Shown: piece after piece, positions 1 through 64,000 of the stretch
Position numbering within the stretch: position 1 is the stretch's first letter
How the letters are laid out: each line of letters starts with the position of its first letter
NCBI RefSeq assembly: GCF_006716425.1
Contig: NZ_VFOZ01000002.1
Location: 868,001 to 932,000, forward strand
Length of the DNA: 64,000 bases
Source of the DNA: Actinoallomurus bryophytorum
GTDB lineage: Bacteria; Actinomycetota; Actinomycetes; Streptosporangiales; Streptosporangiaceae
Reading direction: 5' to 3'
The notes under the pieces: model-generated
What the model was told of the DNA's origin: nothing
The model's database searches: none
Seen by the model: only the letters and a program-made list of their open reading frames with translations
Program-made: the position numbers and the translations under genes

Positions 1-1980
1 GGCGATGGTACGTATTCCGCCGAACACGAAGGCCATGAACACACAGATCATGATGATTGCGGCAGCGGTGATGATCTGCCCAGTCGCGGCCTGTCCGCGT
101 CGGACGGCGAGGTTGTTGTCGCCGGTGTGCAGCCATTCCTCGTGGATGCGGCTGACCAGGAACACTTCGTAGTCCATCGACAGTCCAAACAGCACCGCGA
201 GCATCATCGCGGGCAGGAACGACTCGACCGGGCCGGCCGCGCCCGCGCCCAGGACCGAGGAACCCCAGCCCCACTGGAAGACCGCGACCACGACGCCGAA
301 TCCGGCACCGGCCGAGAGCAGGTTCATCGCCGCCGCAGTGAGCGGCACGATCACGCTGCGGAACGCGAGCATCAGCAGCAGGCACCCGAATACGACGATG
401 ATGGTGACGAACAGCGGCAGCTTCCCGCCCAGCACGGACGCGAAGTCCTTGAAGACGGCGGTTTGCCCGCCGACGTAGACGGTGAGCCCGTCCTTTTCGT
501 GGCCGGGGATCACGTGGTCGCGCAGCGTGTCGATGAGATCGGACGTCTGCTTGGACTCCGGCGATGTCGTGGGCGTGACCTGCAGGGTCCGCACCGTCGC
601 CCCGGGGATGACCGGACCGGCCTGCACCGACGCCACCCCCGGGACGTTCTTGAGCGCCTGCTCCAGCTCGGTGAAGTCGGTCGCGGCCGGCCCGGGCGGG
701 ACCTTCGCCACGAGCTGCAGAGGGCCGTTGTAGCCGGGGCCGAACCCGTCGGCGAGCAGGTCGTAGGCCCCGCGCGTTGTGGTGCCGGCCGCGTTGTTGC
801 CGGCGTCAGAGGACCCGAGGCGCAGGGAGAAGAACGGGATCGTCAGCGCTACCATGATCATCGTCGCGGCGATCGTCAGCGGCATCGGCCGCTTCTGCAC
901 GAACCCGGCCCAGCGGGCCCACGCGCCGGAGGCGTTGGCGTCACTCGGCCCTTCACGCCTGAGTTGGGCGCGTTGGCGGCGGCTGAGGACCCGCATCCTG
1001 AACATACCGAATAGAGCCGGCAGCAGGGTCGTGGCGACAGCAACGGCGAACGCCACCATGATCGCCGCCGACAGCCCGATCCCGGACAGGATGCCGACCC
1101 CGAGAACGAGCAGGCCGAGCATCGCGACCGTAACAGTGCCGCCAGCGAACACGATCGCTCGACCGGAGGTGTTCATGGCCGCCACGACGGCCTCCTCCGG
1201 GATGAGCCCGGCCCGGATGCCGTTGCGATACCGGGCGACCACGAACAGGGCGTAGTCGATGCCGACGCCCAGACCGATGAACGCGGCGATGATCGGGGCG
1301 CTGGTACCGATGCTCATCGCATGGGTGAGCAGATCGATGCAGAAGAGCGCATTGCCCAGCGCGAGCACGGCGGCGATGAGTGGTATGGCCGTCGCCAGCA
1401 TGGACGCGAACGCGACCAGCATGACGATCGCTGCGGCCAGGATGCCGATCAGCTCGGCCGTCGACGTCGAGGGTTTTTCGAGCTGGCCGATCGCCGCCCC
1501 GCCGAACTCCACCCGCAACGTGTCGCTACGCAACGTCGAGCCCAGATCCACGACCTTCTGGACGTTCGCGGTGTCCAGACTCTGGCTCTGCTTGGTGAAG
1601 GTGACCGTCGCGTAGGCGATCCGCCGGTCAGGACTGACCTGCGCCGTTCCCCGCAGGCTGAACGGACTGACCACCGCGCCGACCTCGGGCACCTTGGCGA
1701 CCTGGACCAGCATGCTCCTAACGCTGGTTTGGACGGCCGGGTCGGTCACCTTGCCGCTCATGGCGTGCAGCACGATCATGTCCGTGTCGCCGGAGCTGCG
1801 CTGAAACTGCGTCGCCAGCAGATCGGCGGCCTTGGTCGATTCGGTACCCGGCAGAGAGTACTCGTCCGAGAACGTAGAGCCGACCGAGGAACCGGTGACC
1901 CCGAGAATCACCAGGATCAGCAGCCAGGCGCCGATGACGATGAGCCGGTGCCGGAAACACCACCGCGCGAGCACGCTCAT
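1..1980 (-). CDS. MMPL/RND-family membrane transporter, 3' end cut by the window edge
   Basis: Reading leftward from the ATG at 1980 the frame is open for 660 codons to the window edge. The N-terminus has a basic stretch and one long hydrophobic helix, followed by a large extracytoplasmic region and clustered membrane helices; near the edge MDYEVF is followed by helices ending CVFMAFVFGG, typical of MMPL proteins. MMPL proteins are proton-driven exporters of lipids or drugs. A GGGAGG ribosome site lies just upstream of the ATG. The gene diverges from a two-component pair across about 290 bases in which I see no other gene, so that pair may control it (inference). The substrate cannot be told. 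The C-terminus is outside the window. Confidence 0.9.
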   Translation of the reverse strand, partial: MSVLARWCFRHRLIVIGAWLLILVILGVTGSSVGSTFSDEYSLPGTESTKAADLLATQFQRSSGDTDMIVLHAMSGKVTDPAVQTSVRSMLVQVAKVPEVGAVVSPFSLRGTAQVSPDRRIAYATVTFTKQSQSLDTANVQKVVDLGSTLRSDTLRVEFGGAAIGQLEKPSTSTAELIGILAAAIVMLVAFASMLATAIPLIAAVLALGNALFCIDLLTHAMSIGTSAPIIAAFIGLGVGIDYALFVVARYRNGIRAGLIPEEAVVAAMNTSGRAIVFAGGTVTVAMLGLLVLGVGILSGIGLSAAIMVAFAVAVATTLLPALFGMFRMRVLSRRQRAQLRREGPSDANASGAWARWAGFVQKRPMPLTIAATMIMVALTIPFFSLRLGSSDAGNNAAGTTTRGAYDLLADGFGPGYNGPLQLVAKVPPGPAATDFTELEQALKNVPGVASVQAGPVIPGATVRTLQVTPTTSPESKQTSDLIDTLRDHVIPGHEKDGLTVYVGGQTAVFKDFASVLGGKLPLFVTIIVVFGCLLLMLAFRSVIVPLTAAAMNLLSAGAGFGVVVAVFQWGWGSSVLGAGAAGPVESFLPAMMLAVLFGLSMDYEVFLVSRIHEEWLHTGDNNLAVRRGQAATGQIITAAAIIMICVFMAFVFGGIRTIA

Positions 1981-2272
1981 CGGGTGCCTCCCGCGGGCTG
2001 GATCGGATGGTTGCTGGTCTGGGGCACGGCTCTTCCTTCACGATGCGAGTCGGGGTCGACGCCTGGCCGGCGCTGATCGGCCAGGGTCGCGCGGCCGGTG
2101 GGTATTCCGTGGGGAGAGCCTGCCTTCGAGGAGGCCCGAGGTCGTCAGGCCGCAGGATGGAATCGGCGTCCGACCACGGAGGTACCGCCCGGCCGCGTAC
2201 AGTCCTGGGTGTACGCGCGGGTGCGACCGTGACCCGACGACCGGCCACCGTCCCCGCAGGTAGCGTGATGGG

Positions 2273-3550
2273 ATGCCCGGCACCGCTCTAACACCACCGG
2301 TTCACCGATTCGTCACCAGAGGCCCCCGCCCCCTGGTCCTCCTCGACATCGGTGTCGCCGCCCTGCTCTGCGTCGGCCTGCTCATGGCCGACTCCCGCAG
2401 CGGCGTCAAGCACGCCGCCGCCGCGGAGTCCGCACTGCGGACCGCGGGCATCGTCATCGCCACCCTGACCGTCGCCGCTCGCGGGCTGCATCCGTGCTGG
2501 TCGTTCGCCGTAGCGACGCTCTGCGCATTCGTGGTCGCCGCGGTCGGCGGCGCGCCACAGGTATCGGTCTGCGTCGCCATCTCCGCCTACACCGCCGCCA
2601 CGGCAGGCGAGTACGTGTTCTGGTGGCTTCGCCCCGGCGCCGCCAGCATGCTGATCGCCGCCGGGGTCGGCATCGGACGTGTCTCCTCAAGCTGGCTGGC
2701 CGTGCTCGTCGCCAACGTCGCGATCGTGTGCGTCGGATGGTTCGCCGGCCTTGCCGCCCGGGAACGCCGAAACCGGATCATCGCCACTGCCCAGCAAGAG
2801 GCCGAACGCGAACGTCAGCACGCGGCCGGCATCCGCCAGGCCGCCATCGACGAACGTTTGGTCATCGCCCGTGAACTGCACGACATCGTCGCGCACTCCA
2901 TGAGCGTCATCGCCGTCCGTGCCGGTGTCGCGCGCGTGGTGATGAACACCGACCCGGCCCAAGTGGAGGAAACACTCGGCATCGTCGAGACCACCACCCG
3001 CCAGGCCCTACACGAGATGCGGCTGCTCGTCGAGGTACTGCGCCACGAGCACGCCATCGACCCCGCACTCGCCCCCACCCCTGGACTGGCCGACATCGCC
3101 GCGCTGGCCGACCAGATCCGTCGCACTGGCGTTGACCTGCGCCTCGACGTCCGTGGTCCGGCCCGCCCGCTCCCTGCTGGAGTGGACCTGTCGGCCTATC
3201 GCATCGCTCAGGAAGCCCTCACCAATGTCGTCCGCCACGCCGGGCCCACCCGGGCCACCCTCCGCATCGAATACGGCACCGAGGATCTGCTCATCGAAGT
3301 TACCGATACCGGTCCCTCCGAGCCGAGCCGGCGAGCGCATCCCGAACCTCACGCCGCCGCCGGTCACGGGCTGATCGGCATGCGCGAGCGAGCGGCTCTG
3401 TATCACGGCAACCTGCGCGCCGGCCACCACGGCGGCGGTTTCCAGGTCCAAGCACTGCTACAGACGGACGAACCAGGCCCCATGACCACTACCCGCACCA
3501 CGACACATTCGCCCGCGCCGCCCGCAGCTGCATCTGGAGGCCGGCCATGA
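2273..3550 (+). CDS. NarL-type sensor histidine kinase
   Basis: Membrane sensor kinase of 425 residues. The first 160 residues hold several hydrophobic helices. A HisKA_3 dimerisation domain follows with ARELHDIVAHS and the phospho-acceptor His at about residue 203. The C-terminal ATPase domain shows YRIAQEALTNVVRHA (N box) and GHGLIGMRERA (G box). No extracytoplasmic sensory domain is visible, so the membrane helices probably sense the signal, as in DesK/LiaS-like kinases. The stop overlaps the ATG of the response regulator by four bases, indicating translational coupling. The ribosome site is weak, so the exact start is less certain than the frame. Divergent from an MMPL exporter. Confidence 0.93.
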   Translation: MPGTALTPPVHRFVTRGPRPLVLLDIGVAALLCVGLLMADSRSGVKHAAAAESALRTAGIVIATLTVAARGLHPCWSFAVATLCAFVVAAVGGAPQVSVCVAISAYTAATAGEYVFWWLRPGAASMLIAAGVGIGRVSSSWLAVLVANVAIVCVGWFAGLAARERRNRIIATAQQEAERERQHAAGIRQAAIDERLVIARELHDIVAHSMSVIAVRAGVARVVMNTDPAQVEETLGIVETTTRQALHEMRLLVEVLRHEHAIDPALAPTPGLADIAALADQIRRTGVDLRLDVRGPARPLPAGVDLSAYRIAQEALTNVVRHAGPTRATLRIEYGTEDLLIEVTDTGPSEPSRRAHPEPHAAAGHGLIGMRERAALYHGNLRAGHHGGGFQVQALLQTDEPGPMTTTRTTTHSPAPPAAASGGRP

Positions 3551-4266
3551 CCATCCGGGTGGTCATAGCCGACGACCAGGTCCTCGTGCGTGCCGGCTTC
3601 AGCGTGCTCGTCAATGCCGCAACGGACATGGAAGTCGTCGCCGAAGCCGGCAACGGCCCCGATGCCGTGGCGGCCGGACGCCGGCATTTGCCGGACGTCA
3701 TCCTGATGGATATCCGCATGCCCCACATAGACGGCATCGAGGCGACCCGACAGCTACTCGACGACCCGGCGACCAAGGCCATCCGGATCCTCATCCTTAC
3801 CACTTTCGACCTCGACAGCTACGTTTTCGGCGCCCTCAAAGCCGGCGCCAGCGGGTTCCTCCTCAAAGACACCCCGCCCGAGCTCCTGCTGGCCGGAATC
3901 CGCACCGTCGCCGCCGGCGACGCTCTACTCGCCCCGAGCGTGACCCGGCGTCTCATCCGCGACTTCGTCAACCGCCCCACTGCCGACCCTCGCGCCTTGC
4001 CTTCTCTGCTCGACCCCCTGACGGCTCGCGAGACGGAGCTCCTCATCCACGTCGCCTCAGGCCACTCAAACACCGAAATCGCGGCACAGCTCAACATCAG
4101 CGTCGCCACGGTCAAGACCCACGTCAGCCGTCTGCTCACCAAACTGCACGCACACGACCGCGCCCAACTCGTCGTCATCGCCTACGAAACCGGACTCATC
4201 CAGCCAAGTCCGAGAGCGACGAAGCAGCCCCCACGTTGCTCATCCACGGACTGCGGCCGGTCCTGA
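3547..4266 (+). CDS. NarL/LuxR-family response regulator
   Basis: Response regulator of 239 residues coupled to the upstream kinase by an ATGA overlap. The receiver domain begins with the acidic pair DD at 9-10 and carries the phosphorylated Asp55 in ILMDIRMP. The C-terminal GerE-type helix-turn-helix (LTARETELL ... SVATVKTHVSRLLTKL, about 155-210) binds DNA. The likely target is the divergent MMPL exporter promoter between 1981 and 2272, an inference from position only. The last 20 or so residues after the helix-turn-helix look like an unstructured tail. Confidence 0.93.
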   Translation: MTIRVVIADDQVLVRAGFSVLVNAATDMEVVAEAGNGPDAVAAGRRHLPDVILMDIRMPHIDGIEATRQLLDDPATKAIRILILTTFDLDSYVFGALKAGASGFLLKDTPPELLLAGIRTVAAGDALLAPSVTRRLIRDFVNRPTADPRALPSLLDPLTARETELLIHVASGHSNTEIAAQLNISVATVKTHVSRLLTKLHAHDRAQLVVIAYETGLIQPSPRATKQPPRCSSTDCGRS

Positions 4267-4744
4267 ACAGGCCTCTGGGCGGCACGGGCTGCGGGCATCG
4301 CGACGATCCTCGCCCAAGGCATACGTCGCCCAGGTGCGCCGTTCGCCGTTCCGCTTGGTCACCTTCGTGTCCTTCGCTTCCCCGCTGCTCGACTACTTCG
4401 TCAACCGTCACGTGGGCCGGCCCCCGGCGGCAGTCCTCTCAAGTTCTGCCACCCGTTCGGCCAGTTGCGAGTACCCCAGATCATCGGCCATCGCTGACAG
4501 GTCACGGGCCAGCGCCGCCGCCCTGGCCGACCTCCTCCCCCTGGGGGTAAGCCCGTCCGAGCTGGTACTTGAACTCACCCGCCCCATCGGCCCCACCTGC
4601 CCGAGCCGCTCAGCGAGGTGCGCCCGGCCAGCCAGATCGCCGGTTCAGCCGCGCCATGGCTCTCTATCGACAACTTGATATCGTACGCAGGTTGCGCCGC
4701 TTGGGGAGTTACGGCAGCGCTCAAGGGAGAGGGGCCAGGCAACG
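4267..4744. other. Long intergenic stretch with a possible minus-strand gene remnant
   Basis: No convincing gene fills these 478 bases. On the minus strand 4408-4596 gives a 62-residue frame whose end (DLSAMADDLGYSQLAERV) looks like real helical protein. The preceding part reads more protein-like in another frame (GRAYPQGEE), as expected for a decayed, frameshifted remnant. No ribosome site stands in front of it. I would not annotate it as a working gene. Confidence 0.3.
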
Positions 4745-5596
4745 GTGCAGGCGTCAGAGGTCTCGCGTGCGGTAGCCGCGGCCATGTCGACCGCCTCATC
4801 ACTTGACCTGACAGTCGACGACGCGATCGTTCTTCATGACTCGAACAGGCTCACTCTGCGTCTGCTGCCTTGTGACGTCCTGGCCCAAGTGGCGCCTGTA
4901 GCGCATCAGGTCGCACAGTTCGAAGTCGAGCTTGCTCAGCGGCTTGCCGAATCCGGGTGCCCTGTTGCCGCTCTCGAGCCTCGAGTGGAGCCACGTGTCT
5001 ATGAGCGTGATGGCTTCGTGGTCACGCTCTGGACCTACTACGAACCCGTGTCACGTCGAGAGGTCTCACCAGCCGACTACGCCAAGGCGCTCGAGCGGTT
5101 GCATGCCGGCATGCGCAAGCTCGATGTCCCTACGCCGCACTTCACGGATCGAGTCGAGCAGGCTCAACGACTCGTGGCGGACCGTGACCACACTCCGGCG
5201 CTCGCCGACGCGGACCGGGAGCTGCTCGGCGACACGTTGCGAAGTCTGAGACGGGCGATCGGCGAGCGCGGTGGCGCGGAGCAGCTGCTGCACGGCGAGC
5301 CGCACCCGGGCAACGTTCTCACCACGAAGGACGGGCTGCTGTTCGTGGACCTTGAGACGTGTTGCCGTGGGCCTGTCGAGTTCGACCTCGCCCATGCGCC
5401 CGACGAGGTCGGCGACCACTATCCGGGCGTCGACCAAGACCTGCTGCGCGAGTGCCGGATCCTCACGCTGGCAATGGTCACAACGTGGCGCTGGGATCGA
5501 GGCGACCAACTCCCGGACGGGCGCCGGCTGGGCACCGAGGGGCTCGGCCGGATCCGGGCAGCGCTCGATCACCAAGGGCTGGATTCCTATCGCTGA
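4745..5596 (+). CDS. Aminoglycoside phosphotransferase (APH)-fold kinase
   Basis: A 283-residue APH/choline-kinase fold protein. The catalytic loop reads HGEPHPGNVL, followed by the metal-binding segment LLFVDLETCCRGPVEFDLAH. These match the Brenner-type loop and the following acidic motif of the family, although the usual HGD aspartate is Glu here. Members phosphorylate aminoglycosides, macrolides, amino alcohols or sugars; nothing in the sequence fixes the substrate, and a resistance role should not be assumed. The GTG at 4745 follows a purine-rich GGGAGAGGGG stretch; an in-frame ATG at 4784 is an alternative. It stands alone and converges on the lyase gene. Confidence 0.8.
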   Translation: MQASEVSRAVAAAMSTASSLDLTVDDAIVLHDSNRLTLRLLPCDVLAQVAPVAHQVAQFEVELAQRLAESGCPVAALEPRVEPRVYERDGFVVTLWTYYEPVSRREVSPADYAKALERLHAGMRKLDVPTPHFTDRVEQAQRLVADRDHTPALADADRELLGDTLRSLRRAIGERGGAEQLLHGEPHPGNVLTTKDGLLFVDLETCCRGPVEFDLAHAPDEVGDHYPGVDQDLLRECRILTLAMVTTWRWDRGDQLPDGRRLGTEGLGRIRAALDHQGLDSYR

Positions 5597-5625
5597 TCGC
5601 GGGCCTTCGAGGCCCTAGCCGGCCG

Positions 5626-7173
5626 TCAGCCGTCGCCTGGAAGCAGGGCGCGGACGGCTTCCTGAAAAACGGTGGCGCCCAGGACGTCGCGGGCCACCCG
5701 GTCCACGTCCGTCCCAGAGGGCCGGTCGTCGTCGAGCGGTGGGACGACCTTCCGGATCGCCTGGTGGAGGAGTTCGGGTCCGCGTCCGAGGACGGCCGGA
5801 GCCGCCAGGTCCACCGCCTGCGCCGCGGCCACCGCCTCCAGCGCGAGCAAGAGGCGTAGTCGGTCGAGGAGTCCCATCAGGCGCCGGGCTCCGAGTGCGG
5901 CGTTGGTCGAGTCGTCTTCGACGGCGTCCGCGCCGTACCGGGGGTCCGTACAGGTCGGCGTGGACAGCGCACGGATCTCGGCGACGAGTGCCTGTGCCGT
6001 CTTCGCCAGCGGTGCCAGGCCCGAACGCTCAGGGCCGTAGGGCGACAGGTTCGCGGGCAACCCGCTGATGACCGGGTTGAGCAGGCGCTGCATGCGCTCG
6101 GCGGAGATGGCGGCGGTCTGGGTCAGGGCCAGCGCGAGCGTGTCGAAGGCGAGGGCCAGCGCCGGGGTGTGGAAGTTGCCGGAAGACAGGATCTCGCCGG
6201 TGTCCGGCAGCACCACCGGGTTGTCACCGGAGCCGTTGAGCTCCGGCTCTACGGCGGCCCTCGTGAAGTCGAGTGCGGCGTGCAGCGCTCCATGCACCTG
6301 GGCGGCGCCGCGCAGGCTGATCGGGTCCTGGAGCCGCCGCGCCCGGCGTGGGTCGCCGAGCTCACCGCCGTCGAGCAGGGCGAGCAGTTCGCGCGCCGCC
6401 CGCTCCTGCCCGGGGGCCGCGCGCATCCGCTGTACGCGCGGGTCGAGCGGGCTGGTGTTGGCGCGGAAGCCCTCGAAGGTGAGTGCGGTGACCGCCTGTG
6501 CCAGGGAGAGGAGGGTCGTGGCGTCGTGGAGGGCGAGCGCGCCGTGGCCGGCCGAGAGCGGGCTCGCGCCGCACAGCACGAGCCCGTCCTTAGGGCCGAG
6601 GCCGGCGGGGGTCAGGCCCGCGAGCCTCAGTGCCGCGGCACCGTCGAGGATCTCGCCGGACACCTCGGCGTGGCCCTCGCCGATGACGACGAGACCGACA
6701 TGCGCCATCTGCGACAGGTCGGACGAACCGATCGAGCCCACGTCCGGCACGACCGGGTGCACCCCCGCGTTGAGCATGTCCACCAGCAGCCGGACGATCG
6801 ACGGCTGGACACCGCTGCCGCCGCCCGCCATGCCGTTGACCCGCGCGAGCATGGCGGCCCGTACGACCGGGGCCGGCAGCGGATCGCCGACCGCGTTGGC
6901 CCGGCCGCGTACCGTACGAACACTGAACTCGGCGAGTTCGTCGCGCGGCAGTGCGTAGGACGACCGGCTGCCCAGGCCCGTCGTCACGCCGTACGCGGGT
7001 ACCCGGCGTTCGACGACGTCCTCGACGACGGCTCGCTCGCGCTTTAGTCGCGGGGTCACCTCGGCGGCCAGTGCGACCTGGGAGCCGTGGCGTGCGACCG
7101 CGGCGACGTCCGCGCACGACAGGGTCTGCCCGTCGACGAGCACCGGCCGCGCGGCAGCGGATCCACGCGTCAT
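5626..7173 (-). CDS. Aromatic amino acid ammonia-lyase-fold protein lacking the MIO tripeptide
   Basis: A 515-residue member of the histidine/phenylalanine ammonia-lyase family. Conserved parts include the N-terminal AYGVTTGLGS loop with its Tyr, NGSGDNPVV and LSSGNFHTPALALAFDTLALAL. The segment that should hold the Ala-Ser-Gly that cyclises to the MIO electrophile reads GSIGSSDLSQMAH instead of the family GS.GASGDL..LAH. It is one residue shorter with no ASG. The catalytic Tyr in the QDPYSLR motif is Ile (QDPISLR). It is therefore unlikely to be a classical histidase. MIO-free relatives such as ergothionase eliminate an amine from a betaine, which fits the betaine-binding protein encoded nearby (inference). 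The ATG overlaps the upstream gene's stop by four bases. Confidence 0.85.
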   Translation of the reverse strand: MTRGSAAARPVLVDGQTLSCADVAAVARHGSQVALAAEVTPRLKRERAVVEDVVERRVPAYGVTTGLGSRSSYALPRDELAEFSVRTVRGRANAVGDPLPAPVVRAAMLARVNGMAGGGSGVQPSIVRLLVDMLNAGVHPVVPDVGSIGSSDLSQMAHVGLVVIGEGHAEVSGEILDGAAALRLAGLTPAGLGPKDGLVLCGASPLSAGHGALALHDATTLLSLAQAVTALTFEGFRANTSPLDPRVQRMRAAPGQERAARELLALLDGGELGDPRRARRLQDPISLRGAAQVHGALHAALDFTRAAVEPELNGSGDNPVVLPDTGEILSSGNFHTPALALAFDTLALALTQTAAISAERMQRLLNPVISGLPANLSPYGPERSGLAPLAKTAQALVAEIRALSTPTCTDPRYGADAVEDDSTNAALGARRLMGLLDRLRLLLALEAVAAAQAVDLAAPAVLGRGPELLHQAIRKVVPPLDDDRPSGTDVDRVARDVLGATVFQEAVRALLPGDG

Positions 7174-8171
7174 GCGAACCGCAGCTTCTGGCCGAGGCCG
7201 AGTTCGGCGGCCTTCTCGAGCATGGCGGCGCCGAGCGCTATGTCGGACAGCGACAGCCCGCGATGCCAGAACAGGATCGTCTCGTCTGCGCGCTCCCGGC
7301 CGGGCTTCCTCCCCACGACGATCTCGTTCAACTCGCCGTACAGTGTGGCCTCGCTGAGCCTGCCCGTGTCGACATGCTCACGCAAAGCGCCGAACCGGCC
7401 GGACCGGCATTGCCCCCAGTCGTCCACGACGATCTTGTCCATGATGTCGGTGAGGGAGAGCTCGACCGCGCTCATCGTCCCGTACGGCACGACGAGGGCA
7501 CCGGGGGCGATCCACTCGGTCCTGAGCAGCGGCTGCGGCTCGGGCAGCCGGGACGCCTCCACCACGATGTCCGCGCCCTCGACGCAGGACCGCCAGTCGT
7601 CGGTGACGATCACCGGCTTGCCGAGGTCCTGCGAAAGCCGGGCGGCGAACACCTCACGGCTCTCGGGACGGCGCGAGTGAACACGTATCTCGGTGAGGTC
7701 GAAGATCTTGTCGAGGAGGCGGACGTTCCAGTACGACGTGCCGCGGGCACCGATGTGACCGAGCACCTTGGCATCCTCGCGGGCCAGGTGGCGGGCGCCG
7801 AGCGCGGTGATCGCACCGGTGCGCATCTCGGTGATGGCGGTCGCGTCGAGCACGGCCACCGGCATGCCCGTCCGCGGGTCGAAGAGGTTGAGCAGCGCCA
7901 TCTCCGACGGCAGGCCACGCTGGTAGTTGTCGACGAAGTCACCCACGGTCTTGACCCCGGCGAGCCCGAGCGGCGCGATGTAACCACGGAGGATGTTGAA
8001 GTGACCGTTGAACGCGGGATCGGGCTCCAGGTGGACGCGTGGCTCGATGACCGTCTCCCCGAGCCCCTGGGCCCGTAGCCCGGCTTCGACGGCGGCGAGC
8101 ACCGCGGCGTCGTCGAGCGCGAGCCGCTCGATGTCCGAGCCGTTGAGAAAGGTGAACCAGACCGGGTCCAT
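7170..8171 (-). CDS. Ornithine cyclodeaminase/mu-crystallin family protein
   Basis: A 333-residue protein of the ornithine cyclodeaminase/mu-crystallin family, with a Rossmann fold and NAD(P) site around VLGHIGARGTSYWNV and the family region AVLDATAITEMRTGAITALGA. Some actinobacterial relatives carry the database name tyramine oxidase subunit B; I see no sequence basis for that activity. The gene is first in a two-gene leftward unit: its stop overlaps the start of the MIO-less lyase by four bases, so the two proteins probably act on the same compound, the cyclodeaminase-like one as an NAD-dependent imine/amine enzyme (inference). About 200 bases separate it from the divergent OpuAC-type gene. 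Confidence 0.85.
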   Translation of the reverse strand: MDPVWFTFLNGSDIERLALDDAAVLAAVEAGLRAQGLGETVIEPRVHLEPDPAFNGHFNILRGYIAPLGLAGVKTVGDFVDNYQRGLPSEMALLNLFDPRTGMPVAVLDATAITEMRTGAITALGARHLAREDAKVLGHIGARGTSYWNVRLLDKIFDLTEIRVHSRRPESREVFAARLSQDLGKPVIVTDDWRSCVEGADIVVEASRLPEPQPLLRTEWIAPGALVVPYGTMSAVELSLTDIMDKIVVDDWGQCRSGRFGALREHVDTGRLSEATLYGELNEIVVGRKPGRERADETILFWHRGLSLSDIALGAAMLEKAAELGLGQKLRFA

Positions 8172-8374
8172 GTGTCGCTGTTCTCCCTGATGCGCTGATC
8201 ACCGGGTGCGACTGAGCCGCTCCCGGCCCATGTCGTGAGGCGGTACCTTGTCGGCACTGTAGTCGCCCGACATGTCCGCTCATCTCACGAATATGCACTT
8301 CTGTCTCGTATCGCGGACACAAGCTCACATGCACGTATAGTTTCCTACAATCCCTACCAGTTGATGAGGAAACA
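8172..8374. promoter_or_regulatory. Divergent promoter region between the lyase unit and the betaine-binding lipoprotein
   Basis: The 203 bases hold no gene. For the rightward gene two -10-like hexamers are visible, TATAGT at 8336-8341 and TACAAT at 8346-8351, without a clear -35. The stretch is AT-richer than its surroundings near 8280-8360. Shared control of the two arms is likely, but I see no clean operator palindrome. Confidence 0.4.
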
Positions 8375-9310
8375 GTGATGATCCCGATAGTCCGTGGTGC
8401 CGCCGCCGCCGTCGTGCTGGCGCTCGCCCTCAGCGCATGTGGCGGGGGCGGTGACAAGAAGGACAGTGGCAATCCGCTGGACCAGAAGCCGGCCGGTGGT
8501 GGGGGGAGTGTCGTCGTGGGGTCGGCGAACTTCCCCGAGAGCCAGCTGCTGGGTGAGGTGTACGCCCAGGCGCTGGAGGCCAAGGGCGTGAAGGTCACCA
8601 GGAAGTTCAACATCGGCAGCCGCGAGGTCTACTACGACCAGGTCAAGTCCGGTGCGATCACGGTGATGCCGGAGTACAACGGCGCGCTGCTGACCACGTC
8701 GGTGGACAAGGAGAGCAAGGCGGTCACCACCGCCGACGTCAACGCCGCTCTCAAGGCCAAGCTCCCCTCGACCCTGGCGATCCTGGACTCCTCCCAGGCG
8801 GAGGACAAGGACTCGGTGACGGTCAACCCCCAGACCGCCCAGAAGTACAACCTGAAGTCCATCGCGGACCTCAAGCCGGTCGCGGGGCAGCTCACGATCG
8901 GTGCCGCCTCGGAGTTCAAGACCCGGCAGCAGGGTCTGATCGGCCTGCAGAGCACCTATGGCCTGAAGTTCAAGAAGTTCCAGTCCTTCGACGCCAACGC
9001 CCAGACCACCTTGGTCAAGCTGCTGAAGAACAACACCATCCAGGCGGCGAACCTGTTCACCACCGACCCGAGCATCTCGGCGAGCAAGTTCGTCGTGCTG
9101 ACCGACCCGCAGAACGTCTTCAGCGCCGAGAACGTCACGCCGCTGATCTACAAGTCCGGGGTCGACGCGAACGCCCAGGCCACGCTCAACGCGGTCTCGG
9201 CCAAGCTCACCACCCAGGACCTGCTCGCCATGATGACCAAGCTCGTCACCGACAAGGACGATCCGAACACGGTCGCCAAGGGCTGGCTGTCCCAGGCCGG
9301 CCTCGGCTGA
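8375..9310 (+). CDS. OpuAC-type quaternary-amine-binding lipoprotein, no permease beside it
   Basis: A 311-residue substrate-binding lipoprotein. The signal peptide ends in the lipobox LSAC and a Gly/Lys/Asp-rich linker follows. The mature part has family features: VVVGSANFPESQLLGEVYAQALEAKG at its start, YYDQVKSGAITVMPEYNGALL, and a C-terminal region ending AKGWLSQAGL. OpuAC/ProX-type proteins bind glycine betaine, choline, carnitine and similar quaternary amines outside the membrane. GTG 8375 or ATG 8378 can start it; GAGGAA lies 5-10 bases upstream. No ATPase or permease gene is adjacent, so it would need a remote importer. Divergent from the MIO-less lyase pair. Confidence 0.88.
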   Translation: MMIPIVRGAAAAVVLALALSACGGGGDKKDSGNPLDQKPAGGGGSVVVGSANFPESQLLGEVYAQALEAKGVKVTRKFNIGSREVYYDQVKSGAITVMPEYNGALLTTSVDKESKAVTTADVNAALKAKLPSTLAILDSSQAEDKDSVTVNPQTAQKYNLKSIADLKPVAGQLTIGAASEFKTRQQGLIGLQSTYGLKFKKFQSFDANAQTTLVKLLKNNTIQAANLFTTDPSISASKFVVLTDPQNVFSAENVTPLIYKSGVDANAQATLNAVSAKLTTQDLLAMMTKLVTDKDDPNTVAKGWLSQAGLG

Positions 9311-9328
9311 CCCACCCGCGAAACGGCT

Positions 9329-9358
9329 CGGCCGGCGGCCATCGCAGGCCGCCGGCCG
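9329..9358 (+). terminator. Strong GC hairpin after the OpuAC-type gene
   Basis: A perfect 12-bp stem (CGGCCGGCGGCC with its complement) closes a 6-base loop, 18 bases after the stop codon. No T tract follows, which is common for terminators in high-GC actinomycetes. Confidence 0.7.
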
Positions 9359-9410
9359 CTCGGGCGCCCGACGGCGCGGATCATGCGACATAACACGCCT
9401 GCATCGATTT

Positions 9411-9430
9411 TCCCGTCCAAGGGGACGGGA
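9411..9430 (+). promoter_or_regulatory. Hairpin in the leader of the EACC1 gene
   Basis: TCCCGTCC and GGACGGGA form a perfect 8-bp inverted repeat around a 4-base loop, about 60 bases before the EACC1 start. It could be an operator or an mRNA hairpin. No T run follows, so a terminator is less likely. Function unknown. Confidence 0.4.
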
Positions 9431-9492
9431 TCGCACACAGGGTGTTCTCTCGGGCACAGCGTGGCGGGGACATAGCTGATGCGGAGGACACC

Positions 9493-9852
9493 ATGGCGGT
9501 ACGGATTCGGGTCCAGCCGGACGATGACGTCCAGGCACTCGAGTCCTTAGCCGACTGGCTCCGTGGCGAACCCGATCTCGCTGGACGGGTACGCCTCGCC
9601 TCCTCCGAGCCGCGTGAGGGTGAGCTCGGCGCGTTGGCCGAGGCCGTTGTGGTCGGGGTCGGGTCCGGCGGCGCGATTTCGGTTCTCGCGGCTTCGCTGA
9701 AAACGTGGCTGGCACACCCTCGCAGATCCGATGTCCGCGTCGTTCTGGAGGGGCCGGACGACCGGAAGGTCGAGATCGACGTCAGGCGTGCGAAGAGTGC
9801 GGACATCGAACGTCTCGTCCGGACGATTCTCGACGGTCGGGACCCGGAGTAA
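9493..9852 (+). CDS. EACC1: effector-associated constant component of a conflict system
   Basis: A small 119-residue protein that matches the Effector-Associated Constant Component 1 family by pattern. It has an N-terminal beta strand RIRVQPDDDVQALESLADWL, a central Gly-rich hydrophobic helix (VVGVGSGGAISVLAASLKTWL) followed by RRSDVRVVLEGPDDRKVEIDVRRA, and a C-terminal helix with an RTILDGRD end. EACC1 proteins are the fixed partner in multi-part actinobacterial NTP-dependent conflict (immunity-like) systems and are thought to link a sensor to an effector protease or toxin. The ATG at 9493 follows GGAGGACACC; an upstream in-frame GTG at 9442 is less likely. Only four bases separate it from the caspase gene. 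Confidence 0.82.
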   Translation: MAVRIRVQPDDDVQALESLADWLRGEPDLAGRVRLASSEPREGELGALAEAVVVGVGSGGAISVLAASLKTWLAHPRRSDVRVVLEGPDDRKVEIDVRRAKSADIERLVRTILDGRDPE

Positions 9853-9856
9853 CTCC

Positions 9857-11785
9857 ATGGCTCTGCCCGACCCCGACCGATCACGCGTCGTACTGATCGG
9901 CACGACCGTCTATCGGGACAAAAAGCTGCCTGATCTGCCCTCAGTGGCGAGGTCGCTGAACGACCTGGCCGAGGTCCTCACCGACCCGGTCGCGGGCATC
10001 GTTCCCGAACGAAACTGCACAGTACTGCTGAACGAAGGGGACCTGCGCGAGCTGGGCCGCGAGCTGGTGAGAACGGTCTCGGAGGCCGAGGATCTGCTCG
10101 TCGTCTACTACGCCGGGCACGGTCTGGTGGGAGGAAAGCGCCACGAGCTGTACCTCGCCCTTTCCGACAGCGAGTGGGAGGCGCCCGGATTCAATTCGCT
10201 GGAGTACGAAAAGCTGCGTGGTGCGGTTCTCGACAGCCCTGCCGCCAACAAGGTCGTCATCCTTGACTGCTGTTTCTCCGGAAGGGCCCTGGACGGCCTG
10301 ATGGCCGATCCGGCCACCGCGGTGCTCGGTCAGCTCGACGTGCAGGGAACCTACGTCCTCACGTCCGCCCAGCGGGACCAGGTCGCTCTGGCGCTGCCCG
10401 GCGAAGAGCACACGGCGTTCAGCGGTCGGCTCATCCGCCTGCTGCGGGAGGGCGTCGCCGGTGATCCCGAACTCCTCTCGGTCGAATCCCTCTACCTACG
10501 GCTCCGCTCGCTCATGAAGGCCGCGGGCTTGCCACTGCCGGAGAAGCACGCCACGCGTACGGCCGAGCACATCGTTCTCGGCAGGAACAGGGCCTTTACC
10601 GTCACCCCTCCTGATCGGCCGCCGGACCCCGAGGTGACGGAGAGCAGAGAAGCCGACGCCGACGAACGCGCCAGCCTCGCGTGGGACGCGTTCCGCCCCG
10701 ACCGGGGGAACGCGGAAGGCGCCTGTACGACCTTTGCGGCGTACAAGAGGCTCTACGTACTGCTCGCGTGCCTGGTCGGAGCACTTTCGTTCGTCGCCGC
10801 TGCCTTCACCGCGACCTCGAACGGCGCCGTGGTCCTGCGTGTGGCACTCGGTATCGTCACGATTTTCTTGGCCGTCGCCGCCTTTGGTTTCGTCGGGAGG
10901 GCGAGATCACCGGTCCGGCTGGAGATCGGCGCACAGGGCATCCAGTTGTTCGCGCGCAGTGGCACCACGTGGCTTCCGTGGAACGCCGTCGACAGCGTCG
11001 CCGTCCGGCGCGTGGGCGGAGCTCGCCACGTGGTGGCCTCCTTACGTGAGGCCGAGATGTTCCCCGATCTCGACACGTTCGGCGGGGGTCCGCGCTTCAT
11101 GCGGGGCGGCGACGCGCTGGACATCTGCTCGATCGATGTTCTGCGGGCCTCACGACACGAGGTCGTCCGCGCTCTCTTGACCTACGGCGGAGACCGGTTC
11201 AAGGCGAGCGCGGCCGGTCCACCCCGGCCCCCGATCGACATGTCGGCGGACCGGTGGGACGACGTGCTGACAGTCGCGGCCCGAGTGGAGAATGATCGTC
11301 GCCAGCGACCGGTGGATCGCCGCTTCACCCTGCACCATCAGGCGGCCATGGCCCGTGACACCCTGGCACGCGCACTCCACGAGGCAGCGGACGGCGGGCC
11401 CGTCGCACCTCATGTCACGCCGTGGGTGTGGACGACGGCCTCCGGTGGGAGGCCCCTCACCCGGCACGGGCATGAGACCGGCGTCGAGCTGCGACTGTCC
11501 TACTATTCGCGCCCGCCGGCCGCGGCCGGCCCCCTGGCCGGTCCCACGCCGCCGCCGGCGCTGCCCGTGAACCCGAAGCGGCCCGGACGCCTGGTGTGGC
11601 GGGTCGTTCTGGCCGTCGGGTGCGCCTTCTCCGGACTCATGACGATCGGCGCTGTCGGTGCCACGGTGACGCGAGGTTTTCCCAGCGTGTGGGGTGCGAT
11701 CGTGGGAAACGTCCTATTCGAGTCCATGCTCGTCGGGTCCGTGCTGTTGTTCGGGAGAGAACTGGGGCTGTTCAAACGGAAGTGA
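9857..11785 (+). CDS. Membrane-anchored caspase-family (peptidase C14) effector
   Basis: A 642-residue protein. An N-terminal caspase-like domain (about 10-235) carries the catalytic His in VVYYAGHG (His88) and Cys in VVILDCCFSG (Cys139). After an acidic linker come two membrane helices (about 299-345). Next is a segment that reads like a bacterial PH-like domain (LEIGAQGIQLFARSGTTWLPW, about 355-400), a less recognisable region, a Pro-rich linker and two more membrane helices (about 580-635). The frame is open further upstream, but ATG 9857 sits right after the EACC1 stop and the protein logic starts there. Paired with EACC1 it is probably the effector of an abortive-infection-like system (established for the family, inferred here). 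Confidence 0.85.
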   Translation: MALPDPDRSRVVLIGTTVYRDKKLPDLPSVARSLNDLAEVLTDPVAGIVPERNCTVLLNEGDLRELGRELVRTVSEAEDLLVVYYAGHGLVGGKRHELYLALSDSEWEAPGFNSLEYEKLRGAVLDSPAANKVVILDCCFSGRALDGLMADPATAVLGQLDVQGTYVLTSAQRDQVALALPGEEHTAFSGRLIRLLREGVAGDPELLSVESLYLRLRSLMKAAGLPLPEKHATRTAEHIVLGRNRAFTVTPPDRPPDPEVTESREADADERASLAWDAFRPDRGNAEGACTTFAAYKRLYVLLACLVGALSFVAAAFTATSNGAVVLRVALGIVTIFLAVAAFGFVGRARSPVRLEIGAQGIQLFARSGTTWLPWNAVDSVAVRRVGGARHVVASLREAEMFPDLDTFGGGPRFMRGGDALDICSIDVLRASRHEVVRALLTYGGDRFKASAAGPPRPPIDMSADRWDDVLTVAARVENDRRQRPVDRRFTLHHQAAMARDTLARALHEAADGGPVAPHVTPWVWTTASGGRPLTRHGHETGVELRLSYYSRPPAAAGPLAGPTPPPALPVNPKRPGRLVWRVVLAVGCAFSGLMTIGAVGATVTRGFPSVWGAIVGNVLFESMLVGSVLLFGRELGLFKRK

Positions 11786-11819
11786 CCCGGCCTCGCGACG
11801 CTGACCGTCGAAGCCACCG

Positions 11820-11840
11820 CGTCGCCCGAGCCGGGCGACG
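11820..11840. terminator. Bidirectional hairpin between the caspase gene and the GntR gene
   Basis: CGTCGCCCG and CGGGCGACG form a perfect 9-bp stem with a 3-base loop between two convergent genes. It can terminate both. No T tract. Confidence 0.6.
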
Positions 11841-11845
11841 GGCTC

Positions 11846-12595
11846 TCAGGCCTCGTGGAGGCCGGACCAGCCCGAGTCCTCGATGGCGCGGAAGCCCGCG
11901 TGGATGATGGACTTGGTGATGGCGACCGCCAGGGACGCGTCGCGGTCGGCGTAGGCCGTCATCAGGCGGTCGTGGTCGTCCAGGGAGCGCCGCAGGCGGC
12001 CCGGGAACGACAGGCTCAGGTGGCGGAGCTGCAGAGTGCGCAGGCCCAGGGAGCCCAGCATGCGGGTGAGCTGGCGGTTGCCGGTGATCTCGGCCTCGGC
12101 CTGGCGGAAGCCCACGTTGTGCCAGAAGTAGGCGTCGACGTCGCCGATCTCGGCGTCCGCGCGCAGGCGGCCCTGCCATTCGGTGAGTACGGCCAGGCTC
12201 TCGTCGGTCGCCTCGTGCACGATCAGCTCGCTCACCAGGCCTTGCAGGCTGGCGCGTACCTGGTAGATGTCGCGGACCTGTTCCAGGGTGACCAGCGCCA
12301 CCCGTGGCCGGCGGCGGGCCGGGATCTCCACCAGGCCCTCACGCTGCAGGGTCAGCAGGGCCTCGCGTACGGGGGTGCGGCTGCTCTTGTAGCGACGGGC
12401 CAGGTCGACCGAGTTGAGGTCCGCGCCCGGCGGCAGCCTCGCGACGATGATCTGCATCGCGATGTCCTCGACGATGTGGTCCACCAGGGAGGTGTTCGGC
12501 CGTCCCTCACGGAGCAGGGCCCCGAGCATTCCCTCTCCGGACGGCAGGCCCTCGGCGAGACGGCTGGGCTCCTCGGCGATCATCAGGTCCCTCAC
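11846..12595 (-). CDS. GntR-family regulator, FCD (FadR) subfamily
   Basis: A 249-residue regulator. The N-terminal winged helix (DLARRYKSSRTPVREALLTLQREGLVEI) is followed by an all-helical FCD ligand domain (EQVRDIYQVRASLQGLVSELIV ... WHNVGFRQAEAEITGNRQL ... DDHDRLMTAYADRD), whose His/Asp residues usually bind a metal and a carboxylate ligand. The start is a GTG whose last bases overlap the LysR gene stop by four bases (GTGA). A longer open frame upstream merely shadows lysR. Third gene of ubiX-lysR-gntR, so it probably senses a carboxylate intermediate of the pathway encoded by the divergent cox-type operon (inference). Confidence 0.9.
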   Translation of the reverse strand: MRDLMIAEEPSRLAEGLPSGEGMLGALLREGRPNTSLVDHIVEDIAMQIIVARLPPGADLNSVDLARRYKSSRTPVREALLTLQREGLVEIPARRRPRVALVTLEQVRDIYQVRASLQGLVSELIVHEATDESLAVLTEWQGRLRADAEIGDVDAYFWHNVGFRQAEAEITGNRQLTRMLGSLGLRTLQLRHLSLSFPGRLRRSLDDHDRLMTAYADRDASLAVAITKSIIHAGFRAIEDSGWSGLHEA

Positions 12596-13500
12596 GGCGT
12601 GTCTGCGACGGCTGTGGCGTCGCGCAGGACCTCCAGCATCTGCTGGGCGGCCCGCGGGTGTCCGGCGCCTCGCAACCGTACCGCGGCGATCCGCCGGCAG
12701 GGCGCGGGCTGGGTGATCGGCACGGCCACCACGTCCGGGTGCTGGGCCACGAGGGAGAGACGGGGCACGGCGCTGATACCGATCCCGGCCGCGACCAGGC
12801 CCTGCGCGGACTGGTAGTCCTCGGTGACGAAGCCGATGTCGGGCTCGAACCCGGCCAGCCGGCACATGGTCACGAACGCCTCGTCATAGGGCGGCCGGTG
12901 CGAGCGCACGACCCAGCTCTCACCCGACAGGTCCGCCAGGTCGACGGACGGCTCCTCGGCGAGCGGGTGGTCCAGCGGGAACAGCACGCACAGCGGGTCG
13001 TCGGTGAGGTGGATCAGCTCGATGTCGGCGGCGAACGTCCGCGGGGCGAAGTCGTAGTCCCAGACCAGGCCGAGGTGGACGTCGCCCTCCCGCAGGCACG
13101 CCGCGATGTCTCCGGCGTGCACCGAGCGGAGCTCGACGCGTACGTCGGGGAAGCGCTTCTGGTAGTCGCGGACGACCCTGGGGATCAGGTCGGCGCCGGC
13201 GGTCGGGAAGGCCGCCAGCCGTACGGAAGCGTGCCGGGCGGTCAGGTCGCGCATCTCGCGCTCGATGTTCGCGATGCTGCCGAGCAGGACGGTGCTGCGC
13301 TCGGCCAGCACTCGGCCGGCGTCGGTGAGCTCGACACCGCGCGGCCCGCGGGTCATCAGGGACAGGCCGAGCTGGCGCTCCAGCAGCGCCATCTGCTGCG
13401 AGACGGCCGAGTGCGTCATGAACAGGGCCTCCGCGGCGGCCGTGAACGACCCGTGCTCGGCCACCGCCGAGAAGATCTGCAGCCGCCGTACGTCGAGCAT
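12592..13500 (-). CDS. LysR-family transcriptional regulator
   Basis: A 302-residue LTTR. The N-terminal helix-turn-helix reads MLDVRRLQIFSAVAEHGSFT, then AAEALFMTHSAVSQQMALLERQ; the C-terminal two-lobed co-inducer domain follows. It starts 12 bases after the ubiX stop and overlaps gntR by four bases. LTTRs often control a divergent operon from a T-N11-A site. A perfect palindrome with that form lies at 14214-14228 between this unit and the amidohydrolase/cox operon, a reasonable target. Confidence 0.92.
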   Translation of the reverse strand: MLDVRRLQIFSAVAEHGSFTAAAEALFMTHSAVSQQMALLERQLGLSLMTRGPRGVELTDAGRVLAERSTVLLGSIANIEREMRDLTARHASVRLAAFPTAGADLIPRVVRDYQKRFPDVRVELRSVHAGDIAACLREGDVHLGLVWDYDFAPRTFAADIELIHLTDDPLCVLFPLDHPLAEEPSVDLADLSGESWVVRSHRPPYDEAFVTMCRLAGFEPDIGFVTEDYQSAQGLVAAGIGISAVPRLSLVAQHPDVVAVPITQPAPCRRIAAVRLRGAGHPRAAQQMLEVLRDATAVADTP

Positions 13501-13512
13501 CGTGAGCCCCCT

Positions 13513-14130
13513 CTACTCGGGCCGGTCGGCGGCGCGCCCGCCTATCTCACCCTGCCACGGCTTCGGGGCCACCTCGCGCACGCCCACCCGGGCCAGCGCC
13601 CGCCGGGCCGTGTGGTCGACCAGGTCCTCGATCGAGACGGGCTGGGCGTAGAAGGCCGGTACGGGCGGCGCGATGATCGCTCCGGCCTCGGCCGCGGCGG
13701 TCATCGCGCGCAGGTGGCCGAGGTGCAGCGGCGTCTCGCGTACGAGCAGCAGCAGCGGCCGCCCCTCCTTGAGGCAGACGTCGGCGGCCCGGCTGATGAG
13801 GTCGTCCGCGTACGTCCACGCGATCGCGCTGAGGGTCTTGATCGAACACGGCGCGACCACCATCGCGTCCGCGTGGAAGGAGCCCGAGGCGATGGCCGCG
13901 CCGACGTCGCCCGGCCGGTACGTCACGTCGGCGAGGGCCTCGACGTCGCGCAGCGAGAGCCCGCACTCGTGCCGCAGCGTCAGCACGCCGGCGCGGGACA
14001 CGATCAGGTGCGTCTCGATCCCGGGCTGGTCGCGCAGGAGAGTGAGCATGCGCACGCCGTACGGCGCGCCGCTTGCGCCCGTGATCGCGACGATGATCGT
14101 CCGCGTCTCGTCCTCCCGTGGCTTTGTCAC
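13513..14130 (-). CDS. UbiX-like flavin prenyltransferase
   Basis: A 205-residue flavoprotein of the UbiX/Pad1 family. Visible are the N-terminal IIVAITGASGAPYGVRML flavin site, the CSIKTLSAIAWTYADDLISRAADVCLKEGRPL motif and the C-terminal REVAPKPWQGE. UbiX makes the prenylated FMN used by UbiD-type decarboxylases. No ubiD homologue is in the window, so the partner is elsewhere or the protein serves another purpose. The chosen GTG at 14130 has GAGG six bases upstream; an in-frame start at 14178 would add residues unlike the family. First gene of the leftward unit, divergent from the catabolic operon. Confidence 0.87.
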   Translation of the reverse strand: MTKPREDETRTIIVAITGASGAPYGVRMLTLLRDQPGIETHLIVSRAGVLTLRHECGLSLRDVEALADVTYRPGDVGAAIASGSFHADAMVVAPCSIKTLSAIAWTYADDLISRAADVCLKEGRPLLLLVRETPLHLGHLRAMTAAAEAGAIIAPPVPAFYAQPVSIEDLVDHTARRALARVGVREVAPKPWQGEIGGRAADRPE

Positions 14131-14213
14131 CGGACCTCGTCTGATGCCTGAACAGTGGATGAATGTCCTGGTCATCACACCACGCCGCCGCGAGCACCCG
14201 CCACCTCGGCGGT

Positions 14214-14228
14214 GTTAGCCCTGCTAAC
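14214..14228. promoter_or_regulatory. Palindromic LysR-type operator (T-N11-A)
   Basis: GTTAGCCCTGCTAAC is a perfect inverted repeat with a 3-base spacer and contains TTAG-N5-CTAA, the T-N11-A form typical of LysR-family sites. It lies between the ubiX-lysR-gntR unit and the amidohydrolase/cox operon, about 100 bases before the latter's start. Confidence 0.65.
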
Positions 14229-14322
14229 CGCTGACCCCGGCAAACGCCGCTTGTAAGGCGGATGGGGGTTCCTTAGCGTCGCTCACATAAGGAGTATCAG
14301 GTGGAAAGGCGGGACTGACTCA

Positions 14323-15357
14323 GTGACCGGACCGAACAGCGACGAGGCCGGCAGGGGCGCCATCGTCGACGTCCACGCGCACGTCGTACCGCCCTCGCTT
14401 CTGAGGGAGCTGGAGGGCGGGTCCGCCGAGGGCTTCTCGGCGGAGCGCACCGACAAGGGCTGGGTCGTCGACGTGCCCGGAGCCGGGCCCACCCGCCCGG
14501 CCGGCGCGCGGATGACCGAGGTGGGCCCGCGCCGCGAGTGGATGTCCCGTACGGGCGTCACCGACCAGGTTCTCTCGCCGTGGATGGACGTGCAGTCCGG
14601 CGACCTGCCGCCACGTGCCGCGCGCGACTGGGCGCGCCGGCTGAACGACGCGATGGCCGAGACCGCCTCGGCGATGGGCGGCGGCACGCGGGTCCTGGCG
14701 ACGGTGCCGTCCTACGACGGTGAGAGCGCGGCGACCGGCCTGCTGGAGGTACGGACCCGGCCCGAGATGGCCGGCGTGCTGCTGAACACCTCCCCCCAGG
14801 AGGGCGTGGCCCTGCACGGTCCGGAGTTCGAGCCGTTCTGGGCGGCGGCCGAGCAGAACGCCGTCCCGATCATGCTGCACCCGCCGACCTGCGGCCCGTC
14901 CAACGCGCTCCCGACGCTCGGTCGCATGGGCAACGTGCACGGACGGCTGATCGACAACACCATCGCCATCACCGAGCTCATCCTGCACGGCCTGCTCGAC
15001 CGCCACCCGGGGCTGGTGTTGATCCTCGTGCACGGCGGAGGGTTCCTGCCCTACCAGGCGGCCCGCCTCGACGGCGGCTACCGGACGCGGGAGAGCTTCG
15101 CGGGCGAGCTGGCGCGTGAGCGTCCCTCCGCCTACCTCCAGGACCTGTACTACGACACCGCCGCCCTGTCCGGGCCCGCGATCGCGTTCCTGGCCGGCCT
15201 CGCCGGCGCCGACCGGGTGCTGCTCGGGAGCGACTTTCCCTTCGCGCTCTCCGATCCGCAGCCCGTACGCACCGTGCTCGACGCCGGCCTCGACCCCGGC
15301 GAGACGGCGGCCGTCCTCGGCGCCAACGCCGACAAGCTCCTCAGGAGACGCGCATGA
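14323..15357 (+). CDS. ACMSD-like amidohydrolase (metal-dependent decarboxylase/hydrolase)
   Basis: A 344-residue amidohydrolase-2 family protein. It shows the N-terminal metal pair VDVHAHVVP, the His-containing PIMLHPPTCGPSN, the central LVLILVHGGGFLPYQAARLD with the catalytic His and the terminal GSDFPFAL with the metal Asp. Aminocarboxymuconate-semialdehyde decarboxylase, 6-methylsalicylate decarboxylase and related enzymes share this layout; they decarboxylate or hydrolyse aromatic-derived acids. It opens the rightward operon and its stop overlaps the next ATG by four bases. The GTG start has only a weak GGCGGGA site. The exact substrate is open. Confidence 0.85.
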   Translation: MTGPNSDEAGRGAIVDVHAHVVPPSLLRELEGGSAEGFSAERTDKGWVVDVPGAGPTRPAGARMTEVGPRREWMSRTGVTDQVLSPWMDVQSGDLPPRAARDWARRLNDAMAETASAMGGGTRVLATVPSYDGESAATGLLEVRTRPEMAGVLLNTSPQEGVALHGPEFEPFWAAAEQNAVPIMLHPPTCGPSNALPTLGRMGNVHGRLIDNTIAITELILHGLLDRHPGLVLILVHGGGFLPYQAARLDGGYRTRESFAGELARERPSAYLQDLYYDTAALSGPAIAFLAGLAGADRVLLGSDFPFALSDPQPVRTVLDAGLDPGETAAVLGANADKLLRRRA

Positions 15358-16175
15358 GCGAAGAGACCCTACGCATGGTCAGCACGGCACACGGGCCGAT
15401 GGCCGTACGGCGGCAGGGGGCCGGCGACCCGGTCGTCCTGCTCCACCCGCTGGCGCTGTCCGGCGAGCTGTGGCGGCCGCTGGCCGACGCGCTGAGCGAC
15501 GAGTTCGACGTGCTCTCCCTGGACCTGCGCGGGCACGGCGCCAGTGGATGGGACGGCCGGGCGTTCTCGATCGAGGACATGGCCCTGGACGTCGCCGAGA
15601 TCCTGGACGCACTCGAACTGCCATCCGTCGGCATGCTCGGCATGTCCATGGGCGGCAGCGTCGCGGTCACCTTCGCCGGGCTGTTCCCCGAGCGCGTCGG
15701 CTCGCTCGTGCTGGCCGACACCACGGCCTGGTACGGCGACGACGCGGTCACGGCCTGGGCCGAACGCGCGCGGCGCGCCGCCGAGGTCCCACGGGCCGAG
15801 CAGCTGCCCTTCCAGGTCGACCGGTGGTTCTCCCCCGCGTTCTCCGACCAGGATCCCGAGGAGGTCGACCGCGTCACGAAGATCTTCATGCGGACCGACA
15901 GCGCCGCGCACGCCGCCGCCTCGACCGCCATGGGCCGGCTGGACTCACGCCGCCTGCTGCCCGCCGTACGCGCGGCCACGCTCGTGATCGTCGGCGAGGA
16001 CGACTACGCGACACCGCCCGGCATGGCACGGGAACTGGCGGGCGGGATCGCCGGCGCCACGTTGCTCACCCTGCCCGGCCTGCGGCACATGGCGCTGGTC
16101 GAGCGGCCCGAGCTCGCGGACGTCGTACGCCGCGTGTTCGCCGGCAAGCCGGTGACCGAGGGCACTCGTGCCTGA
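15354..16175 (+). CDS. Alpha/beta hydrolase, enol-lactonase-like
   Basis: A 273-residue alpha/beta hydrolase. Oxyanion region VVLLHPLALSGELW, nucleophile elbow GMSMGGSVAVTFA with Ser, acid Asp around VIVGEDDYATPP and the final His in GLRHMALVERPE. The closest familiar pattern is 3-oxoadipate enol-lactonase (PcaD), but other C-C or ester hydrolases look similar. Translationally coupled to the amidohydrolase and 15 bases from the CoxM-like gene, so it should act in the same ring-degradation route. Confidence 0.87.
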   Translation: MSEETLRMVSTAHGPMAVRRQGAGDPVVLLHPLALSGELWRPLADALSDEFDVLSLDLRGHGASGWDGRAFSIEDMALDVAEILDALELPSVGMLGMSMGGSVAVTFAGLFPERVGSLVLADTTAWYGDDAVTAWAERARRAAEVPRAEQLPFQVDRWFSPAFSDQDPEEVDRVTKIFMRTDSAAHAAASTAMGRLDSRRLLPAVRAATLVIVGEDDYATPPGMARELAGGIAGATLLTLPGLRHMALVERPELADVVRRVFAGKPVTEGTRA

Positions 16176-16190
16176 ATCGTTGGAGGTCCG

Positions 16191-17072
16191 ATGAAGCCCG
16201 GCCGGTTCGCCTACCACGCGCCGCGCGAGCTGGATGAGGCGCTCGCGCTGCTGAAGGAGCACGGCGACGAGGCGAAGGTCCTGGCCGGCGGCCAGAGCCT
16301 GATGCCGATGCTGAACTTCCGGCTCGCCCAGATCGAGCACCTCATCGACATCAACCGGCTCGGCGGCGGCCTGGACGCGCCGCGCCTCGACGCCGGGAGG
16401 ATCGTCATCCCGGCGCTGGTCCGCCAGCGTCAGGTCGAGCGTTCGGCCGAGATGGCGCGCGCCCTGCCACTGCTCACCAGCGCGCTGAAGGACGTGGCAC
16501 ACCCGCAGATCCGCAACCGCGGCACCATCTGCGGCAGCCTCGCCCACGCCGACCCCGCGGCCGAGCTGCCGAGCGTCATGACGGCCCTGGACGCGACGTT
16601 CACGATCGCCTCGGCCGACGGCGTCCGTACCCTCGGCGCCGCCGACTTCTTCCTGTTCCATCTGACCACCGCGCTGGAGCCGGAAGAGATCCTGCTCGAG
16701 GTGGCGGTCGACCGGCTGCCCGACGGCACCTACTCGGCGTTCCAGGAGTTCGCGACCCGGCACGGCGACTTCGCGCTGGCCGCCGTCGCGGTGACCTGCG
16801 GGCTGGACGACGCGGGCGCCGTCACCGGCTGCCGCGTGGTCGCGGCGGGCGTCGCGCCGACGCCGCAGCGGCTGACCGCCGTGGAGGAGCTCGCCACCGG
16901 CCGCCGGTTGGACGAGGCGCTGCTGGGCGAGGTCGCCGCCGCGGCGCGCGACGAGGTCGACCCGACGAGCGACATCCACGCGAGCGCCATGTACCGCAAA
17001 CGCCTCACCGGCGTCCTGGTCAAGCGCGCGCTCGCCGACGTAGGTACGCAGCAGGAGGCGGCCCATGCCTGA
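16191..17072 (+). CDS. Xanthine dehydrogenase family FAD subunit (CoxM-like)
   Basis: A 293-residue FAD-binding medium subunit. FAD motifs are LAGGQSLMPMLNFRLA near residue 30 and NRGTICGSLAHADPAAELP near 105, plus the C-terminal CO-dehydrogenase flavoprotein domain. It passes electrons from the iron-sulfur subunit to an acceptor. Start ATG 16191 follows GGAGGTCCG. Its end overlaps the CoxS gene by eight bases. Confidence 0.93.
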   Translation: MKPGRFAYHAPRELDEALALLKEHGDEAKVLAGGQSLMPMLNFRLAQIEHLIDINRLGGGLDAPRLDAGRIVIPALVRQRQVERSAEMARALPLLTSALKDVAHPQIRNRGTICGSLAHADPAAELPSVMTALDATFTIASADGVRTLGAADFFLFHLTTALEPEEILLEVAVDRLPDGTYSAFQEFATRHGDFALAAVAVTCGLDDAGAVTGCRVVAAGVAPTPQRLTAVEELATGRRLDEALLGEVAAAARDEVDPTSDIHASAMYRKRLTGVLVKRALADVGTQQEAAHA

Positions 17073-17559
17073 GAATCGAGACGGCCACCGGATCTCGGTC
17101 ACCGTCAACGGCACCGTACGCGAGGAGATGGTCGACGACCGGCTCACGCTCGCCGACTTCCTGCGGGAGCGGCTGCGCCTGACCGGCACGCATCTCGGGT
17201 GCGAGCACGGTGTCTGCGGCGCCTGCACGGTGCTGGTCGACGGTGACGCGGTCCGCTCGTGCCTGATGCTGGCGGTGCAGAGCGACGGCGCGCGGATCGA
17301 GACGGTCGAGAGCCTGGCCGAGGACGGCAGGCTCAACACCCTGCAGGAGGCGTTCAAGCGGAACCACGCACTGCAGTGCGGGTTCTGCACCTCCGGCTTC
17401 CTGATGAGCGTGACCGCGGCGCTGCGCGAAGGGCCGATCGGCGACGAGCAACGGGCACGCGAGGTGCTCAGCGGCAACATCTGCCGCTGCACCGGGTACA
17501 CCGGCCTGGTCAAGGCCGTACTGGAGGCCGACGCCGAGCGGAAGGACACGGCCAGGTGA
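17065..17559 (+). CDS. Xanthine dehydrogenase family [2Fe-2S] subunit (CoxS-like)
   Basis: A 164-residue small subunit with both clusters present: the plant-type site GCEHGVCGACTVLVDG and the C-terminal site QCGFCTSGF ... GNICRCTGYTG. The order M-S-L is the usual one for these three-subunit molybdenum hydroxylases. Overlaps its neighbours at both ends (8 and 4 bases). Confidence 0.95.
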   Translation: MPENRDGHRISVTVNGTVREEMVDDRLTLADFLRERLRLTGTHLGCEHGVCGACTVLVDGDAVRSCLMLAVQSDGARIETVESLAEDGRLNTLQEAFKRNHALQCGFCTSGFLMSVTAALREGPIGDEQRAREVLSGNICRCTGYTGLVKAVLEADAERKDTAR

Positions 17560-19907
17560 CCGTTACAGCGGAGAAGATGGTCGGCGCCCGCATCGAGCGG
17601 CGCGAGGACGAGCGGCTGCTCACCGGCAAGGGCCGGTACGTCGACGACCTCGACATCCCGGGCGCCCTCGCGGCGGCGTTCCTGCGCTCGCCGAACGCGC
17701 ACGCCCGCATCCTGAACATCGACATGAGCGCGGCACGCGAGCTGCCCGGCGTCGTCGCGGTGTTCTCCGGCGCGGACCTCATGGAGATCCAGAAGCCGCT
17801 CGCGCCGAAGGTCATGCACCCCAAGCTGAAGGACCTCCCCCGGCTGCCGATGCCGCCGGAGGAGGTGCACTTCGTCGGGGAGCCGGTGGCGATCGTGGTC
17901 GCCGAGTCCCGCTACATCGCCGAGGACGCGCTGGAGCTGATCGACGTCGACTGGGAGGTGCTCCCGGCGATCGCCTCCACGGCCGCCGCGCTGGCCCCCG
18001 ATGCGCCGCTCGCCAACTCCAAGGCCGACAGCAACCTCGCCGTCCTGCTCACGCAGCACTGCGGTGACCCCGACGAGGCTTTGCGCACCGCGCCGCACAC
18101 GCTGTCGGAGGAGTTCTTCGTCATGCGGGGCGGCGGGCACTCGATGGAGACCCGGGGCACCGCGGCGCGCTTCGACCCGGCCACCGGCCAGGTGACGATC
18201 TGGGACAACACCCAGTCGCCGCACTACGCGCGGCAGCAGCTCTCGATGATCTACGAGATGGCCGAGGACGACATCCGCGTCATCGCGCCGCCGGACGTCG
18301 GCGGCGGCTTCGGCCCCAAGGCGCAGTTCTACGGCGAGGAAGTCGTCATCCCCTGGGTCGCCATGAAGATCGGCCGGGCGGTCAAGTGGATCGAGGACCG
18401 CCAGGAGAACTTCTCCAGCACCATGATGGAACGCTCGCAGACACACCACATGCGGGTGGCCTTCGACGATGACGGCATGCTGCTGGCCATCCACGACGTC
18501 ATCGAGCACGACCAGGGTGCGTACTGCGCCGGCCTGCAGGTGCCCTCGATCACGACGAGCACCGTGCCGGGGCCGTACAGGATCCCGAACATCCACACCG
18601 AGCTGCGCGCCTGCTACACCAACATGGTGCCGACCTCCTCGGTACGCGGCGCGGGCCGCCCGCAGGCGGTGTTCGCGATGGAACGCATGATGGACCGGAT
18701 CGCCGAATACCTCGACCTGGACCCGGCCGAGGTCCGCGCCCGTAACCTCATCCCCAAGTCGGAGATGCCGTACAAGGTCGGCATCACGTTCCGTGACGGG
18801 AGCCCGCTGACCTACGACAGCGGCGACTTCCCGCTGCTGCTGTCCGGCACGCTGGAGCGCTTCGGCTACGAGCAGGCGCGGGCCGAGCAGGCGGCGATGC
18901 GCGAGCAGGGACGCTATGTCGGCATCGGGATCGCGGCGTACGTCGAAGGCTGCGGCCTCGGGCCGTACGAGGGCGCCAAGGTCCGGCTCACCAACACGGG
19001 CAGAATCCTCGTCACGCTCGCGGCGGCGCCGCAGGGCCAGGGGTACGAGACCGTGTACGCGCAGATCGCCTCGGACGCGATCGGGCTCGACATGGAATAC
19101 ATCGAGGTCAAGACCGGCGACACCAGCAAGATCCCGTTCGGGCAGGGCACGTTCGCCTCACGGATCACCGCGACCGCCGGGCCGGCCGTGCACAACGCCG
19201 CGACGGAGATGGGTGAGCGGCTGGCCGACACCGCGGCGCAGATTCTGGGTGGCGACCCGGCGGACATCACCTTCGAGGGCGACCTGGCCTGTCTGGGCGG
19301 CAACCCGGAGAAATCGGTATCTCTGCTCGATATTGCCCGAGTGGCCAACATAGGCAAACATGGGATCACCCTGCCCAAAGGCATCCGGGCCGGGCTGGAG
19401 ACCTCGAGTTACTTCGCGCCCGAACGCGCCGCGTACGCCAGCGGTGCTCACGCCGCACTCGTCGAGGTGGACCCCGAGACGGGAGGCGTGACCATCCTTC
19501 GTTATGTCATCGGCCACGACTGCGGCAACGTCATCAACCCGCTGCTGGTGGACGGCCAGGTCCTGGGCGGTTTCGCGCACGGGATCGGGAACGCGATGTA
19601 CGAAGAGCCCGTCTACGACGCGGAGGGGCAGCCGCAGGCCGCGAGCTACCTCGACTACGCGCTCGTGTCGGCGGCCGAGGTGCCGAACGCCGAGCTGTTC
19701 CACATCCACACGCCGAGCCCGCTGAACCCTCTGGGCGTCAAGGGCGCCGGGGAGGGCGGTACGATCCCGGCCCCCGCGACCATCGCGAACGCCGTGGAAG
19801 ACGCCCTGCGTCCCTTCCGCGTTCGCGTGAACCGCGCCCCGGTGACTCCCGCCCGCATCGTGGAGGCGATCTACGGCGACGACCGTACGCCTCCGGAAGG
19901 ACCCTAA
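17556..19907 (+). CDS. Xanthine dehydrogenase family molybdopterin subunit (CoxL-like, form II)
   Basis: A 783-residue large subunit binding the molybdenum cofactor. The active-site loop reads SSVRGAGRPQAVFAMERMMDR, i.e. the RGAGR type of form II or hydroxylases, not the CSFR loop of true CO dehydrogenase. The catalytic Glu is in GVKGAGEGGTIPAPATIANA. It should hydroxylate an aromatic or N-heteroaromatic ring with water; CO oxidation is unlikely. GTG 17556 overlaps the CoxS stop (GTGA); the longer open frame upstream shadows coxS. The stop is directly followed by the ATG of the CoxG-like gene. Confidence 0.94.
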   Translation: MTVTAEKMVGARIERREDERLLTGKGRYVDDLDIPGALAAAFLRSPNAHARILNIDMSAARELPGVVAVFSGADLMEIQKPLAPKVMHPKLKDLPRLPMPPEEVHFVGEPVAIVVAESRYIAEDALELIDVDWEVLPAIASTAAALAPDAPLANSKADSNLAVLLTQHCGDPDEALRTAPHTLSEEFFVMRGGGHSMETRGTAARFDPATGQVTIWDNTQSPHYARQQLSMIYEMAEDDIRVIAPPDVGGGFGPKAQFYGEEVVIPWVAMKIGRAVKWIEDRQENFSSTMMERSQTHHMRVAFDDDGMLLAIHDVIEHDQGAYCAGLQVPSITTSTVPGPYRIPNIHTELRACYTNMVPTSSVRGAGRPQAVFAMERMMDRIAEYLDLDPAEVRARNLIPKSEMPYKVGITFRDGSPLTYDSGDFPLLLSGTLERFGYEQARAEQAAMREQGRYVGIGIAAYVEGCGLGPYEGAKVRLTNTGRILVTLAAAPQGQGYETVYAQIASDAIGLDMEYIEVKTGDTSKIPFGQGTFASRITATAGPAVHNAATEMGERLADTAAQILGGDPADITFEGDLACLGGNPEKSVSLLDIARVANIGKHGITLPKGIRAGLETSSYFAPERAAYASGAHAALVEVDPETGGVTILRYVIGHDCGNVINPLLVDGQVLGGFAHGIGNAMYEEPVYDAEGQPQAASYLDYALVSAAEVPNAELFHIHTPSPLNPLGVKGAGEGGTIPAPATIANAVEDALRPFRVRVNRAPVTPARIVEAIYGDDRTPPEGP

Positions 19908-20828
19908 ATGATCATCGAGAACTCCTTCGACGTCGACGCCGACCCGGACCGGGTGTTCGACTTCCTGCAGAACCCGCACAACGTCGCCACCTGCTTCCCC
20001 GGAGCCGAGCTCACCGAGGATCTTGGTGACGACCAGTACAAGGGCAAGGTGAAGATCAAGCTCGGCCCGGTCACGGCGGCGTTCTCCGGCATCGCCAAGA
20101 TCACCGAGAAGGACGCGACGGAGCGCCTGGCGGTCCTGGTCGCGGAGGGCAAGGACGCACGCGGATCGGGCACTGCGAAGGCGACCGCGACGATGAAGGT
20201 CGAGGCGACCGAGACCGGCTCCAGCGTGCTGCTGAAGACCGACCTGACGATCTCCGGCAAGCTCGCACAGTTCGGCCGCGGCATCATGGCCGACGTCTCC
20301 GGGCGAATGGTCAACGACCTCGCCGTACGGGTACGGGAGCGCATCGAGGCGGAGAAGGCGAGCGACGACGCCGATGCGGCGTCGGCCGCCGAGGCCGAAG
20401 CCGAGGCAGCGCCGGCCGAGACCGCTGCCACTGAAGTGGCACCGGGCGAAGGTTCGACCGCACCCACACCGGCGTCCGCGCCCGCCGAGACGGCGCCTGC
20501 CCAGAGCACGCCCGCCGCCACGTCTGAGGTCGAGGCGGCGGCCGATCCCGGTGCGCTCTCCGGCGCGACCACCGACAGCGCGACGGCCACCACTCCGCCC
20601 CAGGCAGGATCCGAGGCCGCGGCGAAGGCTCCGGCGACGACTCCCGCCACGACCTCGGCGAAGGCCGCGGCCACCACCCCCGCCGCCAAGGCACCCGCGG
20701 CATCGTCGGAGCCGGCGGGCGCGATCAAGGCGAGCACCCTCCTGAAGGTGATGGTGGCAGGCATGTTCCGACGTCTGTTCGCCCGCCTGCGCGGCCGCTC
20801 ACACGACGCCGAGGCACCAAAGGGCTGA
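19908..20828 (+). CDS. CoxG-family (SRPBCC) protein with long Ala/Pro/Thr tail
   Basis: A 306-residue protein. Residues 1-150 are a CoxG/SRPBCC helix-grip domain (IENSFDVDADPDRVFDFLQN ... GADLTED-type strand ... MADVSGRMVNDLAVRVRERIEAE). CoxG proteins help mature or membrane-dock molybdenum hydroxylases. Residues about 155-275 are a low-complexity Ala/Pro/Thr/Glu linker, then a basic amphipathic end (LLKVMVAGMFRRLFARLRGR) that could bind the membrane. The tail roughly doubles the family length. ATG follows the CoxL stop without a gap. Last gene of the operon. Confidence 0.88.
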   Translation: MIIENSFDVDADPDRVFDFLQNPHNVATCFPGAELTEDLGDDQYKGKVKIKLGPVTAAFSGIAKITEKDATERLAVLVAEGKDARGSGTAKATATMKVEATETGSSVLLKTDLTISGKLAQFGRGIMADVSGRMVNDLAVRVRERIEAEKASDDADAASAAEAEAEAAPAETAATEVAPGEGSTAPTPASAPAETAPAQSTPAATSEVEAAADPGALSGATTDSATATTPPQAGSEAAAKAPATTPATTSAKAAATTPAAKAPAASSEPAGAIKASTLLKVMVAGMFRRLFARLRGRSHDAEAPKG

Positions 20829-21027
20829 GCATCGCCTCGGACACCTACGCCGCGGTCCGGCGCGGGTGCCCGAGGCCGTTTCGCGGTCCGTACCTGCCTC
20901 TGCCTGCTGTCGGGTTCGCCGCGAAGAAGCACGTGGTCGAGCCACCAGAGCTTGATTCGGACAGATGGGAACCGCAGCCTGAACGGGATGCTCCAAACCT
21001 GGAGCTAGCCCCCGTAAGGAGGAACCC

Positions 21028-21525
21028 GTGAACGCCAACACGGTAATCGCCGTTTGCGCCACCGTCATAGCTTTAGGTTCGCTCTGGATCTCCTACACGC
21101 AGGCACGTGCAACAGAGTCACACAATCGTCAGACCGTAAGGCCCCTGTTAAAGATCCGACGAATTAAGAACTACGCCAACCAGGAAACGGGCCTCCAGAT
21201 TATCAACGCCGGACTGGGCCCTGCGATCATCACCGAATCGGTGGTATCACTGGACGGCAAGATAATCGGGCAATGGAATCTGGACACGTATCACAAGGTC
21301 GTCGCCGTCGCTGCACTACCGATAGAACCCTATGTCTACACGGCATTCAGCGGCACCACCATCCTTGTCGGACAGACAAGCTTCCTGCTGCACCTCGACG
21401 ACTACGTCGACGAAGAGCACGACTGGTTTTGGAAGCTCATCTCACAGCGCATCGACATTGAGATTCACTACGAATCTCTTTACGGCGGCGAGGACTACAG
21501 AGTCGAGTTGCCGCCTCTGAGCTGA
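21028..21525 (+). CDS. Hypothetical membrane-anchored protein, low-GC codon use
   Basis: A 165-residue protein of unknown function. The first 25 residues form a single hydrophobic anchor (VIAVCATVIALGSLWISY), followed by a short helix and a mostly beta C-terminal domain (LLKIRRIKNYANQETGL ...). A strong GGAGG precedes the GTG. Codon use is clearly less GC-biased than in the neighbours (many A/T third positions), which suggests recent transfer. The 200 bases before it hold nothing recognisable. Similar single-anchor proteins occur in actinomycetes without known role. Confidence 0.7.
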   Translation: MNANTVIAVCATVIALGSLWISYTQARATESHNRQTVRPLLKIRRIKNYANQETGLQIINAGLGPAIITESVVSLDGKIIGQWNLDTYHKVVAVAALPIEPYVYTAFSGTTILVGQTSFLLHLDDYVDEEHDWFWKLISQRIDIEIHYESLYGGEDYRVELPPLS

Positions 21526-21584
21526 TCGGCGATCGGCGGACCCCTCGCTCGCGGAACGACGACGGGGCGGTAGATTCCGGGTTC

Positions 21585-22292
21585 GTGGCTGAACCAGTGG
21601 AAGCGGTGCTGTTCGACTTCTCCGGGACCCTGATGCGGGGCGAGCCGGCCGACCGGCGGGTGGCCTTCGTGCTGGCCGAGGCGGGCATCGCGCTGCCGGA
21701 GGCGGAGATACACGAGTGGGCCCGCCGGCTGGAGAGGTCCGGTGGGCTGCCCGGCGGGCAGCATCGCGGGGCCGTGCCGGACGAGATTCGCGCCACCTGG
21801 GAGCGCCGGGACCTCGAACCCGCCGCCCACCGTGGCGCCTTCACCTGGCTGATCAACAACTCCGGATGGCCCTGGCCCGAACTGGCCGACGCCGTCTACG
21901 ACCAGTGCACCCGGCCGCACGAGTGGGCTCCGTACCCGGACACGCTCCCCGCCCTGAGGGCACTGGCCGAGCGCGGGATCCGTACGGCCGTCGTCAGCAA
22001 CATCGGCTGGGACCCCCGGCCCGTACTGGCCGCTCACGGCATCGCGGACCTCGTCGACGCGATTCTGCTGTCCTATGAGGAGGGGTGCCAGAAGCCGGAC
22101 CCCGCGCTGTTCCGCAAGGCGTGCGCGCGGCTCGGCTCCGATCCGGCCCGTACGCTCATGGTCGGCGACGACCGGCGCGCCGACGGGGGTGCCGAGGCGG
22201 TCGGGATCCGGACGTTCTTCGTGGACCCGGTGCCCGTCGCGGAACGGCCCGACGGGTTCGGCCCGCTGCTCGCCGAGGCCGGCGTCGGCTGA
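21585..22292 (+). CDS. HAD-superfamily hydrolase
   Basis: A 235-residue HAD phosphatase. Motif I VLFDFSGTLM (nucleophile Asp, second Asp replaced by Ser), motif II TAVVSNIGW, motif III Lys in GCQKPDPALFRKA and motif IV MVGDDRRADGGAEAVGIRTFFV. The Ser at the general acid/base position suggests an altered rather than standard phosphatase. The GTG start has a poor ribosome site. Its stop directly abuts the convergent AraC gene. Confidence 0.85.
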   Translation: MAEPVEAVLFDFSGTLMRGEPADRRVAFVLAEAGIALPEAEIHEWARRLERSGGLPGGQHRGAVPDEIRATWERRDLEPAAHRGAFTWLINNSGWPWPELADAVYDQCTRPHEWAPYPDTLPALRALAERGIRTAVVSNIGWDPRPVLAAHGIADLVDAILLSYEEGCQKPDPALFRKACARLGSDPARTLMVGDDRRADGGAEAVGIRTFFVDPVPVAERPDGFGPLLAEAGVG

Positions 22293-23240
22293 TCAGCCCT
22301 GGACGACGGCCCGATGCTCCTGCGGGCTGATCCCCTTCTCACGCTTGAAGGCGGCGCTGAGCGCGAACGCGCTGCCGTACCCGACGCGGCGGGCGACAGC
22401 GGCGACGGTCGCGTCCGGTTCGCGCAGCAGGTCGGCGGCAAGGGACAGGCGCAGACCGGTGAGGTAGGTCATGGGCGGTTCGCCGACCAGTTCGGTGAAG
22501 CGCCGGGCGAGGGTCGCGCGTGACAGGCCCGCCCTCGCCGCCAGCGTCGCCACGGTCCAGGGGTGGGCCGGGTCCTCGTGCAGAAAACGCAGCGCCGGGC
22601 CGACGACCGGGTCACCGTGGGCGCGGTACCACCCCGGCACCTCGGCCTCAGGACGGGAGAACCAGGCCCGCAGTACAGCGGTGAGCAGCAGATCGAGCAG
22701 CCGGTCCAGAAGGGCCTCCTGACCGGGCGCGTCACGGCCCAGCTCCTCGTCGAGCAGGGGCAGCAGAGAGGAGTCCCACGCGTCGGCGGGGAGCACGAGC
22801 AGCATCGGCAGCGCTCTCAGGAGGCGGCCGCTGACCTCGCCGTCCAGCTGGTAGGTGCCGGTGAACATCGTCACCGAGCCGTCCGGGGCGTCCAGGGTGT
22901 CGCCCCACGTACGCAGGCCGAGCGCCATCGCCTCGGACAGGGACTCCCCCTCCGGGGTGGTGCAGTGCTGCCCGGGGTGGATCACGACCCGCGGCGGTGT
23001 GGCCGGGTCGTCGGCGACGGTGTACGGGGCCGGGCCGCGGATGACCGCGACGTCACCGGGGCGCAGTCGCATGGCCTCTCCCGTGTCCGGAACGACCCAC
23101 GCTTCGTTCCGTACGACCGACACCAGGGTCAGCGGCGCCCGGTCCTGGATCCGCAGCGACCAGGGCGGCGTCAGGATCGACCGGAGCAGGAACGCTCCCC
23201 TGGCCCTCGCCCCGTCCAGCAGGCTCGCGAGTCCGTCCAT
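22293..23240 (-). CDS. AraC-family regulator with cupin-type sensor domain
   Basis: A 315-residue regulator. The N-terminal half is a cupin-like sensor (APLTLVSVVRNEAWVVPDTG, RLRPGDVAVIRG); the C-terminal half has the two AraC helix-turn-helices (WTVATLAARAGLSRATLARRF and VAAVARRVGYGSAFALSAAF). ATG 23240 is chosen because AGGG lies 8 bases upstream; a GTG at 23246 is possible. The divergent neighbour is a DUF1772 membrane protein, the likely target. Confidence 0.92.
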   Translation of the reverse strand: MDGLASLLDGARARGAFLLRSILTPPWSLRIQDRAPLTLVSVVRNEAWVVPDTGEAMRLRPGDVAVIRGPAPYTVADDPATPPRVVIHPGQHCTTPEGESLSEAMALGLRTWGDTLDAPDGSVTMFTGTYQLDGEVSGRLLRALPMLLVLPADAWDSSLLPLLDEELGRDAPGQEALLDRLLDLLLTAVLRAWFSRPEAEVPGWYRAHGDPVVGPALRFLHEDPAHPWTVATLAARAGLSRATLARRFTELVGEPPMTYLTGLRLSLAADLLREPDATVAAVARRVGYGSAFALSAAFKREKGISPQEHRAVVQG

Positions 23241-23323
23241 GCGCACACCCTAAGACGCACACGCATCCATGTGAGCTTCTCGCCGATGGTCCCGGCCGGG
23301 CGGCAGGCGATTCACTGGTCGGC

Positions 23324-23818
23324 ATGAAGATCCTGGCGGGCATCTCCGCTGCCATCACTCTGTTGCTGACCGGCGCCATGGCCGGTCTTTTCTTCGCCTA
23401 CTCGGCCTCGGTGATGATCGGGCTCGACGCGATCAGACCGGAGCAGGCGATCGCCGCGATGCGGAGCATCAACGTGAAGATCCAGAACGCGGTGTTCCTC
23501 CCGGCGTTCCTCCTCGTGCCGGTCCTGGCCGTGGCGACCGGCGTACTGCTCCTCGTACTCGGGCAGCGCGCCGCGGGGCTCGTGTTCTTCCTCGCGGCGG
23601 CCGCCTACGTCCTCGGGGTGCTCGTCCCGAGCTTCGCGGTCAACATCCCGATGAACGACGCGCTCGACACGGCGAAGGTGCCGGCCGGCGACGCGGCGCG
23701 CGTGTGGTCGGACTACTCCTCCCGCTGGACCCTGTGGAACCACGTCCGCACCGTGTTCAGCTCGCTCGGCCTGCTCCTCGCCGGCCTGGGCCTGTTCATC
23801 TGGGACCGGCACGCGTGA
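23324..23818 (+). CDS. DUF1772 / anthrone-oxygenase-like membrane protein
   Basis: A 164-residue protein with four membrane helices (residues about 5-30, 60-80, 85-105 and 140-160) and the conserved VPSFAVNIPMNDALD loop with the following WSDYSSRWTLWNHVRT of DUF1772 proteins. Some fungal relatives are anthrone oxygenases; the bacterial role is unknown. It starts 83 bases from the divergent AraC gene, which probably controls it. Confidence 0.85.
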   Translation: MKILAGISAAITLLLTGAMAGLFFAYSASVMIGLDAIRPEQAIAAMRSINVKIQNAVFLPAFLLVPVLAVATGVLLLVLGQRAAGLVFFLAAAAYVLGVLVPSFAVNIPMNDALDTAKVPAGDAARVWSDYSSRWTLWNHVRTVFSSLGLLLAGLGLFIWDRHA

Positions 23819-23845
23819 GACGGCGCGGAGGACGACTGGGCGCGG

Positions 23846-24487
23846 TCAGGCGGGGCCGCGCGCGAAGATGACGGCTCCCGGGCCGTCGTCGTCCGGCCCG
23901 ATGACCAGTTCGGCCTCGATCGTGAACCCCGCGTCACGAAGCCAGTCCGCGATCTTGCTCGGCCGGCGCCGGTGAGTGTCAACGTTGATCGGGCGACCCG
24001 TGTAGCCCTCGGACGTGTGTCGCGTCTCGTCACCGACGTGGAAGCCGACCAGCAGCGGACCCCCTGGGCGCAACACCCGGCGGAACTGCTCGAACACGCC
24101 GGGCACGGCGTGGTCGGGCACGTGGATCACGGACCAGAGCGCGAGTACGCCGGCGACTGAGTCGTCCGCCAGGTCGAGGTCGGTCATCGTCCCGACCTCG
24201 AAGCGCAGGCCGGGGTAGTCGCGCCGCGCGATGGCGACCATCTCGGGCGAGATGTCGATGCCGAACGCGTCCACTCCGAGATCGTGGAGGTGGCCGGTGA
24301 CGTAGCCCGGCCCGCAGCCGACATCGGCGACCGGCCCACCTCCGGCACCTTGTACCAGCTCGGCGAACAACGCCAGGCTCGCGCGTAGGTAAGGCCTCGC
24401 ACCGAGCAGTCCACGCACCTTCTCGGCGTATCCGGAGGCGTCGGTGTCGTACGAGGAACGGGTGTCGGACAGCCAGGTGTCAGGCAT
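23846..24487 (-). CDS. Class I SAM-dependent methyltransferase
   Basis: A 213-residue methyltransferase. The SAM-binding loop is VADVGCGPGYVTGHL, followed by the acidic strand end FGIDISPEMVAIAR and motif LRPGGPLLVGFHVGD. Substrate unknown. ATG 24487 is preferred to a start 18 bases earlier because the fold begins right after it. Converges with the DUF1772 gene and is separated by about 70 bases from the CGNR gene. Confidence 0.9.
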   Translation of the reverse strand: MPDTWLSDTRSSYDTDASGYAEKVRGLLGARPYLRASLALFAELVQGAGGGPVADVGCGPGYVTGHLHDLGVDAFGIDISPEMVAIARRDYPGLRFEVGTMTDLDLADDSVAGVLALWSVIHVPDHAVPGVFEQFRRVLRPGGPLLVGFHVGDETRHTSEGYTGRPINVDTHRRRPSKIADWLRDAGFTIEAELVIGPDDDGPGAVIFARGPA

Positions 24488-24560
24488 GCGCGACACGCTA
24501 GCCAATACGTCGGCCTCCGGCGCTGAAAGGGGTACGTTCGCCCGATTTGATCACCGTGGA

Positions 24561-25130
24561 TCAGCGGGTACGGGCGCGGAACGCGGCGGTCTTGACGCGG
24601 TTCTGGCACGCGGTCGAGCAGAAGCGGCGGGTGCCGTTGCGCGAGGTGTCGACGTAGACGCGGTCGCAGTGCGGTGCGGTGCAGACGCCCAGCCGGTCCG
24701 CGAACTCGCTGCCGAGCACGACCGCCAGGCCGGTCGCGCAGCCCGCCACCCATTCAGGCCCCACATCTCCGGCGGGCCCGTGGAAGTGCAGGTGCCAGGG
24801 CTCGCCGTCGTGGCGGTCCAGGTGCGGGCGTGCCCGCGTCACCTCCAGGAGGTGGTTCACCTGATGCGCCGCGGTGTCGATGTCGTCATCGGTCACCGCG
24901 GCGAAGACGACGCGCAGTTCGGTGGCCATGTCGGCGAGCACGTCGGCGTCGCTCTCGCCGAGCTCGCCGAAGCCGATCTCGGCCAGCGTCGCGCGCCGGT
25001 CCGTGCCCTCCGGCGGCACGTACGGACGGCCGCGCCGCTCCCCCGCGGTGAGCGTGTTGACCAGGCGTACGGCGTGGCCGACGACCAGATCGGTGTGACT
25101 GTTGAAGTTCACTTGACCAGTTACATCCAT
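24561..25130 (-). CDS. CGNR zinc-finger / ABATE-domain regulator
   Basis: A 189-residue protein with an N-terminal ABATE (stress-induced) domain and a C-terminal CGNR-type zinc finger: CTAPHCDRVYVDTSRNGTRR then FCSTACQNRVKTAAFRAR. Members are thought to be stress-responsive DNA-binding regulators. It is divergent from a SAM methyltransferase gene with only 53 bases between the starts, so it probably regulates that gene and itself. Confidence 0.9.
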   Translation of the reverse strand: MDVTGQVNFNSHTDLVVGHAVRLVNTLTAGERRGRPYVPPEGTDRRATLAEIGFGELGESDADVLADMATELRVVFAAVTDDDIDTAAHQVNHLLEVTRARPHLDRHDGEPWHLHFHGPAGDVGPEWVAGCATGLAVVLGSEFADRLGVCTAPHCDRVYVDTSRNGTRRFCSTACQNRVKTAAFRARTR

Positions 25131-25183
25131 CCGTTCTAGGTTGTGACTGTCGAAATGATAGACGACAGTGACGGGAGTCGCTC

Positions 25184-25942
25184 ATGCTCACGACCACGGT
25201 GGCACGGACCTGGATCTCCCGCTGGGATCGCCAGCAGGAGGGCTACCTCCCCGACCGTGAGGAACGCTTCACCGCCCTGATCGACGCGGTCGAGGCGGGC
25301 GCCGGACGGCCCGACCCGCTCGTGCTCGACCTGGGCTGCGGGCCCGGCTCGCTGTCCGCCCGGCTGCTCGACCGCCTCCCGCGCGCCACCGTCGTCGCGA
25401 TCGACACCGACCCGCTGCTGCTCGCGCTGGCCCGCGGCGCACACCCGGGCCGTACGGAGCTGCGGTTCGCCGACCTCGACCTGCGGACGCCGGGCTGGGC
25501 GGCCGCGCTCGACCTGGACCGCCCGGCCGACGCCGCGGTCAGCACGACGGCGCTGCACTGGCTCCCCGAGCCGGGCCTGCGCACGGCGTACGCCGAACTG
25601 GCCTCGGTGCTCCGTCCCGGCGGGCTGTTCCTGAACGGAGACCACATGGAGGTCGGCGAGTCCACGCTGCACCGGCTGGAGCGCGCACTGGCCGAGCGTG
25701 CCACGCAGCGCCGGTTCGGCGAGGACGGGCCGGAGGACTGGCGGCAGTGGTGGGACGCGGCCGCCGCGGACCCGGCGCTGGCAGAACTCGTCGCCGCCCG
25801 TACGGCCGCCGCCGACCACCACGGCTCGGAGTCCGCCCACCTGTCCGTCCACACCGCCGCCCTCCGCGACGCGGGCTTCGGCGAGATGGGCACGCTCTGG
25901 CAGCACGGCGACAACCGGCTCCTCTGCGCCATTCGCACCTGA
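25184..25942 (+). CDS. Class I SAM-dependent methyltransferase
   Basis: A 252-residue methyltransferase with the SAM loop VLDLGCGPGSLSARLLDRL, acidic residue in VVAIDTDPLLLALA and the LRPGGLFLNGDHMEVGE strand. Close in pattern to trans-aconitate-methyltransferase-like proteins, but the substrate is unknown. GGGAG lies 6 bases before ATG 25184. Divergent from the CGNR regulator. Confidence 0.9.
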   Translation: MLTTTVARTWISRWDRQQEGYLPDREERFTALIDAVEAGAGRPDPLVLDLGCGPGSLSARLLDRLPRATVVAIDTDPLLLALARGAHPGRTELRFADLDLRTPGWAAALDLDRPADAAVSTTALHWLPEPGLRTAYAELASVLRPGGLFLNGDHMEVGESTLHRLERALAERATQRRFGEDGPEDWRQWWDAAAADPALAELVAARTAAADHHGSESAHLSVHTAALRDAGFGEMGTLWQHGDNRLLCAIRT

Positions 25943-25997
25943 CCTCCCACGGCGGTCGCGGGAACGGTGCGACCGGGCACGCGGCACACCACGATGA

Positions 25998-26174
25998 GGC
26001 AATGGACGGACTCTCCTCAGCAATGCCAAGGAACGCCTGCTGATCAGCGGCCTGGGCATCGAGCTGCTGTGCGACCGGTTCCGCCTTGATACGCAGCCTC
26101 AGCCCGGGCCGCGGTCGCGGCACCCGGCCGGCGAGCCGGACGCCGCGACCGTGCACGTCAGGCCGGCGCGGTGA
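25998..26174 (+). pseudogene. Possible C-terminal gene remnant
   Basis: After an in-frame stop a short frame reads GNGRTLLSNAKERLLISGLG and then IELLCDRFRLDT before a Pro/Arg-rich end. It looks like the tail of a helical protein but has no start codon or ribosome site. It overlaps the end of the convergent hydrolase by 17 bases. I do not recognise the family; treat as a fragment at best. Confidence 0.25.
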
Positions 26175-26925
26175 CCGCTCCGCCGAAGTGCCGGACGAAG
26201 AACCGGGCCGCGCTGTCGACCTCGAACCGGGGCAGCTCCTTGTGCCTGCCCGAGTTCACGTGCAACGACTTCTCCTTCGAGGCGAAGGCGTCGAACAGGG
26301 CGAGACCCTCCTCGCGCGAGATGTGCTCGTCATCCCACTGCATGTCGAACTCGATCGGGATGGTGATCTGCTTCGCCTTCTCGGCCAGGACGTCGGGCCA
26401 GTGCTGGCCGAAGACCGCGGCGGTGATCCTGGGTTCGATCGCCACGAACGGTATGCCGATCGCGGTGCCCATGTTGATGCCCCAGAAGCCGACCGGCCCG
26501 CCGGTGCCGATCTCCGGGAGTTCCTGGAGGGAATCCAGGGCCGCCTGGTACTCGGGCACGGCGAGCTTCGCCAGGTGGTCGTTGTAGCGCACGACGATCG
26601 GGCCTTCCGGCTCGCCCGCCGCCCTCGCCCGGAACAGCTCGGCGATCTCCGCCTCGTCGTGCGCCGTGCGCGGCCGGTCGCCGTGACCGGGCGCGTCGAT
26701 GACGGCGACATGGAAACCGCAGCCGGTCACGAGGCGCCGTGCCCGGCCGGACATCGCCGGGTGCTTCTTGTGGTTGCCGCCGCCGTGGGCCATCAGGATC
26801 AGAGGTGCGCGATCGGCCGCGTTGGAGGCCGGCGACCAGAGGACGCCGGGGACGCCGTCCACGGTGAAGTCGCGCTCGAGCATGCCGTTCGACGACGACT
26901 CGGCGATGAACTGCAGAGAGTGCAC
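26158..26925 (-). CDS. Dienelactone-hydrolase-like alpha/beta hydrolase
   Basis: A 255-residue alpha/beta hydrolase. Oxyanion loop ILMAHGGGNHKKHP, elbow region GFWGINMGTAIGIPF where the usual nucleophile Ser/Cys is Asn (G-I-N-M-G), Asp near FDMQWDDEHISREE and His in VNSGRHKELPRFE. The Asn at the nucleophile position is unusual and may mean an altered or lost hydrolase activity. GTG 26925 has AAGG 8 bases upstream; an upstream start at 27003 adds unrelated residues. Stands alone. Confidence 0.8.
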   Translation of the reverse strand: MHSLQFIAESSSNGMLERDFTVDGVPGVLWSPASNAADRAPLILMAHGGGNHKKHPAMSGRARRLVTGCGFHVAVIDAPGHGDRPRTAHDEAEIAELFRARAAGEPEGPIVVRYNDHLAKLAVPEYQAALDSLQELPEIGTGGPVGFWGINMGTAIGIPFVAIEPRITAAVFGQHWPDVLAEKAKQITIPIEFDMQWDDEHISREEGLALFDAFASKEKSLHVNSGRHKELPRFEVDSAARFFVRHFGGAVTAPA

Positions 26926-27167
26926 AGGTGTTGCCTTTCGGGAGTGCCTTGTTGTCGAGGCGCTCCCGGCGACACCTACGTCAATCGCCGGCCGTGACGG
27001 CAAGGGGGAGCACCCACATGGATACGGCGTTCATGGGTCTCACCTCCTCGGACGGTGTCACGGTCGGCTGGAAGCTATCAGAACGATCATCACCCCTCCA
27101 GCCCTTTTCCCGCCACATGATCAGAACTCCAGACAGGGCCCAGCAGCCAGGACGCGGAGACGAGCGG

Positions 27168-28226
27168 TCAGGCGGGGTGCCGCTCGCGGTTGCCGGTGCG
27201 GTTTCTGGATGGGAGTTCGGCGAGGCGGACGCAGAGCATGACCAGGGCAAAGCCGATGAGGCCGTCGATCAGCAGGCGGGAGACGCCGGCACTGCCGTCG
27301 ATGGTTCCGGCGGCGGCCGCCTCGACGCACTTGGCGATCACGGGGGCGGCCGGGATGGCCAGGAGGGCGCAGGCGCGCCGGCCCTGGTAGGTGCGTGCCA
27401 GGACGACGAGGAGGAGGACGGCGGCCATCAGCAAGACGGCCAGTCGCAGCACGCTCCACCAATGCGCCCGGCTCAGGAAGGCGTGCAACGACTCGGGTGT
27501 CGCGGGGAAGCTCGGCTCGGGGAAGAACAAGCCGAACAGCGGCGACGTGGTCAGTGCGACGAGGACGGCGGCCGTTGCCGCCGCTCCGAGGATCGCACGG
27601 CGGCCGAGGAGTTCCGCGCCGCGACGGGGGCCAGGGGACGCCAGCAGCGACGCGGTGACCACGAGCGCGAGCGGCAGGGAGATGTTCGCCAGCACCGCGG
27701 AATAGGCCGACCCCCACATCGTCGTGCCCGTCCCGTAGAGGGCGAGCAGAAGCTGGGCGGTGGTGACCGCACACGCGGCGAGCGTGGCCGGGCGCCGGGC
27801 GCCACGCCAGGCCAGGACGGCGATGGTGAGCCAGGCCAGCCAGTAGGGGGCGGGGCCGAAGTAGAAGGCCAGCAGGTGCGGCAGGGAGAAGGAGGTGTGC
27901 GCTCGTGTATCGGCGAATTGGGATACGGCCAGGGGCATCTCGACGGCGAATCGCAGGCCGTCCGCGACGAGCAGGAGGGTGGCCAGGAACCCGGCGATGG
28001 CGGTGGCGGCAGGCCAGCCTGGGGCATCGGGTGCACTGACGGCTCTGCGCAGACGCACCCGTACGGCGCCGCGCAGCAGGTCGAAGGTGTCGGCGATCGA
28101 GGGGCGAACCTGGTCTGGACGTGCTCCGGCCAGCAGTACACCGAGCATCTCCTGCTCATGGTCCGACCGATGGTCGGCGGGGTACCAGGCCAGCAGGCGG
28201 CGGTAACGGTCTTCGAGCGTGCTCAA
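27168..28226 (-). CDS. Multi-pass membrane protein in a PadR-controlled pair
   Basis: A 352-residue protein: a cytoplasmic N-terminal segment (MSTLEDRYRRLLAWYPADHR, then EQEMLGVLLAGA) of the type that precedes permease or sensor membrane proteins, followed by about seven hydrophobic helices. No enzyme motif is visible. It starts 22 bases after the PadR stop, so the two are one transcript; such pairs are common in actinomycetes and often respond to membrane or drug stress (family knowledge). Confidence 0.8.
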   Translation of the reverse strand: MSTLEDRYRRLLAWYPADHRSDHEQEMLGVLLAGARPDQVRPSIADTFDLLRGAVRVRLRRAVSAPDAPGWPAATAIAGFLATLLLVADGLRFAVEMPLAVSQFADTRAHTSFSLPHLLAFYFGPAPYWLAWLTIAVLAWRGARRPATLAACAVTTAQLLLALYGTGTTMWGSAYSAVLANISLPLALVVTASLLASPGPRRGAELLGRRAILGAAATAAVLVALTTSPLFGLFFPEPSFPATPESLHAFLSRAHWWSVLRLAVLLMAAVLLLVVLARTYQGRRACALLAIPAAPVIAKCVEAAAAGTIDGSAGVSRLLIDGLIGFALVMLCVRLAELPSRNRTGNRERHPA

Positions 28227-28248
28227 CGCGATCCTTCCGGGATGTCGT

Positions 28249-28596
28249 TCAGGCGGGGGACGCGCCGCGGTCCAGGCGCGCAGGGGAGGCGAGGCGGCGG
28301 GCGGCGGCCTCGGTACGGCGGCGGAGCGCGTCGACCTCGGCGGCCAGAGCGGTGGCTCCGTCGTCGGTCAGCCGGTAGTAGCGGCGTAGCCGGCCGTCCA
28401 CGATTTCCTCGCGGTCGGCGGCGATCAGCCCATCGGACTTGAGCCGGTCCAGCGCCGCGTACAAGGTGCCCGCACGCAGGCGGGTGCGCCCGGCGGAGAT
28501 CCGCTCGGCGTCGGAGATGATCCCGTACCCGTGCTGCGGCCCGTCGGCCAGCGCGGTCAGGATCAGGAACGTGGGTTCCTGCATGGCCTTACTCAT
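28249..28596 (-). CDS. PadR-family transcriptional regulator
   Basis: A 115-residue PadR regulator: FLILTALADGPQHGYGIISD, then RLRAGTLYAALDRLKSDGLI, the wing RLRRYYRLTDDGATAL and a short C-terminal helix for dimerisation. ATG 28596 is where the family normally begins; the frame is open further upstream but without sense. It leads a two-gene unit and probably represses it. Confidence 0.92.
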   Translation of the reverse strand: MSKAMQEPTFLILTALADGPQHGYGIISDAERISAGRTRLRAGTLYAALDRLKSDGLIAADREEIVDGRLRRYYRLTDDGATALAAEVDALRRRTEAAARRLASPARLDRGASPA

Positions 28597-28628
28597 ACCG
28601 GCTTTATATACCGATGATCTACATATAG
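28597..28628 (-). promoter_or_regulatory. AT-rich promoter/operator region of the PadR unit
   Basis: A short AT-rich patch (TATATA at about 28605-28610 and ACATATA at about 28621-28627) just upstream of padR stands out in otherwise GC-rich DNA. It can supply the -10 element, and its TATAT/ATATA halves could form a PadR site. No exact symmetry axis could be fixed by eye. Confidence 0.4.
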
Positions 28629-28751
28629 GCAAGATCGCGGCGATCCCAAGAGGCACGAAGCCGGCACGGTGCCGGCAACCGCCGGACACGGGCACCGATG
28701 GGAGTCACGGACAAATAGGAAAGAACCGCCCTCCCCGCGACTTGCTTTTGT

Positions 28752-28767
28752 TCGAACTTCTGTTCGA
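28752..28767 (+). promoter_or_regulatory. LexA-binding SOS box
   Basis: TCGAACTTCTGTTCGA is a perfect copy of the actinobacterial SOS box TCGAAC-N4-GTTCGA. It ends on the first base of the annotated imuA' start codon, so the mutasome operon should be LexA-repressed and DNA-damage-induced. Confidence 0.93.
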
Positions 28768-29441
28768 TGATGGTTGTCGTGGAAGAGCTATCGACGCAGG
28801 TCACAGAGGCGTTGTCGACTCTGTCGCGACCTGCGTTGGTGCCCGTGCTGCCCGTGCTGCACGAGGTGATTCCCGAGGGCGGGCTGCGGCCCGGGACGGT
28901 CACCGTCGTCGAGGGTTCGCCCGCTCTGGCGCTGGCGTTGACGGCCGGTCTCGGGGAGCGATGGTGTGCCGTCGTCGGGCTGCCGGAGGCGCACATCGCC
29001 GCCGCCGCGTCGATGGGGGGCGACCCGATGCGGGTTCTGCTCGTGGACGACCCGGGCCGGCGGTGGGCCGACGTCGTCGCGGCGCTGACCGACGGCTGCG
29101 CGCTGGTGCTCACCCGGCCGCCGGACCGGCCCGCTCCCCAGGTGGCGCGGAGGCTGACCGCGCTGGCCCGCCGCAACGGATGCGCGCTGGTCGTGACCGG
29201 GCCGTGGGAGGGCGCGAACCTCCGGCTCCACGTCGAGGCCGGTCACTGGTCCGGCCTCGGCGCGGGCACCGGGCATCTGCGCGGCCGCCGCGCCCTGGTG
29301 GTCTCCTCCGGGCGCGGGGCGGCGGATCCCGGACGGCGGGTCTGGCTCTGGCTGCCCGGCCCGGACGGCTCCATCGGCCTGGCCGAGGAGACCCTCGCCG
29401 CCGTGACCGGGGACACCCCGGCGATAGCGGTGGCCGGATGA
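28767..29441 (+). CDS. imuA': ImuA' (RecA-like accessory protein of the SOS mutasome)
   Basis: A 224-residue protein matching actinobacterial ImuA': an N-terminal helix, LHEVIPEGGLRPGTVTVVEG in place of a Walker loop region, VVGLPEAHIAAAASMGGD and a RecA-like core without an intact Walker A. In mycobacteria ImuA' works with ImuB and the beta clamp to recruit DnaE2 for error-prone translesion synthesis. The ATG at 28767 (or 28770) lies on the SOS box edge with no room for a ribosome site, so the mRNA is either leaderless or the real start is the GTG at 28779 or later. Confidence 0.88.
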   Translation: MMVVVEELSTQVTEALSTLSRPALVPVLPVLHEVIPEGGLRPGTVTVVEGSPALALALTAGLGERWCAVVGLPEAHIAAAASMGGDPMRVLLVDDPGRRWADVVAALTDGCALVLTRPPDRPAPQVARRLTALARRNGCALVVTGPWEGANLRLHVEAGHWSGLGAGTGHLRGRRALVVSSGRGAADPGRRVWLWLPGPDGSIGLAEETLAAVTGDTPAIAVAG

Positions 29442-29568
29442 CGCCCGCGTTCGCGACCCGGCGCCCCGGCCGGCCGGTCACCGCGCCCCCCGCCCGCCGG
29501 GGCCCGGACACCCGTGGCGGACGGCCGGTCTCATACCCCCACCGGCCGCCCGCCACGGCGGTGGCCGG

Positions 29569-31101
29569 GTGACCCCGCCGCGGGCCCTCGTGGTCTGGTG
29601 TCCCGACTGGCCGATCACCGCCATCGGGCTGGACGCCGCCACGCCCGCCGCCGTGGTCTCCGACTCCCTGATCGAGGCGTGCTCGGCGGCGGCGCGCGCG
29701 TCGGGCGTACGGCGGGGGCAGCGGATGCGTGACGCGCAGCGGCACTGTCCCGATCTCGTGGTCCGCGACCGCGACCCTGACGCCGAGGGGCGGCGCTTCG
29801 AGTCGGTGGCGGTGGCCGTCTCGAACGTCACGCCCTGGGTCGAGATCGTACGGCCCGGGGTCTGCGCGATCCCGGTACGCGGCGCGGCCCGCTACCACGG
29901 TGGCGCGGTAGCCGATGAGGAGTCGCTGCGGGTCCACATGCAGGACACCGTGGTCGAGCGGGGTTTCGACTGCGGCGCGGGCATCGCCGACGGCCTGTTC
30001 GCGGCGCAGCTGGCGGCGCGTGCCGGAGAGGGCGGCCTGGTGGTGCCCGTGGGCGGGACTCCCGCCTTCCTCGCGCCGTACCCCGTGAGCGTCCTCGACC
30101 GGCCCGAGCTCGCCGACCTGCTGACCCGGCTCGGCATCCGTACGCTCGGGGCGTTCGCGGCTCTGCCGGTACGGGACGTCACGGGGCGTTTCGGCGCGGA
30201 CGAGGTACGGGCGCACCGGCTGGCCCGCGGGCTGTACCCCCGGCCGCCGGCCCCGCGCGCGCCGCTCACCGACCTGACCGTGACGACGGAGTTCGACCCG
30301 CCCGCCGTGGCCGCCGAACAGGTCATCTTCGCCGCCAAGACGCTCGCCGAACACCTGCACGAGGTGCTCGCCGCCGAGGCCCTGACCTGCGTACGCCTCG
30401 GTGTCGAGGTGACCGGCGCCGACGGGCGTACCCTCATCCGCCTGTGGCGGCACGACGGGGCGCTGTCCGCCCTCGCCATCGCCGAACGGGTCCGCTGGCA
30501 GCTGTCGTCCTGGGAGACCTCGCCGGAGCAGGAAGGCGTCGGCGGCGTGGCGCTCCTGCGGCTACTGCCCGACCAGCTCGTCGCCGACGACGGCCACCAG
30601 GAGGCGCTGTGGGGCGGAGTCACGGTCTCCGACCGCGTCGCGCGGGCCGCCGCGCGGGTCCAGGCCATGCTCGGGCATCAGGCCATCGCCCGGCCGTTCC
30701 CGGCCGGCGGGCGCGGCCCCGCGGAGCACGTCGTACGGGTGCCCTTCGGTGACCTGCCTCCGGCGGCGGTCGCCGGTGGGCCGTGGCCGGGACGGGTCCC
30801 CGACCCGCCGCCGTCCGTCGTCCACCCGGAACCACTGCCCGCCGCGGTGACCGACGCCGGCGGCGCTCCCGTCCTGGTGAACGCCCGGCTGGCGGTGTCC
30901 GCGCCGCCCTGCCAGGTCGAGATCGCCGGGCGCCGCCTGCCGGTGACGGCGTGGACGGGGCCGTGGCCGGCGCGCGAACGCTGGTGGGACCCGGCCCGTG
31001 CCCGCCGCCGTGCCCGGTTCCAGGCCGTCACCGACGACGGCATGGCCCACCTCCTCGTCTTCGAGGGCGGCCACTGGCATGTCGAGGCCGGCTATGTCTA
31101 G
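29569..31101 (+). CDS. imuB: ImuB, catalytically dead Y-family polymerase
   Basis: A 510-residue Y-family polymerase homologue. It starts RALVVWCPDWPITAIGLDA and shows the family fingers/palm pattern (VRRGQRMRDAQRHCPDLVV) but lacks the acidic metal-binding residues of DinB (the palm reads VRPGVCAIPVRGAARYHGG). The little-finger domain follows, and the C-terminus contains the Pro-rich region and the final LLVFEGGHWHVEAGY. ImuB is the hub binding the beta clamp, ImuA' and DnaE2. GTG 29569 begins the protein after a 127-base gap that holds no gene. Confidence 0.92.
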   Translation: MTPPRALVVWCPDWPITAIGLDAATPAAVVSDSLIEACSAAARASGVRRGQRMRDAQRHCPDLVVRDRDPDAEGRRFESVAVAVSNVTPWVEIVRPGVCAIPVRGAARYHGGAVADEESLRVHMQDTVVERGFDCGAGIADGLFAAQLAARAGEGGLVVPVGGTPAFLAPYPVSVLDRPELADLLTRLGIRTLGAFAALPVRDVTGRFGADEVRAHRLARGLYPRPPAPRAPLTDLTVTTEFDPPAVAAEQVIFAAKTLAEHLHEVLAAEALTCVRLGVEVTGADGRTLIRLWRHDGALSALAIAERVRWQLSSWETSPEQEGVGGVALLRLLPDQLVADDGHQEALWGGVTVSDRVARAAARVQAMLGHQAIARPFPAGGRGPAEHVVRVPFGDLPPAAVAGGPWPGRVPDPPPSVVHPEPLPAAVTDAGGAPVLVNARLAVSAPPCQVEIAGRRLPVTAWTGPWPARERWWDPARARRRARFQAVTDDGMAHLLVFEGGHWHVEAGYV

Positions 31102-31107
31102 AGAAAG

Positions 31108-34100
31108 ATGATCATGGGCTGGAACAATCCCGACGTTCCGTGGCAGGAGTTCGAGCGGAAGCTGTCGTGGGGAGGACGCGAGCCGAAGCCCGAGCCGCCA
31201 CCGAGGCGGGTCCCGCGGCCGAGGCTGTCGGGTGAAGGTGGCTGGGCCGAGCTGCACTGCCACTCGTCCTACAGCTTCCTCGACGGTGCCTCCAGCCCGC
31301 GCGAGCTGATCGACGAGGCGATCCGGCTCGGTGTGGAGGCCGTGGCCGTGACCGACCACGACGGCATGTACGGCGCCGTACAGCTCAAGGAGGCCGCCAA
31401 GGGCAGTGGCGTGGGCACGATCTTCGGCGCCGAGCTGACCCTCGACCTGCCCGCGAAGCAGGGTGAGCCCGACCCGGGCGGAGGTCACCTGCTGGTGCTG
31501 GCCCGCGACGCCGAGGGGTACGGGCGGCTGAGCGGCGCGATCACCAAGGCACAGCTCGCCGGTGGAGAGAAGGGCCGCCCCGTCTATGACCTGGCGGACC
31601 TGGCGGACGCGCACGGCGGGCACTGGGCGGTCCTCACCGGCTGCCGCAAGAGCCTGGCGCACGCCGGCGGCGGGCTCCGTACGCTGATCGAGATGTTCGG
31701 CCGGGAGAACGTCTACGCCGAGCTGATCGACCACGACCAGCCCCTGGACGACGCGCGCAACGACGCCCTGTACGACCTGGCCGGACGCGAGAAGCTCGCC
31801 GTCATCGCCTCGAACAACGTGCACTACGCCGGGCCGGATGACGCCTCCCTCGCCGAGGCGCTCGCCGCCGTACGCGCCCGGCGCGGGCTGGACGACATGG
31901 TGTCCTGGCTGCCCGCCACCGGCACCGCGCACCTCCGGTCGGCCGGGGAGATGCGGGCACGGATGGCGCGCTTCCCCGGCGTCGTCGAGCGCACGGTCGA
32001 GCTGGCCCGGTCCTGCGTGTTCGATCTGAGGCTGGTCGCGCCGGACCTGCCGGACTGGCTCGTCCCCGAAGGCCACACCGAGTCGACCTGGCTGCGGCAT
32101 CTCGTCGCCGAGGGTGCCGCCGAGCGGTACGGGCCGCGGCGGCGGGCGCGCAAGGCGTACCGGCAGATCGACCAGGAGCTGAACGTCATCGACGACCTCG
32201 GCTTTCCCGGCTACTTCCTGATCGTGCAGGAGATCGTGGAGTTCTGCCGGACGGAGGACATCCTGTGCCAGGGCCGCGGCTCGGCGGCCAACTCCGCGGT
32301 CTGCTTCGCCCTGGGCATCACCGGCGTCGACGCCGTGAAGCACAACCTGCTGTTCGAGCGGTTCCTGTCCCCGGGCCGCGACGGCCCGCCCGACATCGAC
32401 CTCGACATCGAACACCGCCGCCGTGAGGAGGTCATCCAGCACGTCTATGCCAAGTACGGCCGGGACCGCGCCGCGCAGGTCGCCAACGTGATCAGCTACC
32501 GGCCTCGCATGGCCGTACGCGACGCCGCTCGCGCGCTCGGCTTCTCCCCCGGCCAGCAGGACGCCTGGTCCCGGCAGCTCTCTCCCCATGAGCCGCTGCC
32601 GCCGGACGGCATCCCGGAGGCGGTCACCGAACTGGCCGGCCGGATGCAGCGGCTCCCCCGGCATCTGGGCATCCACTCGGGCGGCATGGTCATCTGCGAC
32701 CGGCCGATCGGTGAGGTCTGCCCGGTCGAGTGGGCCCGGATGCCGGGCCGCACCGTCCTGCAGTGGGACAAGGACGACTGCGCCGCCGAGGGACTCGTCA
32801 AGTTCGACCTGCTCGGGCTGGGCATGCTGTCGGCGCTGCACGACACCTTCGACCTCGTGGCCACGCACCATGACATCCGCTTCGACCTGCACAACATTCC
32901 CGAGGAGGACCCGGACGTCTACGCCATGCTGCGCGACGCCGACACGGTCGGGGTGTTCCAGGTCGAGTCCCGCGCCCAGATGGCCACGCTGCCGCGGCTC
33001 AAGCCCGACCGCTTCTATGACCTGGTCGTGGAGGTCGCGCTGATCCGGCCCGGCCCGATCCAGGGCGGCTCGGTCCACCCGTACCTCCGCCGCCGCAACG
33101 GGCAGGAGCCCCCGGACATCCCGCACCCGCTGATGCGGGGCGCGCTGTACCGGACCTTGGGCGTGCCGCTGTTCCAGGAGCAGATGATGCAGCTCGCCGT
33201 GGACTGCGCCGGGTTCACGCCGGCGGAGTCGGACGCGCTACGGCAGGCGATGAGCTCCAAGCGGGCGCCCGAGCGCATCGAGCGGCTCCACGACCGGTTG
33301 CTGAGCGGCATGGCCGAGCGCGGCATCTCCGGCGAGATCGCCGAGGAGGTGTACGAGAAGATCCTCGGCTTCGCCAGCTTCGGCTTCCCCGAGTCGCACG
33401 CGCAGAGCTTCGCCCATCTCGTCTACGCCAGCTCGTACCTGAAGCGGCACTATCCGGCGGCGTTCACGGCGGCGCTGCTGCGCAACCAGCCGATGGGCTT
33501 CTACAGCCCGCAGACGCTGATCGGCGACGCGCGGCGGCACGGCGTACGCGTCCTCGGCGTGGACGTCAACGCGAGCGCGGACCAGGCGACGCTGGAGGCG
33601 CCCTACGCCGAGGCCGCCGGCTCGCCGCACTCCCCCGCCGGCGCGCAGCCGTCGGTCCGCGTGGGCCTGTCGTACGTGCGCAACCTCGGTAAGGAGGGCG
33701 CGGAGCGGATCGCCGCCGGGCGGCCGTACGAGAGCCTGGAGGACCTGGTCCGGCGGGTGCCGATGCCCACTGCCGCGCTGGAGGCGCTCGCCACCGCGGG
33801 CGCGTTCGGCTGCTTCGGCCTCGGCCGCCGCGAGGCGCTGTGGGCCGCGGGCGCGCTCTCCCGCGGCGCCACGTCGCCCGCCTCGGCCCCGTGGCGCGCC
33901 GAGCGGCTGCCCGGCACCGCCCCGGGCACGTCGGCGCCCGCGCTGCCCGCGATGACCCCGATCGAGGAGACCATCGCCGACCTGTGGGCCACCGGCACGT
34001 CGGGGCGGCACCCGATCGCCCACGTACGCCACATGCTCGACGAGCGCGGCGCCATCCCCCTGGGCGCGCTCGGTGACGTACCCGGCGAGACGAACGTCCT

Positions 34101-34362
34101 GGTCGCCGGCGTGGTCACGCACCGGCAGCGCCCCGGGACGGCGGGCGGCGTGATCTTCTTCAACATCGAGGACGAGACCGGCATGGGTAACATCGTCTGC
34201 CGTCCCCAGGTCTGGGAGCGTTACCGCGCCATGGCCTTCCAGGCCCAGGCGATGCTCGTGCACGCCCGTCTCGAACGCCATGAGGGCGCGACGAACCTCG
34301 TCGCCACCCGACTGCGGCGCCTTCCCGTGACGACCATGGCCCGGAGCCGCGACTTCCGATGA
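31108..34362 (+). CDS. dnaE2: Error-prone DNA polymerase III alpha DnaE2
   Basis: A 1084-residue C-family polymerase. The N-terminal PHP domain (AELHCHSSYSFLDGASSPRE ... AVTDHDGMYGA) is followed by the palm with PDIDLDIEH and the downstream third Asp region, fingers, helix-hairpin-helix and C-terminal OB domain (NVLVAGVVTHRQRPGTAGG then FFNIEDETG). Length and the short C-terminus fit DnaE2, not DnaE1. It begins 6 bases after imuB, completing imuA'-imuB-dnaE2, the SOS-induced mutagenesis cassette. Confidence 0.95.
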   Translation: MIMGWNNPDVPWQEFERKLSWGGREPKPEPPPRRVPRPRLSGEGGWAELHCHSSYSFLDGASSPRELIDEAIRLGVEAVAVTDHDGMYGAVQLKEAAKGSGVGTIFGAELTLDLPAKQGEPDPGGGHLLVLARDAEGYGRLSGAITKAQLAGGEKGRPVYDLADLADAHGGHWAVLTGCRKSLAHAGGGLRTLIEMFGRENVYAELIDHDQPLDDARNDALYDLAGREKLAVIASNNVHYAGPDDASLAEALAAVRARRGLDDMVSWLPATGTAHLRSAGEMRARMARFPGVVERTVELARSCVFDLRLVAPDLPDWLVPEGHTESTWLRHLVAEGAAERYGPRRRARKAYRQIDQELNVIDDLGFPGYFLIVQEIVEFCRTEDILCQGRGSAANSAVCFALGITGVDAVKHNLLFERFLSPGRDGPPDIDLDIEHRRREEVIQHVYAKYGRDRAAQVANVISYRPRMAVRDAARALGFSPGQQDAWSRQLSPHEPLPPDGIPEAVTELAGRMQRLPRHLGIHSGGMVICDRPIGEVCPVEWARMPGRTVLQWDKDDCAAEGLVKFDLLGLGMLSALHDTFDLVATHHDIRFDLHNIPEEDPDVYAMLRDADTVGVFQVESRAQMATLPRLKPDRFYDLVVEVALIRPGPIQGGSVHPYLRRRNGQEPPDIPHPLMRGALYRTLGVPLFQEQMMQLAVDCAGFTPAESDALRQAMSSKRAPERIERLHDRLLSGMAERGISGEIAEEVYEKILGFASFGFPESHAQSFAHLVYASSYLKRHYPAAFTAALLRNQPMGFYSPQTLIGDARRHGVRVLGVDVNASADQATLEAPYAEAAGSPHSPAGAQPSVRVGLSYVRNLGKEGAERIAAGRPYESLEDLVRRVPMPTAALEALATAGAFGCFGLGRREALWAAGALSRGATSPASAPWRAERLPGTAPGTSAPALPAMTPIEETIADLWATGTSGRHPIAHVRHMLDERGAIPLGALGDVPGETNVLVAGVVTHRQRPGTAGGVIFFNIEDETGMGNIVCRPQVWERYRAMAFQAQAMLVHARLERHEGATNLVATRLRRLPVTTMARSRDFR

Positions 34363-34473
34363 CGACGCCCGGCCCCTCGCCGGCCTGGCCGATTCCCTGG
34401 TCTTTGCGCGAGCGTGGGGTTCGATTCGCGACCCAGGGAAATCACCGCTGGAAACGTTCCGCGGAGGTGAACG

Positions 34474-35700
34474 GTGGCGGCGGAACCCATGGAGCCGGCA
34501 GCGGCACCGGCCGGGGCGCTCTCCGCCCTGGAGTGGGAGTCGAAGCTGCGCCGGGAGTTCGAGACCGCCGGCCTGTGGGCACGCGACACGCTGGGCCCGG
34601 ACTACACCGAGCTGAGACCGTACGGTCCGCGCACCACTCCCGGCTTCCCGGTCTACCCGGACCTGGAGGACCGGCTTCTGCGGACCGGGCGGCACCCGGA
34701 TCCCGTCATCGCGCACGCCCTGGCCACCTGCGCGGCCTACGCCTACTCGGACGCCGAGACCGTCTCGATGATCATGGCGAGGCTGGGTCTGGAGAAGAAC
34801 CACTGCCGCGTGGTCACCTCATCCGTCGATGCCATGTTCATCCGCTCGACCGCGTTCCTGGTCCAGAGCGCCAGCGGGAGGGTCGCGATCCTCTGCTACC
34901 GCGGCACCGTGCCCACGGACTTCACCGGCTGGATGACCGACGCCGACGTCGCACCGGAGCGAATGACGTACCGGATCGGTGATCCGCGCGCCACCGTGCA
35001 CGCGGGCTTCTACCGCAACGTACGTGCGACGCGCTACGAGGTCGTGGCGGCGCTGAAACGCGCCTGCCAGGGCCGCTCGGTCCGCGCTCCGCTCCCGGAC
35101 GAGCCCGACGGGCCCCGGATGGACGGCCTCGAGGCGCTGTACGTCACCGGGCACAGCCTCGGCGGCGCGATGGCCGCGATGATGGCCGTCATGCTGCGGC
35201 ACGAACGCAAGTTCCGGGCCGGCGACGACCTCACGGACCGGCTCAGGGCCGCCTACACGTTCGGCCAGCCCATGATCGGCGACCCGCGCTTCGCCCGCGC
35301 CTGCCAGAAGGACGCGTTCCTGCGCGACAACGTGATCCGGTACGTCTACGACAGCGACGTCGTTCCTCATCTCCCGCCGAAGACCGCCGGGCCGTACCGG
35401 CACTTCGGCCGTGAGTTCTCCTACCAGGTCCCCCACCTGCGCCGCGGCGTGCTGGGCCTGTCGCGCTACCTCGGCCACCCGTACGACACCCGGCGCGGGC
35501 ACCTGCGGGAGCAGGCGGTTCCCGCCGGGCAGACGCTGAGCCTCCTGGGCGGGTTCGGTCTCGCGGCGCTGGCCTTCGCCGGCAGCCGCGTCCAGCCGCT
35601 GCGCTCACTGCCCGTGGTCTACTCCTTCGAAGATCATCGGCCTCAGCACTACATCACCTGCCTGACACCGCCGGGAGTACAGAACGAGTTCGGCGACTAG
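34474..35700 (+). CDS. Class-3-type lipase
   Basis: A 408-residue alpha/beta hydrolase with the fungal-lipase (lipase_3) pattern: LCYRGTVPTDFTGWMTDAD, the elbow LYVTGHSLGGAMAAMMAV with Ser, TFGQPMIGDPRFA and the catalytic Asp/His region VIRYVYDSDVVPHLPP. No signal peptide is seen; one hydrophobic stretch near the C-terminus (LLGGFGLAALAFAG) may attach it to a membrane. A perfect GGAGGTGA lies before GTG 34474. Its TAG stop lies inside the CTAG target duplication of the IS element that follows, so the insertion did not damage the gene. Confidence 0.9.
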   Translation: MAAEPMEPAAAPAGALSALEWESKLRREFETAGLWARDTLGPDYTELRPYGPRTTPGFPVYPDLEDRLLRTGRHPDPVIAHALATCAAYAYSDAETVSMIMARLGLEKNHCRVVTSSVDAMFIRSTAFLVQSASGRVAILCYRGTVPTDFTGWMTDADVAPERMTYRIGDPRATVHAGFYRNVRATRYEVVAALKRACQGRSVRAPLPDEPDGPRMDGLEALYVTGHSLGGAMAAMMAVMLRHERKFRAGDDLTDRLRAAYTFGQPMIGDPRFARACQKDAFLRDNVIRYVYDSDVVPHLPPKTAGPYRHFGREFSYQVPHLRRGVLGLSRYLGHPYDTRRGHLREQAVPAGQTLSLLGGFGLAALAFAGSRVQPLRSLPVVYSFEDHRPQHYITCLTPPGVQNEFGD

Positions 35701-35722
35701 GGCGTGTTTTGTGGATCTTGGT
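35701..35722 (+). repeat. Left terminal inverted repeat of the IS5-family element
   Basis: Begins GGCGTGTTTTGTGG and pairs with the right end apart from G/C at position 4. Confidence 0.9.
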
Positions 35723-35748
35723 CGGTGAGTGTGGGTTGATAGCGTGTC

Positions 35749-36171
35749 ATGGTGCGTCGTCATGAGTTGAGTGATGCCGCGTGGGCGCGGATCGAGCCGT
35801 TGTTGCCTGCTCATCCGCGTCAGGGCGGGCGGTGGCGGGATCACCGGCAGGTGGTCAACGGAATCGTGTGGAAGATCCGCACGGGCGCCGATTGGCGGGA
35901 CATCCCGGAACGGTATGGGCCCTGGCAGACGGTCTATCAACGGTTCAGCCGCTGGTCAGCCGATGGCACCTGGAACCGCCTGCTCGAACACGTCCAGATC
36001 CGCGATGATGCGATCGGTGAGGTGGACATGACGGGTGTGTGCGTGGACTCCACCATCGTGCGCGCTCATCAGCATTCCGCAGGCGCCCGCAAAAAGGGGA
36101 CCCTGCCGGGACGAACGGGCAGCAAGATCACCAAACGGACCGAGCGCTCGGACGATCCCGCGGCGGGCTGA
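35749..36171 (+). CDS. IS5-family transposase, first frame (OrfA)
   Basis: A 140-residue frame with the DUF4096-type N-terminal DNA-binding part (HELSDAAWARIEPLLP ... GIVWKIRTGADWRDIPERYG) and the first catalytic Asp in VCVDSTIVRAHQH. It ends soon after the slippery site at 36093-36099, where a -1 shift would join it to the second frame to give the full DDE transposase. Without the shift the product lacks the second Asp and the Glu. Confidence 0.88.
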   Translation: MVRRHELSDAAWARIEPLLPAHPRQGGRWRDHRQVVNGIVWKIRTGADWRDIPERYGPWQTVYQRFSRWSADGTWNRLLEHVQIRDDAIGEVDMTGVCVDSTIVRAHQHSAGARKKGTLPGRTGSKITKRTERSDDPAAG

Positions 36172-36635
36172 CCACCAAGGTCCACCTGGCCTGTGACGGA
36201 CGCGGCCTGCCGCTGGCGTTCGTGATCACGGGCGGCAACATCAACGACTGCACCCGCCTGATCCAGGTCATCGAAGCGATCCGGATCCCCCGCACCCACG
36301 CGGGGCGGCCGCGCGTCCGGCCGACCCACCTCATCGCCGACAAGGGCTATTCCACCAACAAGATCCGCCTCTACCTGCGCCGCCGCCGGATCCCGCACAC
36401 CATCCCCGAACGCCGTGACCAACTCGCCGTGCGCGCCCGGCGTGGTTGGCGCCGCTGCGGCTTCGACAAGGAGATCTACCGGCGCCGCAACGTCGTCGAA
36501 CGCTGCTTCGGCCACCTCAAACGCTTCCGCGGACTCGCCACCCGCTACGAAAAACTCGCCGCTCATTACCGGAGCGTGGTGACCATAGCCAGCCTCATCT
36601 TGTGGCTCAACCAAGATCCACAAAACAGGCCCTAG
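36039..36635 (+). CDS. IS5-family transposase, second frame (OrfB)
   Basis: This -1 frame supplies the rest of the transposase core: GLTTKVHLACDGRGLPLAFV, the second Asp in HLIADKGYSTNKI and the Glu in RRNVVERCFGHLKRFRGLA. It is most likely translated only as a fusion with OrfA through the slip at 36093-36099, so the annotated GTG is probably not used. Its TAG stop (36633-36635) is outside the IS, supplied by the CTAG target duplication. Confidence 0.85.
   Translation: MRGLHHRARSSAFRRRPQKGDPAGTNGQQDHQTDRALGRSRGGLTTKVHLACDGRGLPLAFVITGGNINDCTRLIQVIEAIRIPRTHAGRPRVRPTHLIADKGYSTNKIRLYLRRRRIPHTIPERRDQLAVRARRGWRRCGFDKEIYRRRNVVERCFGHLKRFRGLATRYEKLAAHYRSVVTIASLILWLNQDPQNRP
36093..36099 (+). other. 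Programmed -1 ribosomal frameshift site
   Basis: A-AAG-GGG has the canonical X-XXY-YYZ form in the OrfA reading frame: Lys and Gly tRNAs can both re-pair after a one-base backward slip (AAA, GGG). The shift leads directly into the OrfB frame. Confidence 0.75.
36610..36631 (-). repeat. Right terminal inverted repeat of the IS5-family element
   Basis: Read on the minus strand it begins GGCCTGTTTTGTGG and matches the left repeat with one mismatch. Confidence 0.9.
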
Positions 36636-36736
36636 GCCGCGTTCCTTGGTGGTCCCCCCGCGTCGTGAGCGTGGAACGGGATGGAACGCCATCAGTGACG
36701 ACGGCAACGATCGATCTCAACAGCAATGGAGACACC

Positions 36737-37258
36737 ATGAAGCTGCGACGTACGCTACTGGCGGCGCTGTCCCTCGCGGGCGCACTGTCGACCGTTCTGA
36801 TGGCCACACCGGCGCACGCCTTCGCGGGCGGACCGATCATCAACTCCGGCGTCTTCAGCGCCGATCTCCGCCTGTGCCTGACGCCGAACGGATTCGACGA
36901 AGGTGCGGTGGTCAGCCAGGAGCAGTGCAACGGGCTGACCGGCCAGGCGTGGACTCCCGTGCTCCTCGACAGCGGAAGCCACTTCAGCTTCGTCAGCGCG
37001 GGGACCGGCAAGTGCCTCGACGTCCAAGGCGGTCGCGCCCTCGACCACTCGACGATCGTGGTGCGGACGTGCAACGGCAGCAGCGGCCAGCGGTGGTCCA
37101 TGCAGGGCACGCCGAACGGCGCCGCGGCCGAGCTGCGGTCGGGGGTCGCCGGCACCAACACCCACTGCCTCGACCTCCCCGGGAACACGCACGCGCCGCA
37201 CGCGTCCATGCAGCTCTTCACCTGCAACAACACCGTGGCGCAGCGGTGGCTCTTCTGA
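36737..37258 (+). CDS. Secreted ricin-type beta-trefoil lectin
   Basis: A 173-residue protein. The Sec signal peptide (basic MKLRRTLL, hydrophobic core, likely cut after PAHA) precedes one beta-trefoil (ricin B) domain with the repeat marks CLDVQGG, QRWSM, HCLDLPG and AQRWLF (QxW-type). Such domains bind galactose-containing or other glycans; no catalytic domain is attached. GGAG lies 6-9 bases upstream of ATG 36737. The IS end is only 101 bases upstream, so the native promoter may have been displaced. Confidence 0.9.
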   Translation: MKLRRTLLAALSLAGALSTVLMATPAHAFAGGPIINSGVFSADLRLCLTPNGFDEGAVVSQEQCNGLTGQAWTPVLLDSGSHFSFVSAGTGKCLDVQGGRALDHSTIVVRTCNGSSGQRWSMQGTPNGAAAELRSGVAGTNTHCLDLPGNTHAPHASMQLFTCNNTVAQRWLF

Positions 37259-37294
37259 GCCGCCCGCCGCTGTGCTCCTGACGGTGGATCAGCG

Positions 37295-37333
37295 GGGGTG
37301 GGCGTGGCCGCGTGAACCGGCCGCGCCCACCCC
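37295..37333. terminator. Bidirectional terminator between lectin and esterase genes
   Basis: A 16-bp stem (one G-T pair) closes a 7-base loop between two convergent genes and ends on the base before the esterase stop codon. Very stable, no T tract. Confidence 0.8.
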
Positions 37334-38545
37334 TCAGCCGGTCACCTGGCGTCTTTCGGTACGCCGTACGGACGTCAGGAACCGCTCGGTCCCCTCGATC
37401 ACACGGGCGGCCCGGTAGGACGGGAAGAGGTCGAACGCGTGCTGAGCGCCCTTCATCTCGGCGTACAGCACCGGCGCGGCCGAGGTCCGCCTCAGGCGCT
37501 CGGTGAAGGAGCGCGCCTGAGCGACCGGGACGAGGGTGTCCAGGTCGCCGTGGACGATCAGAAACGGTGGCGCGTCCTCGCGGACCCAGTGCACGGGCGA
37601 GGCCCGGTCGTACGCCTCCGGGTCGTCGGCGCGCGTGGTCCCCATGACGTGACGCTCCAGGAATGAGGCGAAGCGCCGGGACGCCCGGTCGAGAAGGCCG
37701 GACATGTCGTACACGCCGTAGAACGGCACGGCCGCACGTACCGAGGTGTCCACGTCCGTGAAGCCCGGCTGGTAGTCCGGGACGTTCGCGGTGAGCGCGA
37801 CCAGGGCGGCGAGGTGGCCGCCCGCCGAACCACCCGTGACGCACAGGAAATCGGGGTCGGCGCCGTGTTCCTCCGCGTGTTCGCGGTACCACCTGATCGC
37901 ACGCTTGAGGTCGATCAGGTGATCGGGGAACTTCACGCGCGGGCTGAGCCGGTAGTCCACGTTGATGCCGACCCAGCCGTTGGCGGCGAGATGGTTCAGC
38001 AGCGGGATCCCCTGTTCCCGCTTGCTCCCGACCAGCCATGCCCCGCCGTGCACCTCCATGATCCCCGGGCGGAGCCCGCCCGGCTCGGACGGCTTGTACA
38101 CGTCCAGGCGCATGACCGGATCGTCCCCGTAGGCGATGTCGCGGACGCGCGTCACGCCGCGCCGCCGCGTCATGAGAAAGGGAATGATCACCTGGCTGCG
38201 GGGGAACGCCGGGGCCCGCTCACCGGGGTCGAGCTCCAGCTCCGCGCCGGCCTCACGTACGGTCAGCGTCGTACGGCGCGCCCGGATCATGACGACGGCC
38301 AGCCCGGCCCATCCGGCCACCGTGGCGGCGAGCCCGAGCCATCCTGGCAGGCCGTCCAGGCCGCCCCAGGACAGGAGCAGCGCGGTGACCAGGACCTCCA
38401 GCGTGAGCACCCACGGGGCCAGCTCGATGGTGAGCCACGCGGCGAAGAAGCCCGGGATGAGGAGCACGAGCCCGCGCCGGGGGCGGATGGCGTTGGCCGC
38501 GGTGAGCAGAGCGAGGACTCCGGAGGCGAGCAGGACGTAGGGCAT
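37334..38545 (-). CDS. Membrane-anchored esterase of the BD-FAE/Est family
   Basis: A 403-residue protein. The N-terminus holds three to four membrane helices (about 1-95), followed by an alpha/beta hydrolase domain: oxyanion HGGAWLVGSK, elbow VTGGSAGGHLAAL with Ser, Asp in LIVHGDLDTLVPVAQA and His in GAQHAFDLFPSYRAA. This is the carboxylesterase/hormone-sensitive-lipase-like fold with the active site outside or inside the membrane depending on topology. GGAGGGACA stands before ATG 38545. Converges with the lectin gene. Confidence 0.9.
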   Translation of the reverse strand: MPYVLLASGVLALLTAANAIRPRRGLVLLIPGFFAAWLTIELAPWVLTLEVLVTALLLSWGGLDGLPGWLGLAATVAGWAGLAVVMIRARRTTLTVREAGAELELDPGERAPAFPRSQVIIPFLMTRRRGVTRVRDIAYGDDPVMRLDVYKPSEPGGLRPGIMEVHGGAWLVGSKREQGIPLLNHLAANGWVGINVDYRLSPRVKFPDHLIDLKRAIRWYREHAEEHGADPDFLCVTGGSAGGHLAALVALTANVPDYQPGFTDVDTSVRAAVPFYGVYDMSGLLDRASRRFASFLERHVMGTTRADDPEAYDRASPVHWVREDAPPFLIVHGDLDTLVPVAQARSFTERLRRTSAAPVLYAEMKGAQHAFDLFPSYRAARVIEGTERFLTSVRRTERRQVTG

Positions 38546-38679
38546 TGTCCCTCCGCTACGTAGGGGTGGCGCCCTTACCTTCCCCCGGTGAGCGATCGCC
38601 GACAATGTGATCGCTCGCACACTCGCGATCCGGCGGCCCGCCCGTCACCGCCCGCCCCCGATCTGCGACGCTGGGCGTG

Positions 38680-41457
38680 ATGAGCACACTCGAAAACGAC
38701 CTGCGCGGCACTCTCGAGGGCGAGGTCGACTTCTCCGTACGACGGCGGGCCGAGTACTCCTACGACGCGTCCGTGTACCGCCGCGTGCCTCTCGGCGTGG
38801 TGTTCCCCCGCACGACCGAGGACGTCGCCGCCGCGGTACGCGCGGCACGCGAGCACGACGTGGCGCTCACCACACGGGGCGCGGGCACGAGCATCGCGGG
38901 CAACGCCATCGGCGAGGGACTGGTCCTGGACCTCTCCCGCCACCTGAACCGCATCGTCGAGATCGACCCCGAGCGGCGGATCGCGCGAGTGCAGCCCGGC
39001 GTCGTCCTGGCCCGGCTCAACGCGGCCGCGGGCGCGTACGGGCTGCGGTTCGGCCCCGACCCGTCCTCGGGTAGCCGCTGCGTGCTCGCCGGCATGATCG
39101 GCAACAACGCCTGCGGGACCCGCGCGCTCGTCTACGGGCGCACCTCCGACAATGTCGAGTCGCTCGACGTCCTGCGCTACGACGGCACCTCGCTCACGGT
39201 CGGGGCGCACAAGGAGGAGACCGGCGACCCCCTGATCGAGGGGCTGCGGGCACTGCGCGACCGGCACCTGGGCACGATCCGCACGTCGCTGGGCCGGTTC
39301 CCCCGTCAGGTGTCGGGCTACGGGCTGGAGCACCTGCTCCCGGAGAACGGCTTCCACGTCGCACGTGCCCTCGTCGGTAGTGAGGGCACCTGCGCGCTGA
39401 CACTCGGCGCCACCCTGCGGCTCGTCTCCGAACCGGACACGAAGGTCCTCGTCATCGCCGGGTTCCCCGACTTCGTCGCGGCCGGCGAGGCCGTTCCGCG
39501 CGTGCTCACGCACGGGCCCAGCGCGTGCGAGGGGCTGGACGCGCAGATCGTCCAGATGGCGCGCGGCGCCGACCGCTCCGGGCTGCCGGACGGCACGTCC
39601 TGGCTGCTCATCGAGCTCACCGGGGACGACGCGGAGGATCGGGCGCGGACGCTGGCAGAGGAGTTCCCCGGGGCCCTGGTGGAGACCGACCCGGCCCGGC
39701 AGGCGGCGGTGTGGAAGATCCGCACGGACGGCGCGGGCCTGGCGACGCGGGCGCCGGACGGCTCGCAGGCCTGGCCCGGCTGGGAGGACTCGGCCGTCCC
39801 GCCGGACCGCCTCGGCGCGTACCTGCGTGACCTGCGCGAGCTGTTCGGCCGGTTCGGCGTGCACGGCGCCGCGTACGGGCACTTCGGCGAGGGCTGCCTG
39901 CACATCCGGATCGACTTCGACCTGGCGACCGAACGCGGCCGCGCGACGTTCCGCGAGGTCATCGTGGAGGCGACCCGACTGGTCGCCTCCCACGGCGGTT
40001 CGCCGTCGGGCGAGCACGGCGACGGGCGGGCACGCTCGGAGGTGCTGCCGCTGGTGTACGACGGCGAGACGATGCGGGCGTTCGCGGAGTTCAAGGGCGC
40101 CTGGGATCCGGACGGCCGGATGAACCCGGGGATCCTCGTCGACCCCGAACCCGTCGACGACCGCCTCCGTACGGAGGGCATGGCGCCGGCACCGCGCACG
40201 TTCCTGCCGTTCGCCGCGGACGGCGGCGACTTCCGGCAGGCGCTGCACCGCTGCGTCGGCGTCGGCAAGTGCCGCAGCGACCAGGGCGGCGTCATGTGCC
40301 CGAGCTACCGTGCCACGCGCGACGAGAAGGACTCCACCCGCGGACGGGCACGGGCGCTGGAGGAGATGCTCCGCGGCGACCTGGACACCGAGGGCTGGCG
40401 GTCGTCGTCGGTACACGACGCCCTGGACCTGTGCCTGTCGTGCAAGGGCTGCTCCTCCGACTGCCCGGTGAGCGTCGACATGGCGACGTACAAGTCGGAG
40501 TTCCTGCACCATCACTACCGGCGGCGGATCCGGCCGATGGCGCACTACTCGATGGGCTGGCTCCCGCTGTGGCTGCGGCTGGCCCGGGGGCCGCTCCGCG
40601 CCGCCTCCTCCCCCGGCCGTACCGCACGTGCCCTGGCCGGACTCGGCAAGCGTCTCGGCGGCGTGGCGCCCGAGCGCGACCTGCCCGCTCCCGCGCGCCG
40701 CCCCTTCACCCGCTGGTTCAGGCGGCGTACGGCCCCGGCCGGCGACCGGCCCCAGGTCCTGCTGTGGCCCGACACCTTCACCAACTACTTCACCCCCTCG
40801 GCGGGACGCGCCGCCGTACGGGTACTGGAGGACGCCGGGTACGAGGTGCTCGTCCCTTCCGCCAATGTCTGCTGCGGACTCACCTGGATGAGCACCGGAC
40901 AGCTGAAGGTCGCCCGCGACGTGGCCCGCCGTTCACTCGACGCCATCCACCCGTACGCCGCGCGCGGCATCCCGATCGTCGGCCTGGAGCCGAGCTGCAC
41001 CGCCGCGCTGCGCTCCGACTGGGAGAAACTGCTGCCGGACGATCCGCGCGTCGCGGACCTGCGGGTCCGCACGTTCGCCGAACTGCTCGAGGAGGCCGGC
41101 TGGTCGCCGCCCCACCAGCCGCGCAAGGCCATCGCGCAGATCCACTGTCACCAGTACGCCGAACTCGGCCAGGACGCCGACCTGCGCCTGCTCGCCAAGG
41201 CCGGGGTGGAGGTCGAGATCCCGGACGCCGGCTGCTGCGGGCTGGCCGGCAACTTCGGCTTCGAACGGGGCCACTACGACGTGTCAGTGGCGGTGGCCGA
41301 ACGCGTCCTCGCTCCTGCGGTGCGTAAGGCCGCGCCTGAGACGATCGTGCTCGCGGACGGGTTCAGCTGCCGCACCCAGATCGAACAGCTCACGGGCCGT
41401 ACGGCGGTCCACCTCGCCGAGGTCCTGCTGCCGCCGGAAGCGTCGTCCGAGCGGTGA
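38680..41457 (+). CDS. FAD-linked oxidase with C-terminal Fe-S and CCG domains (D-lactate/2-hydroxyacid dehydrogenase-like)
   Basis: A 925-residue protein. Domains in order: FAD-binding PCMH domain (about 35-260, TTRGAGTSIAGNAIGEGLVLDLSRH), FAD-oxidase C-terminal domain with EHGDGRARSEVLP, two 4Fe-4S motifs (CVGVGKCRSDQGGVMCPS and CLSCKGCSSDCPV), then two CCG-type segments (NVCCGLTWMSTG and DAGCCGLAGNFGFERG). This is the Dld-II/GlpC-like layout oxidising D-lactate or similar 2-hydroxyacids and passing electrons to the membrane pool. ATG 38680 is one codon after a GTG at 38677. The aldehyde dehydrogenase gene follows by 127 bases. Confidence 0.92.
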   Translation: MSTLENDLRGTLEGEVDFSVRRRAEYSYDASVYRRVPLGVVFPRTTEDVAAAVRAAREHDVALTTRGAGTSIAGNAIGEGLVLDLSRHLNRIVEIDPERRIARVQPGVVLARLNAAAGAYGLRFGPDPSSGSRCVLAGMIGNNACGTRALVYGRTSDNVESLDVLRYDGTSLTVGAHKEETGDPLIEGLRALRDRHLGTIRTSLGRFPRQVSGYGLEHLLPENGFHVARALVGSEGTCALTLGATLRLVSEPDTKVLVIAGFPDFVAAGEAVPRVLTHGPSACEGLDAQIVQMARGADRSGLPDGTSWLLIELTGDDAEDRARTLAEEFPGALVETDPARQAAVWKIRTDGAGLATRAPDGSQAWPGWEDSAVPPDRLGAYLRDLRELFGRFGVHGAAYGHFGEGCLHIRIDFDLATERGRATFREVIVEATRLVASHGGSPSGEHGDGRARSEVLPLVYDGETMRAFAEFKGAWDPDGRMNPGILVDPEPVDDRLRTEGMAPAPRTFLPFAADGGDFRQALHRCVGVGKCRSDQGGVMCPSYRATRDEKDSTRGRARALEEMLRGDLDTEGWRSSSVHDALDLCLSCKGCSSDCPVSVDMATYKSEFLHHHYRRRIRPMAHYSMGWLPLWLRLARGPLRAASSPGRTARALAGLGKRLGGVAPERDLPAPARRPFTRWFRRRTAPAGDRPQVLLWPDTFTNYFTPSAGRAAVRVLEDAGYEVLVPSANVCCGLTWMSTGQLKVARDVARRSLDAIHPYAARGIPIVGLEPSCTAALRSDWEKLLPDDPRVADLRVRTFAELLEEAGWSPPHQPRKAIAQIHCHQYAELGQDADLRLLAKAGVEVEIPDAGCCGLAGNFGFERGHYDVSVAVAERVLAPAVRKAAPETIVLADGFSCRTQIEQLTGRTAVHLAEVLLPPEASSER

Positions 41458-41584
41458 TTCGCCGCATCGGCGGTGGGGGCGTGGTCGGCACGACATGGCG
41501 CTGCTGTGGGCCGGATCCTGGGTGCCGGCCGGGGCTCGTACACGGCACCATGTGACGGACGCGGCTTTCCGAGGAGGACCCAGA

Positions 41585-43132
41585 ATGCAGACCCTCACGT
41601 CGGTGGTGGGCGGCCGGGCGCTGCCCGCCGGCGGCCGTACCGTGCGCTCCCTCAACCCGGCCGACCTTTCCGACGTCGTGGCCGAGGTCGGGCTCGCGCG
41701 GCCGTACGAGGTCGTCGGCGCGTGCCGTACCGCGAAAGAGGCGCAGCGCGCCTGGGCCGCCGTGCCCGCTCCCGTACGCGGGCGGGTGATCTCGAGTATC
41801 GGCCGGCTGGTCGAGGCCAACAAGGAACGCCTCGCGCGGCTCGTCACGCGGGAGATAGGCAAGCCGTACGCCGAGGCGCTCGGCGAGGTGCAGGAGATCA
41901 TCGACACCTGCGACTTCTTCCTCGGTGAGGGCCGGCGGCTCTACGGGCAGACGGTCCCTTCGGAGATGCCGGACAAGCAGTTGTTCACCTTCCGCGTCCC
42001 GGTCGGCACCGCCATGATCATCACGGCCGGCAACTTCCCGGTCGCGGTGCCGTCCTGGTATCTCGTCCCGGCGCTGCTGTGCGGCAACACCGTCGTCTGG
42101 AAGCCCGCCGAGTACGCCGCGGCGTCGGCCGCGGCGTTGTACGAGCTGTTCACGCACGCGGGTCTGCCCGAAGGAGTGCTCAACCTCGTGCACGCCGACG
42201 GCGGGGACACCTTCGCCGGGCTGTCGGACGCCCTCGTGGCGCGGGTCGTGGACAAGGTCGGCTTCACCGGGTCGTCTCGGGTCGGGTCGCGGATCGGGTC
42301 GCTCTGTGGCCTGCACCTCCAGAAGCCCTGCCTGGAGCTGGGCGGCAAGAACCCGATGGTGGTCGCCGAGGACGCCGACCTCGACCTCGCCGTGGAGGCC
42401 GCGCTGTTCTCCGGCTTCGGCACCGCCGGTCAGCGCTGCACCTCGCTCGGCACCGTGATCGTGCACGAGTCGGTGCACCAGGACTTCGTCCGCCGCTTCG
42501 ACGCCGCCACGCGCGCCGCGCCGGCCGGCGACCCCACCCAGGACGTGGTGTTCGGCCCGATGCTCGCCGAACGGTTCGCCGAATCGTACGAGAAGTACCT
42601 CGGCTGGATCGGGGACCACCCGACGTACGGCTCGACCGGCGTCGGCCGGATCACGCCGGACAACCCGCGCGAGGGGTTCGTGGGCGACCCGGCGAAGGGG
42701 CTCTACTACCACCCGGTGATCGTCGACGGGGTGACGCGCGACGATGAGCTGTTCCGCCAGGAGACCTTCGGCCCGATCGTGGGCGTGATGCCGTACACCA
42801 CGCTGGACGAGGCGATCGAGCTGGCCAACCTGCCGGGGTACGGCCTGTCGTCGGCGATCTACACCACCGATCCGGCGAAGGTGTTCGCCTTCCGCGCCGG
42901 GATCGGCGCGGGGATGGTCAGCGTCAACAACTCCACCTCCGGCGCAGAGGCGCACCTGCCGTTCGGCGGCAACGGCCGCTCCGGCAACGGCAGCCGCCAG
43001 TCCGGGCAGTGGGTACTGGACGAGTTCACCCGCTGGCAGTCGCTCAACTGGGACTACTCGGGACGCCTGCAGAAGGCGCAGATGGACGTCGCCACCATCG
43101 AGCCGGACCTGCACTTCCGCCTGGAGTCCTGA
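41585..43132 (+). CDS. Aldehyde dehydrogenase
   Basis: A 515-residue NAD(P)-dependent aldehyde dehydrogenase. Rossmann region GTAMIITAGNFPVAVPSW, the general-base Glu in LELGGKNPMVV, the nucleophilic Cys in GQRCTSLGTVIVH and the C-terminal SVNNSTSGAEAHLPFGGNGRSGNG. The closest impression is the ALDH7/aminoadipate-semialdehyde-like branch, without certainty about substrate. GAGGAGGACCC lies before ATG 41585. Probably acts on the aldehyde related to the 2-hydroxyacid oxidised by the neighbour (inference). Confidence 0.9.
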   Translation: MQTLTSVVGGRALPAGGRTVRSLNPADLSDVVAEVGLARPYEVVGACRTAKEAQRAWAAVPAPVRGRVISSIGRLVEANKERLARLVTREIGKPYAEALGEVQEIIDTCDFFLGEGRRLYGQTVPSEMPDKQLFTFRVPVGTAMIITAGNFPVAVPSWYLVPALLCGNTVVWKPAEYAAASAAALYELFTHAGLPEGVLNLVHADGGDTFAGLSDALVARVVDKVGFTGSSRVGSRIGSLCGLHLQKPCLELGGKNPMVVAEDADLDLAVEAALFSGFGTAGQRCTSLGTVIVHESVHQDFVRRFDAATRAAPAGDPTQDVVFGPMLAERFAESYEKYLGWIGDHPTYGSTGVGRITPDNPREGFVGDPAKGLYYHPVIVDGVTRDDELFRQETFGPIVGVMPYTTLDEAIELANLPGYGLSSAIYTTDPAKVFAFRAGIGAGMVSVNNSTSGAEAHLPFGGNGRSGNGSRQSGQWVLDEFTRWQSLNWDYSGRLQKAQMDVATIEPDLHFRLES

Positions 43133-43479
43133 CCGGTTATCCACAGGTTCGCCGCGACCTACCCTCCCTGCCGTTCAGCCTGGACACTGGAAGTGGGCTG
43201 GAGCCCCCTGGGCGGGCGGGGAGTCCTTGGGCGGGGAGTCCTTGGGCGGGGAGTCCTTGGGCGGGGAGTCCTTGGGCGGGGAGTCCTTGGGCGGGGAGTC
43301 CTTGGGCGGGGAGTCCTTGGGCGGGGAGTCCTTGGGCGGGGAGTCCTTGGGCGGGGAGTCCTTGGGCGGGGAGTCCTTGGGCGGGGAGTCCTTGGGCGGG
43401 GAGTCCTTGGGCGGGGAGTCCTTGGGCGGGCGGGGAAGGCATGGGCGGGCGGCGCGTGCTCGGGCAGACGGGAGTCGGT
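43133..43479. other. Convergent intergenic stretch filled mainly by a tandem repeat
   Basis: Apart from the 14-copy 15-bp repeat (43216-43425) these 347 bases hold no gene. The open frames seen here on both strands arise from the repeat, whose length is a multiple of three. Confidence 0.8.
43216..43425. repeat. 14 exact tandem copies of a 15-bp unit
   Basis: The unit GCGGGGAGTCCTTGG is repeated 14 times without a single change over 210 bp. Perfect identity suggests recent slippage or unequal recombination. It lies between two convergent genes (aldehyde dehydrogenase and lacI). All frames through it are open and would encode pentapeptides such as AGSPW or PPKDS, but no ribosome site supports translation. 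Confidence 0.95.
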
Positions 43480-45093
43480 TCACCGTCCGGGACGGATCTC
43501 CCCCGAGCCGCGGGCGATGTAGCGGGTCGGCACTACCGCGTGCCGTGCTGGAAGGTCGTCGTCGCCGCCGCGGAGGCGGCCGAGGAGCAGGTGGGCGGCC
43601 GTACGCCCGACTCGGGCGGGGTCCTGGGAGACGACGGAGATCCCGGGCGCCAGCATGTCGGCGACCGGGAAGTCGTCGAAGCCGATGAGGGCGACCTGGT
43701 CCTGGCGGCCCGCGTCCTGGAGGGCGCGGCGGGCGCCGATGGTGAGCAGGTTCTGTGCGGCGAAGACGGCCGTCGGCGGGTCGCCGGCGGCGAGGAGTCG
43801 CGCCGTCACCGCGCGCGCCTCCTCGGCGCCGTGCAGGTCGCGGTGGACCAGCCGGTCCTCGACCGTCTCGCCCGCCTCCGCCTGCGCGCCGGCGTAGCCG
43901 GCGTACCGCTGCCGCGCGGTCCAGATGGCGTCCAGGTCGCCGAGGAAGGCGATCCGCCGGTGCCCGAGGGCGCGCAGGCGGCGTACGGCGGCCCAGGTTC
44001 CGTCACGGTTGTCGACGGTTACCGTGTCGACGCGGTCGATCTCGACGAGCCGGTCCGCGCACACCACGGGGGTGCCCTGCCGCCGGACCGCGGCGAGCTG
44101 CTCGTCCGTCCGTCCCGTGGGGAGCACGATCAGCCCGTCCACCCGGCGCATCGTGAAGGCGTCGATGAGCTCGCGTTCACGGTCCGGATCCTCGTCGCTG
44201 CTGCCCGCCAGGACCAGGATCTCCTCGTCGCGGGCGGCGTCCTCGACCGCGCGGTGCAGCACCGACGAGAACGGGTTGGCGACGTCCTCCAGGACCAGCG
44301 CGATGGTGGCGGTACGGCGGTCGGCCCGCCGCAGGCTGCTGGCGGTGACATCGTGCCGGTAACCGAGGGCGCGTGCCGTCTCGGTTACGCGCCGTACGAG
44401 CTCGGGGGCGACACCGGGCTTGCCATTGATGACGCGCGAGACGGTCGCCAGGCCGACGCCCGCCCGCCTGGCGACATCCCGCATCGTCGCCGAACGCCGC
44501 ACCGACCTCCCCGGCGGACCTGCACCGGCGCCGGCCTGCCCCGCCTCACCCGGGCCGGCGCCCGGCCCCGGCTCCGTCTCCCCCGGCACCCGTTCCTCCC
44601 CCGCCGAACCGGAACCGGTGCCAGCGGCCCCCGGCTCGCCCGACACCCACTCACGCCCCACCGCACCGGAACCCGCGGCAGCCGCCTCACCCAGCACCCG
44701 TTCCTGACCCGCCGAACCCGAACCCGCGCCACCCGCCCCCGCCCCGCCCGACACCCACTCACGCCCCACCGCACCGGAACCCGCGGCAGCCGCCTCACCC
44801 AGCACCCGTTCCTGACCCGCCGAACCCGAACCCGCGCCACCCGCCCCCGCCCCGCCCGACACCCACTCACGCCCCACCGCACCGGAACCCGCGGCAGCCG
44901 CCTCACCCAGCACCCGTTCCTGACCCGCCGAACCCGAACCCGCGCCACCCGCCCCCGCCCCGCCCGACACCCATTCCTGACCCACCGAACCGGTGCCGGA
45001 GGCAGCCGCCCCCTCCTGCGGCGCCCGCTCGACCCCCTCGTCCGGCATTTCCGCGCCGCTGCCCGGCGCCTCTTCCTCCCCCTTACCTGGCAT
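43480..45093 (-). CDS. LacI-family regulator with a long repeat-built N-terminal extension
   Basis: The last 335 or so residues form an ordinary LacI/GalR repressor: helix-turn-helix MRDVARRAGVGLATVSRVIN, hinge, and a periplasmic-binding-protein-like sugar domain (TATIALVLEDVANPFSSVLH ... GFDDFPVADMLAPGISVVSQ). Before it lies an open frame of about 200 residues, Gly/Ala/Ser-rich and built largely of three identical 36-residue repeats. ATG 45093 has an excellent GGGGGAGGAACGG site, giving 537 residues. A GTG at 44502 just before the helix-turn-helix also has GGGGAGG and would give a normal 340-residue repressor. Which start is used is open. Divergent from the sugar transporter it should repress. 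Confidence 0.85.
   Translation of the reverse strand: MPGKGEEEAPGSGAEMPDEGVERAPQEGAAASGTGSVGQEWVSGGAGAGGAGSGSAGQERVLGEAAAAGSGAVGREWVSGGAGAGGAGSGSAGQERVLGEAAAAGSGAVGREWVSGGAGAGGAGSGSAGQERVLGEAAAAGSGAVGREWVSGEPGAAGTGSGSAGEERVPGETEPGPGAGPGEAGQAGAGAGPPGRSVRRSATMRDVARRAGVGLATVSRVINGKPGVAPELVRRVTETARALGYRHDVTASSLRRADRRTATIALVLEDVANPFSSVLHRAVEDAARDEEILVLAGSSDEDPDRERELIDAFTMRRVDGLIVLPTGRTDEQLAAVRRQGTPVVCADRLVEIDRVDTVTVDNRDGTWAAVRRLRALGHRRIAFLGDLDAIWTARQRYAGYAGAQAEAGETVEDRLVHRDLHGAEEARAVTARLLAAGDPPTAVFAAQNLLTIGARRALQDAGRQDQVALIGFDDFPVADMLAPGISVVSQDPARVGRTAAHLLLGRLRGGDDDLPARHAVVPTRYIARGSGEIRPGR
44638..44961. repeat. Three identical 108-bp tandem repeats inside the 5' part of the lacI frame
   Basis: Units begin at 44638, 44746 and 44854 with no difference by eye; a degenerate partial unit flanks each side. 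On the minus strand each unit gives 36 residues with VGREWVSGGAGAGG and GQERVLGEAAAAG. Length 108 is a multiple of three, so copy changes keep the frame. Confidence 0.9.
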
Positions 45094-45173
45094 CCGTTCC
45101 TCCCCCGCCCGAGCCCGGCCGATCAATATGCGGGCTGCCTCTGGACAGCCCCACATTCGCGATTTACGTTCTT

Positions 45174-45198
45174 GGAAACGTTTCCTGAAAACGTTTCC
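45174..45198. promoter_or_regulatory. Two adjacent LacI-family operators
   Basis: GGAAACGTTTCC (45174-45185) is a perfect palindrome and GAAAACGTTTCC (45187-45198) repeats it with one change, centres 13 bp apart. AAACGTTT cores are typical of LacI/GalR regulators. They sit between lacI and the transporter operon and argue against a lacI start as far upstream as 45213. Confidence 0.85.
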
Positions 45199-45262
45199 TA
45201 CACGTGCCGCCAACTGTCAAGTCACGCGCCGCACGGCGTGCGGCGTGCTGGGAGGAGTCGGT

Positions 45263-46261
45263 ATGAAGTACGGGATCTCGTCACGCCTCGGGTGTTTCGC
45301 GGCGGTCCTGGCGCTGTCAATCACCGCGGTCGGATGCGGCTCCGGCGCCAAGGGATCGAACAAGGACATCACGATCGGCCTCATCACCAAGACCGACACC
45401 AATCCATTCTTCGTGAAGATGAAGGAAGGCGCCGAGAAAGAGGCCAAGGCCAAAGGCGTCAAGCTGATGACCGCGGCCGGAAAGTTCGACGGCGACAACG
45501 CGAGCCAGGTCACCGCGATGGAGAACATGATCGCCGCCGGGGTCAAAGGCATCCTGATCGTCCCGAGCGACACCAAGGCGATCGTGCCGAGCCTCGCGAA
45601 GGCGCGTGCCAAGGGCATCGACGTGATCGCGCTCGACACGCCTCCCGACCCGCAGAGCTCCGCCGACGCGCTGTTCGCCACCGACAACCTCACCGCCGGC
45701 ACGCTGATCGGCAAGTACGCCAAGAGCGTCGAGGGCGCCAAGCCGGTCAAGATCGCGATGCTGGACCTGAACCCGGGGATCACCGTCGGCGTGCTCCGGC
45801 ACAACGGGTTCCTCCAGGGGTACGGGATCACCGGCAGCGACCCGAGCATCGTCTGCACCCAGTACACCGCCGGTGACCAGGCCAAGGGCCAGACCGCGAT
45901 GGAGAACTGCCTGCAGAAGGACCCCGGTATCAACCTCGTCTACACGATCAACGAGCCGGCCGCGCTGGGCGCGTACACGGCGCTCAAGGCGGCCGGCAAG
46001 ACCGCGACGACGATGATCGTGTCGATCGACGGCGGGTGCTCCGGCGTCAAGGCCGTTCAGTCGGGACAGATCGCGGCGACCGCGCAGCAGTACCCGCTGA
46101 AGATGGCAAGCCAGGGCGTGGACTCCATCGTCGCCTGGGCCAAGGGCGGCAAGAAGGCGAGCGGCTACACCGACACGGGCGTCAACCTCATCACCGCGAA
46201 GCCACAGCCGGGACTGGACTCCAAGGACGTCCAGTTCGGCCTGGCCAACTGCTGGGGCTGA
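45263..46261 (+). CDS. Sugar ABC transporter substrate-binding lipoprotein (RbsB/FrcB-like)
   Basis: A 332-residue lipoprotein: signal peptide with lipobox ITAVGC, then the periplasmic-binding-protein type I fold (ITIGLITKTDTNPFFVKMKEG ... GILIVPSDTKAIVPSLAKARAKGIDVIALDTP). Family members bind monosaccharides such as ribose or fructose. GGAGGAGTC lies 5 bases from ATG 45263. First gene of the operon controlled by the tandem LacI operators. Confidence 0.92.
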   Translation: MKYGISSRLGCFAAVLALSITAVGCGSGAKGSNKDITIGLITKTDTNPFFVKMKEGAEKEAKAKGVKLMTAAGKFDGDNASQVTAMENMIAAGVKGILIVPSDTKAIVPSLAKARAKGIDVIALDTPPDPQSSADALFATDNLTAGTLIGKYAKSVEGAKPVKIAMLDLNPGITVGVLRHNGFLQGYGITGSDPSIVCTQYTAGDQAKGQTAMENCLQKDPGINLVYTINEPAALGAYTALKAAGKTATTMIVSIDGGCSGVKAVQSGQIAATAQQYPLKMASQGVDSIVAWAKGGKKASGYTDTGVNLITAKPQPGLDSKDVQFGLANCWG

Positions 46262-46265
46262 GCAA

Positions 46266-47276
46266 ATGTCCGACACGACCGAGACGAGCGTCACGGACCG
46301 CACCGAGCAGGTGCGGTCCGCCTCCGCGAAGGTCACCCGCTTCGCCACGCTGCCGACCGTGGGCCCCCTCGCGGCGCTCCTGCTGGCCTGCCTGTTCTTC
46401 TCGCTGAGCACCGACCGCTTCCTGACCGGCGGCAACCTCTCGCTGGTCGTCCAGCAGGTGATGGAGGTGGGCACACTCGCCATCGGCCAGACGGTGGTGA
46501 TCCTCACGGCCGGCATCGACCTGTCGAACGGCGCGGCGATGGCGTTCGGCACCATCGTGATGACCCGGCTCGCGGTCGGCGGCCTGCCGGCCCCGTTGGC
46601 GATCCTGCTGGGCATCGGCGTGTGCGCGGCGTTCGGCGCGCTGAACGGCACGCTGGTCACGATGGCCCGGCTGCCCGCGTTCATCGTCACCCTCGGCACG
46701 CTGAACATCGCCTTCGCCCTGACCCACATCTACTCCCGCGACCAGACGATCACCGGACTGCCGAAGACACTGACCGCGCTCGGGCAGACGTTCCCGCTGG
46801 GCAACACCGACGTCACGTACGGGTCGGTGGTCATGCTCGCGATGTTCGTCATCGGCTGGTACGTGCTCCGGTTCACCGCCGCCGGCCGCCACGTGTACGC
46901 GGTCGGGGACAACCCGGAGGCGGCCAGGCTCAGCGGCATCTCGACGCGCCGCCTGCTGATCACGGTCTACACCGTCGCCGGCGCCATCTACGGCGTCGCC
47001 GGGCTGCTCCTGGTCGGCCGTACCGCGGTCGGCGACCCGCAGGCCGGCCAGACCGACAACCTCGACAGCATCACGGCGGTCGTGCTGGGCGGGGTCAGCC
47101 TGTTCGGCGGGCGGGGCAGCATCATCGGCGTGCTGTTCGGCGCGCTCATCGTCGGGGTCATCCGCAACGGACTGCAGCTGATGGGCGTCGCCTCCATCTA
47201 CCAGGTGCTCATCACCGGAATCCTGGTCATCCTCGCCGTCGGCGTCGACCAGCTGGCCCGGAGGAGGCGCGCATGA
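46266..47276 (+). CDS. Sugar ABC transporter permease (RbsC/FrcC-like)
   Basis: A 336-residue permease with about nine to ten membrane helices and the family segment GIDLSNGAAMAFGTIVMTRLAVGG plus RHVYAVGDNPEAARLSGIS and VLGGVSLFGGRGSIIGVLFGAL. It lies 4 bases after the binding-protein gene. Its end overlaps the first copy of a leader-type repeat. Confidence 0.93.
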   Translation: MSDTTETSVTDRTEQVRSASAKVTRFATLPTVGPLAALLLACLFFSLSTDRFLTGGNLSLVVQQVMEVGTLAIGQTVVILTAGIDLSNGAAMAFGTIVMTRLAVGGLPAPLAILLGIGVCAAFGALNGTLVTMARLPAFIVTLGTLNIAFALTHIYSRDQTITGLPKTLTALGQTFPLGNTDVTYGSVVMLAMFVIGWYVLRFTAAGRHVYAVGDNPEAARLSGISTRRLLITVYTVAGAIYGVAGLLLVGRTAVGDPQAGQTDNLDSITAVVLGGVSLFGGRGSIIGVLFGALIVGVIRNGLQLMGVASIYQVLITGILVILAVGVDQLARRRRA

Positions 47277-47332
47277 GCGAGCGAACCAACGAACACAACG
47301 CGTCGGATCGCCCCTCCGGCGAAGGCGGTCTC
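47273..47332 (+). repeat. Leader-type repeat, copy A (degenerate)
   Basis: Begins ATGAGCGAGCGAACCAACG and ends near CCTCCGGCGAAGGCGG, a weakened form of the hairpin in copies B and C. It overlaps the permease stop and is directly followed by copy B. Confidence 0.7.
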
Positions 47333-47404
47333 ATGAGCGAGCGGAGCGAGTGAATCAATGAACACAGCACGTTGGGTCGCCCCTCCGACGAAGGAGGTCA
47401 CGTG
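47333..47404 (+). repeat. Leader-type repeat, copy B, with ribosome-site hairpin
   Basis: Shares with copy C the GAGCG(A/G)AGCGAG part, the AACACAGCAC(G/C)TTGG part and the hairpin CCTCC-GACGAA-GGAGG (47382-47397). The right arm of that hairpin is the ribosome site of the ATPase gene starting at 47402. The stem could hide the ribosome site. Confidence 0.75.
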
Positions 47405-48172
47405 AACCCGGTCCTGGAGGCGCACGGCCTCGTCAAGCGCTACGGGCACGTCACGGCGCTGGCCGGAGTGGACCTCGAGCTGCTGCCCGGGGAGATCCTC
47501 GCCGTGATCGGCGACAACGGCGCCGGAAAGTCCAGCCTGATCAAGGCGCTCTCGGGCGCCCTCATCCCGGACGAGGGCCGGATCCTGCTCGACGGGCGGC
47601 CGGTGCACTTCCACAACCCGGCCGACGCCCGGCGCGCGGGCATCGAGACGGTCTACCAGGACCTCGCCGTGGCGCCGGCGCTGGACATCGCCTCCAACCT
47701 GTTCCTCGGCCGCGAGCTGCGCCGCAAGGACCTGGTCGGGCGGGTCTTCCGCATGCTCGACGCGAAACGGATGCAAGCCGAGGCGAGTTCGCACATGCGG
47801 GACCTGAAGATCGGGATCGGCTCCATGAGCCAGGCGGTCGAGACGCTGTCCGGAGGTCAGCGGCAGGGCGTCGCGGTGGCGCGCAGCGCGGCCTTCGCCC
47901 GCCATGTCGTGATCATGGACGAGCCGACCGCCGCGCTCGGGGTCAAGGAGACGGGCATGGTCCTCGACCTGATCCGGGGCGTACGCGAACGCGGGCTGCC
48001 GGTCATACTGATCAGCCACGACATCCCGACCGTGTTCGACGTCGCGGACCGGGTCCACATCCAGCGCCTCGGACGGCGTGTGGCGGTGGTGGAGCCCGGG
48101 GACGTCGACATGGCCGAGGCCGTCGCGATCATGACGGGCGCGGCACGGGGCAACGAGCCCGGCCCCGCCTGA
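47402..48172 (+). CDS. Sugar ABC transporter ATPase (FrcA-like, single domain)
   Basis: A 256-residue ATPase: Walker A GDNGAGKSS, Q-loop YQDLAVAPALDIASNLFLG, signature LSGGQRQGVAVARSAAFARH, Walker B VVIMDEPTAALGV and switch His in LISHDIP. A single nucleotide-binding domain, unlike the doubled RbsA, matches FrcA-type fructose importers. GTG 47402 follows the GGAGG of repeat copy B by four bases. Confidence 0.93.
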   Translation: MNPVLEAHGLVKRYGHVTALAGVDLELLPGEILAVIGDNGAGKSSLIKALSGALIPDEGRILLDGRPVHFHNPADARRAGIETVYQDLAVAPALDIASNLFLGRELRRKDLVGRVFRMLDAKRMQAEASSHMRDLKIGIGSMSQAVETLSGGQRQGVAVARSAAFARHVVIMDEPTAALGVKETGMVLDLIRGVRERGLPVILISHDIPTVFDVADRVHIQRLGRRVAVVEPGDVDMAEAVAIMTGAARGNEPGPA

Positions 48173-48253
48173 CGCCACCGAGCACCTGACGCACAAGGAG
48201 CAGTGACCTGTCACCCATGAGACCGGTGCGTACGGCAAGAGCCGGCCGATGAC

Positions 48254-49258
48254 ATGATCCGCCGCATGAGGAGCCGCGCCTTGCCCGCCGATGACACCCG
48301 GACCGTCGCCGTCGCCGGTGAGTGCGTCGTCGACCTGGTCACCGGCGAGCCCGGTCGTCCGTACCTGGCGCTGCCGGGCGGGAGCCCGGCGAATGTCGCC
48401 GTCGGGCTCGCCCGGCTCGGCGTGCCGACGCGAATGATCGCCCGCATCAGCTACGACACGTACGGGCGATCGCTCCGCGACCATCTGACCGGCAATGGCG
48501 TGGACACCGAGACCGTGGTGGTCGCGCGTGAGTCGTCGTCGGTGGCCTTCGTCCACCACGACGCGGACGGCGTGCCAACGTTCGACCTGCGGCTCGACGG
48601 CACGGCGGACTGGCAGTGGACCGAGGCCGAGGTGGCCGGGCTGCGCCTCGGCCGCCTGTCCGCGCTGCACATCGGCTCGCTCGCGCTGGTGATGCCGCCG
48701 GGCGCGGACGTGCTCGCCGGGCTCGCGCGACGGGTACGCGACGAGGCGACGATCAGCTACGACCCGAACTGCCGGCCGGCCGTGATGGACGGCGTCCCCG
48801 GCGCCCGCCCCCACATCGAGGCGCTCCTGCGCGTCGCCGACGTCGTGAAGGTGAGTGACGCGGACCTGGCGTGGCTGCGGCCGGACGACGACCACGAGGG
48901 CTTCGCCGGCGAGCTGATCGAGGCGGGGGTGAGCGTCGTCGCGGTGACGCACGGCGCGGCCGGGTCCGTCGTGACCGGGCGGCGTTGCCCGCCGCGGCGG
49001 GTGCCCGCCTACCGCGCGGGGGGAGTCGCCGACACGGTCGGGGCCGGTGACTCCTACATGAGCGCGGTACTGGCCGGACTGGCCGGCCGCGGACTGCTGG
49101 GCGCCGATCGCCGCGACGCGCTCCGCTCGGCCGAGGCCCCGGTACTCGCCGAGATCTTCGACGAGGCGGCCCGCGCCGCCGCGCTGACCTGCACCCGGCG
49201 CGGGGCGGATCCGCCGACGCGCGAGGAGCTCGACGCGTTTCACCCATCGGACGCGTGA
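48254..49258 (+). CDS. PfkB-family carbohydrate kinase (fructokinase-like)
   Basis: A 334-residue PfkB kinase: N-terminal VAVAGECVVDLVTGEPG, the GGSPANVAVGLARLGVPT signature and the C-terminal GGVADTVGAGDSYMSAVLAGL with the catalytic Asp in GAGD. With the FrcB/C/A-like genes it forms the import-and-phosphorylate set known for fructose (FrcBCAK), though another ketose or ribose-like sugar is possible. The start is uncertain (ATG 48254 or 48266; no clear ribosome site). The C-terminal 40 residues are a bit longer than usual. Confidence 0.88.
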   Translation: MIRRMRSRALPADDTRTVAVAGECVVDLVTGEPGRPYLALPGGSPANVAVGLARLGVPTRMIARISYDTYGRSLRDHLTGNGVDTETVVVARESSSVAFVHHDADGVPTFDLRLDGTADWQWTEAEVAGLRLGRLSALHIGSLALVMPPGADVLAGLARRVRDEATISYDPNCRPAVMDGVPGARPHIEALLRVADVVKVSDADLAWLRPDDDHEGFAGELIEAGVSVVAVTHGAAGSVVTGRRCPPRRVPAYRAGGVADTVGAGDSYMSAVLAGLAGRGLLGADRRDALRSAEAPVLAEIFDEAARAAALTCTRRGADPPTREELDAFHPSDA

Positions 49259-49359
49259 TGTCCGAATCACGGGATCGCGGCAGCGATACACGGGATGTGA
49301 CGAGGGACTACGCGGACAAACAACCATAGAAGCGCTTAGATGGTGCAAGCTATGTTGCT

Positions 49360-50127
49360 ATGCAACATCGGCACCAGACGACGCGGCGTCCCCCAAACGC
49401 CTACGACTTGGATGAGCTGACCGACTCATACGATTCGAAGCGCGACCCGTATGCCGGTGACTTCGAGGAGCCCAAGCGATCACGCGCCTTCGGCCTGATC
49501 AAGCGGGTGGCCACGAGCACCGTGGTGATCATGACGCTGATCGTCGTACTCGTGCTCGGCATCGTCGCGAAGACCAACTTCGGCAAGGGCAAGCCCCCTC
49601 CCGGCGCGGCGGCGGACACCTCCCTCAACGAGATGCTGAGCCAGATGTCCAACCAGCAGATGGACCCGGTCGTCGCCGGAGCCGAGGCGAACGCGAGGCG
49701 GCGGGCGTACGAGAAGCAGGTCGCGCTCGAGAAGGCCGCCGAGAAGAAGAGGAAGGCCAGGGCCAAGGCGCTGAAGGAGAAGCGCGAGTGGGAGGCGCTC
49801 AAGAGGAGGATGAGCAACGACCCCAGCGCCGCGGAGAACCAGGCCTACGCCAAGAAGATGAACGCGCTCAAGGGCTGGGGCGGCTGCTGGAGCTCGCTGC
49901 TGACGATGTGGAACCACGAGAGCGGCTGGAACGAGCACGCGAGCAACCCCGGCAGCGGCGCGTACGGCATCCCGCAGGCCCTGCCCGGCTCCAAGATGGC
50001 CTCGGCCGGCCCCGACTGGCACAACAACGCGATGACCCAGATCGCGTGGGGCCTCAGCTACGTCGGCGCACGCTATGGCGACCCGTGCAGGGCGTGGTCG
50101 TTCTGGCAGGCACACAGCTGGTACTGA
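49360..50127 (+). CDS. Membrane-anchored lytic transglycosylase (SLT/APF-like)
   Basis: A 255-residue protein: cytoplasmic N-terminus with acidic and basic stretches, one membrane helix (about 50-70), a charged coiled-coil region (about 105-150, KKRKARAKALKEKREWEAL) and a C-terminal transglycosylase-like domain with SSLLTMWNHESGWNEHASNP (catalytic Glu), SGAYGIPQALPGSKMASAG and WGLSYVGARYGDPCRAWSFW. It should cut peptidoglycan strands. ATG 49360 is preceded by an AT-rich stretch but a poor ribosome site. Confidence 0.88.
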   Translation: MQHRHQTTRRPPNAYDLDELTDSYDSKRDPYAGDFEEPKRSRAFGLIKRVATSTVVIMTLIVVLVLGIVAKTNFGKGKPPPGAAADTSLNEMLSQMSNQQMDPVVAGAEANARRRAYEKQVALEKAAEKKRKARAKALKEKREWEALKRRMSNDPSAAENQAYAKKMNALKGWGGCWSSLLTMWNHESGWNEHASNPGSGAYGIPQALPGSKMASAGPDWHNNAMTQIAWGLSYVGARYGDPCRAWSFWQAHSWY

Positions 50128-50143
50128 GCCGGAGGAGGCGCGC

Positions 50144-50833
50144 CTACCGGTGAGGGAGCTTCGCGGCCACGGAGCGGACGAACTCCGGGAGCACGTCGTC
50201 CACCCAGTACGTGCGCGCCTCGACCTTCTTCGGCTGCCCCACGAAGCTGTCGATGTACAACGACGGGCCCGCGCTCACGGAGAAGGCGATGTGCGGCAGC
50301 CGGCAGTAGTAGTCGGGCGCGGCACGCACGCACTCGAGCGTGCCGAGCCCGCCCGGCACCCTCGGCCTTGATCCCGCCAGTGAGTCGTAGTTGTCCTTGA
50401 CCGTGTCGGTGTCGCCGACCGCGATATCCTCGACGCGTACGAGGTCGGGCTGTGCGTGCTTGTTCTTCTCGGTCCCGGCGACCCAGAACCTCGTCTCACA
50501 CGAGCTGCCCGGTGCGTCACGGTCGTCGCCGTCGCCGTCGCCGAGGTTCGTGACCTTGATCTGCTGCTCGCGCGGCGTCTGCACGACCTTGGTGACCTGG
50601 GGCAGGATCGCCCGCAGGTCCGCGGCGGTGAGCAGCTCGCACGCCTTGGGCCAGCTGTCGAAACGGGTCAGGCCGTCGGCCTCGGCGGGCGCGAGCGACA
50701 TCGGGGTCGCGCCGATCCGTGGCGTGGCCACCCGGATCGCCGGCGTCGTCCGCTCCGCCGCCGGCGTGCACCCGGCCATCAGCGCGGTGGCCGTCAGCGC
50801 GGCGGCCGCGGCCGGCACTCGTATCCCTGACAT
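50144..50833 (-). CDS. DUF3558-like lipoprotein
   Basis: A 229-residue lipoprotein: signal peptide with lipobox ALMAGC, then a domain with paired cysteines (WPKACELLTAADLRAILP, SSCETRFWV, LECVRA, YYCRLP). The start of that domain, C-LL--ADL--ILP, matches actinobacterial DUF3558-type cell-surface lipoproteins. Function unknown. ATG 50833 starts the signal peptide; the frame runs further upstream without meaning. Converges with the transglycosylase gene (16 bases apart). Confidence 0.75.
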   Translation of the reverse strand: MSGIRVPAAAAALTATALMAGCTPAAERTTPAIRVATPRIGATPMSLAPAEADGLTRFDSWPKACELLTAADLRAILPQVTKVVQTPREQQIKVTNLGDGDGDDRDAPGSSCETRFWVAGTEKNKHAQPDLVRVEDIAVGDTDTVKDNYDSLAGSRPRVPGGLGTLECVRAAPDYYCRLPHIAFSVSAGPSLYIDSFVGQPKKVEARTYWVDDVLPEFVRSVAAKLPHR

Positions 50834-50986
50834 GACATCCGCGACCCTAACCGGCGATGCGCCGGGCGCACCCGCCCTGGCGCCGCGACACGCGGCCACG
50901 ATCGTGGCCGCGTGTCACCGGCACGTGCCGCCGTCGTGACGGGACGGCGGCCGCCCGTACGCGCCTGGGCGCCGTGCGGGCGGAAC

Positions 50987-51208
50987 TCAGCCGCAGGCCA
51001 GCAGCGGGGGCTCGGAGCCGTCCTGCCGCTCCGGCACCTCGCCGTCGATCTCGCGCTGGGCGTACAGCTCACGCAGGGCCTTCAGCAGGGGAGCGTCGCT
51101 CTCCTGCTGCCCGTCGACGTACTGGATCGCCTCGGTGAGTTCCTCAGCCGTCAGCTGGGACAGCGGCTTACCGCTGGATCTCCATAGTGGTCTGACGCCA
51201 TCGTTCAT
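50987..51208 (-). CDS. Small acidic protein of unknown function
   Basis: A 73-residue protein, mostly helical and charged ([40 protein letters not shown]). ATG 51208 has GAGGGG about 10 bases upstream. Codon use is coding-like. No family recognised. Confidence 0.6.
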
Positions 51209-51363
51209 CTGCACGAACCCCTCTTCCCCCGTGCCCCGGCCGAGTCGATCGGCACACCCGCCGGGTATGTGAAGCATGACAAGTCCACGTACGACGCCAA
51301 CGCCGTCTGGATGGTTTCAATGCCGAACCGTGACCACTGATACCTGTCTGTGATTTCCGGTGT

Positions 51364-51801
51364 TCACCCTCGCCGAGGTGAGGGCACCGCTGTCGAGGGC
51401 CCCGTCGCCGGGGCGATCTCGGCGGTGCACTCCGGGCAACGCCGCGCCCGCAGCGGGATGCTCCGCGTGCACTCGGGGCAGTCGCGCTCGATGGCCTCGG
51501 CGTTGCGCTCGAAGAGCTGCAGGAACCGGGCGACCGGCAGCACGATGACGAAGTACACGACCGCCGCCGAGATGAGAAACGAGATCACCTGGGTGAGGAA
51601 CGCGCCGTACTGAAAATCCGCCTTACCTACGCTCAGCACCAGCCTGTTGAAGTTGGGCTTGCCGCCGACCAGGGCGAGCAGTGGGTTGACGAACGAGTTG
51701 ACGAACTGTTTGACCAGATCGCTGAACTGCGTACCGATCACCACCGCGACGGCCAGGTCGACGAGGTTCCCGCGCAGGATGAACTTCCGGAAACCGCTCA
51801 T
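51364..51801 (-). CDS. mscL: Large-conductance mechanosensitive channel MscL with Cys-pair tail
   Basis: A 145-residue MscL: FILRGNLVDLAVAVVIGTQF (first membrane helix), the periplasmic loop and the second helix FLTQVISFLISAAVVYFVIV. It opens under membrane tension to release solutes. Instead of the usual charged helical C-terminus the tail carries CPEC-X10-CPEC, a zinc-ribbon-like pair seen in some actinobacterial MscL proteins. Start ATG 51801 fits the family. Confidence 0.92.
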   Translation of the reverse strand: MSGFRKFILRGNLVDLAVAVVIGTQFSDLVKQFVNSFVNPLLALVGGKPNFNRLVLSVGKADFQYGAFLTQVISFLISAAVVYFVIVLPVARFLQLFERNAEAIERDCPECTRSIPLRARRCPECTAEIAPATGPSTAVPSPRRG

Positions 51802-51942
51802 GATCTAAAGGTGCCCTCCATAACGGACTTGTGCATGATCTTCCCGACCCGCCGAAAGAACGCGGCGACCGGTCGGTAGCTCGGCGCAAGAGCGTAGCGG
51901 CGTAGCGCTCCCGGCAATGCCTACATCGTCGGTTAGGCTCCG

Positions 51943-52392
51943 ATGATGACCGATCTCACGGACTTCGCCAGGCTGGCCGCCGCGGAGCACGGACTCTGCG
52001 TGGTCTCGACCGTACGGTCCGATGGCAGCGTGCAGTCGACCGTCGTCAACGCGGGCATCCTGACTCATCCGGTGACCGGGGCCCAGGTCGTCGGCTTCGT
52101 CGTACGGGGCGGGACGAGGAAACAGGCCAACCTTCGCGCCCGGCCACGCACCACCGTCGTCGCACGTGGCGGCTGGCAGTGGGCCGCCGCCGAGGGACCG
52201 GTCGAGCTCGCCGGCCCCGACGACGCCCTTCCCGGATTCGATGCCGGCGGCCTGCCGCGACTCCTGCGAGACGTCTTCACCGCCGCGGGCGGGGACCACG
52301 ACGACTGGGACGCCTACGACCGGGTCATGGCCGAGGAGCGCCGCACCGCCGTGCTGGTCACCCCGGACCGCGTCTACTCCAACCCCTCCTGA
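51943..52392 (+). CDS. PPOX-class (pyridoxamine 5'-phosphate oxidase-like / F420) flavoprotein
   Basis: A 149-residue split-barrel protein: FARLAAAEHGLCVVSTVRSDGSVQST, GFVVRGGTRKQANLRARPRTTVV and WQWAAAEGPVELAGPDD. Actinobacterial members often use F420 or FMN to reduce small molecules; the cofactor cannot be told from sequence here. ATG 51943 or 51946. Confidence 0.85.
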   Translation: MMTDLTDFARLAAAEHGLCVVSTVRSDGSVQSTVVNAGILTHPVTGAQVVGFVVRGGTRKQANLRARPRTTVVARGGWQWAAAEGPVELAGPDDALPGFDAGGLPRLLRDVFTAAGGDHDDWDAYDRVMAEERRTAVLVTPDRVYSNPS

Positions 52393-52402
52393 GCACGGCC
52401 AC

Positions 52403-52473
52403 GTGACCGAGCGAAGCGAGGGAACCGACAAGCACAGCACCTTGGTCATTCCTCCGACGAAGGAGGGCACGTG
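52403..52473 (+). repeat. Leader-type repeat, copy C, with ribosome-site hairpin
   Basis: Same element as copy B at 47333-47404. The hairpin CCTCC-GACGAA-GGAGG (52451-52466) again places its right arm as the ribosome site, four bases before the GTG of the methyltransferase gene. Confidence 0.75.
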
Positions 52474-53271
52474 ACAGGCGAACACCGCTACCTGCTGGAC
52501 AACGCGCGAGCGGAGGCGGGGACGCGTTTCGCCGCGCTGTCGGCGATCTTCGATCCGCCGACGTTCCGGCGGATCGGCGAGCTCGGGATCAGGGCCGGAT
52601 GGCGGTGCTGGGAGGTCGGCGCGGGCGGGCCGTCCGTCCCACGGTGGCTGGCGGAGCGTGTCGGGCCCACCGGCCGGGTCCTCGCGACCGACATCGACGT
52701 CTCCTGGACCCTCGAGGCCGCGAGCCCGGTGGTCGAGGTACGCCGCCACGACGTCGCGCGCGACGAACCCCCGGCCGAGACCTTCGACCTCGTGCACGCG
52801 CGCCTGGTGCTGGTGCACCTCGCCGACCGCGAGCGGGCGCTCCGGTCGATGGTGGCGGCCCTGCGTCCCGGTGGCCGGCTCCTGCTGGAGGACGCCGACC
52901 CGGCGCTGCAACCGCTGAGCGCCCCGTACGAGAGCGGGCCGCGGGAGCGGCTGGCCAACCGGATCCGGATCGGGTTCCGCGCCATGCTGGCCGAGCGCGG
53001 CGCCGACCTGGCGTACGGGCGGCGGCTCCCCGCCCTGCTGCGCGCGGCGGGCCTGGCCGACGTGGCGGCCGAGGCGTACTTCCCGATCGCCTCCCCCGCC
53101 TGCGACCTGCTGGAGACGGCGACCATCGCGCACATCCGCGAGGGCCTCGTCACCGGCGGGCACGCGACCGAGGAGGACGTCGACCGGCACCTGGCGAACA
53201 TCGCGGACGGCGGCATGGACCTCGCCACCGCACCGATGATCTCCGCCTGGGGGCGCGCGGAAGAGAAGTGA
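52471..53271 (+). CDS. Class I SAM-dependent methyltransferase
   Basis: A 266-residue methyltransferase: CWEVGAGGPSVPRWLAERVG as the SAM loop, RVLATDIDVSWTLEA, FDLVHARLVLVHLADRERAL and LRPGGRLLLEDADPALQPL. The pattern resembles ubiquinone/menaquinone-like methyltransferases; substrate unknown. The GTG is preceded by the hairpin repeat copy C. Confidence 0.9.
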   Translation: MTGEHRYLLDNARAEAGTRFAALSAIFDPPTFRRIGELGIRAGWRCWEVGAGGPSVPRWLAERVGPTGRVLATDIDVSWTLEAASPVVEVRRHDVARDEPPAETFDLVHARLVLVHLADRERALRSMVAALRPGGRLLLEDADPALQPLSAPYESGPRERLANRIRIGFRAMLAERGADLAYGRRLPALLRAAGLADVAAEAYFPIASPACDLLETATIAHIREGLVTGGHATEEDVDRHLANIADGGMDLATAPMISAWGRAEEK

Positions 53272-53329
53272 AACCGTCCGGCGCCGCCGCCCGTCTGACA
53301 TTCGGGCGGCTCTCGTGGCGGGGGTGGCG

Positions 53330-54004
53330 ATGCAGTTCATCGAGTCGAGCATCGTGGGTGTGCGGTCGTCCGTGCTCACCCTCGAACGCCGGGCGAGCCC
53401 GATGCGGTTCGCGCTCTTCCCCATGGTCCACGTCGCGGAACGCTCCTTCTACGACGAGGTCACCGCCCGCGTCAGGGATTGCGCGCTCATCGTGGCCGAG
53501 GGCCTCGGAGAGGGCGGCGCGCCCGTGCAGCGCCGGATGGCGCGGATCCGCCTCGACGACCTCGTCGACCAGACCGTCGCGCTGGACCTGGACTCGCTCG
53601 GGATCCCGGTCTTCTGGGAGTACGCGCGGCGTCCGCCGCGGACGTCGGCCGAACGGCTGACCGAGACCGCCACGGACTCCTTCGGCGCGATCGCCCTGCG
53701 TGTTCTCGGGCGCTACGGCGATCCGATCCACCTGCCGAACCTCGATGAGTCGGACGACCACGACGACCGCTGGACGGAGGGCCGGTTCAACCGGTGGATG
53801 CGCGACCGCGTCGTCGACCGCCGCGACGAGGCCCTGGTCCGCAGGCTGGCCTCCGTCCACCGGGAGTGCCACGACCAGCCGATCACGGTGGCGGTGGTGT
53901 ACGGCGCCGGGCACATGCCCGCGGTCGTGGAGTACCTGCGCGGGGAGTTCGGCTACTTCGTCCAGGACGCCGAGTGGCTGATCGTCCGCAACGCCCCCTC
54001 CTGA
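53330..54004 (+). CDS. TraB/GumN-like domain protein
   Basis: A 224-residue protein. The start FPMVHVAERSFYDEVTARVR then DCALIVAEGLGEG and the end ITVAVVYGAGHMPAVVEYLR are the two conserved ends of the TraB/Tiki fold (a histidine near the N-terminus, a Glu after it and the GxGH motif near the C-terminus), which suggests a metal-dependent peptidase-like or related function. No membrane segment. ATG 53330 with GGGGGTGG is preferred; a GTG at 53315 is possible. Confidence 0.65.
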   Translation: MQFIESSIVGVRSSVLTLERRASPMRFALFPMVHVAERSFYDEVTARVRDCALIVAEGLGEGGAPVQRRMARIRLDDLVDQTVALDLDSLGIPVFWEYARRPPRTSAERLTETATDSFGAIALRVLGRYGDPIHLPNLDESDDHDDRWTEGRFNRWMRDRVVDRRDEALVRRLASVHRECHDQPITVAVVYGAGHMPAVVEYLRGEFGYFVQDAEWLIVRNAPS

Positions 54005-54017
54005 CCTTCCCCGAGGG

Positions 54018-54884
54018 TCAGGAGGGGCGGCGCAGGTGGGCGAGGGCGTCCGCGAGAGAGATCTCGAAGTCGTCGCGGTCGGGGGCCCAGCGTTCGAAGA
54101 CCGCCGCGGCGGCGCGGGCGAGGTCGTCGGGCAGGCCGGCATCGCGGAACGTCGCGGCCCCCTCCTCCATCTCCGGCGCCCAGCGCCAGGCACGTGCCGC
54201 CGCGCTGGGCAGCCGCTCCGGCGCCGCGAGCTGAGAGAGGGTCAGCCGCCGCGCCTCGGTCATCAGCTCCTCGCCGACGCCGTGCGCCTCCGCGAGGGCG
54301 TGCGAGACCGCGGCGAGCGCGGCCGACGCCTTGTTGTAGGACCCGAACGCCATCTTGAGCGCCGACGCGCGCCCGACCTCGCCCTCGACGGCGACCGTCT
54401 CCACCGCCGTTCCGGTGAACAGCGCGGCGACCTCGGCGGCCCTGCGGGACTCACCCGAGAGGTAGAGCCGTGCACCGGCCGACGGCGAGGGTGGCGGCCC
54501 GATGACGCAGCCGTCCAGCGCGGCGTCGAACCGCGAGGCGATCCTCGCGGTGCGTGCCGGGCTGATGGCGTTCGCCTCGACGTACAGGCCGCCGAACCCG
54601 GCCCGCGCGACGGCGTCCGCGACCTCCTCGGCCGCGGCGGGCGGGCACAGCGAGATGATCAGATCACTCTCGGCGACCAGCGCCGCCAGATCGGGGACCG
54701 GATCGAGCCCCGCCTCCGCGGCCCGGCGCACGGTCGCCTCGCTCCGCCCGTCCCGGCACCAGACCACACGCGTACCGGCGCCGGCCAGCTCACGGCCGAC
54801 CGCCGCCCCCATCCGCCCCGGATGCACCAGACCGACCGTCACCACACGCTCACTCCCTGCTCCAACGCGTTCTCCTCCGGTCAT
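54018..54884 (-). CDS. DUF1932/6-phosphogluconate-dehydrogenase-like NAD(P) oxidoreductase
   Basis: A 288-residue beta-hydroxyacid-dehydrogenase-type protein: Rossmann start VVTVGLVHPGRMGAAVGREL, then SDLIISLCPPAAAEEVADAV, the substrate region GLYVEANAISPARTARIAS, catalytic Lys region ALKMAFGSYNKASAALAAVS and the C-terminal DUF1932 helical domain. It is translationally coupled to larC (ATGA overlap) and is the last gene of larB-larC-dehydrogenase, so it likely acts on a hydroxyacid handled by the nickel enzyme (inference). Confidence 0.88.
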   Translation of the reverse strand: MTGGERVGAGSERVVTVGLVHPGRMGAAVGRELAGAGTRVVWCRDGRSEATVRRAAEAGLDPVPDLAALVAESDLIISLCPPAAAEEVADAVARAGFGGLYVEANAISPARTARIASRFDAALDGCVIGPPPSPSAGARLYLSGESRRAAEVAALFTGTAVETVAVEGEVGRASALKMAFGSYNKASAALAAVSHALAEAHGVGEELMTEARRLTLSQLAAPERLPSAAARAWRWAPEMEEGAATFRDAGLPDDLARAAAAVFERWAPDRDDFEISLADALAHLRRPS

Positions 54885-56086
54885 GTCGTCGCTCCGGGTG
54901 TGTGCCCCCCGGCTGCGGCGCGTACCTCGGCGAGCACCTCGTGGACGGGACGGCCCGCCGCACGTGCCGCGGCGAGCGCCTCGTCGTACTCCGGCTGGAC
55001 CGTCACGACCCGGTCCCCGAGCAGCCCGCGCTTGACGCCGACCGTGGCACCCCCGGCCGGCACCTCGACGCGGTCGCGGCGGAGCGAGCGCCGCTCGACC
55101 GTGGAGATCCGCACACCGAGCGTGGTGGTCTGTTCGAAGACCACGCGGCACACGGTGTCGAGGCGTTCCGGGTCGACCAGGACGCTCAGGACCTGGCCGG
55201 GCCGGCCCTTGCGCATCAGCGCCGGCGAGCACCAGGCATCGGCGGCACCGGCCGAGCGCAGCGCCTCCAGGACCTCCGGCCACAGCCGCGGGTCGAGGTC
55301 GTCGATCGTGCTGTCCACCCGGCGCAGCTCCCCCGACTCCCAGCCGGCGGCGGCCGAGGACTCCCCCACCACCACGCGCAGGACGTTCGGATGCCCCTGT
55401 GGGTCGGCGGTCCCGGCTCCCGTCCCGACGGAGGCCGGAACGCAGTCGGGCACCGGGCCCCAGCCGGTGGCGAGCGTGGCGAGCAGGGCCGCGCCGGTCG
55501 GCGTGCAGAGCTCCATCGACGCGGGATGCGAGCGCAGGGGCGCGCCCGCCTCGGTCAGGAGCTCGAGCACGGCGGGCACCGGAACCGGCAGCGGGCCGTG
55601 CGCGGCGCGTACGACACCCGACCCGGCGGCCACCGGCGACACGACGCGGATCGCGGGTCCCAGCAGGTCCAGGGCGTGCAGCGCGAGCGCGCACCCGGTG
55701 ACGTCGGCGATCGCGTCCAGCGCGCCCACCTCGTGAAAGTGGATCTCGGGGACGTCCACGCCGTGCACCCGCGCCTCAGCCCGCGCCAGCCGCTCGAAGA
55801 CGGCCAGCGCGAAGTCCAGCGCGGGCGGCGGCAACGCGGCCGCCGACAGGATCGAGACGACGTCGGCGAGGTTCCGCGAGACGTGGTCGGCCGGTACGCG
55901 CACGTCCGCGTGCAGGGCGCGCAGGCCGTGCCGCCGCACCTGGTCCACACCGACGTCGAGGGGGCCGACGGCGAGGCCGGCCAGGCCCGAACGTACGGCC
56001 TCGAGGTCTGCGCCGGCGTCCAGCAGCGCCGCGAGCAGCATGTCGCCGGCCGCGCCGTTGCCGGCGTCCACCCAGAGCGTCCTCAC
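54881..56086 (-). CDS. larC: LarC, nickel-pincer-nucleotide cyclometallase
   Basis: A 401-residue LarC. The N-terminal part starts LWVDAGNGAAGDMLLAALLD; the mid region has EIHFHEVGALDAIADVTGCA with the conserved His residues, then CTPTGAALLATLA. The C-terminal part reads RKGRPGQVLSVLVDPERLDT. LarC inserts nickel into the pincer nucleotide. Here LarC1 and LarC2 parts are one unbroken frame, without the frameshift found in some species. GTG 56086 overlaps the larB stop (GTGA). Confidence 0.93.
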   Translation of the reverse strand: MRTLWVDAGNGAAGDMLLAALLDAGADLEAVRSGLAGLAVGPLDVGVDQVRRHGLRALHADVRVPADHVSRNLADVVSILSAAALPPPALDFALAVFERLARAEARVHGVDVPEIHFHEVGALDAIADVTGCALALHALDLLGPAIRVVSPVAAGSGVVRAAHGPLPVPVPAVLELLTEAGAPLRSHPASMELCTPTGAALLATLATGWGPVPDCVPASVGTGAGTADPQGHPNVLRVVVGESSAAAGWESGELRRVDSTIDDLDPRLWPEVLEALRSAGAADAWCSPALMRKGRPGQVLSVLVDPERLDTVCRVVFEQTTTLGVRISTVERRSLRRDRVEVPAGGATVGVKRGLLGDRVVTVQPEYDEALAAARAAGRPVHEVLAEVRAAAGGHTPGATT

Positions 56087-56784
56087 TCTGACGTCCCGGA
56101 GGTCCTGGCCGTCCTGCGCGCGATACGGGCGGCCGCGACCCCGGCACCGAAGCCGTTGTCCACGTTGACCGTCACGACCCCGGGCGCGCAGCTGTTCACC
56201 GTGGCGAGCCAGGCCGTGACGCCGTCGAGGTTCCAGCCGTAGCCGACGCTGGTCGGGACGGCGATCAGCGGCACGCCGACCAGGCCGCCGAGCACCGACG
56301 GCAGCGCCGCCTCCATGCCGGCGACCGCGACGACCACGTCGGCCTCGTTGATCCGGTCGAGCTGGGCCAGCAGCCGGTGCAGGCCTGCGACGCCGACGTC
56401 CACGATCTCGTCGGGCTCGGCGCCGAAGACACGGGTGGTCGTGGCGCACTCGCGTACGACGGGCAGGTCCGAGGTGCCGGCGGCGACGATCGCGACCCGG
56501 CCCTTCGTCTCGCGTTCGCCGAGCACCGCCGTACGGCCGACCGGGTCGAGCACGGCCTCCGGCAGCCGCTCGGCGCATTCGGCCATCGCGGCCTCGGACA
56601 GCCGCGTGGCGAGGATCGCGCCGCCCGGATGCGCCTCGTGCAGGGCTCGCAGCGCGGCCACGATCTGTGCCGGGGTCTTGCCCTGGCCGAACACGACCTC
56701 CGGATCACCGGTGCGTGCGGCGCGTGCGGTGTCCAGGCGGGCGAAGCCGAGATCGGTGACTCCATCAGGCTGAGATACCGTCAT
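56083..56784 (-). CDS. larB: LarB, nicotinate-adenine-dinucleotide carboxylase/hydrolase
   Basis: A 233-residue LarB of the AIR-carboxylase-like (PurE) fold: GFARLDTARAARTGDPEVVF, GQGKTPAQIVAAL, VAIVAAGTSDLPVVRECA and VAVAGMEAALPSVLGGLVGVPLIAVPTSVGYG. LarB carboxylates and hydrolyses NaAD as the first step of pincer-nucleotide synthesis. ATG 56784. Its 5' end and upstream region are duplicated at 58724-58810; this is the working copy. Confidence 0.95.
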   Translation of the reverse strand: MTVSQPDGVTDLGFARLDTARAARTGDPEVVFGQGKTPAQIVAALRALHEAHPGGAILATRLSEAAMAECAERLPEAVLDPVGRTAVLGERETKGRVAIVAAGTSDLPVVRECATTTRVFGAEPDEIVDVGVAGLHRLLAQLDRINEADVVVAVAGMEAALPSVLGGLVGVPLIAVPTSVGYGWNLDGVTAWLATVNSCAPGVVTVNVDNGFGAGVAAARIARRTARTSGTSE

Positions 56785-56976
56785 CGGAGTCCCTCGACTG
56801 ATACGTGTTGCATGGTGGACGTTGTGGTCCTCTCCGACGATCTACTGGCTGAAATGGCAGGCTACGGCAGAACGCTGGTGGCGTTCTCCGGCGGTGTCGT
56901 ACTCACCACGGCAACGCCCGCGCTCGGGACCGGCCAAATCGCCGCGGTATCGGCCGTCTCGCCGTCCCTGCCCGCC
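56726..56976. repeat. Left copy of the duplicated larB/larE junction
   Basis: This 251-bp stretch (larB 5' end, the short 27-base divergent spacer and the larE 5' end) recurs at 58724-58986, offset 1998. The first ~174 bp differ at only two positions; after that the left copy lacks 12 bp and shows many changes. The two copies flank about 1.75 kb of foreign DNA. Confidence 0.9.
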
Positions 56977-56985
56977 CTGAACTGA
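56812..56985 (+). pseudogene. Truncated larE remnant (57 codons)
   Basis: Starts exactly like larE (MVDVVVLSDDLLAEMAGYGR, then TLVAFSGGV) but a 12-bp deletion removes four residues of the PP-loop ATP site (GVDSSVV becomes GVV). It drifts and stops after 57 codons. No LarE function is possible. The intact larE is at 58810. Confidence 0.9.
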
Positions 56986-57103
56986 TCGCCCGGCCGCCCG
57001 CCGGTCAGGGTCTTCGCGCCGCCGCCCGCCGGCAACCCCCCGATCCGCAGCCACGGTCGTTGATCAGCGACCTGTACGCCCTGGGTGGCGTGTTCGCCGA
57101 GCT

Positions 57104-57564
57104 GTGGGATGTCGCGTCCGGCGTGTTGGACGGACCGGCTCGATGTCCCCTACGGATGCGGCGGGGAGACCACGTTCGACAAGGATGTGCTGGCGTTCGC
57201 TACCGGACGTGATCGCGGTCTCCCCCGACTACGATCGCCACCCTCAGTTGCGGCCGCGGTTCGACATGGTGCGGGCAAACCTGGCCGATACCGGGCCAGG
57301 TGCCGGAGTGACCCGGCCGGCCCTGCTCGACCTGGCGCTGACCCAGTACCTGACCGAGTGGCGTCTGTCCTTTGCCGCCCGCCTGCTGCGCGAGACCGAC
57401 GCCCGTTGGCGGTGATCGCGCGCCGGGTCGGTTACTCCACCGAATTCGCGCTGAGTCACGCTTTCCGCCGGGCGTACGGCGTTCCTCCCGGGCGCTTCCG
57501 CGTCATGGGCGATCCTTCGCCGGACAACCCGGCGGACGCGACCCGGCTCAACGCCGGGCGGTGA
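57104..57564 (+). pseudogene. AraC-family regulator fragment with frameshift
   Basis: Only the C-terminal DNA-binding part is recognisable: YLTEWRLSFAARLLRETDA in one frame, then, after a one-base shift near 57408, VIARRVGYSTEFALSHAFRR with AYGVPPGRFR in another. Together these are the two helix-turn-helices of an AraC protein. The N-terminal sensor part is missing or unreadable. It belongs to the DNA inserted in the larB/larE junction. Confidence 0.8.
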
Positions 57565-58342
57565 TGACGCGCGCGGTCGCCGGTAGGCGATATCCACCGG
57601 AGGGGGTCCGGTGCTCCTCGATCATGTCGGCCATCACTTCGCGCGCGCCGGCACGCTGACCGGCGCTGAGTGAGTCGAACAACGGCTTGAGCGCGCCGAA
57701 GCCGGCATCGAACTCCCACCACGCCTCAAAGTCCGGATACTCGGTCTCCCACTGAAACCACTCGGCTTCGATGTCCAGGAAACCCGCGTCCGTGAGGTAA
57801 CCCTCGAACGCACCAGGCCGCGCCGACTCGCTGAAGACCACCTCCATGTCGGGAACCGCACCCTCCGGAAGCAGCCGACGCAGCACCGACAGCCCGATCC
57901 GGGTGTACGGGCTGTCGGCCAGGTCACTCCAGGTAGCGATGCTCAGTGGCCCGCCGCGTCGTAGTATTCGGGCGGCCTCCCGTGCCACCACGTCGAACGG
58001 AGCCGTTCCGGGCAGGAACATCCCCATCCGGGAGATGATCGCGTCGACGCTGCCATCGGCGAGGTCAAGACCGGCCATCGACATCGTCCGGAACTCGACG
58101 GGCAGGTTCTGCGCGGCCGCACCGGCCCGCCCGGCATCCAAAACCGTGGGGTTGACATCGATCGCGGTGACCCGGAGATCGAGGCGGCGGCGGGCCAGCG
58201 CGAGGCTCAGCTCGCCGGTGCCACAGGCCAGTTGGACGACATGTGCGCCCTTCGGCAGACCTTCCACCGGAGCAAGCAACGGATCGGCCAGTCCGGCCAG
58301 CAGCCTCATGATGTTGGTAGACGCATCGTTTGCCGTAGACAC
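57548..58342 (-). CDS. Class I SAM-dependent methyltransferase on the inserted segment
   Basis: A 264-residue methyltransferase: VVQLACGTGELSLALARRR as the SAM loop (Ala-Cys instead of Asp/Gly-Cys), VTAIDVNPTVLDAGRA, DAIISRMGMFLPGTAPFDVV and RILRRGGPLSIATWSD. GTG 58342 (or 58345) has GGGGG about 9-13 bases upstream. It is the only intact gene on the insert; it overlaps the end of the AraC remnant by 17 bases. No known link to Lar function. Confidence 0.85.
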   Translation of the reverse strand: MSTANDASTNIMRLLAGLADPLLAPVEGLPKGAHVVQLACGTGELSLALARRRLDLRVTAIDVNPTVLDAGRAGAAAQNLPVEFRTMSMAGLDLADGSVDAIISRMGMFLPGTAPFDVVAREAARILRRGGPLSIATWSDLADSPYTRIGLSVLRRLLPEGAVPDMEVVFSESARPGAFEGYLTDAGFLDIEAEWFQWETEYPDFEAWWEFDAGFGALKPLFDSLSAGQRAGAREVMADMIEEHRTPSGGYRLPATARVITARR

Positions 58343-58723
58343 CACGGACGATCCCCCTGAGAAAAACACAACGTGCGGTCGGGTACAACGCGTCCATTGA
58401 ATCCGGTGTTCGGCCTCCTGAACCATGCTCCGATGACCGGCGACCATACGACTGCGCACCGCGGACGCCGCCACGAGGGACAATCCGTCCGTTGACGGAC
58501 CGGCTATGCCCTACAGCCTGAATCCGTGCTCCACGCCAATACGACACACAACGTCGGTGGCACAGCACGATGAGCGGTCAGCAGTCGCTCGACCCGGGGA
58601 GGACGATCTCAAGCCGGTTCGGGGACAGATCCGCGACCGGACGGGCCAGAATTTTCGGTAGGACGGCGCCCGGCATCGCTGAGCCGTGGACGTAGGCGAT
58701 CGTCCGGCCCACCCGGAGCTCGG
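58343..58723. other. Gene-poor end of the insert with a minus-strand C-terminal fragment
   Basis: These 381 bases hold no intact gene. On the minus strand 58578-58723 reads like a real protein end (GRTIAYVHGSAMPGAVLPKI, LARPVADLSPNRLEIVLPG) that is cut off exactly where the larB copy begins. It looks like a gene truncated at the insertion joint; I do not recognise the family. Confidence 0.5.
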
Positions 58724-58986
58724 GCGGTGTCCAGGCGGGCGAAGCCGAGATCGGTGACTCCATCAGGCTGAGATACCGTCATCGGAGTCCCTCGACTGAT
58801 AGGTGTTGCATGGTGGACGTTGTGGTCCTCTCCGACGATCTACTGGCTGAAATGGCAGGCTACGGCAGAACACTGGTGGCGTTCTCCGGCGGTGTCGACT
58901 CCAGTGTCGTCCTCGCCGCGGCGATGCGTGCTCTCGGCGCCGGTCAGGTCGCCGCGGTGACGGCCGTCTCGCCGTCGCTGCCCGCC
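58724..58986. repeat. Right copy of the duplicated larB/larE junction
   Basis: Carries the working larE start and a non-functional copy of the larB 5' end (in the old divergent orientation). See the left copy at 56726-56976. Confidence 0.9.
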
Positions 58987-59643
58987 GCCGAGCTGGAGGC
59001 CGCGCGGGAGTTCTGCGCGAGACTGGGTGTCACGCACCACACGCCGGCCACCGACGAGATGGACGTGGCCGGCTACCGGGAGAACGGCCCGCGGCGCTGC
59101 TACTTCTGCAAGAGCGTGCTGCTGGACACCGCGAACTCCCTCGCCGCCAAGCTCGGCTACGAGACGATCACCACGGGCACCAACGCGTCTGACGTCGCCG
59201 CCGGGTTCCGCCCCGGGATCAAGGCGGCGGCCGAGCGCGGCGCGCGCACCCCGCTCGCCGACGCCGGTCTGGACAAGGCGGCGGTGCGCGCCATCGCCCG
59301 CCACTGGGGACTGGCCGTCTGGGACAAACCGGCCGCCGCCTGCATGGCGAGCCGGGTCGCGTACGGAATTTCGGTCACACCCGCGCGGCTGGCCCGCATC
59401 GAACGGGCCGAAACAGCCGTCCGCAGCGCCCTCGGCGGCTCTGTCCGCGACCTGCGGGTCCGTGATCTCGGCGACGCCGTACGCCTTGAAATCGACTCTG
59501 ACCTGGTCGAACGCGCTCGCGACAACGGTGCGGTGAGCATCGCGATCCGCGAGGCGGGGTTCGACACCACCCCCATCAGGGTGGAGACATTCCGGTCCGG
59601 ATCCATGAACGACGTTCTGGCCGATTCGGATACGGGAGAATGA
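58810..59643 (+). CDS. larE: LarE, ATP-dependent sacrificial sulfur transferase
   Basis: A 277-residue LarE: the PP-loop LVAFSGGVDSSVVLAAAM binds ATP, ENGPRRCYFCKSVLLDTANS is the conserved first Cys region and KPAAACMASRVAYGISVTPARL carries the Cys equivalent to the sulfur donor of Lactiplantibacillus LarE. It adenylates the pincer precursor carboxylates and converts them to thiocarboxylates. Its length matches the family. The reductase gene follows within 100 bases. Confidence 0.94.
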   Translation: MVDVVVLSDDLLAEMAGYGRTLVAFSGGVDSSVVLAAAMRALGAGQVAAVTAVSPSLPAAELEAAREFCARLGVTHHTPATDEMDVAGYRENGPRRCYFCKSVLLDTANSLAAKLGYETITTGTNASDVAAGFRPGIKAAAERGARTPLADAGLDKAAVRAIARHWGLAVWDKPAAACMASRVAYGISVTPARLARIERAETAVRSALGGSVRDLRVRDLGDAVRLEIDSDLVERARDNGAVSIAIREAGFDTTPIRVETFRSGSMNDVLADSDTGE

Positions 59644-59736
59644 ACCAGACCTGAATTCGGTCGGACCCTCCCGGCCGTTGGTCACCGGACTCCCAGCCGT
59701 TAGTCTTGCCCGGTACAGCTCGCGACGGGACGGCTC

Positions 59737-62061
59737 ATGCCCACGATCGGAGATAGCCAGCGGATGACGCCAGACCGACCTGAGTTCCGTCGTCTCGACA
59801 GCTCACACCTTCTGCTGACCGGCGCCACCGGCTTCCTCGGGCAGGCGACGCTCGAGAAGCTCCTGTCCTCCTATCCGGGAGTGCGGGTCTCGGTGCTGAT
59901 CCGGCCGAGGCCGGGCCAGCCCGCACAGCGCCGCTTCGACGGCCTGCTCCGCAAGCCCGTCTTCCGCCGGCTGCGCGAGAAGATCGGCGAGGAGGAGCTG
60001 CGCCGCATCGCGGCCGAGCGCGTCAATGTCATCGAGGGCGACCTGGGCGAGGTCACCTTGCCGGGCGACCTCGACGTGGTGATCCACGGCGCGTCCACGG
60101 TCTCCTTCGACCCGCCCATCGACGAGGCGTTCCGCACCAACGTCTCCGGCGTCGTGACCCTGTACGAGGCCCTGCACAAGGCAGGCGCCGACCCGCACGT
60201 CGTGCACGTGTCCACGGCCTACGTCGCCGGGGTGCGCAAGGGCGTCGTGCCGGAGGACCGCCTCGACCACACCGTCGACTGGCGCACCGAGCTGTCCGGC
60301 GCGCTGGCCGCCCGCACCGACGTCGAGCGCGACTCGCGCCGGCCCGAGGTGCTGCGCAAGTCGATGTCGCGCGCCCAGGGCGAGCACCGCAAGGCGGGCC
60401 CCCAGTCGGTCGTCTCGGCCGCCGAGGAGGCCCGGCAGGAATGGGTGACCGACCGCCTCGTCGACTACGGCCGCGCACGCGCGCAGAGCCTCGGCTGGCC
60501 GGACGTCTACACCTTCACCAAGGCGCTGGGCGAGCGTGCGGCCGAGGAGATGTGGGGCGAACGCCGGCTGTCCATCGTCCGGCCGGCCATCGTCGAGAGC
60601 TCGCTGCGCCACCCGTACCCGGGCTGGATCGACGGCTACAAGATGGCCGACCCGCTGATCATCGCGTACGGGCGCGGCGTCCTGCCGGAGTTCCCGGGCC
60701 TGCCCGACAGCGTGGTCGACATCATCCCGGTCGACCTGGTCGTCAACGCGACCCTCGCGGTCGCCGCAGCCCCGCCCGAGGTGGGCACCACCGGTTACTT
60801 CCACGTCGGCTCCGGCTCGCGCAACCCGCTGCCCTTCCGCAGCCTGTACGAGAACGTCCGCGCCTACTTCCAGCGGCACCCGATGCCGGCCGGCGAGCGC
60901 GGCCACGTCCAGGTGCCGGTGTGGCGGTTCCCCGGCGCCCGCCAGGTCGAGATGATGCTGAGCGGCAGCGAGCGCGCCACCTCGATGGCCGAGCGTGCGC
61001 TGCTGCGGCTGCCCGCCTCGGCCAAGACCCGCGACTGGATGACGGCGGTGCACCGGCAGCAGTCCAACCTGGACTTCCTGCGCCGCTACTCCGATCTCTA
61101 CCAGGCCTACACCGCGGCCGAGGTCATCTACGACGACAGCCGCACCAACGCGCTGCACCGCCTGATCCCGGCCGACCTGGCCGAGGAGGACGGCTTCGAC
61201 CCGTCGGACATCGACTGGGCGCACTACCTGCAGGAGGTGCACTCCCCCAGCGTCACCGAGCTGATGCGCGGCTTCTCGCGCAGCCGCGGCGGCAGCAGGC
61301 GCACGGTCACTCCCTCGCTGCCGGAGCGCACCGACGTCGCGGCCGTGTTCGACCTCGAGGGCACGATCGTCGCCTCCAACCTGATCGAGTCCTATCTGTG
61401 GGCCCGCATGTCGTCGCTGCCGCGGTCCCAGTGGAGCGGTGAGCTCGCCGACCTGGCCCGCTCGCTCCCCAAGTACCTGCGGGCCGAGCGCCGCGACCGC
61501 GGCGACTTCGTCCGCGCGTTCCTGCGCCGCTACGAGGGCGCCGGCATGGACGAGCTGCGCGACCTCGTGGACGACGTCCTCGGCGACGCCCTGCTGCAAC
61601 GCGTCATGCCCGAGGCCGTACGCCGGATCCGCGCCCACCGCGCCGCCGGGCACAAGACCATCCTGATCACCGGCACCGTGGACGTGTTCGTCCGGCCTCT
61701 CGCGGGCCTGTTCGACGAGGTCGTCGCGAGCCGGATGCACACCCGCGACGGCGTGCTCACCGGCTATCTGGACTCCCCGCCGCTGGTCGACGAGGCACGC
61801 GCCGCCTGGCTGCGCCGCCACGCGAGCGACACGGGCATCGACCTGGAGGGCTCGTACGCGTACGCGGACAGCTACTCCGACCGGCCGCTGCTGGAGGCCG
61901 TGGGCACCCCCGCGGCGGTTAACCCGGACCCGTCGCTGTACCGCCACGCCAAGCGCAAGCACTGGCGCATCTACGAATGGGGCACTCACACCCGTGGACG
62001 CGGAGACGTGCTGATCGACACTATCGGGACCCTCAAGAACGGAGCGGTGAGCGCCCGATGA
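59737..62061 (+). CDS. Fused fatty-acyl-reductase-like SDR and HAD-IB phosphatase
   Basis: A 774-residue two-domain protein. The N-terminal male-sterility/FAR-type extended SDR has the NAD(P) loop LLLTGATGFLGQATLEKLL (about residue 28) and the YTFTK active site (about 258). The C-terminal HAD-IB domain begins AAVFDLEGTIVASNLIE (Asp539; the second Asp of DxD is Glu541), then ITGTVDVFVRPLA and AYADSYSDRPLLEAVG. It might reduce an acyl thioester or acid to alcohol and cleave a phosphate. Its stop overlaps the alcohol dehydrogenase ATG by four bases. Start 59737 or 59764; neither has an ideal ribosome site. Confidence 0.85.
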   Translation: MPTIGDSQRMTPDRPEFRRLDSSHLLLTGATGFLGQATLEKLLSSYPGVRVSVLIRPRPGQPAQRRFDGLLRKPVFRRLREKIGEEELRRIAAERVNVIEGDLGEVTLPGDLDVVIHGASTVSFDPPIDEAFRTNVSGVVTLYEALHKAGADPHVVHVSTAYVAGVRKGVVPEDRLDHTVDWRTELSGALAARTDVERDSRRPEVLRKSMSRAQGEHRKAGPQSVVSAAEEARQEWVTDRLVDYGRARAQSLGWPDVYTFTKALGERAAEEMWGERRLSIVRPAIVESSLRHPYPGWIDGYKMADPLIIAYGRGVLPEFPGLPDSVVDIIPVDLVVNATLAVAAAPPEVGTTGYFHVGSGSRNPLPFRSLYENVRAYFQRHPMPAGERGHVQVPVWRFPGARQVEMMLSGSERATSMAERALLRLPASAKTRDWMTAVHRQQSNLDFLRRYSDLYQAYTAAEVIYDDSRTNALHRLIPADLAEEDGFDPSDIDWAHYLQEVHSPSVTELMRGFSRSRGGSRRTVTPSLPERTDVAAVFDLEGTIVASNLIESYLWARMSSLPRSQWSGELADLARSLPKYLRAERRDRGDFVRAFLRRYEGAGMDELRDLVDDVLGDALLQRVMPEAVRRIRAHRAAGHKTILITGTVDVFVRPLAGLFDEVVASRMHTRDGVLTGYLDSPPLVDEARAAWLRRHASDTGIDLEGSYAYADSYSDRPLLEAVGTPAAVNPDPSLYRHAKRKHWRIYEWGTHTRGRGDVLIDTIGTLKNGAVSAR

Positions 62062-63254
62062 TCCTCGCGCTCGAATACCACCGGTCGCCGGGCCGGTTCA
62101 TCGCCGCTCGCAGCCTGACCGCCACCAAGCTCGGCGGGCGCATGAGCGGCATGATCGCCGGCAACGTCTCGCCGCTGCGCCTGATCAACCGCCAGGCGCC
62201 CGAGCTGCCCGGCGAGGGCTGGACCCGGGTGACGCCACGGCTGTCCGGCATCTGCGGCTCCGACCTCGGGCTGCTGACCGGGCGTTCCTCCCCGTACCTG
62301 TCCCCGATGACCTCGATGCCGTTCGTCCCCGGCCACGAGGTCGTCGGCGAGACCCAGGACGACCTGCCCGGCATGCCCAAGGGCACGCGGGTGGTCATGG
62401 ACCCGGTGCTGTCCTGCGTCGCCCGCGGCACCCCGGAGTGCCGTTGGTGCGCGTCGGGCCATCAGAGCCGCTGTGACCACATCACCACCGGCCGCATCTC
62501 GGCCGGCCTGCAGACCGGCAGCTGCGCCGACACCGGCGGCGGCTGGAGCCGGCAGTTCGTCGCGCACGCCAGCCAGCTGCACGCGGTGCCGGACGAGCTT
62601 CCGGACGAGCGCGCGGTGCTGGCCGAGCCACTCGCCTGCGCGGTCCACTCGGTACGCCGCGTGAAGGTCGCGCCCGGTTCCACCGCAGTGATCATCGGGG
62701 CGGGCACCGTCGGCCTGCTCACGCTGCTGGCGCTGCGCGAGCTCACCGAGGTCGGTGCGGTGTACGTCGTCGCCAAGCACGGTCACCAGCAGGAGAAGGC
62801 CAAGGCCCTGGGCGCGACCGCGGTCATCGAGCCGCGCAAGGCGATCCGCGCGCTGCGGCGCGTCACGGCCGCGCGGATGCACACGCCCGAGATCGGCGGC
62901 GACTTCCTGCTGGGCGGCGTCGACGTCGCCTTCGAGTGCACCGGCGGTTCGAGCGGCCTGGACACCTCGCTGCGGCTCGTACGCGCGGGTGGCACGGTCG
63001 TCGTGTCCGGCATGCCGAACGGCGGGGTCGACCTGACGCCTCTGTGGTACCGCGAGCTGGAGCTCGTCGGGGCCTACTGCTCCGGCGCCGACGGGGCGGA
63101 CTTCGCCGACGCCATCAGGCTCGCCGGCACCGCGCCCCTCGACGGTTACGTCGGTACGACCTATCCCCTCGCCCGCTGGCGCGAGGCCATCAACCACGCT
63201 GCCGATGCGGGACGTCTCGGCACCGTCAAAGTCGCCTTTGATCCGGCCCGTTAG
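62058..63254 (+). CDS. Zinc-dependent medium-chain alcohol dehydrogenase
   Basis: A 398-residue MDR dehydrogenase: catalytic zinc site SGICGSDLGLLTG and VPGHEVVGE, a modified structural zinc region (CVARGTPECRWCASGHQSRC) and the NAD(P) fold AVIIGAGTVGLLTLLALREL. It is coupled to the SDR-HAD gene (ATGA) and 11 bases from the LarA homologue. It probably interconverts an alcohol or hydroxyacid in the same pathway (inference). Confidence 0.9.
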   Translation: MILALEYHRSPGRFIAARSLTATKLGGRMSGMIAGNVSPLRLINRQAPELPGEGWTRVTPRLSGICGSDLGLLTGRSSPYLSPMTSMPFVPGHEVVGETQDDLPGMPKGTRVVMDPVLSCVARGTPECRWCASGHQSRCDHITTGRISAGLQTGSCADTGGGWSRQFVAHASQLHAVPDELPDERAVLAEPLACAVHSVRRVKVAPGSTAVIIGAGTVGLLTLLALRELTEVGAVYVVAKHGHQQEKAKALGATAVIEPRKAIRALRRVTAARMHTPEIGGDFLLGGVDVAFECTGGSSGLDTSLRLVRAGGTVVVSGMPNGGVDLTPLWYRELELVGAYCSGADGADFADAIRLAGTAPLDGYVGTTYPLARWREAINHAADAGRLGTVKVAFDPAR

Positions 63255-63265
63255 GAAGGTTACGA

Positions 63266-64000
63266 GTGAGCAGACCAGGCTTCGTACTCGACGTGGATGA
63301 GCGGACTCCACCGCTGCTCATGCACCAGGGTGAGGGCTTCCGGCTGGAGCGGTTGCCGCTCGGGGCGAAGGTCATCTACCCGCCGGACTCCCTGCCCGGG
63401 ATCCGGAACGTCGACGCCGCCATCCGGCACGCGCTGCTCAACCCGCACGGCACCGAACCGCTCCCCGAGCTGCTGACGCCCGGGATGCGGCTGACCATCG
63501 TCTTCGACGACCTGTCGCTGCCGCTGCCACAGATGCAGACACCGGACGTACGCCAGCGCATCATCGAGCAGGTGCTCGAGATGGCCGCGGCCAAGGGCGT
63601 CGACGACGTGGAGCTGATCGCGGGCAACGCGCTGCACCGCCGGATGACCCCGGCCGAGCTGAGGCGCACCGTCGGTGACCGCGTCTTCCAGGCGTTCTTC
63701 CCCGAGCACCTGAAGAACCATGACGCGGAAGACCACGACAACCTCCTGCACATGGGCAAGACCAAGCACGGTGAGGACGTCGAGATCAACCGTCGGGCCG
63801 CCGAGAGCGACCTGATCGTCTACGTCAACATCACGCTCACCGCGATGAGCGGCGGGTCCAAGTCGGTCTCGGTCGGCCTGGCGAGCTACAAGAGCCTCAA
63901 GCACCACCACAACGTGCACACGCTTCGGCACTCGAACTCCTTCAACGACCCGCCGAACTCCGCGATGCACCACTCGTACGACCGGATGAAGGGCGTGATC
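63266..64000 (+). CDS. LarA homologue (nickel-pincer-nucleotide enzyme), 3' end cut by the window edge
   Basis: The first 245 residues of a DUF2088/LarA family protein. FDDLSLPLPQMQTPD corresponds to the DxTRPxP-type region, AGNALHRRMTPAEL holds a conserved active-site His, and MSGGSKSVSVGLASYKS (Lys199) matches the GG-K segment whose Lys carries the NPN thioamide in LarA. His residues follow in LKHHHNVHTLRH. LarA homologues racemise or epimerise 2-hydroxyacids and related compounds; this one departs from true lactate racemase in several motifs, so another substrate is likely. GTG 63266 follows AGGAAGG. Confidence 0.88.
   Translation, partial: MSRPGFVLDVDERTPPLLMHQGEGFRLERLPLGAKVIYPPDSLPGIRNVDAAIRHALLNPHGTEPLPELLTPGMRLTIVFDDLSLPLPQMQTPDVRQRIIEQVLEMAAAKGVDDVELIAGNALHRRMTPAELRRTVGDRVFQAFFPEHLKNHDAEDHDNLLHMGKTKHGEDVEINRRAAESDLIVYVNITLTAMSGGSKSVSVGLASYKSLKHHHNVHTLRHSNSFNDPPNSAMHHSYDRMKGVI

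What the first reader, a model, noticed from the sequence alone, without database searches (positions are those of the whole stretch)
54018..64000. Nickel-pincer-nucleotide locus wired to a reductase/phosphatase fusion and two dehydrogenases
larB, larC and larE make the NPN cofactor and a LarA homologue is the likely user. Instead of plain lactate metabolism, the homologue sits in one transcript with a zinc alcohol dehydrogenase and an SDR-HAD fusion, and larC is coupled to a DUF1932 dehydrogenase. The enzymes suggest hydroxyacid epimerisation by nickel hydride chemistry combined with carboxyl/thioester reduction, dephosphorylation and alcohol oxidation. I know of no described pathway with this set.
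Basis: partly seen in the sequence, partly recalled or inferred. Interest (0 to 1): 0.78.

Follow-up and report, generated by a model that had tools for sequence, protein, structure and literature searches.

The report
Nickel-cofactor enzyme in a lipid operon
A conserved actinobacterial operon ties a member of the nickel-cofactor lactate-racemase family to fatty-alcohol-making and glycerol-phosphate-acylating enzymes, which suggests that this rare cofactor takes part in making membrane lipids, possibly ether lipids.

Summary
The genes are real and the linkage is very tight, but the hydroxyacid-pathway reading is probably wrong. The LarA homologue belongs to LarAH14/15/16. It keeps the NPN-lysine, the Ni-histidine and one catalytic histidine; the second histidine and the arginine that in a LarA relative binds the substrate carboxylate are gone (0 of 150 homologues keep either). 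The next gene, just outside the window, encodes a PlsC acyltransferase. In 296 Actinobacteriota genomes, 71 of the 72 with this LarAH also have the FAR-HAD fusion. FAR-HAD and MDR lie upstream of LarAH in 56 of 61 sampled loci. In Rubrobacteraceae no PlsC was found beside it; glycerol-3-phosphate acyltransferase PlsY precedes FAR-HAD instead (17 of 17 loci). Rubrobacterales reportedly carry about 46% ether-linked core phospholipids (PMC10821996 passage); of 23 operon-bearing Rubrobacteraceae genomes, 23 lack the Ger/PlsA-type domain PF09989 and 22 an AGPS-like protein. Best reading: a glycerophospholipid pathway, probably for alkyl ethers, with the NPN enzyme working at glycerol carbon 2. The lipid context is well supported; product and chemistry are inferred. 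DUF1932 beside larC is not conserved.

The parts
59737..62061 (+). FAR-HAD fusion: fatty acyl-CoA/thioester reductase (NAD_binding_4, residues 27-339, with a FAR-like C-terminal part to about 520) fused to a HAD-IB phosphatase domain (535-733)
   Evidence: Pfam/NCBIfam; PDB 7eoz fatty acyl-CoA reductase over residues 21-519, E 5.8e-49; Tyr and Lys of the YxxxK motif in 123 of 123 aligned sequences
62058..63254 (+). zinc-dependent MDR dehydrogenase, polyol/secondary-alcohol dehydrogenase type; its ATG overlaps the FAR-HAD stop
   Evidence: PDB relatives include ketose reductase, butanediol, L-idonate 5- and sorbitol dehydrogenases; C65 and E189 in 130 of 130, C119, C127, C130 and C138 in 124 of 130 each
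63266..64000 (+). LarA homologue, LarAH14/15/16 family, N-terminal 245 of 525 aa; the gene ends 843 bases beyond the window (L006:11267-12844)
   Evidence: Full length 921.8 bits vs NF052592, cut-off 740; AlphaFold2 mean pLDDT 95.5; Foldseek best matches are the single-His LarA structures 9q3k and 9q3j
58810..59643 (+). larE, sacrificial sulfur transferase of NPN synthesis
   Evidence: TIGR00268 276.5 bits, cut-off 150
56083..56784 (-). larB, NPN synthesis
   Evidence: NF033503 252.3 bits, cut-off 175
54881..56089 (-). larC, NPN nickel insertion (start approximate)
   Evidence: Ni_insertion 391.7 bits; LarC1 and LarC2 domains over cut-off
56977..58809 (.). insert between larB and larE: methyltransferase gene 57548-58354(-) and a possible AraC-type fragment 57085-57564(+); not part of the system
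   Evidence: In L041-L043 the larB and larE matches are 27 bp apart; methyltransferase; HTH_18 27.3 bits, below its cut-off of 33.6
56812..56976 (+). remnant copy of the larE 5' end (84% identical to the intact larE start), 27 bp from larB
   Evidence: (G000:C2:924812-924976), sequence read
54018..54887 (-). DUF1932 dehydrogenase overlapping larC; not conserved with the system
   Evidence: Pfam; no DUF1932 match in 160 other loci, 32 of which include larC

Best explanation
The operon FAR-HAD / MDR / LarAH / PlsC (PlsY in Rubrobacteraceae), served by larB, larC and larE, is a glycerophospholipid-modifying pathway whose likeliest product is an sn-1 alkyl-ether (plasmanyl) glycerolipid. Inferred steps: (1) PlsY or PlsC acylates a glycerol phosphate; (2) the FAR domain reduces a fatty acyl thioester to the fatty alcohol; (3) the NPN-loaded LarAH takes a hydride from glycerol C2 of the acylated glycerol phosphate, giving a bound acyl-DHAP-like ketone that is activated at C1, the fatty alcohol replaces the acyl group, and the hydride is returned from the same face; one catalytic histidine suffices because nothing is inverted, so LarAH would replace AGPS; (4) MDR reduces or recycles the ketone form; (5) PlsC acylates sn-2 and HAD may dephosphorylate. 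Shown here: gene content, linkage, co-occurrence, active-site losses, association with larC, and lack of AGPS-like and PF09989 (Ger/PlsA-type) genes in nearly all operon-bearing Rubrobacteraceae tested. Inferred: the ether product and steps 1-5.
For: Co-occurrence: FAR-HAD in 71 of 72 genomes with this LarAH over cut-off and in 7 of 224 others, 4 of those 7 having LarAH14 fragments below cut-off. FAR, HAD and MDR upstream on the same strand within 6.5 kb in 56 of 61 sampled loci and 70 of 72 nearest-relative loci with room. Pairwise distances of LarAH, FAR and MDR correlate at r 0.89-0.90 over 115 loci. PlsC next door with HX4D and PEG.R motifs conserved; PlsY 23-149 bp upstream of FAR-HAD on its strand in 17 of 17 Rubrobacteraceae loci that show FAR (one copy tested, over its TIGR00023 cut-off). 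FAR matches 7eoz. Rubrobacterales have about 46% ether-linked core phospholipids (PMC10821996 passage); PF09989 in 0 of 23 (rings in 4 of 14 controls, Thermotoga maritima among them) and an AGPS-like protein in 1 of 23 Rubrobacteraceae genomes with the operon LarAH. FAR, acyltransferase and HAD also occur together in the Myxococcus elb ether-lipid operon (PMC9131029 passages). LarC in 34 of 40 genomes whose only Lar_N protein is this one, against 70 of 160 genomes without any LarAH14 hit.
Against: 25 of 72 operon genomes, the window's among them, also have an AGPS-like protein, so there AGPS could do that step. PlsY in Rubrobacteraceae could be the housekeeping copy kept there by ancestry within one family. 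Three genomes have FAR-HAD without any close LarAH (G040, G064, G259), one of them only 62% complete. Nine of 72 genomes lack a LarC match and seven of those have no LarB over cut-off either, four of the seven at least 90% complete, so NPN dependence is not universal on this evidence. No NPN enzyme is known to me to do substitution chemistry.
Confidence: 0.42

Rival explanations
1. A lipid pathway, but not for ether lipids: FAR makes a fatty aldehyde or alcohol, LarAH and MDR act on a polyol or long-chain hydroxy intermediate (for instance a 1,2-diol or 2-hydroxyacyl unit), and PlsC/PlsY esterify it.
For: Same gene content. PDB relatives of MDR include polyol and ketose dehydrogenases. The related single-His LarAs lie near carbohydrate genes (PMC12611868, parts 1-3 of 5 read).
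Against: PlsY is a glycerol-3-phosphate acyltransferase family (TIGR00023), which favours a glycerol phosphate backbone; the Rubrobacterales ether lipids would then need a separate, unknown enzyme.
Confidence: 0.25
2. One reading: LarAH racemises or epimerises a 2-hydroxyacid, and the other enzymes reduce, dephosphorylate and oxidise it.
For: Membership in the LarA superfamily, whose characterised activities in the parts read are C2 inversions of 2-hydroxyacids (PMC7583248).
Against: Position of R75 is L/I/C/V in 150 of 150, position of H174 is N/T/S in 150 of 150 in the MAFFT alignment. LarAH14 from Frankia was inactive in all seven activities listed. Lipid acyltransferases are in the operon.
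Confidence: 0.12
3. LarAH inverts glycerol C2, so that the operon makes glycerolipids with sn-glycerol-1-phosphate (archaeal) stereochemistry or a mixture.
For: The superfamily's chemistry is stereo-inversion; PlsY and PlsC can use both glycerol phosphate enantiomers (title and passages of PMC13400652); the stereochemistry of Rubrobacterales ether lipids was not determined (PMC10821996 passage).
Against: Inversion by the accepted mechanism needs two catalytic histidines and this family has one; it would not explain why FAR is always present.
Confidence: 0.08
4. LarAH no longer uses NPN (a scaffold or another metalloenzyme), and larBCE serve the other LarA in the genome.
For: Seven of 72 genomes with LarAH have neither a LarC match nor LarB over cut-off (one of the seven, G160, has a weak partial LarC match, E 3.9e-4). 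The window's genome has a separate LarA over the NF033504 cut-off.
Against: K199 and H215 (NPN lysine and Ni ligand) are invariant in 150 of 150. 34 of 40 genomes with this LarAH as the only Lar_N protein keep LarC. Missing genes in draft genomes can explain some exceptions.
Confidence: 0.1

Closest known systems
LarAH14/15/16 family (NCBIfam NF052592; groups 14-16 of Desguin et al. 2020, PMC7583248)
   Same: Full-length match far over the cut-off; a Frankia LarAH14 was purified and inactive in the seven activities listed (Table 1).
   Different: No substrate is given in the parts read (1-3 of 6). The paper's gene-context table (Table S1) could not be read here, so part of the linkage may already be listed there. 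A lipid interpretation was not in the parts read.
Single-histidine LarA of Streptococcus plurextorum and Blautia wexlerae (9q2u/9q3k, 9q3j; PMC12611868)
   Same: Closest solved structures by sequence and fold; Asp73, His115, Lys195, His211, Tyr307 and His401 have counterparts by the alignment.
   Different: 24% identity in the structural alignment; Lys76 is replaced by L/I/C/V and His306 by Pro; carbohydrate rather than lipid gene neighbours.
Lactiplantibacillus LarA lactate racemase
   Same: Fold; H108, K184 and H200 counterparts.
   Different: No R75, no H174; unrelated operon partners.
Myxococcus elb operon (ElbD FAR-ACS-ACP-acyltransferase, ElbB HAD) and MXAN_1674-1676
   Same: Fatty acyl-CoA reductase, acyltransferase and HAD in one operon; ElbD shown to be needed for normal ether lipid levels (review passages).
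   Different: No LarA-type protein is mentioned in the passages read and ElbC is of unknown function; here there is no acyl-CoA ligase or ACP domain and FAR is fused to HAD.
AGPS (alkyl-DHAP synthase) and Ger/PlsA routes to ether lipids
   Same: Candidate product class.
   Different: Different enzymes; AGPS-like found in 1 of 23 and PF09989 in 0 of 23 operon-bearing Rubrobacteraceae genomes.

Membership tests
LarAH14/15/16 (NF052592) | Whole-protein score over the curated cut-off of 740 bits | tested here: met
   921.8 bits
LarA superfamily as NPN enzyme | NPN-binding Lys184 and Ni-ligand His200 counterparts | tested here: met
   K199 and H215 in 150 of 150 operon homologues
LarA superfamily as NPN enzyme | Actual NPN binding | not testable with these tools
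   Only co-occurrence with larC: 63 of 72 genomes
2-hydroxyacid racemase/epimerase (canonical LarA) | Two catalytic histidines, H108 and H174 | tested here: not met
   H124 present in 150 of 150; position of H174 never His
2-hydroxyacid racemase/epimerase (canonical LarA) | Arg75, binder of cofactor phosphate and substrate carboxylate | tested here: not met
   L 111, I 31, C 7, V 1 of 150
2-hydroxyacid racemase/epimerase (canonical LarA) | Lys298 | tested here: inconclusive
   Alignment of the C-terminal domain is uncertain (canonical row has gaps at P356 and Y357); consensus PYNVNSIMNPILV holds no Lys
Fatty acyl-CoA reductase (FAR) | NAD_binding_4 domain, YxxxK motif and full-length similarity to a solved FAR | tested here: met
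   Y258 and K262 in 123 of 123
PlsC acyltransferase | HX4D and PEG.R motifs | tested here: met
   117 of 117 for H91, D96, P166, E167 and R170, 116 of 117 for G168
HAD-IB phosphatase | DxDxT nucleophile motif and downstream acidic motif | tested here: inconclusive
   D19 in 134 of 135, the second acid is D in 71 and E in 63, D195 in 135; TIGR01490 over cut-off
Ether-lipid pathway | Ether lipids in a carrier, without the known enzymes | tested here: inconclusive
   Rubrobacterales per PMC10821996; AGPS-like in 1 of 23, PF09989 in 0 of 23; lipids of the window's organism unknown
ElbD system | FAR-ligase-ACP-acyltransferase multidomain protein | tested here: not met
   FAR is fused to HAD only

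The most novel reading that the evidence does not exclude
The nickel-pincer cofactor works in membrane-lipid synthesis: a one-histidine LarA relative borrows the hydride of glycerol C2 to swap an acyl for an alkyl chain (an AGPS replacement), giving aerobic actinobacteria such as Rubrobacter a previously unrecognised route to ether lipids. As far as I know it would be the first NPN enzyme acting on a non-hydroxyacid and the first doing a net substitution.
Probability: 0.22. Interest if true: 0.93.

Novelty: new variant of a known kind. Interest (0 to 1): 0.74.

Why it matters
Two open questions meet here: what the single-histidine, substrate-unknown branch of the nickel-pincer family does, and how Rubrobacterales make their abundant ether lipids when PF09989 (Ger/PlsA-type) and AGPS-like genes are missing from nearly all the genomes tested. 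The operon gives a concrete, small set of genes to delete and to express. If right, it extends organometallic NPN chemistry from small hydroxyacids to membrane lipids and adds an aerobic, bacterial ether-lipid route, which bears on the 'lipid divide' and on lipid biomarkers. Even if the ether part is wrong, a near one-to-one co-occurrence of LarAH14 with a fatty acyl-CoA reductase fusion in a phylum-wide sample fixes the functional area of this enzyme.

Tried and rejected
Rejected: lactate or 2-hydroxyacid metabolism as the theme (active site, operon partners). Rejected as part of the system: DUF1932 (no match in 160 other loci, 32 of which include larC) and the methyltransferase and possible AraC fragment (insert absent in L041-L043). 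Considered: an ElbD-like alternative in Rubrobacteraceae. Many of these genomes have further strong NAD_binding_4 proteins; I read two of them (G011 and G195). Both look like an AMP-ligase/carrier/reductase protein beside a transporter, not an ElbD; these names come from reading the sequence, not from a family search, and the others were not read. Considered: AGPS in Rubrobacteraceae; in four genomes all 12 FAD-oxidase_C proteins are at most 30% identical to AGPS-like L224, whose best PDB match is AGPS, and each is closer to glycolate/D-lactate-dehydrogenase-like proteins of the set (PDB search run for one of the 12); an AGPS-like protein was then found in 1 of 23.

Led nowhere: Rfam and tRNA scans of the window (nothing); promoter/terminator scan (not above shuffles); several literature searches; plasmid search with LarAH (9 records, only partial, distant matches). 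Distribution outside Actinobacteriota could not be tested. No tree of the LarA superfamily was built.

Limits: the 80 loci are the best 80 of at least 574 and so biased to near relatives; that set and the 71 sampled loci overlap in genomes. PlsC absence in Rubrobacteraceae is by tblastn with one query and a divergent copy could be missed. Fisher tests are not corrected for phylogeny. In one search two loci count as lacking PlsC only because their LarAH match is truncated (L044, L190; PlsC is there); L069 and L121 (contigs of the same length) lack it with 1.6 kb of room. Of nine sub-cut-off loci, seven gave sequences long enough to align. That family f19 is Rubrobacteraceae rests on three of its 23 members.


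Full report
Observation. The window is C2:868001-932000 of a 9.47-Mb genome, whose nearest named relatives at this locus are Actinomadura and Actinoallomurus. I extended the locus past the window end. The LarA homologue is 525 aa (L006:11267-12844), and a PlsC acyltransferase gene begins inside its stop codon (L006:12841-13806). FAR-HAD and MDR overlap in the same way. So the unit is larE - FAR-HAD - MDR - LarAH - PlsC on the plus strand, with larB and larC diverging from it.

What the LarA homologue is. It scores 921.8 bits against NF052592 (LarAH14/15/16, cut-off 740) and only 65-90 bits against four other LarA-type models. AlphaFold2 gives mean pLDDT 95.5 and Foldseek places it nearest to two LarA relatives with a single catalytic histidine (9q3k, TM-score by query 0.78; chains of 9q3j, 0.70-0.72). 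Residue by residue, the counterparts of D72, H108, K184 and H200 are invariant in 150 operon homologues, whereas R75 is L, I, C or V and H174 is N, T or S in the MAFFT alignment; in the HMMER alignment the H174 loop is simply four residues shorter. In a LarA relative that arginine binds the substrate carboxylate, and the second histidine is needed for inversion (PMC12611868, parts 1-3 of 5 read). A LarAH14 from Frankia was inactive in seven activities (PMC7583248 Table 1; parts 1-3 of 6 read); Frankia loci in my set carry this same operon (L075, L077, L079), though I did not see which Frankia gene was tested. The window's genome also encodes a separate LarA over the lactate-racemase cut-off (L038), so the larBCE products have two possible clients.

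Conservation of the linkage. Query A1 found at least 574 relatives in named genomes, of which the best 80 were kept. In 70 of 72 of these with enough upstream sequence, FAR, HAD and MDR lie upstream on the same strand within 6.5 kb; the two exceptions (L073, L074) lack an MDR match. As an unbiased set I used 296 genomes drawn evenly from the phylum: 72 have this LarAH over cut-off. For the 71 besides the window's own I fetched the surroundings. FAR, HAD and MDR are upstream in 56 of the 61 with room. The exceptions are one locus without an MDR match (L153) and four Rubrobacteraceae loci with the parts further away or elsewhere (L159, L160, L165, L187). Searching the same 296 genomes for FAR-HAD gives 78 genomes: 71 of the 72 LarAH genomes and 7 others. 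Four of the 7 hold LarAH14 fragments below cut-off (G095, G138, G141, G287); G040, G064 and G259 do not. Distances between LarAH, FAR and MDR sequences correlate at r 0.89-0.90 over 115 loci. A related subfamily below the cut-off (35-40% identity, L192-L200) has none of this arrangement; the only hit among its neighbours is a weak HAD match on the other strand of L193. So the linkage marks one clade.

NPN. 63 of the 72 genomes have LarC. In 40 genomes this LarAH is the only protein with a Lar_N domain, and 34 of these have LarC, against 70 of 160 genomes without any LarAH14 hit. This says the cofactor is probably made for this enzyme. Against it, nine genomes lack a LarC match and seven of these have no LarB over cut-off, four of the seven being at least 90% complete. 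I cannot tell gaps in drafts from real independence of NPN.

Lipid context. The reductase half matches a solved fatty acyl-CoA reductase over nearly its whole length (7eoz). PlsC matches a 1-acyl-glycerol-3-phosphate acyltransferase (5kym) with conserved motifs. In the sample, PlsC directly follows LarAH in 41 of 65 loci with room (42 counting L190, whose LarAH match is truncated); of the 23 without it, 22 belong to one family, f19, and the other is L121. Three f19 genomes are Rubrobacter: 6-kb stretches of G195 and G076 match the plasmids of R. tropicus and R. indicoceani at 100%, and a contig of G237 has the length of the R. marinus plasmid. In this family a PlsY gene lies 23-149 bp upstream of FAR-HAD on its strand in 17 of 17 loci where FAR-HAD is visible, and in none of the other loci searched; the one copy tested is over the PlsY model's cut-off. 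A protoglobin-like gene lies between MDR and LarAH in the two loci read (L162, L164; family checked in L164). So a glycerol-phosphate acyltransferase belongs to the unit in both versions.

Ether lipids. PMC10821996 (passage) states that Rubrobacterales contain about 46% ether-linked phospholipids among core lipids, citing Sinninghe Damsté 2023; that paper is not held and I saw only its title. I asked whether known routes could explain this. The domain PF09989, which I recall as part of Ger/PlsA and which rings in 4 of 14 control genomes, Thermotoga maritima among them, is in 0 of the 23 f19 genomes with the operon LarAH. An AGPS-like protein, sought with a query whose best PDB match is AGPS, is in 1 of those 23 at E 1e-40 or better. 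Other strong NAD_binding_4 proteins occur in many of them; the two that I read are not ElbD-like. The operon is therefore the best candidate I can find for the missing pathway. The Myxococcus elb operon likewise joins a FAR, an acyltransferase and a HAD protein (PMC9131029 passages). Against this, 25 of the 72 operon genomes, the window's included, do have an AGPS-like protein.

Mechanism. The step needing a special catalyst is exchange of the sn-1 acyl for an alkyl group. In animals AGPS does this on acyl-DHAP, where the C2 ketone activates C1 (established knowledge). A cofactor that takes and returns a hydride could create that ketone transiently from acyl-glycerol-3-phosphate. Hydride leaving and returning on one face needs one acid/base histidine and no carboxylate-binding arginine, which fits what this family kept and lost. 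This is inference; no step of it was tested.

Novelty. The family is already named (NF052592) and the lack of H174 in groups 14 and 15 is noted in print (PMC12611868). In the listings and passages that I had I found no link of a LarA relative to lipid synthesis. The supplementary gene-context table of PMC7583248 was not readable and may list some of these neighbours.

Noticed in passing
56812-58809: A roughly 2-kb insert between larB and larE, with a decayed copy of the larE 5' end left 27 bp from larB and an intact larE beyond: larE seems to have been duplicated or replaced by recombination.
   Followed up: partly
L038:1462-2754 (G000:C1:5125213): A second, canonical LarA over the lactate-racemase cut-off in the same genome; by sequence it keeps both catalytic histidines.
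   Followed up: partly
L040 (G000:C2:341884-342366): A third Lar_N match (74 bits), not characterised further.
   Followed up: no
L224:673-2250 (G000:C1:5974254): An AGPS-like protein (best PDB match alkyl-DHAP synthase, E 1.6e-93) in the window's genome; 25 of 72 operon genomes have one.
   Followed up: partly
L164:10416-11069, L162: A protoglobin gene between MDR and LarAH in two Rubrobacteraceae loci (family checked in L164); an oxygen-related role in the pathway is conceivable.
   Followed up: partly
59737-62061, HAD part: The second acid of the HAD nucleophile motif is Glu in 63 and Asp in 71 of 135 sequences, and an Arg (R168 of the domain) is invariant where I would expect the motif III Lys (assignment from recall).
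   Followed up: partly
L192-L200: A LarAH subfamily at 35-40% identity, sharing the active-site losses in the seven sequences aligned but without the lipid operon: a second function to find.
   Followed up: no
window 39433-40131 (G000:C2:907433-908131): A large FAD-oxidase_C protein, by sequence of the FAD/FeS D-lactate or glycolate dehydrogenase type, lies in the same window.
   Followed up: no
G106, G263, G294, G084: Genomes at least 90% complete with the operon LarAH but with no LarC match and no LarB over cut-off.
   Followed up: partly
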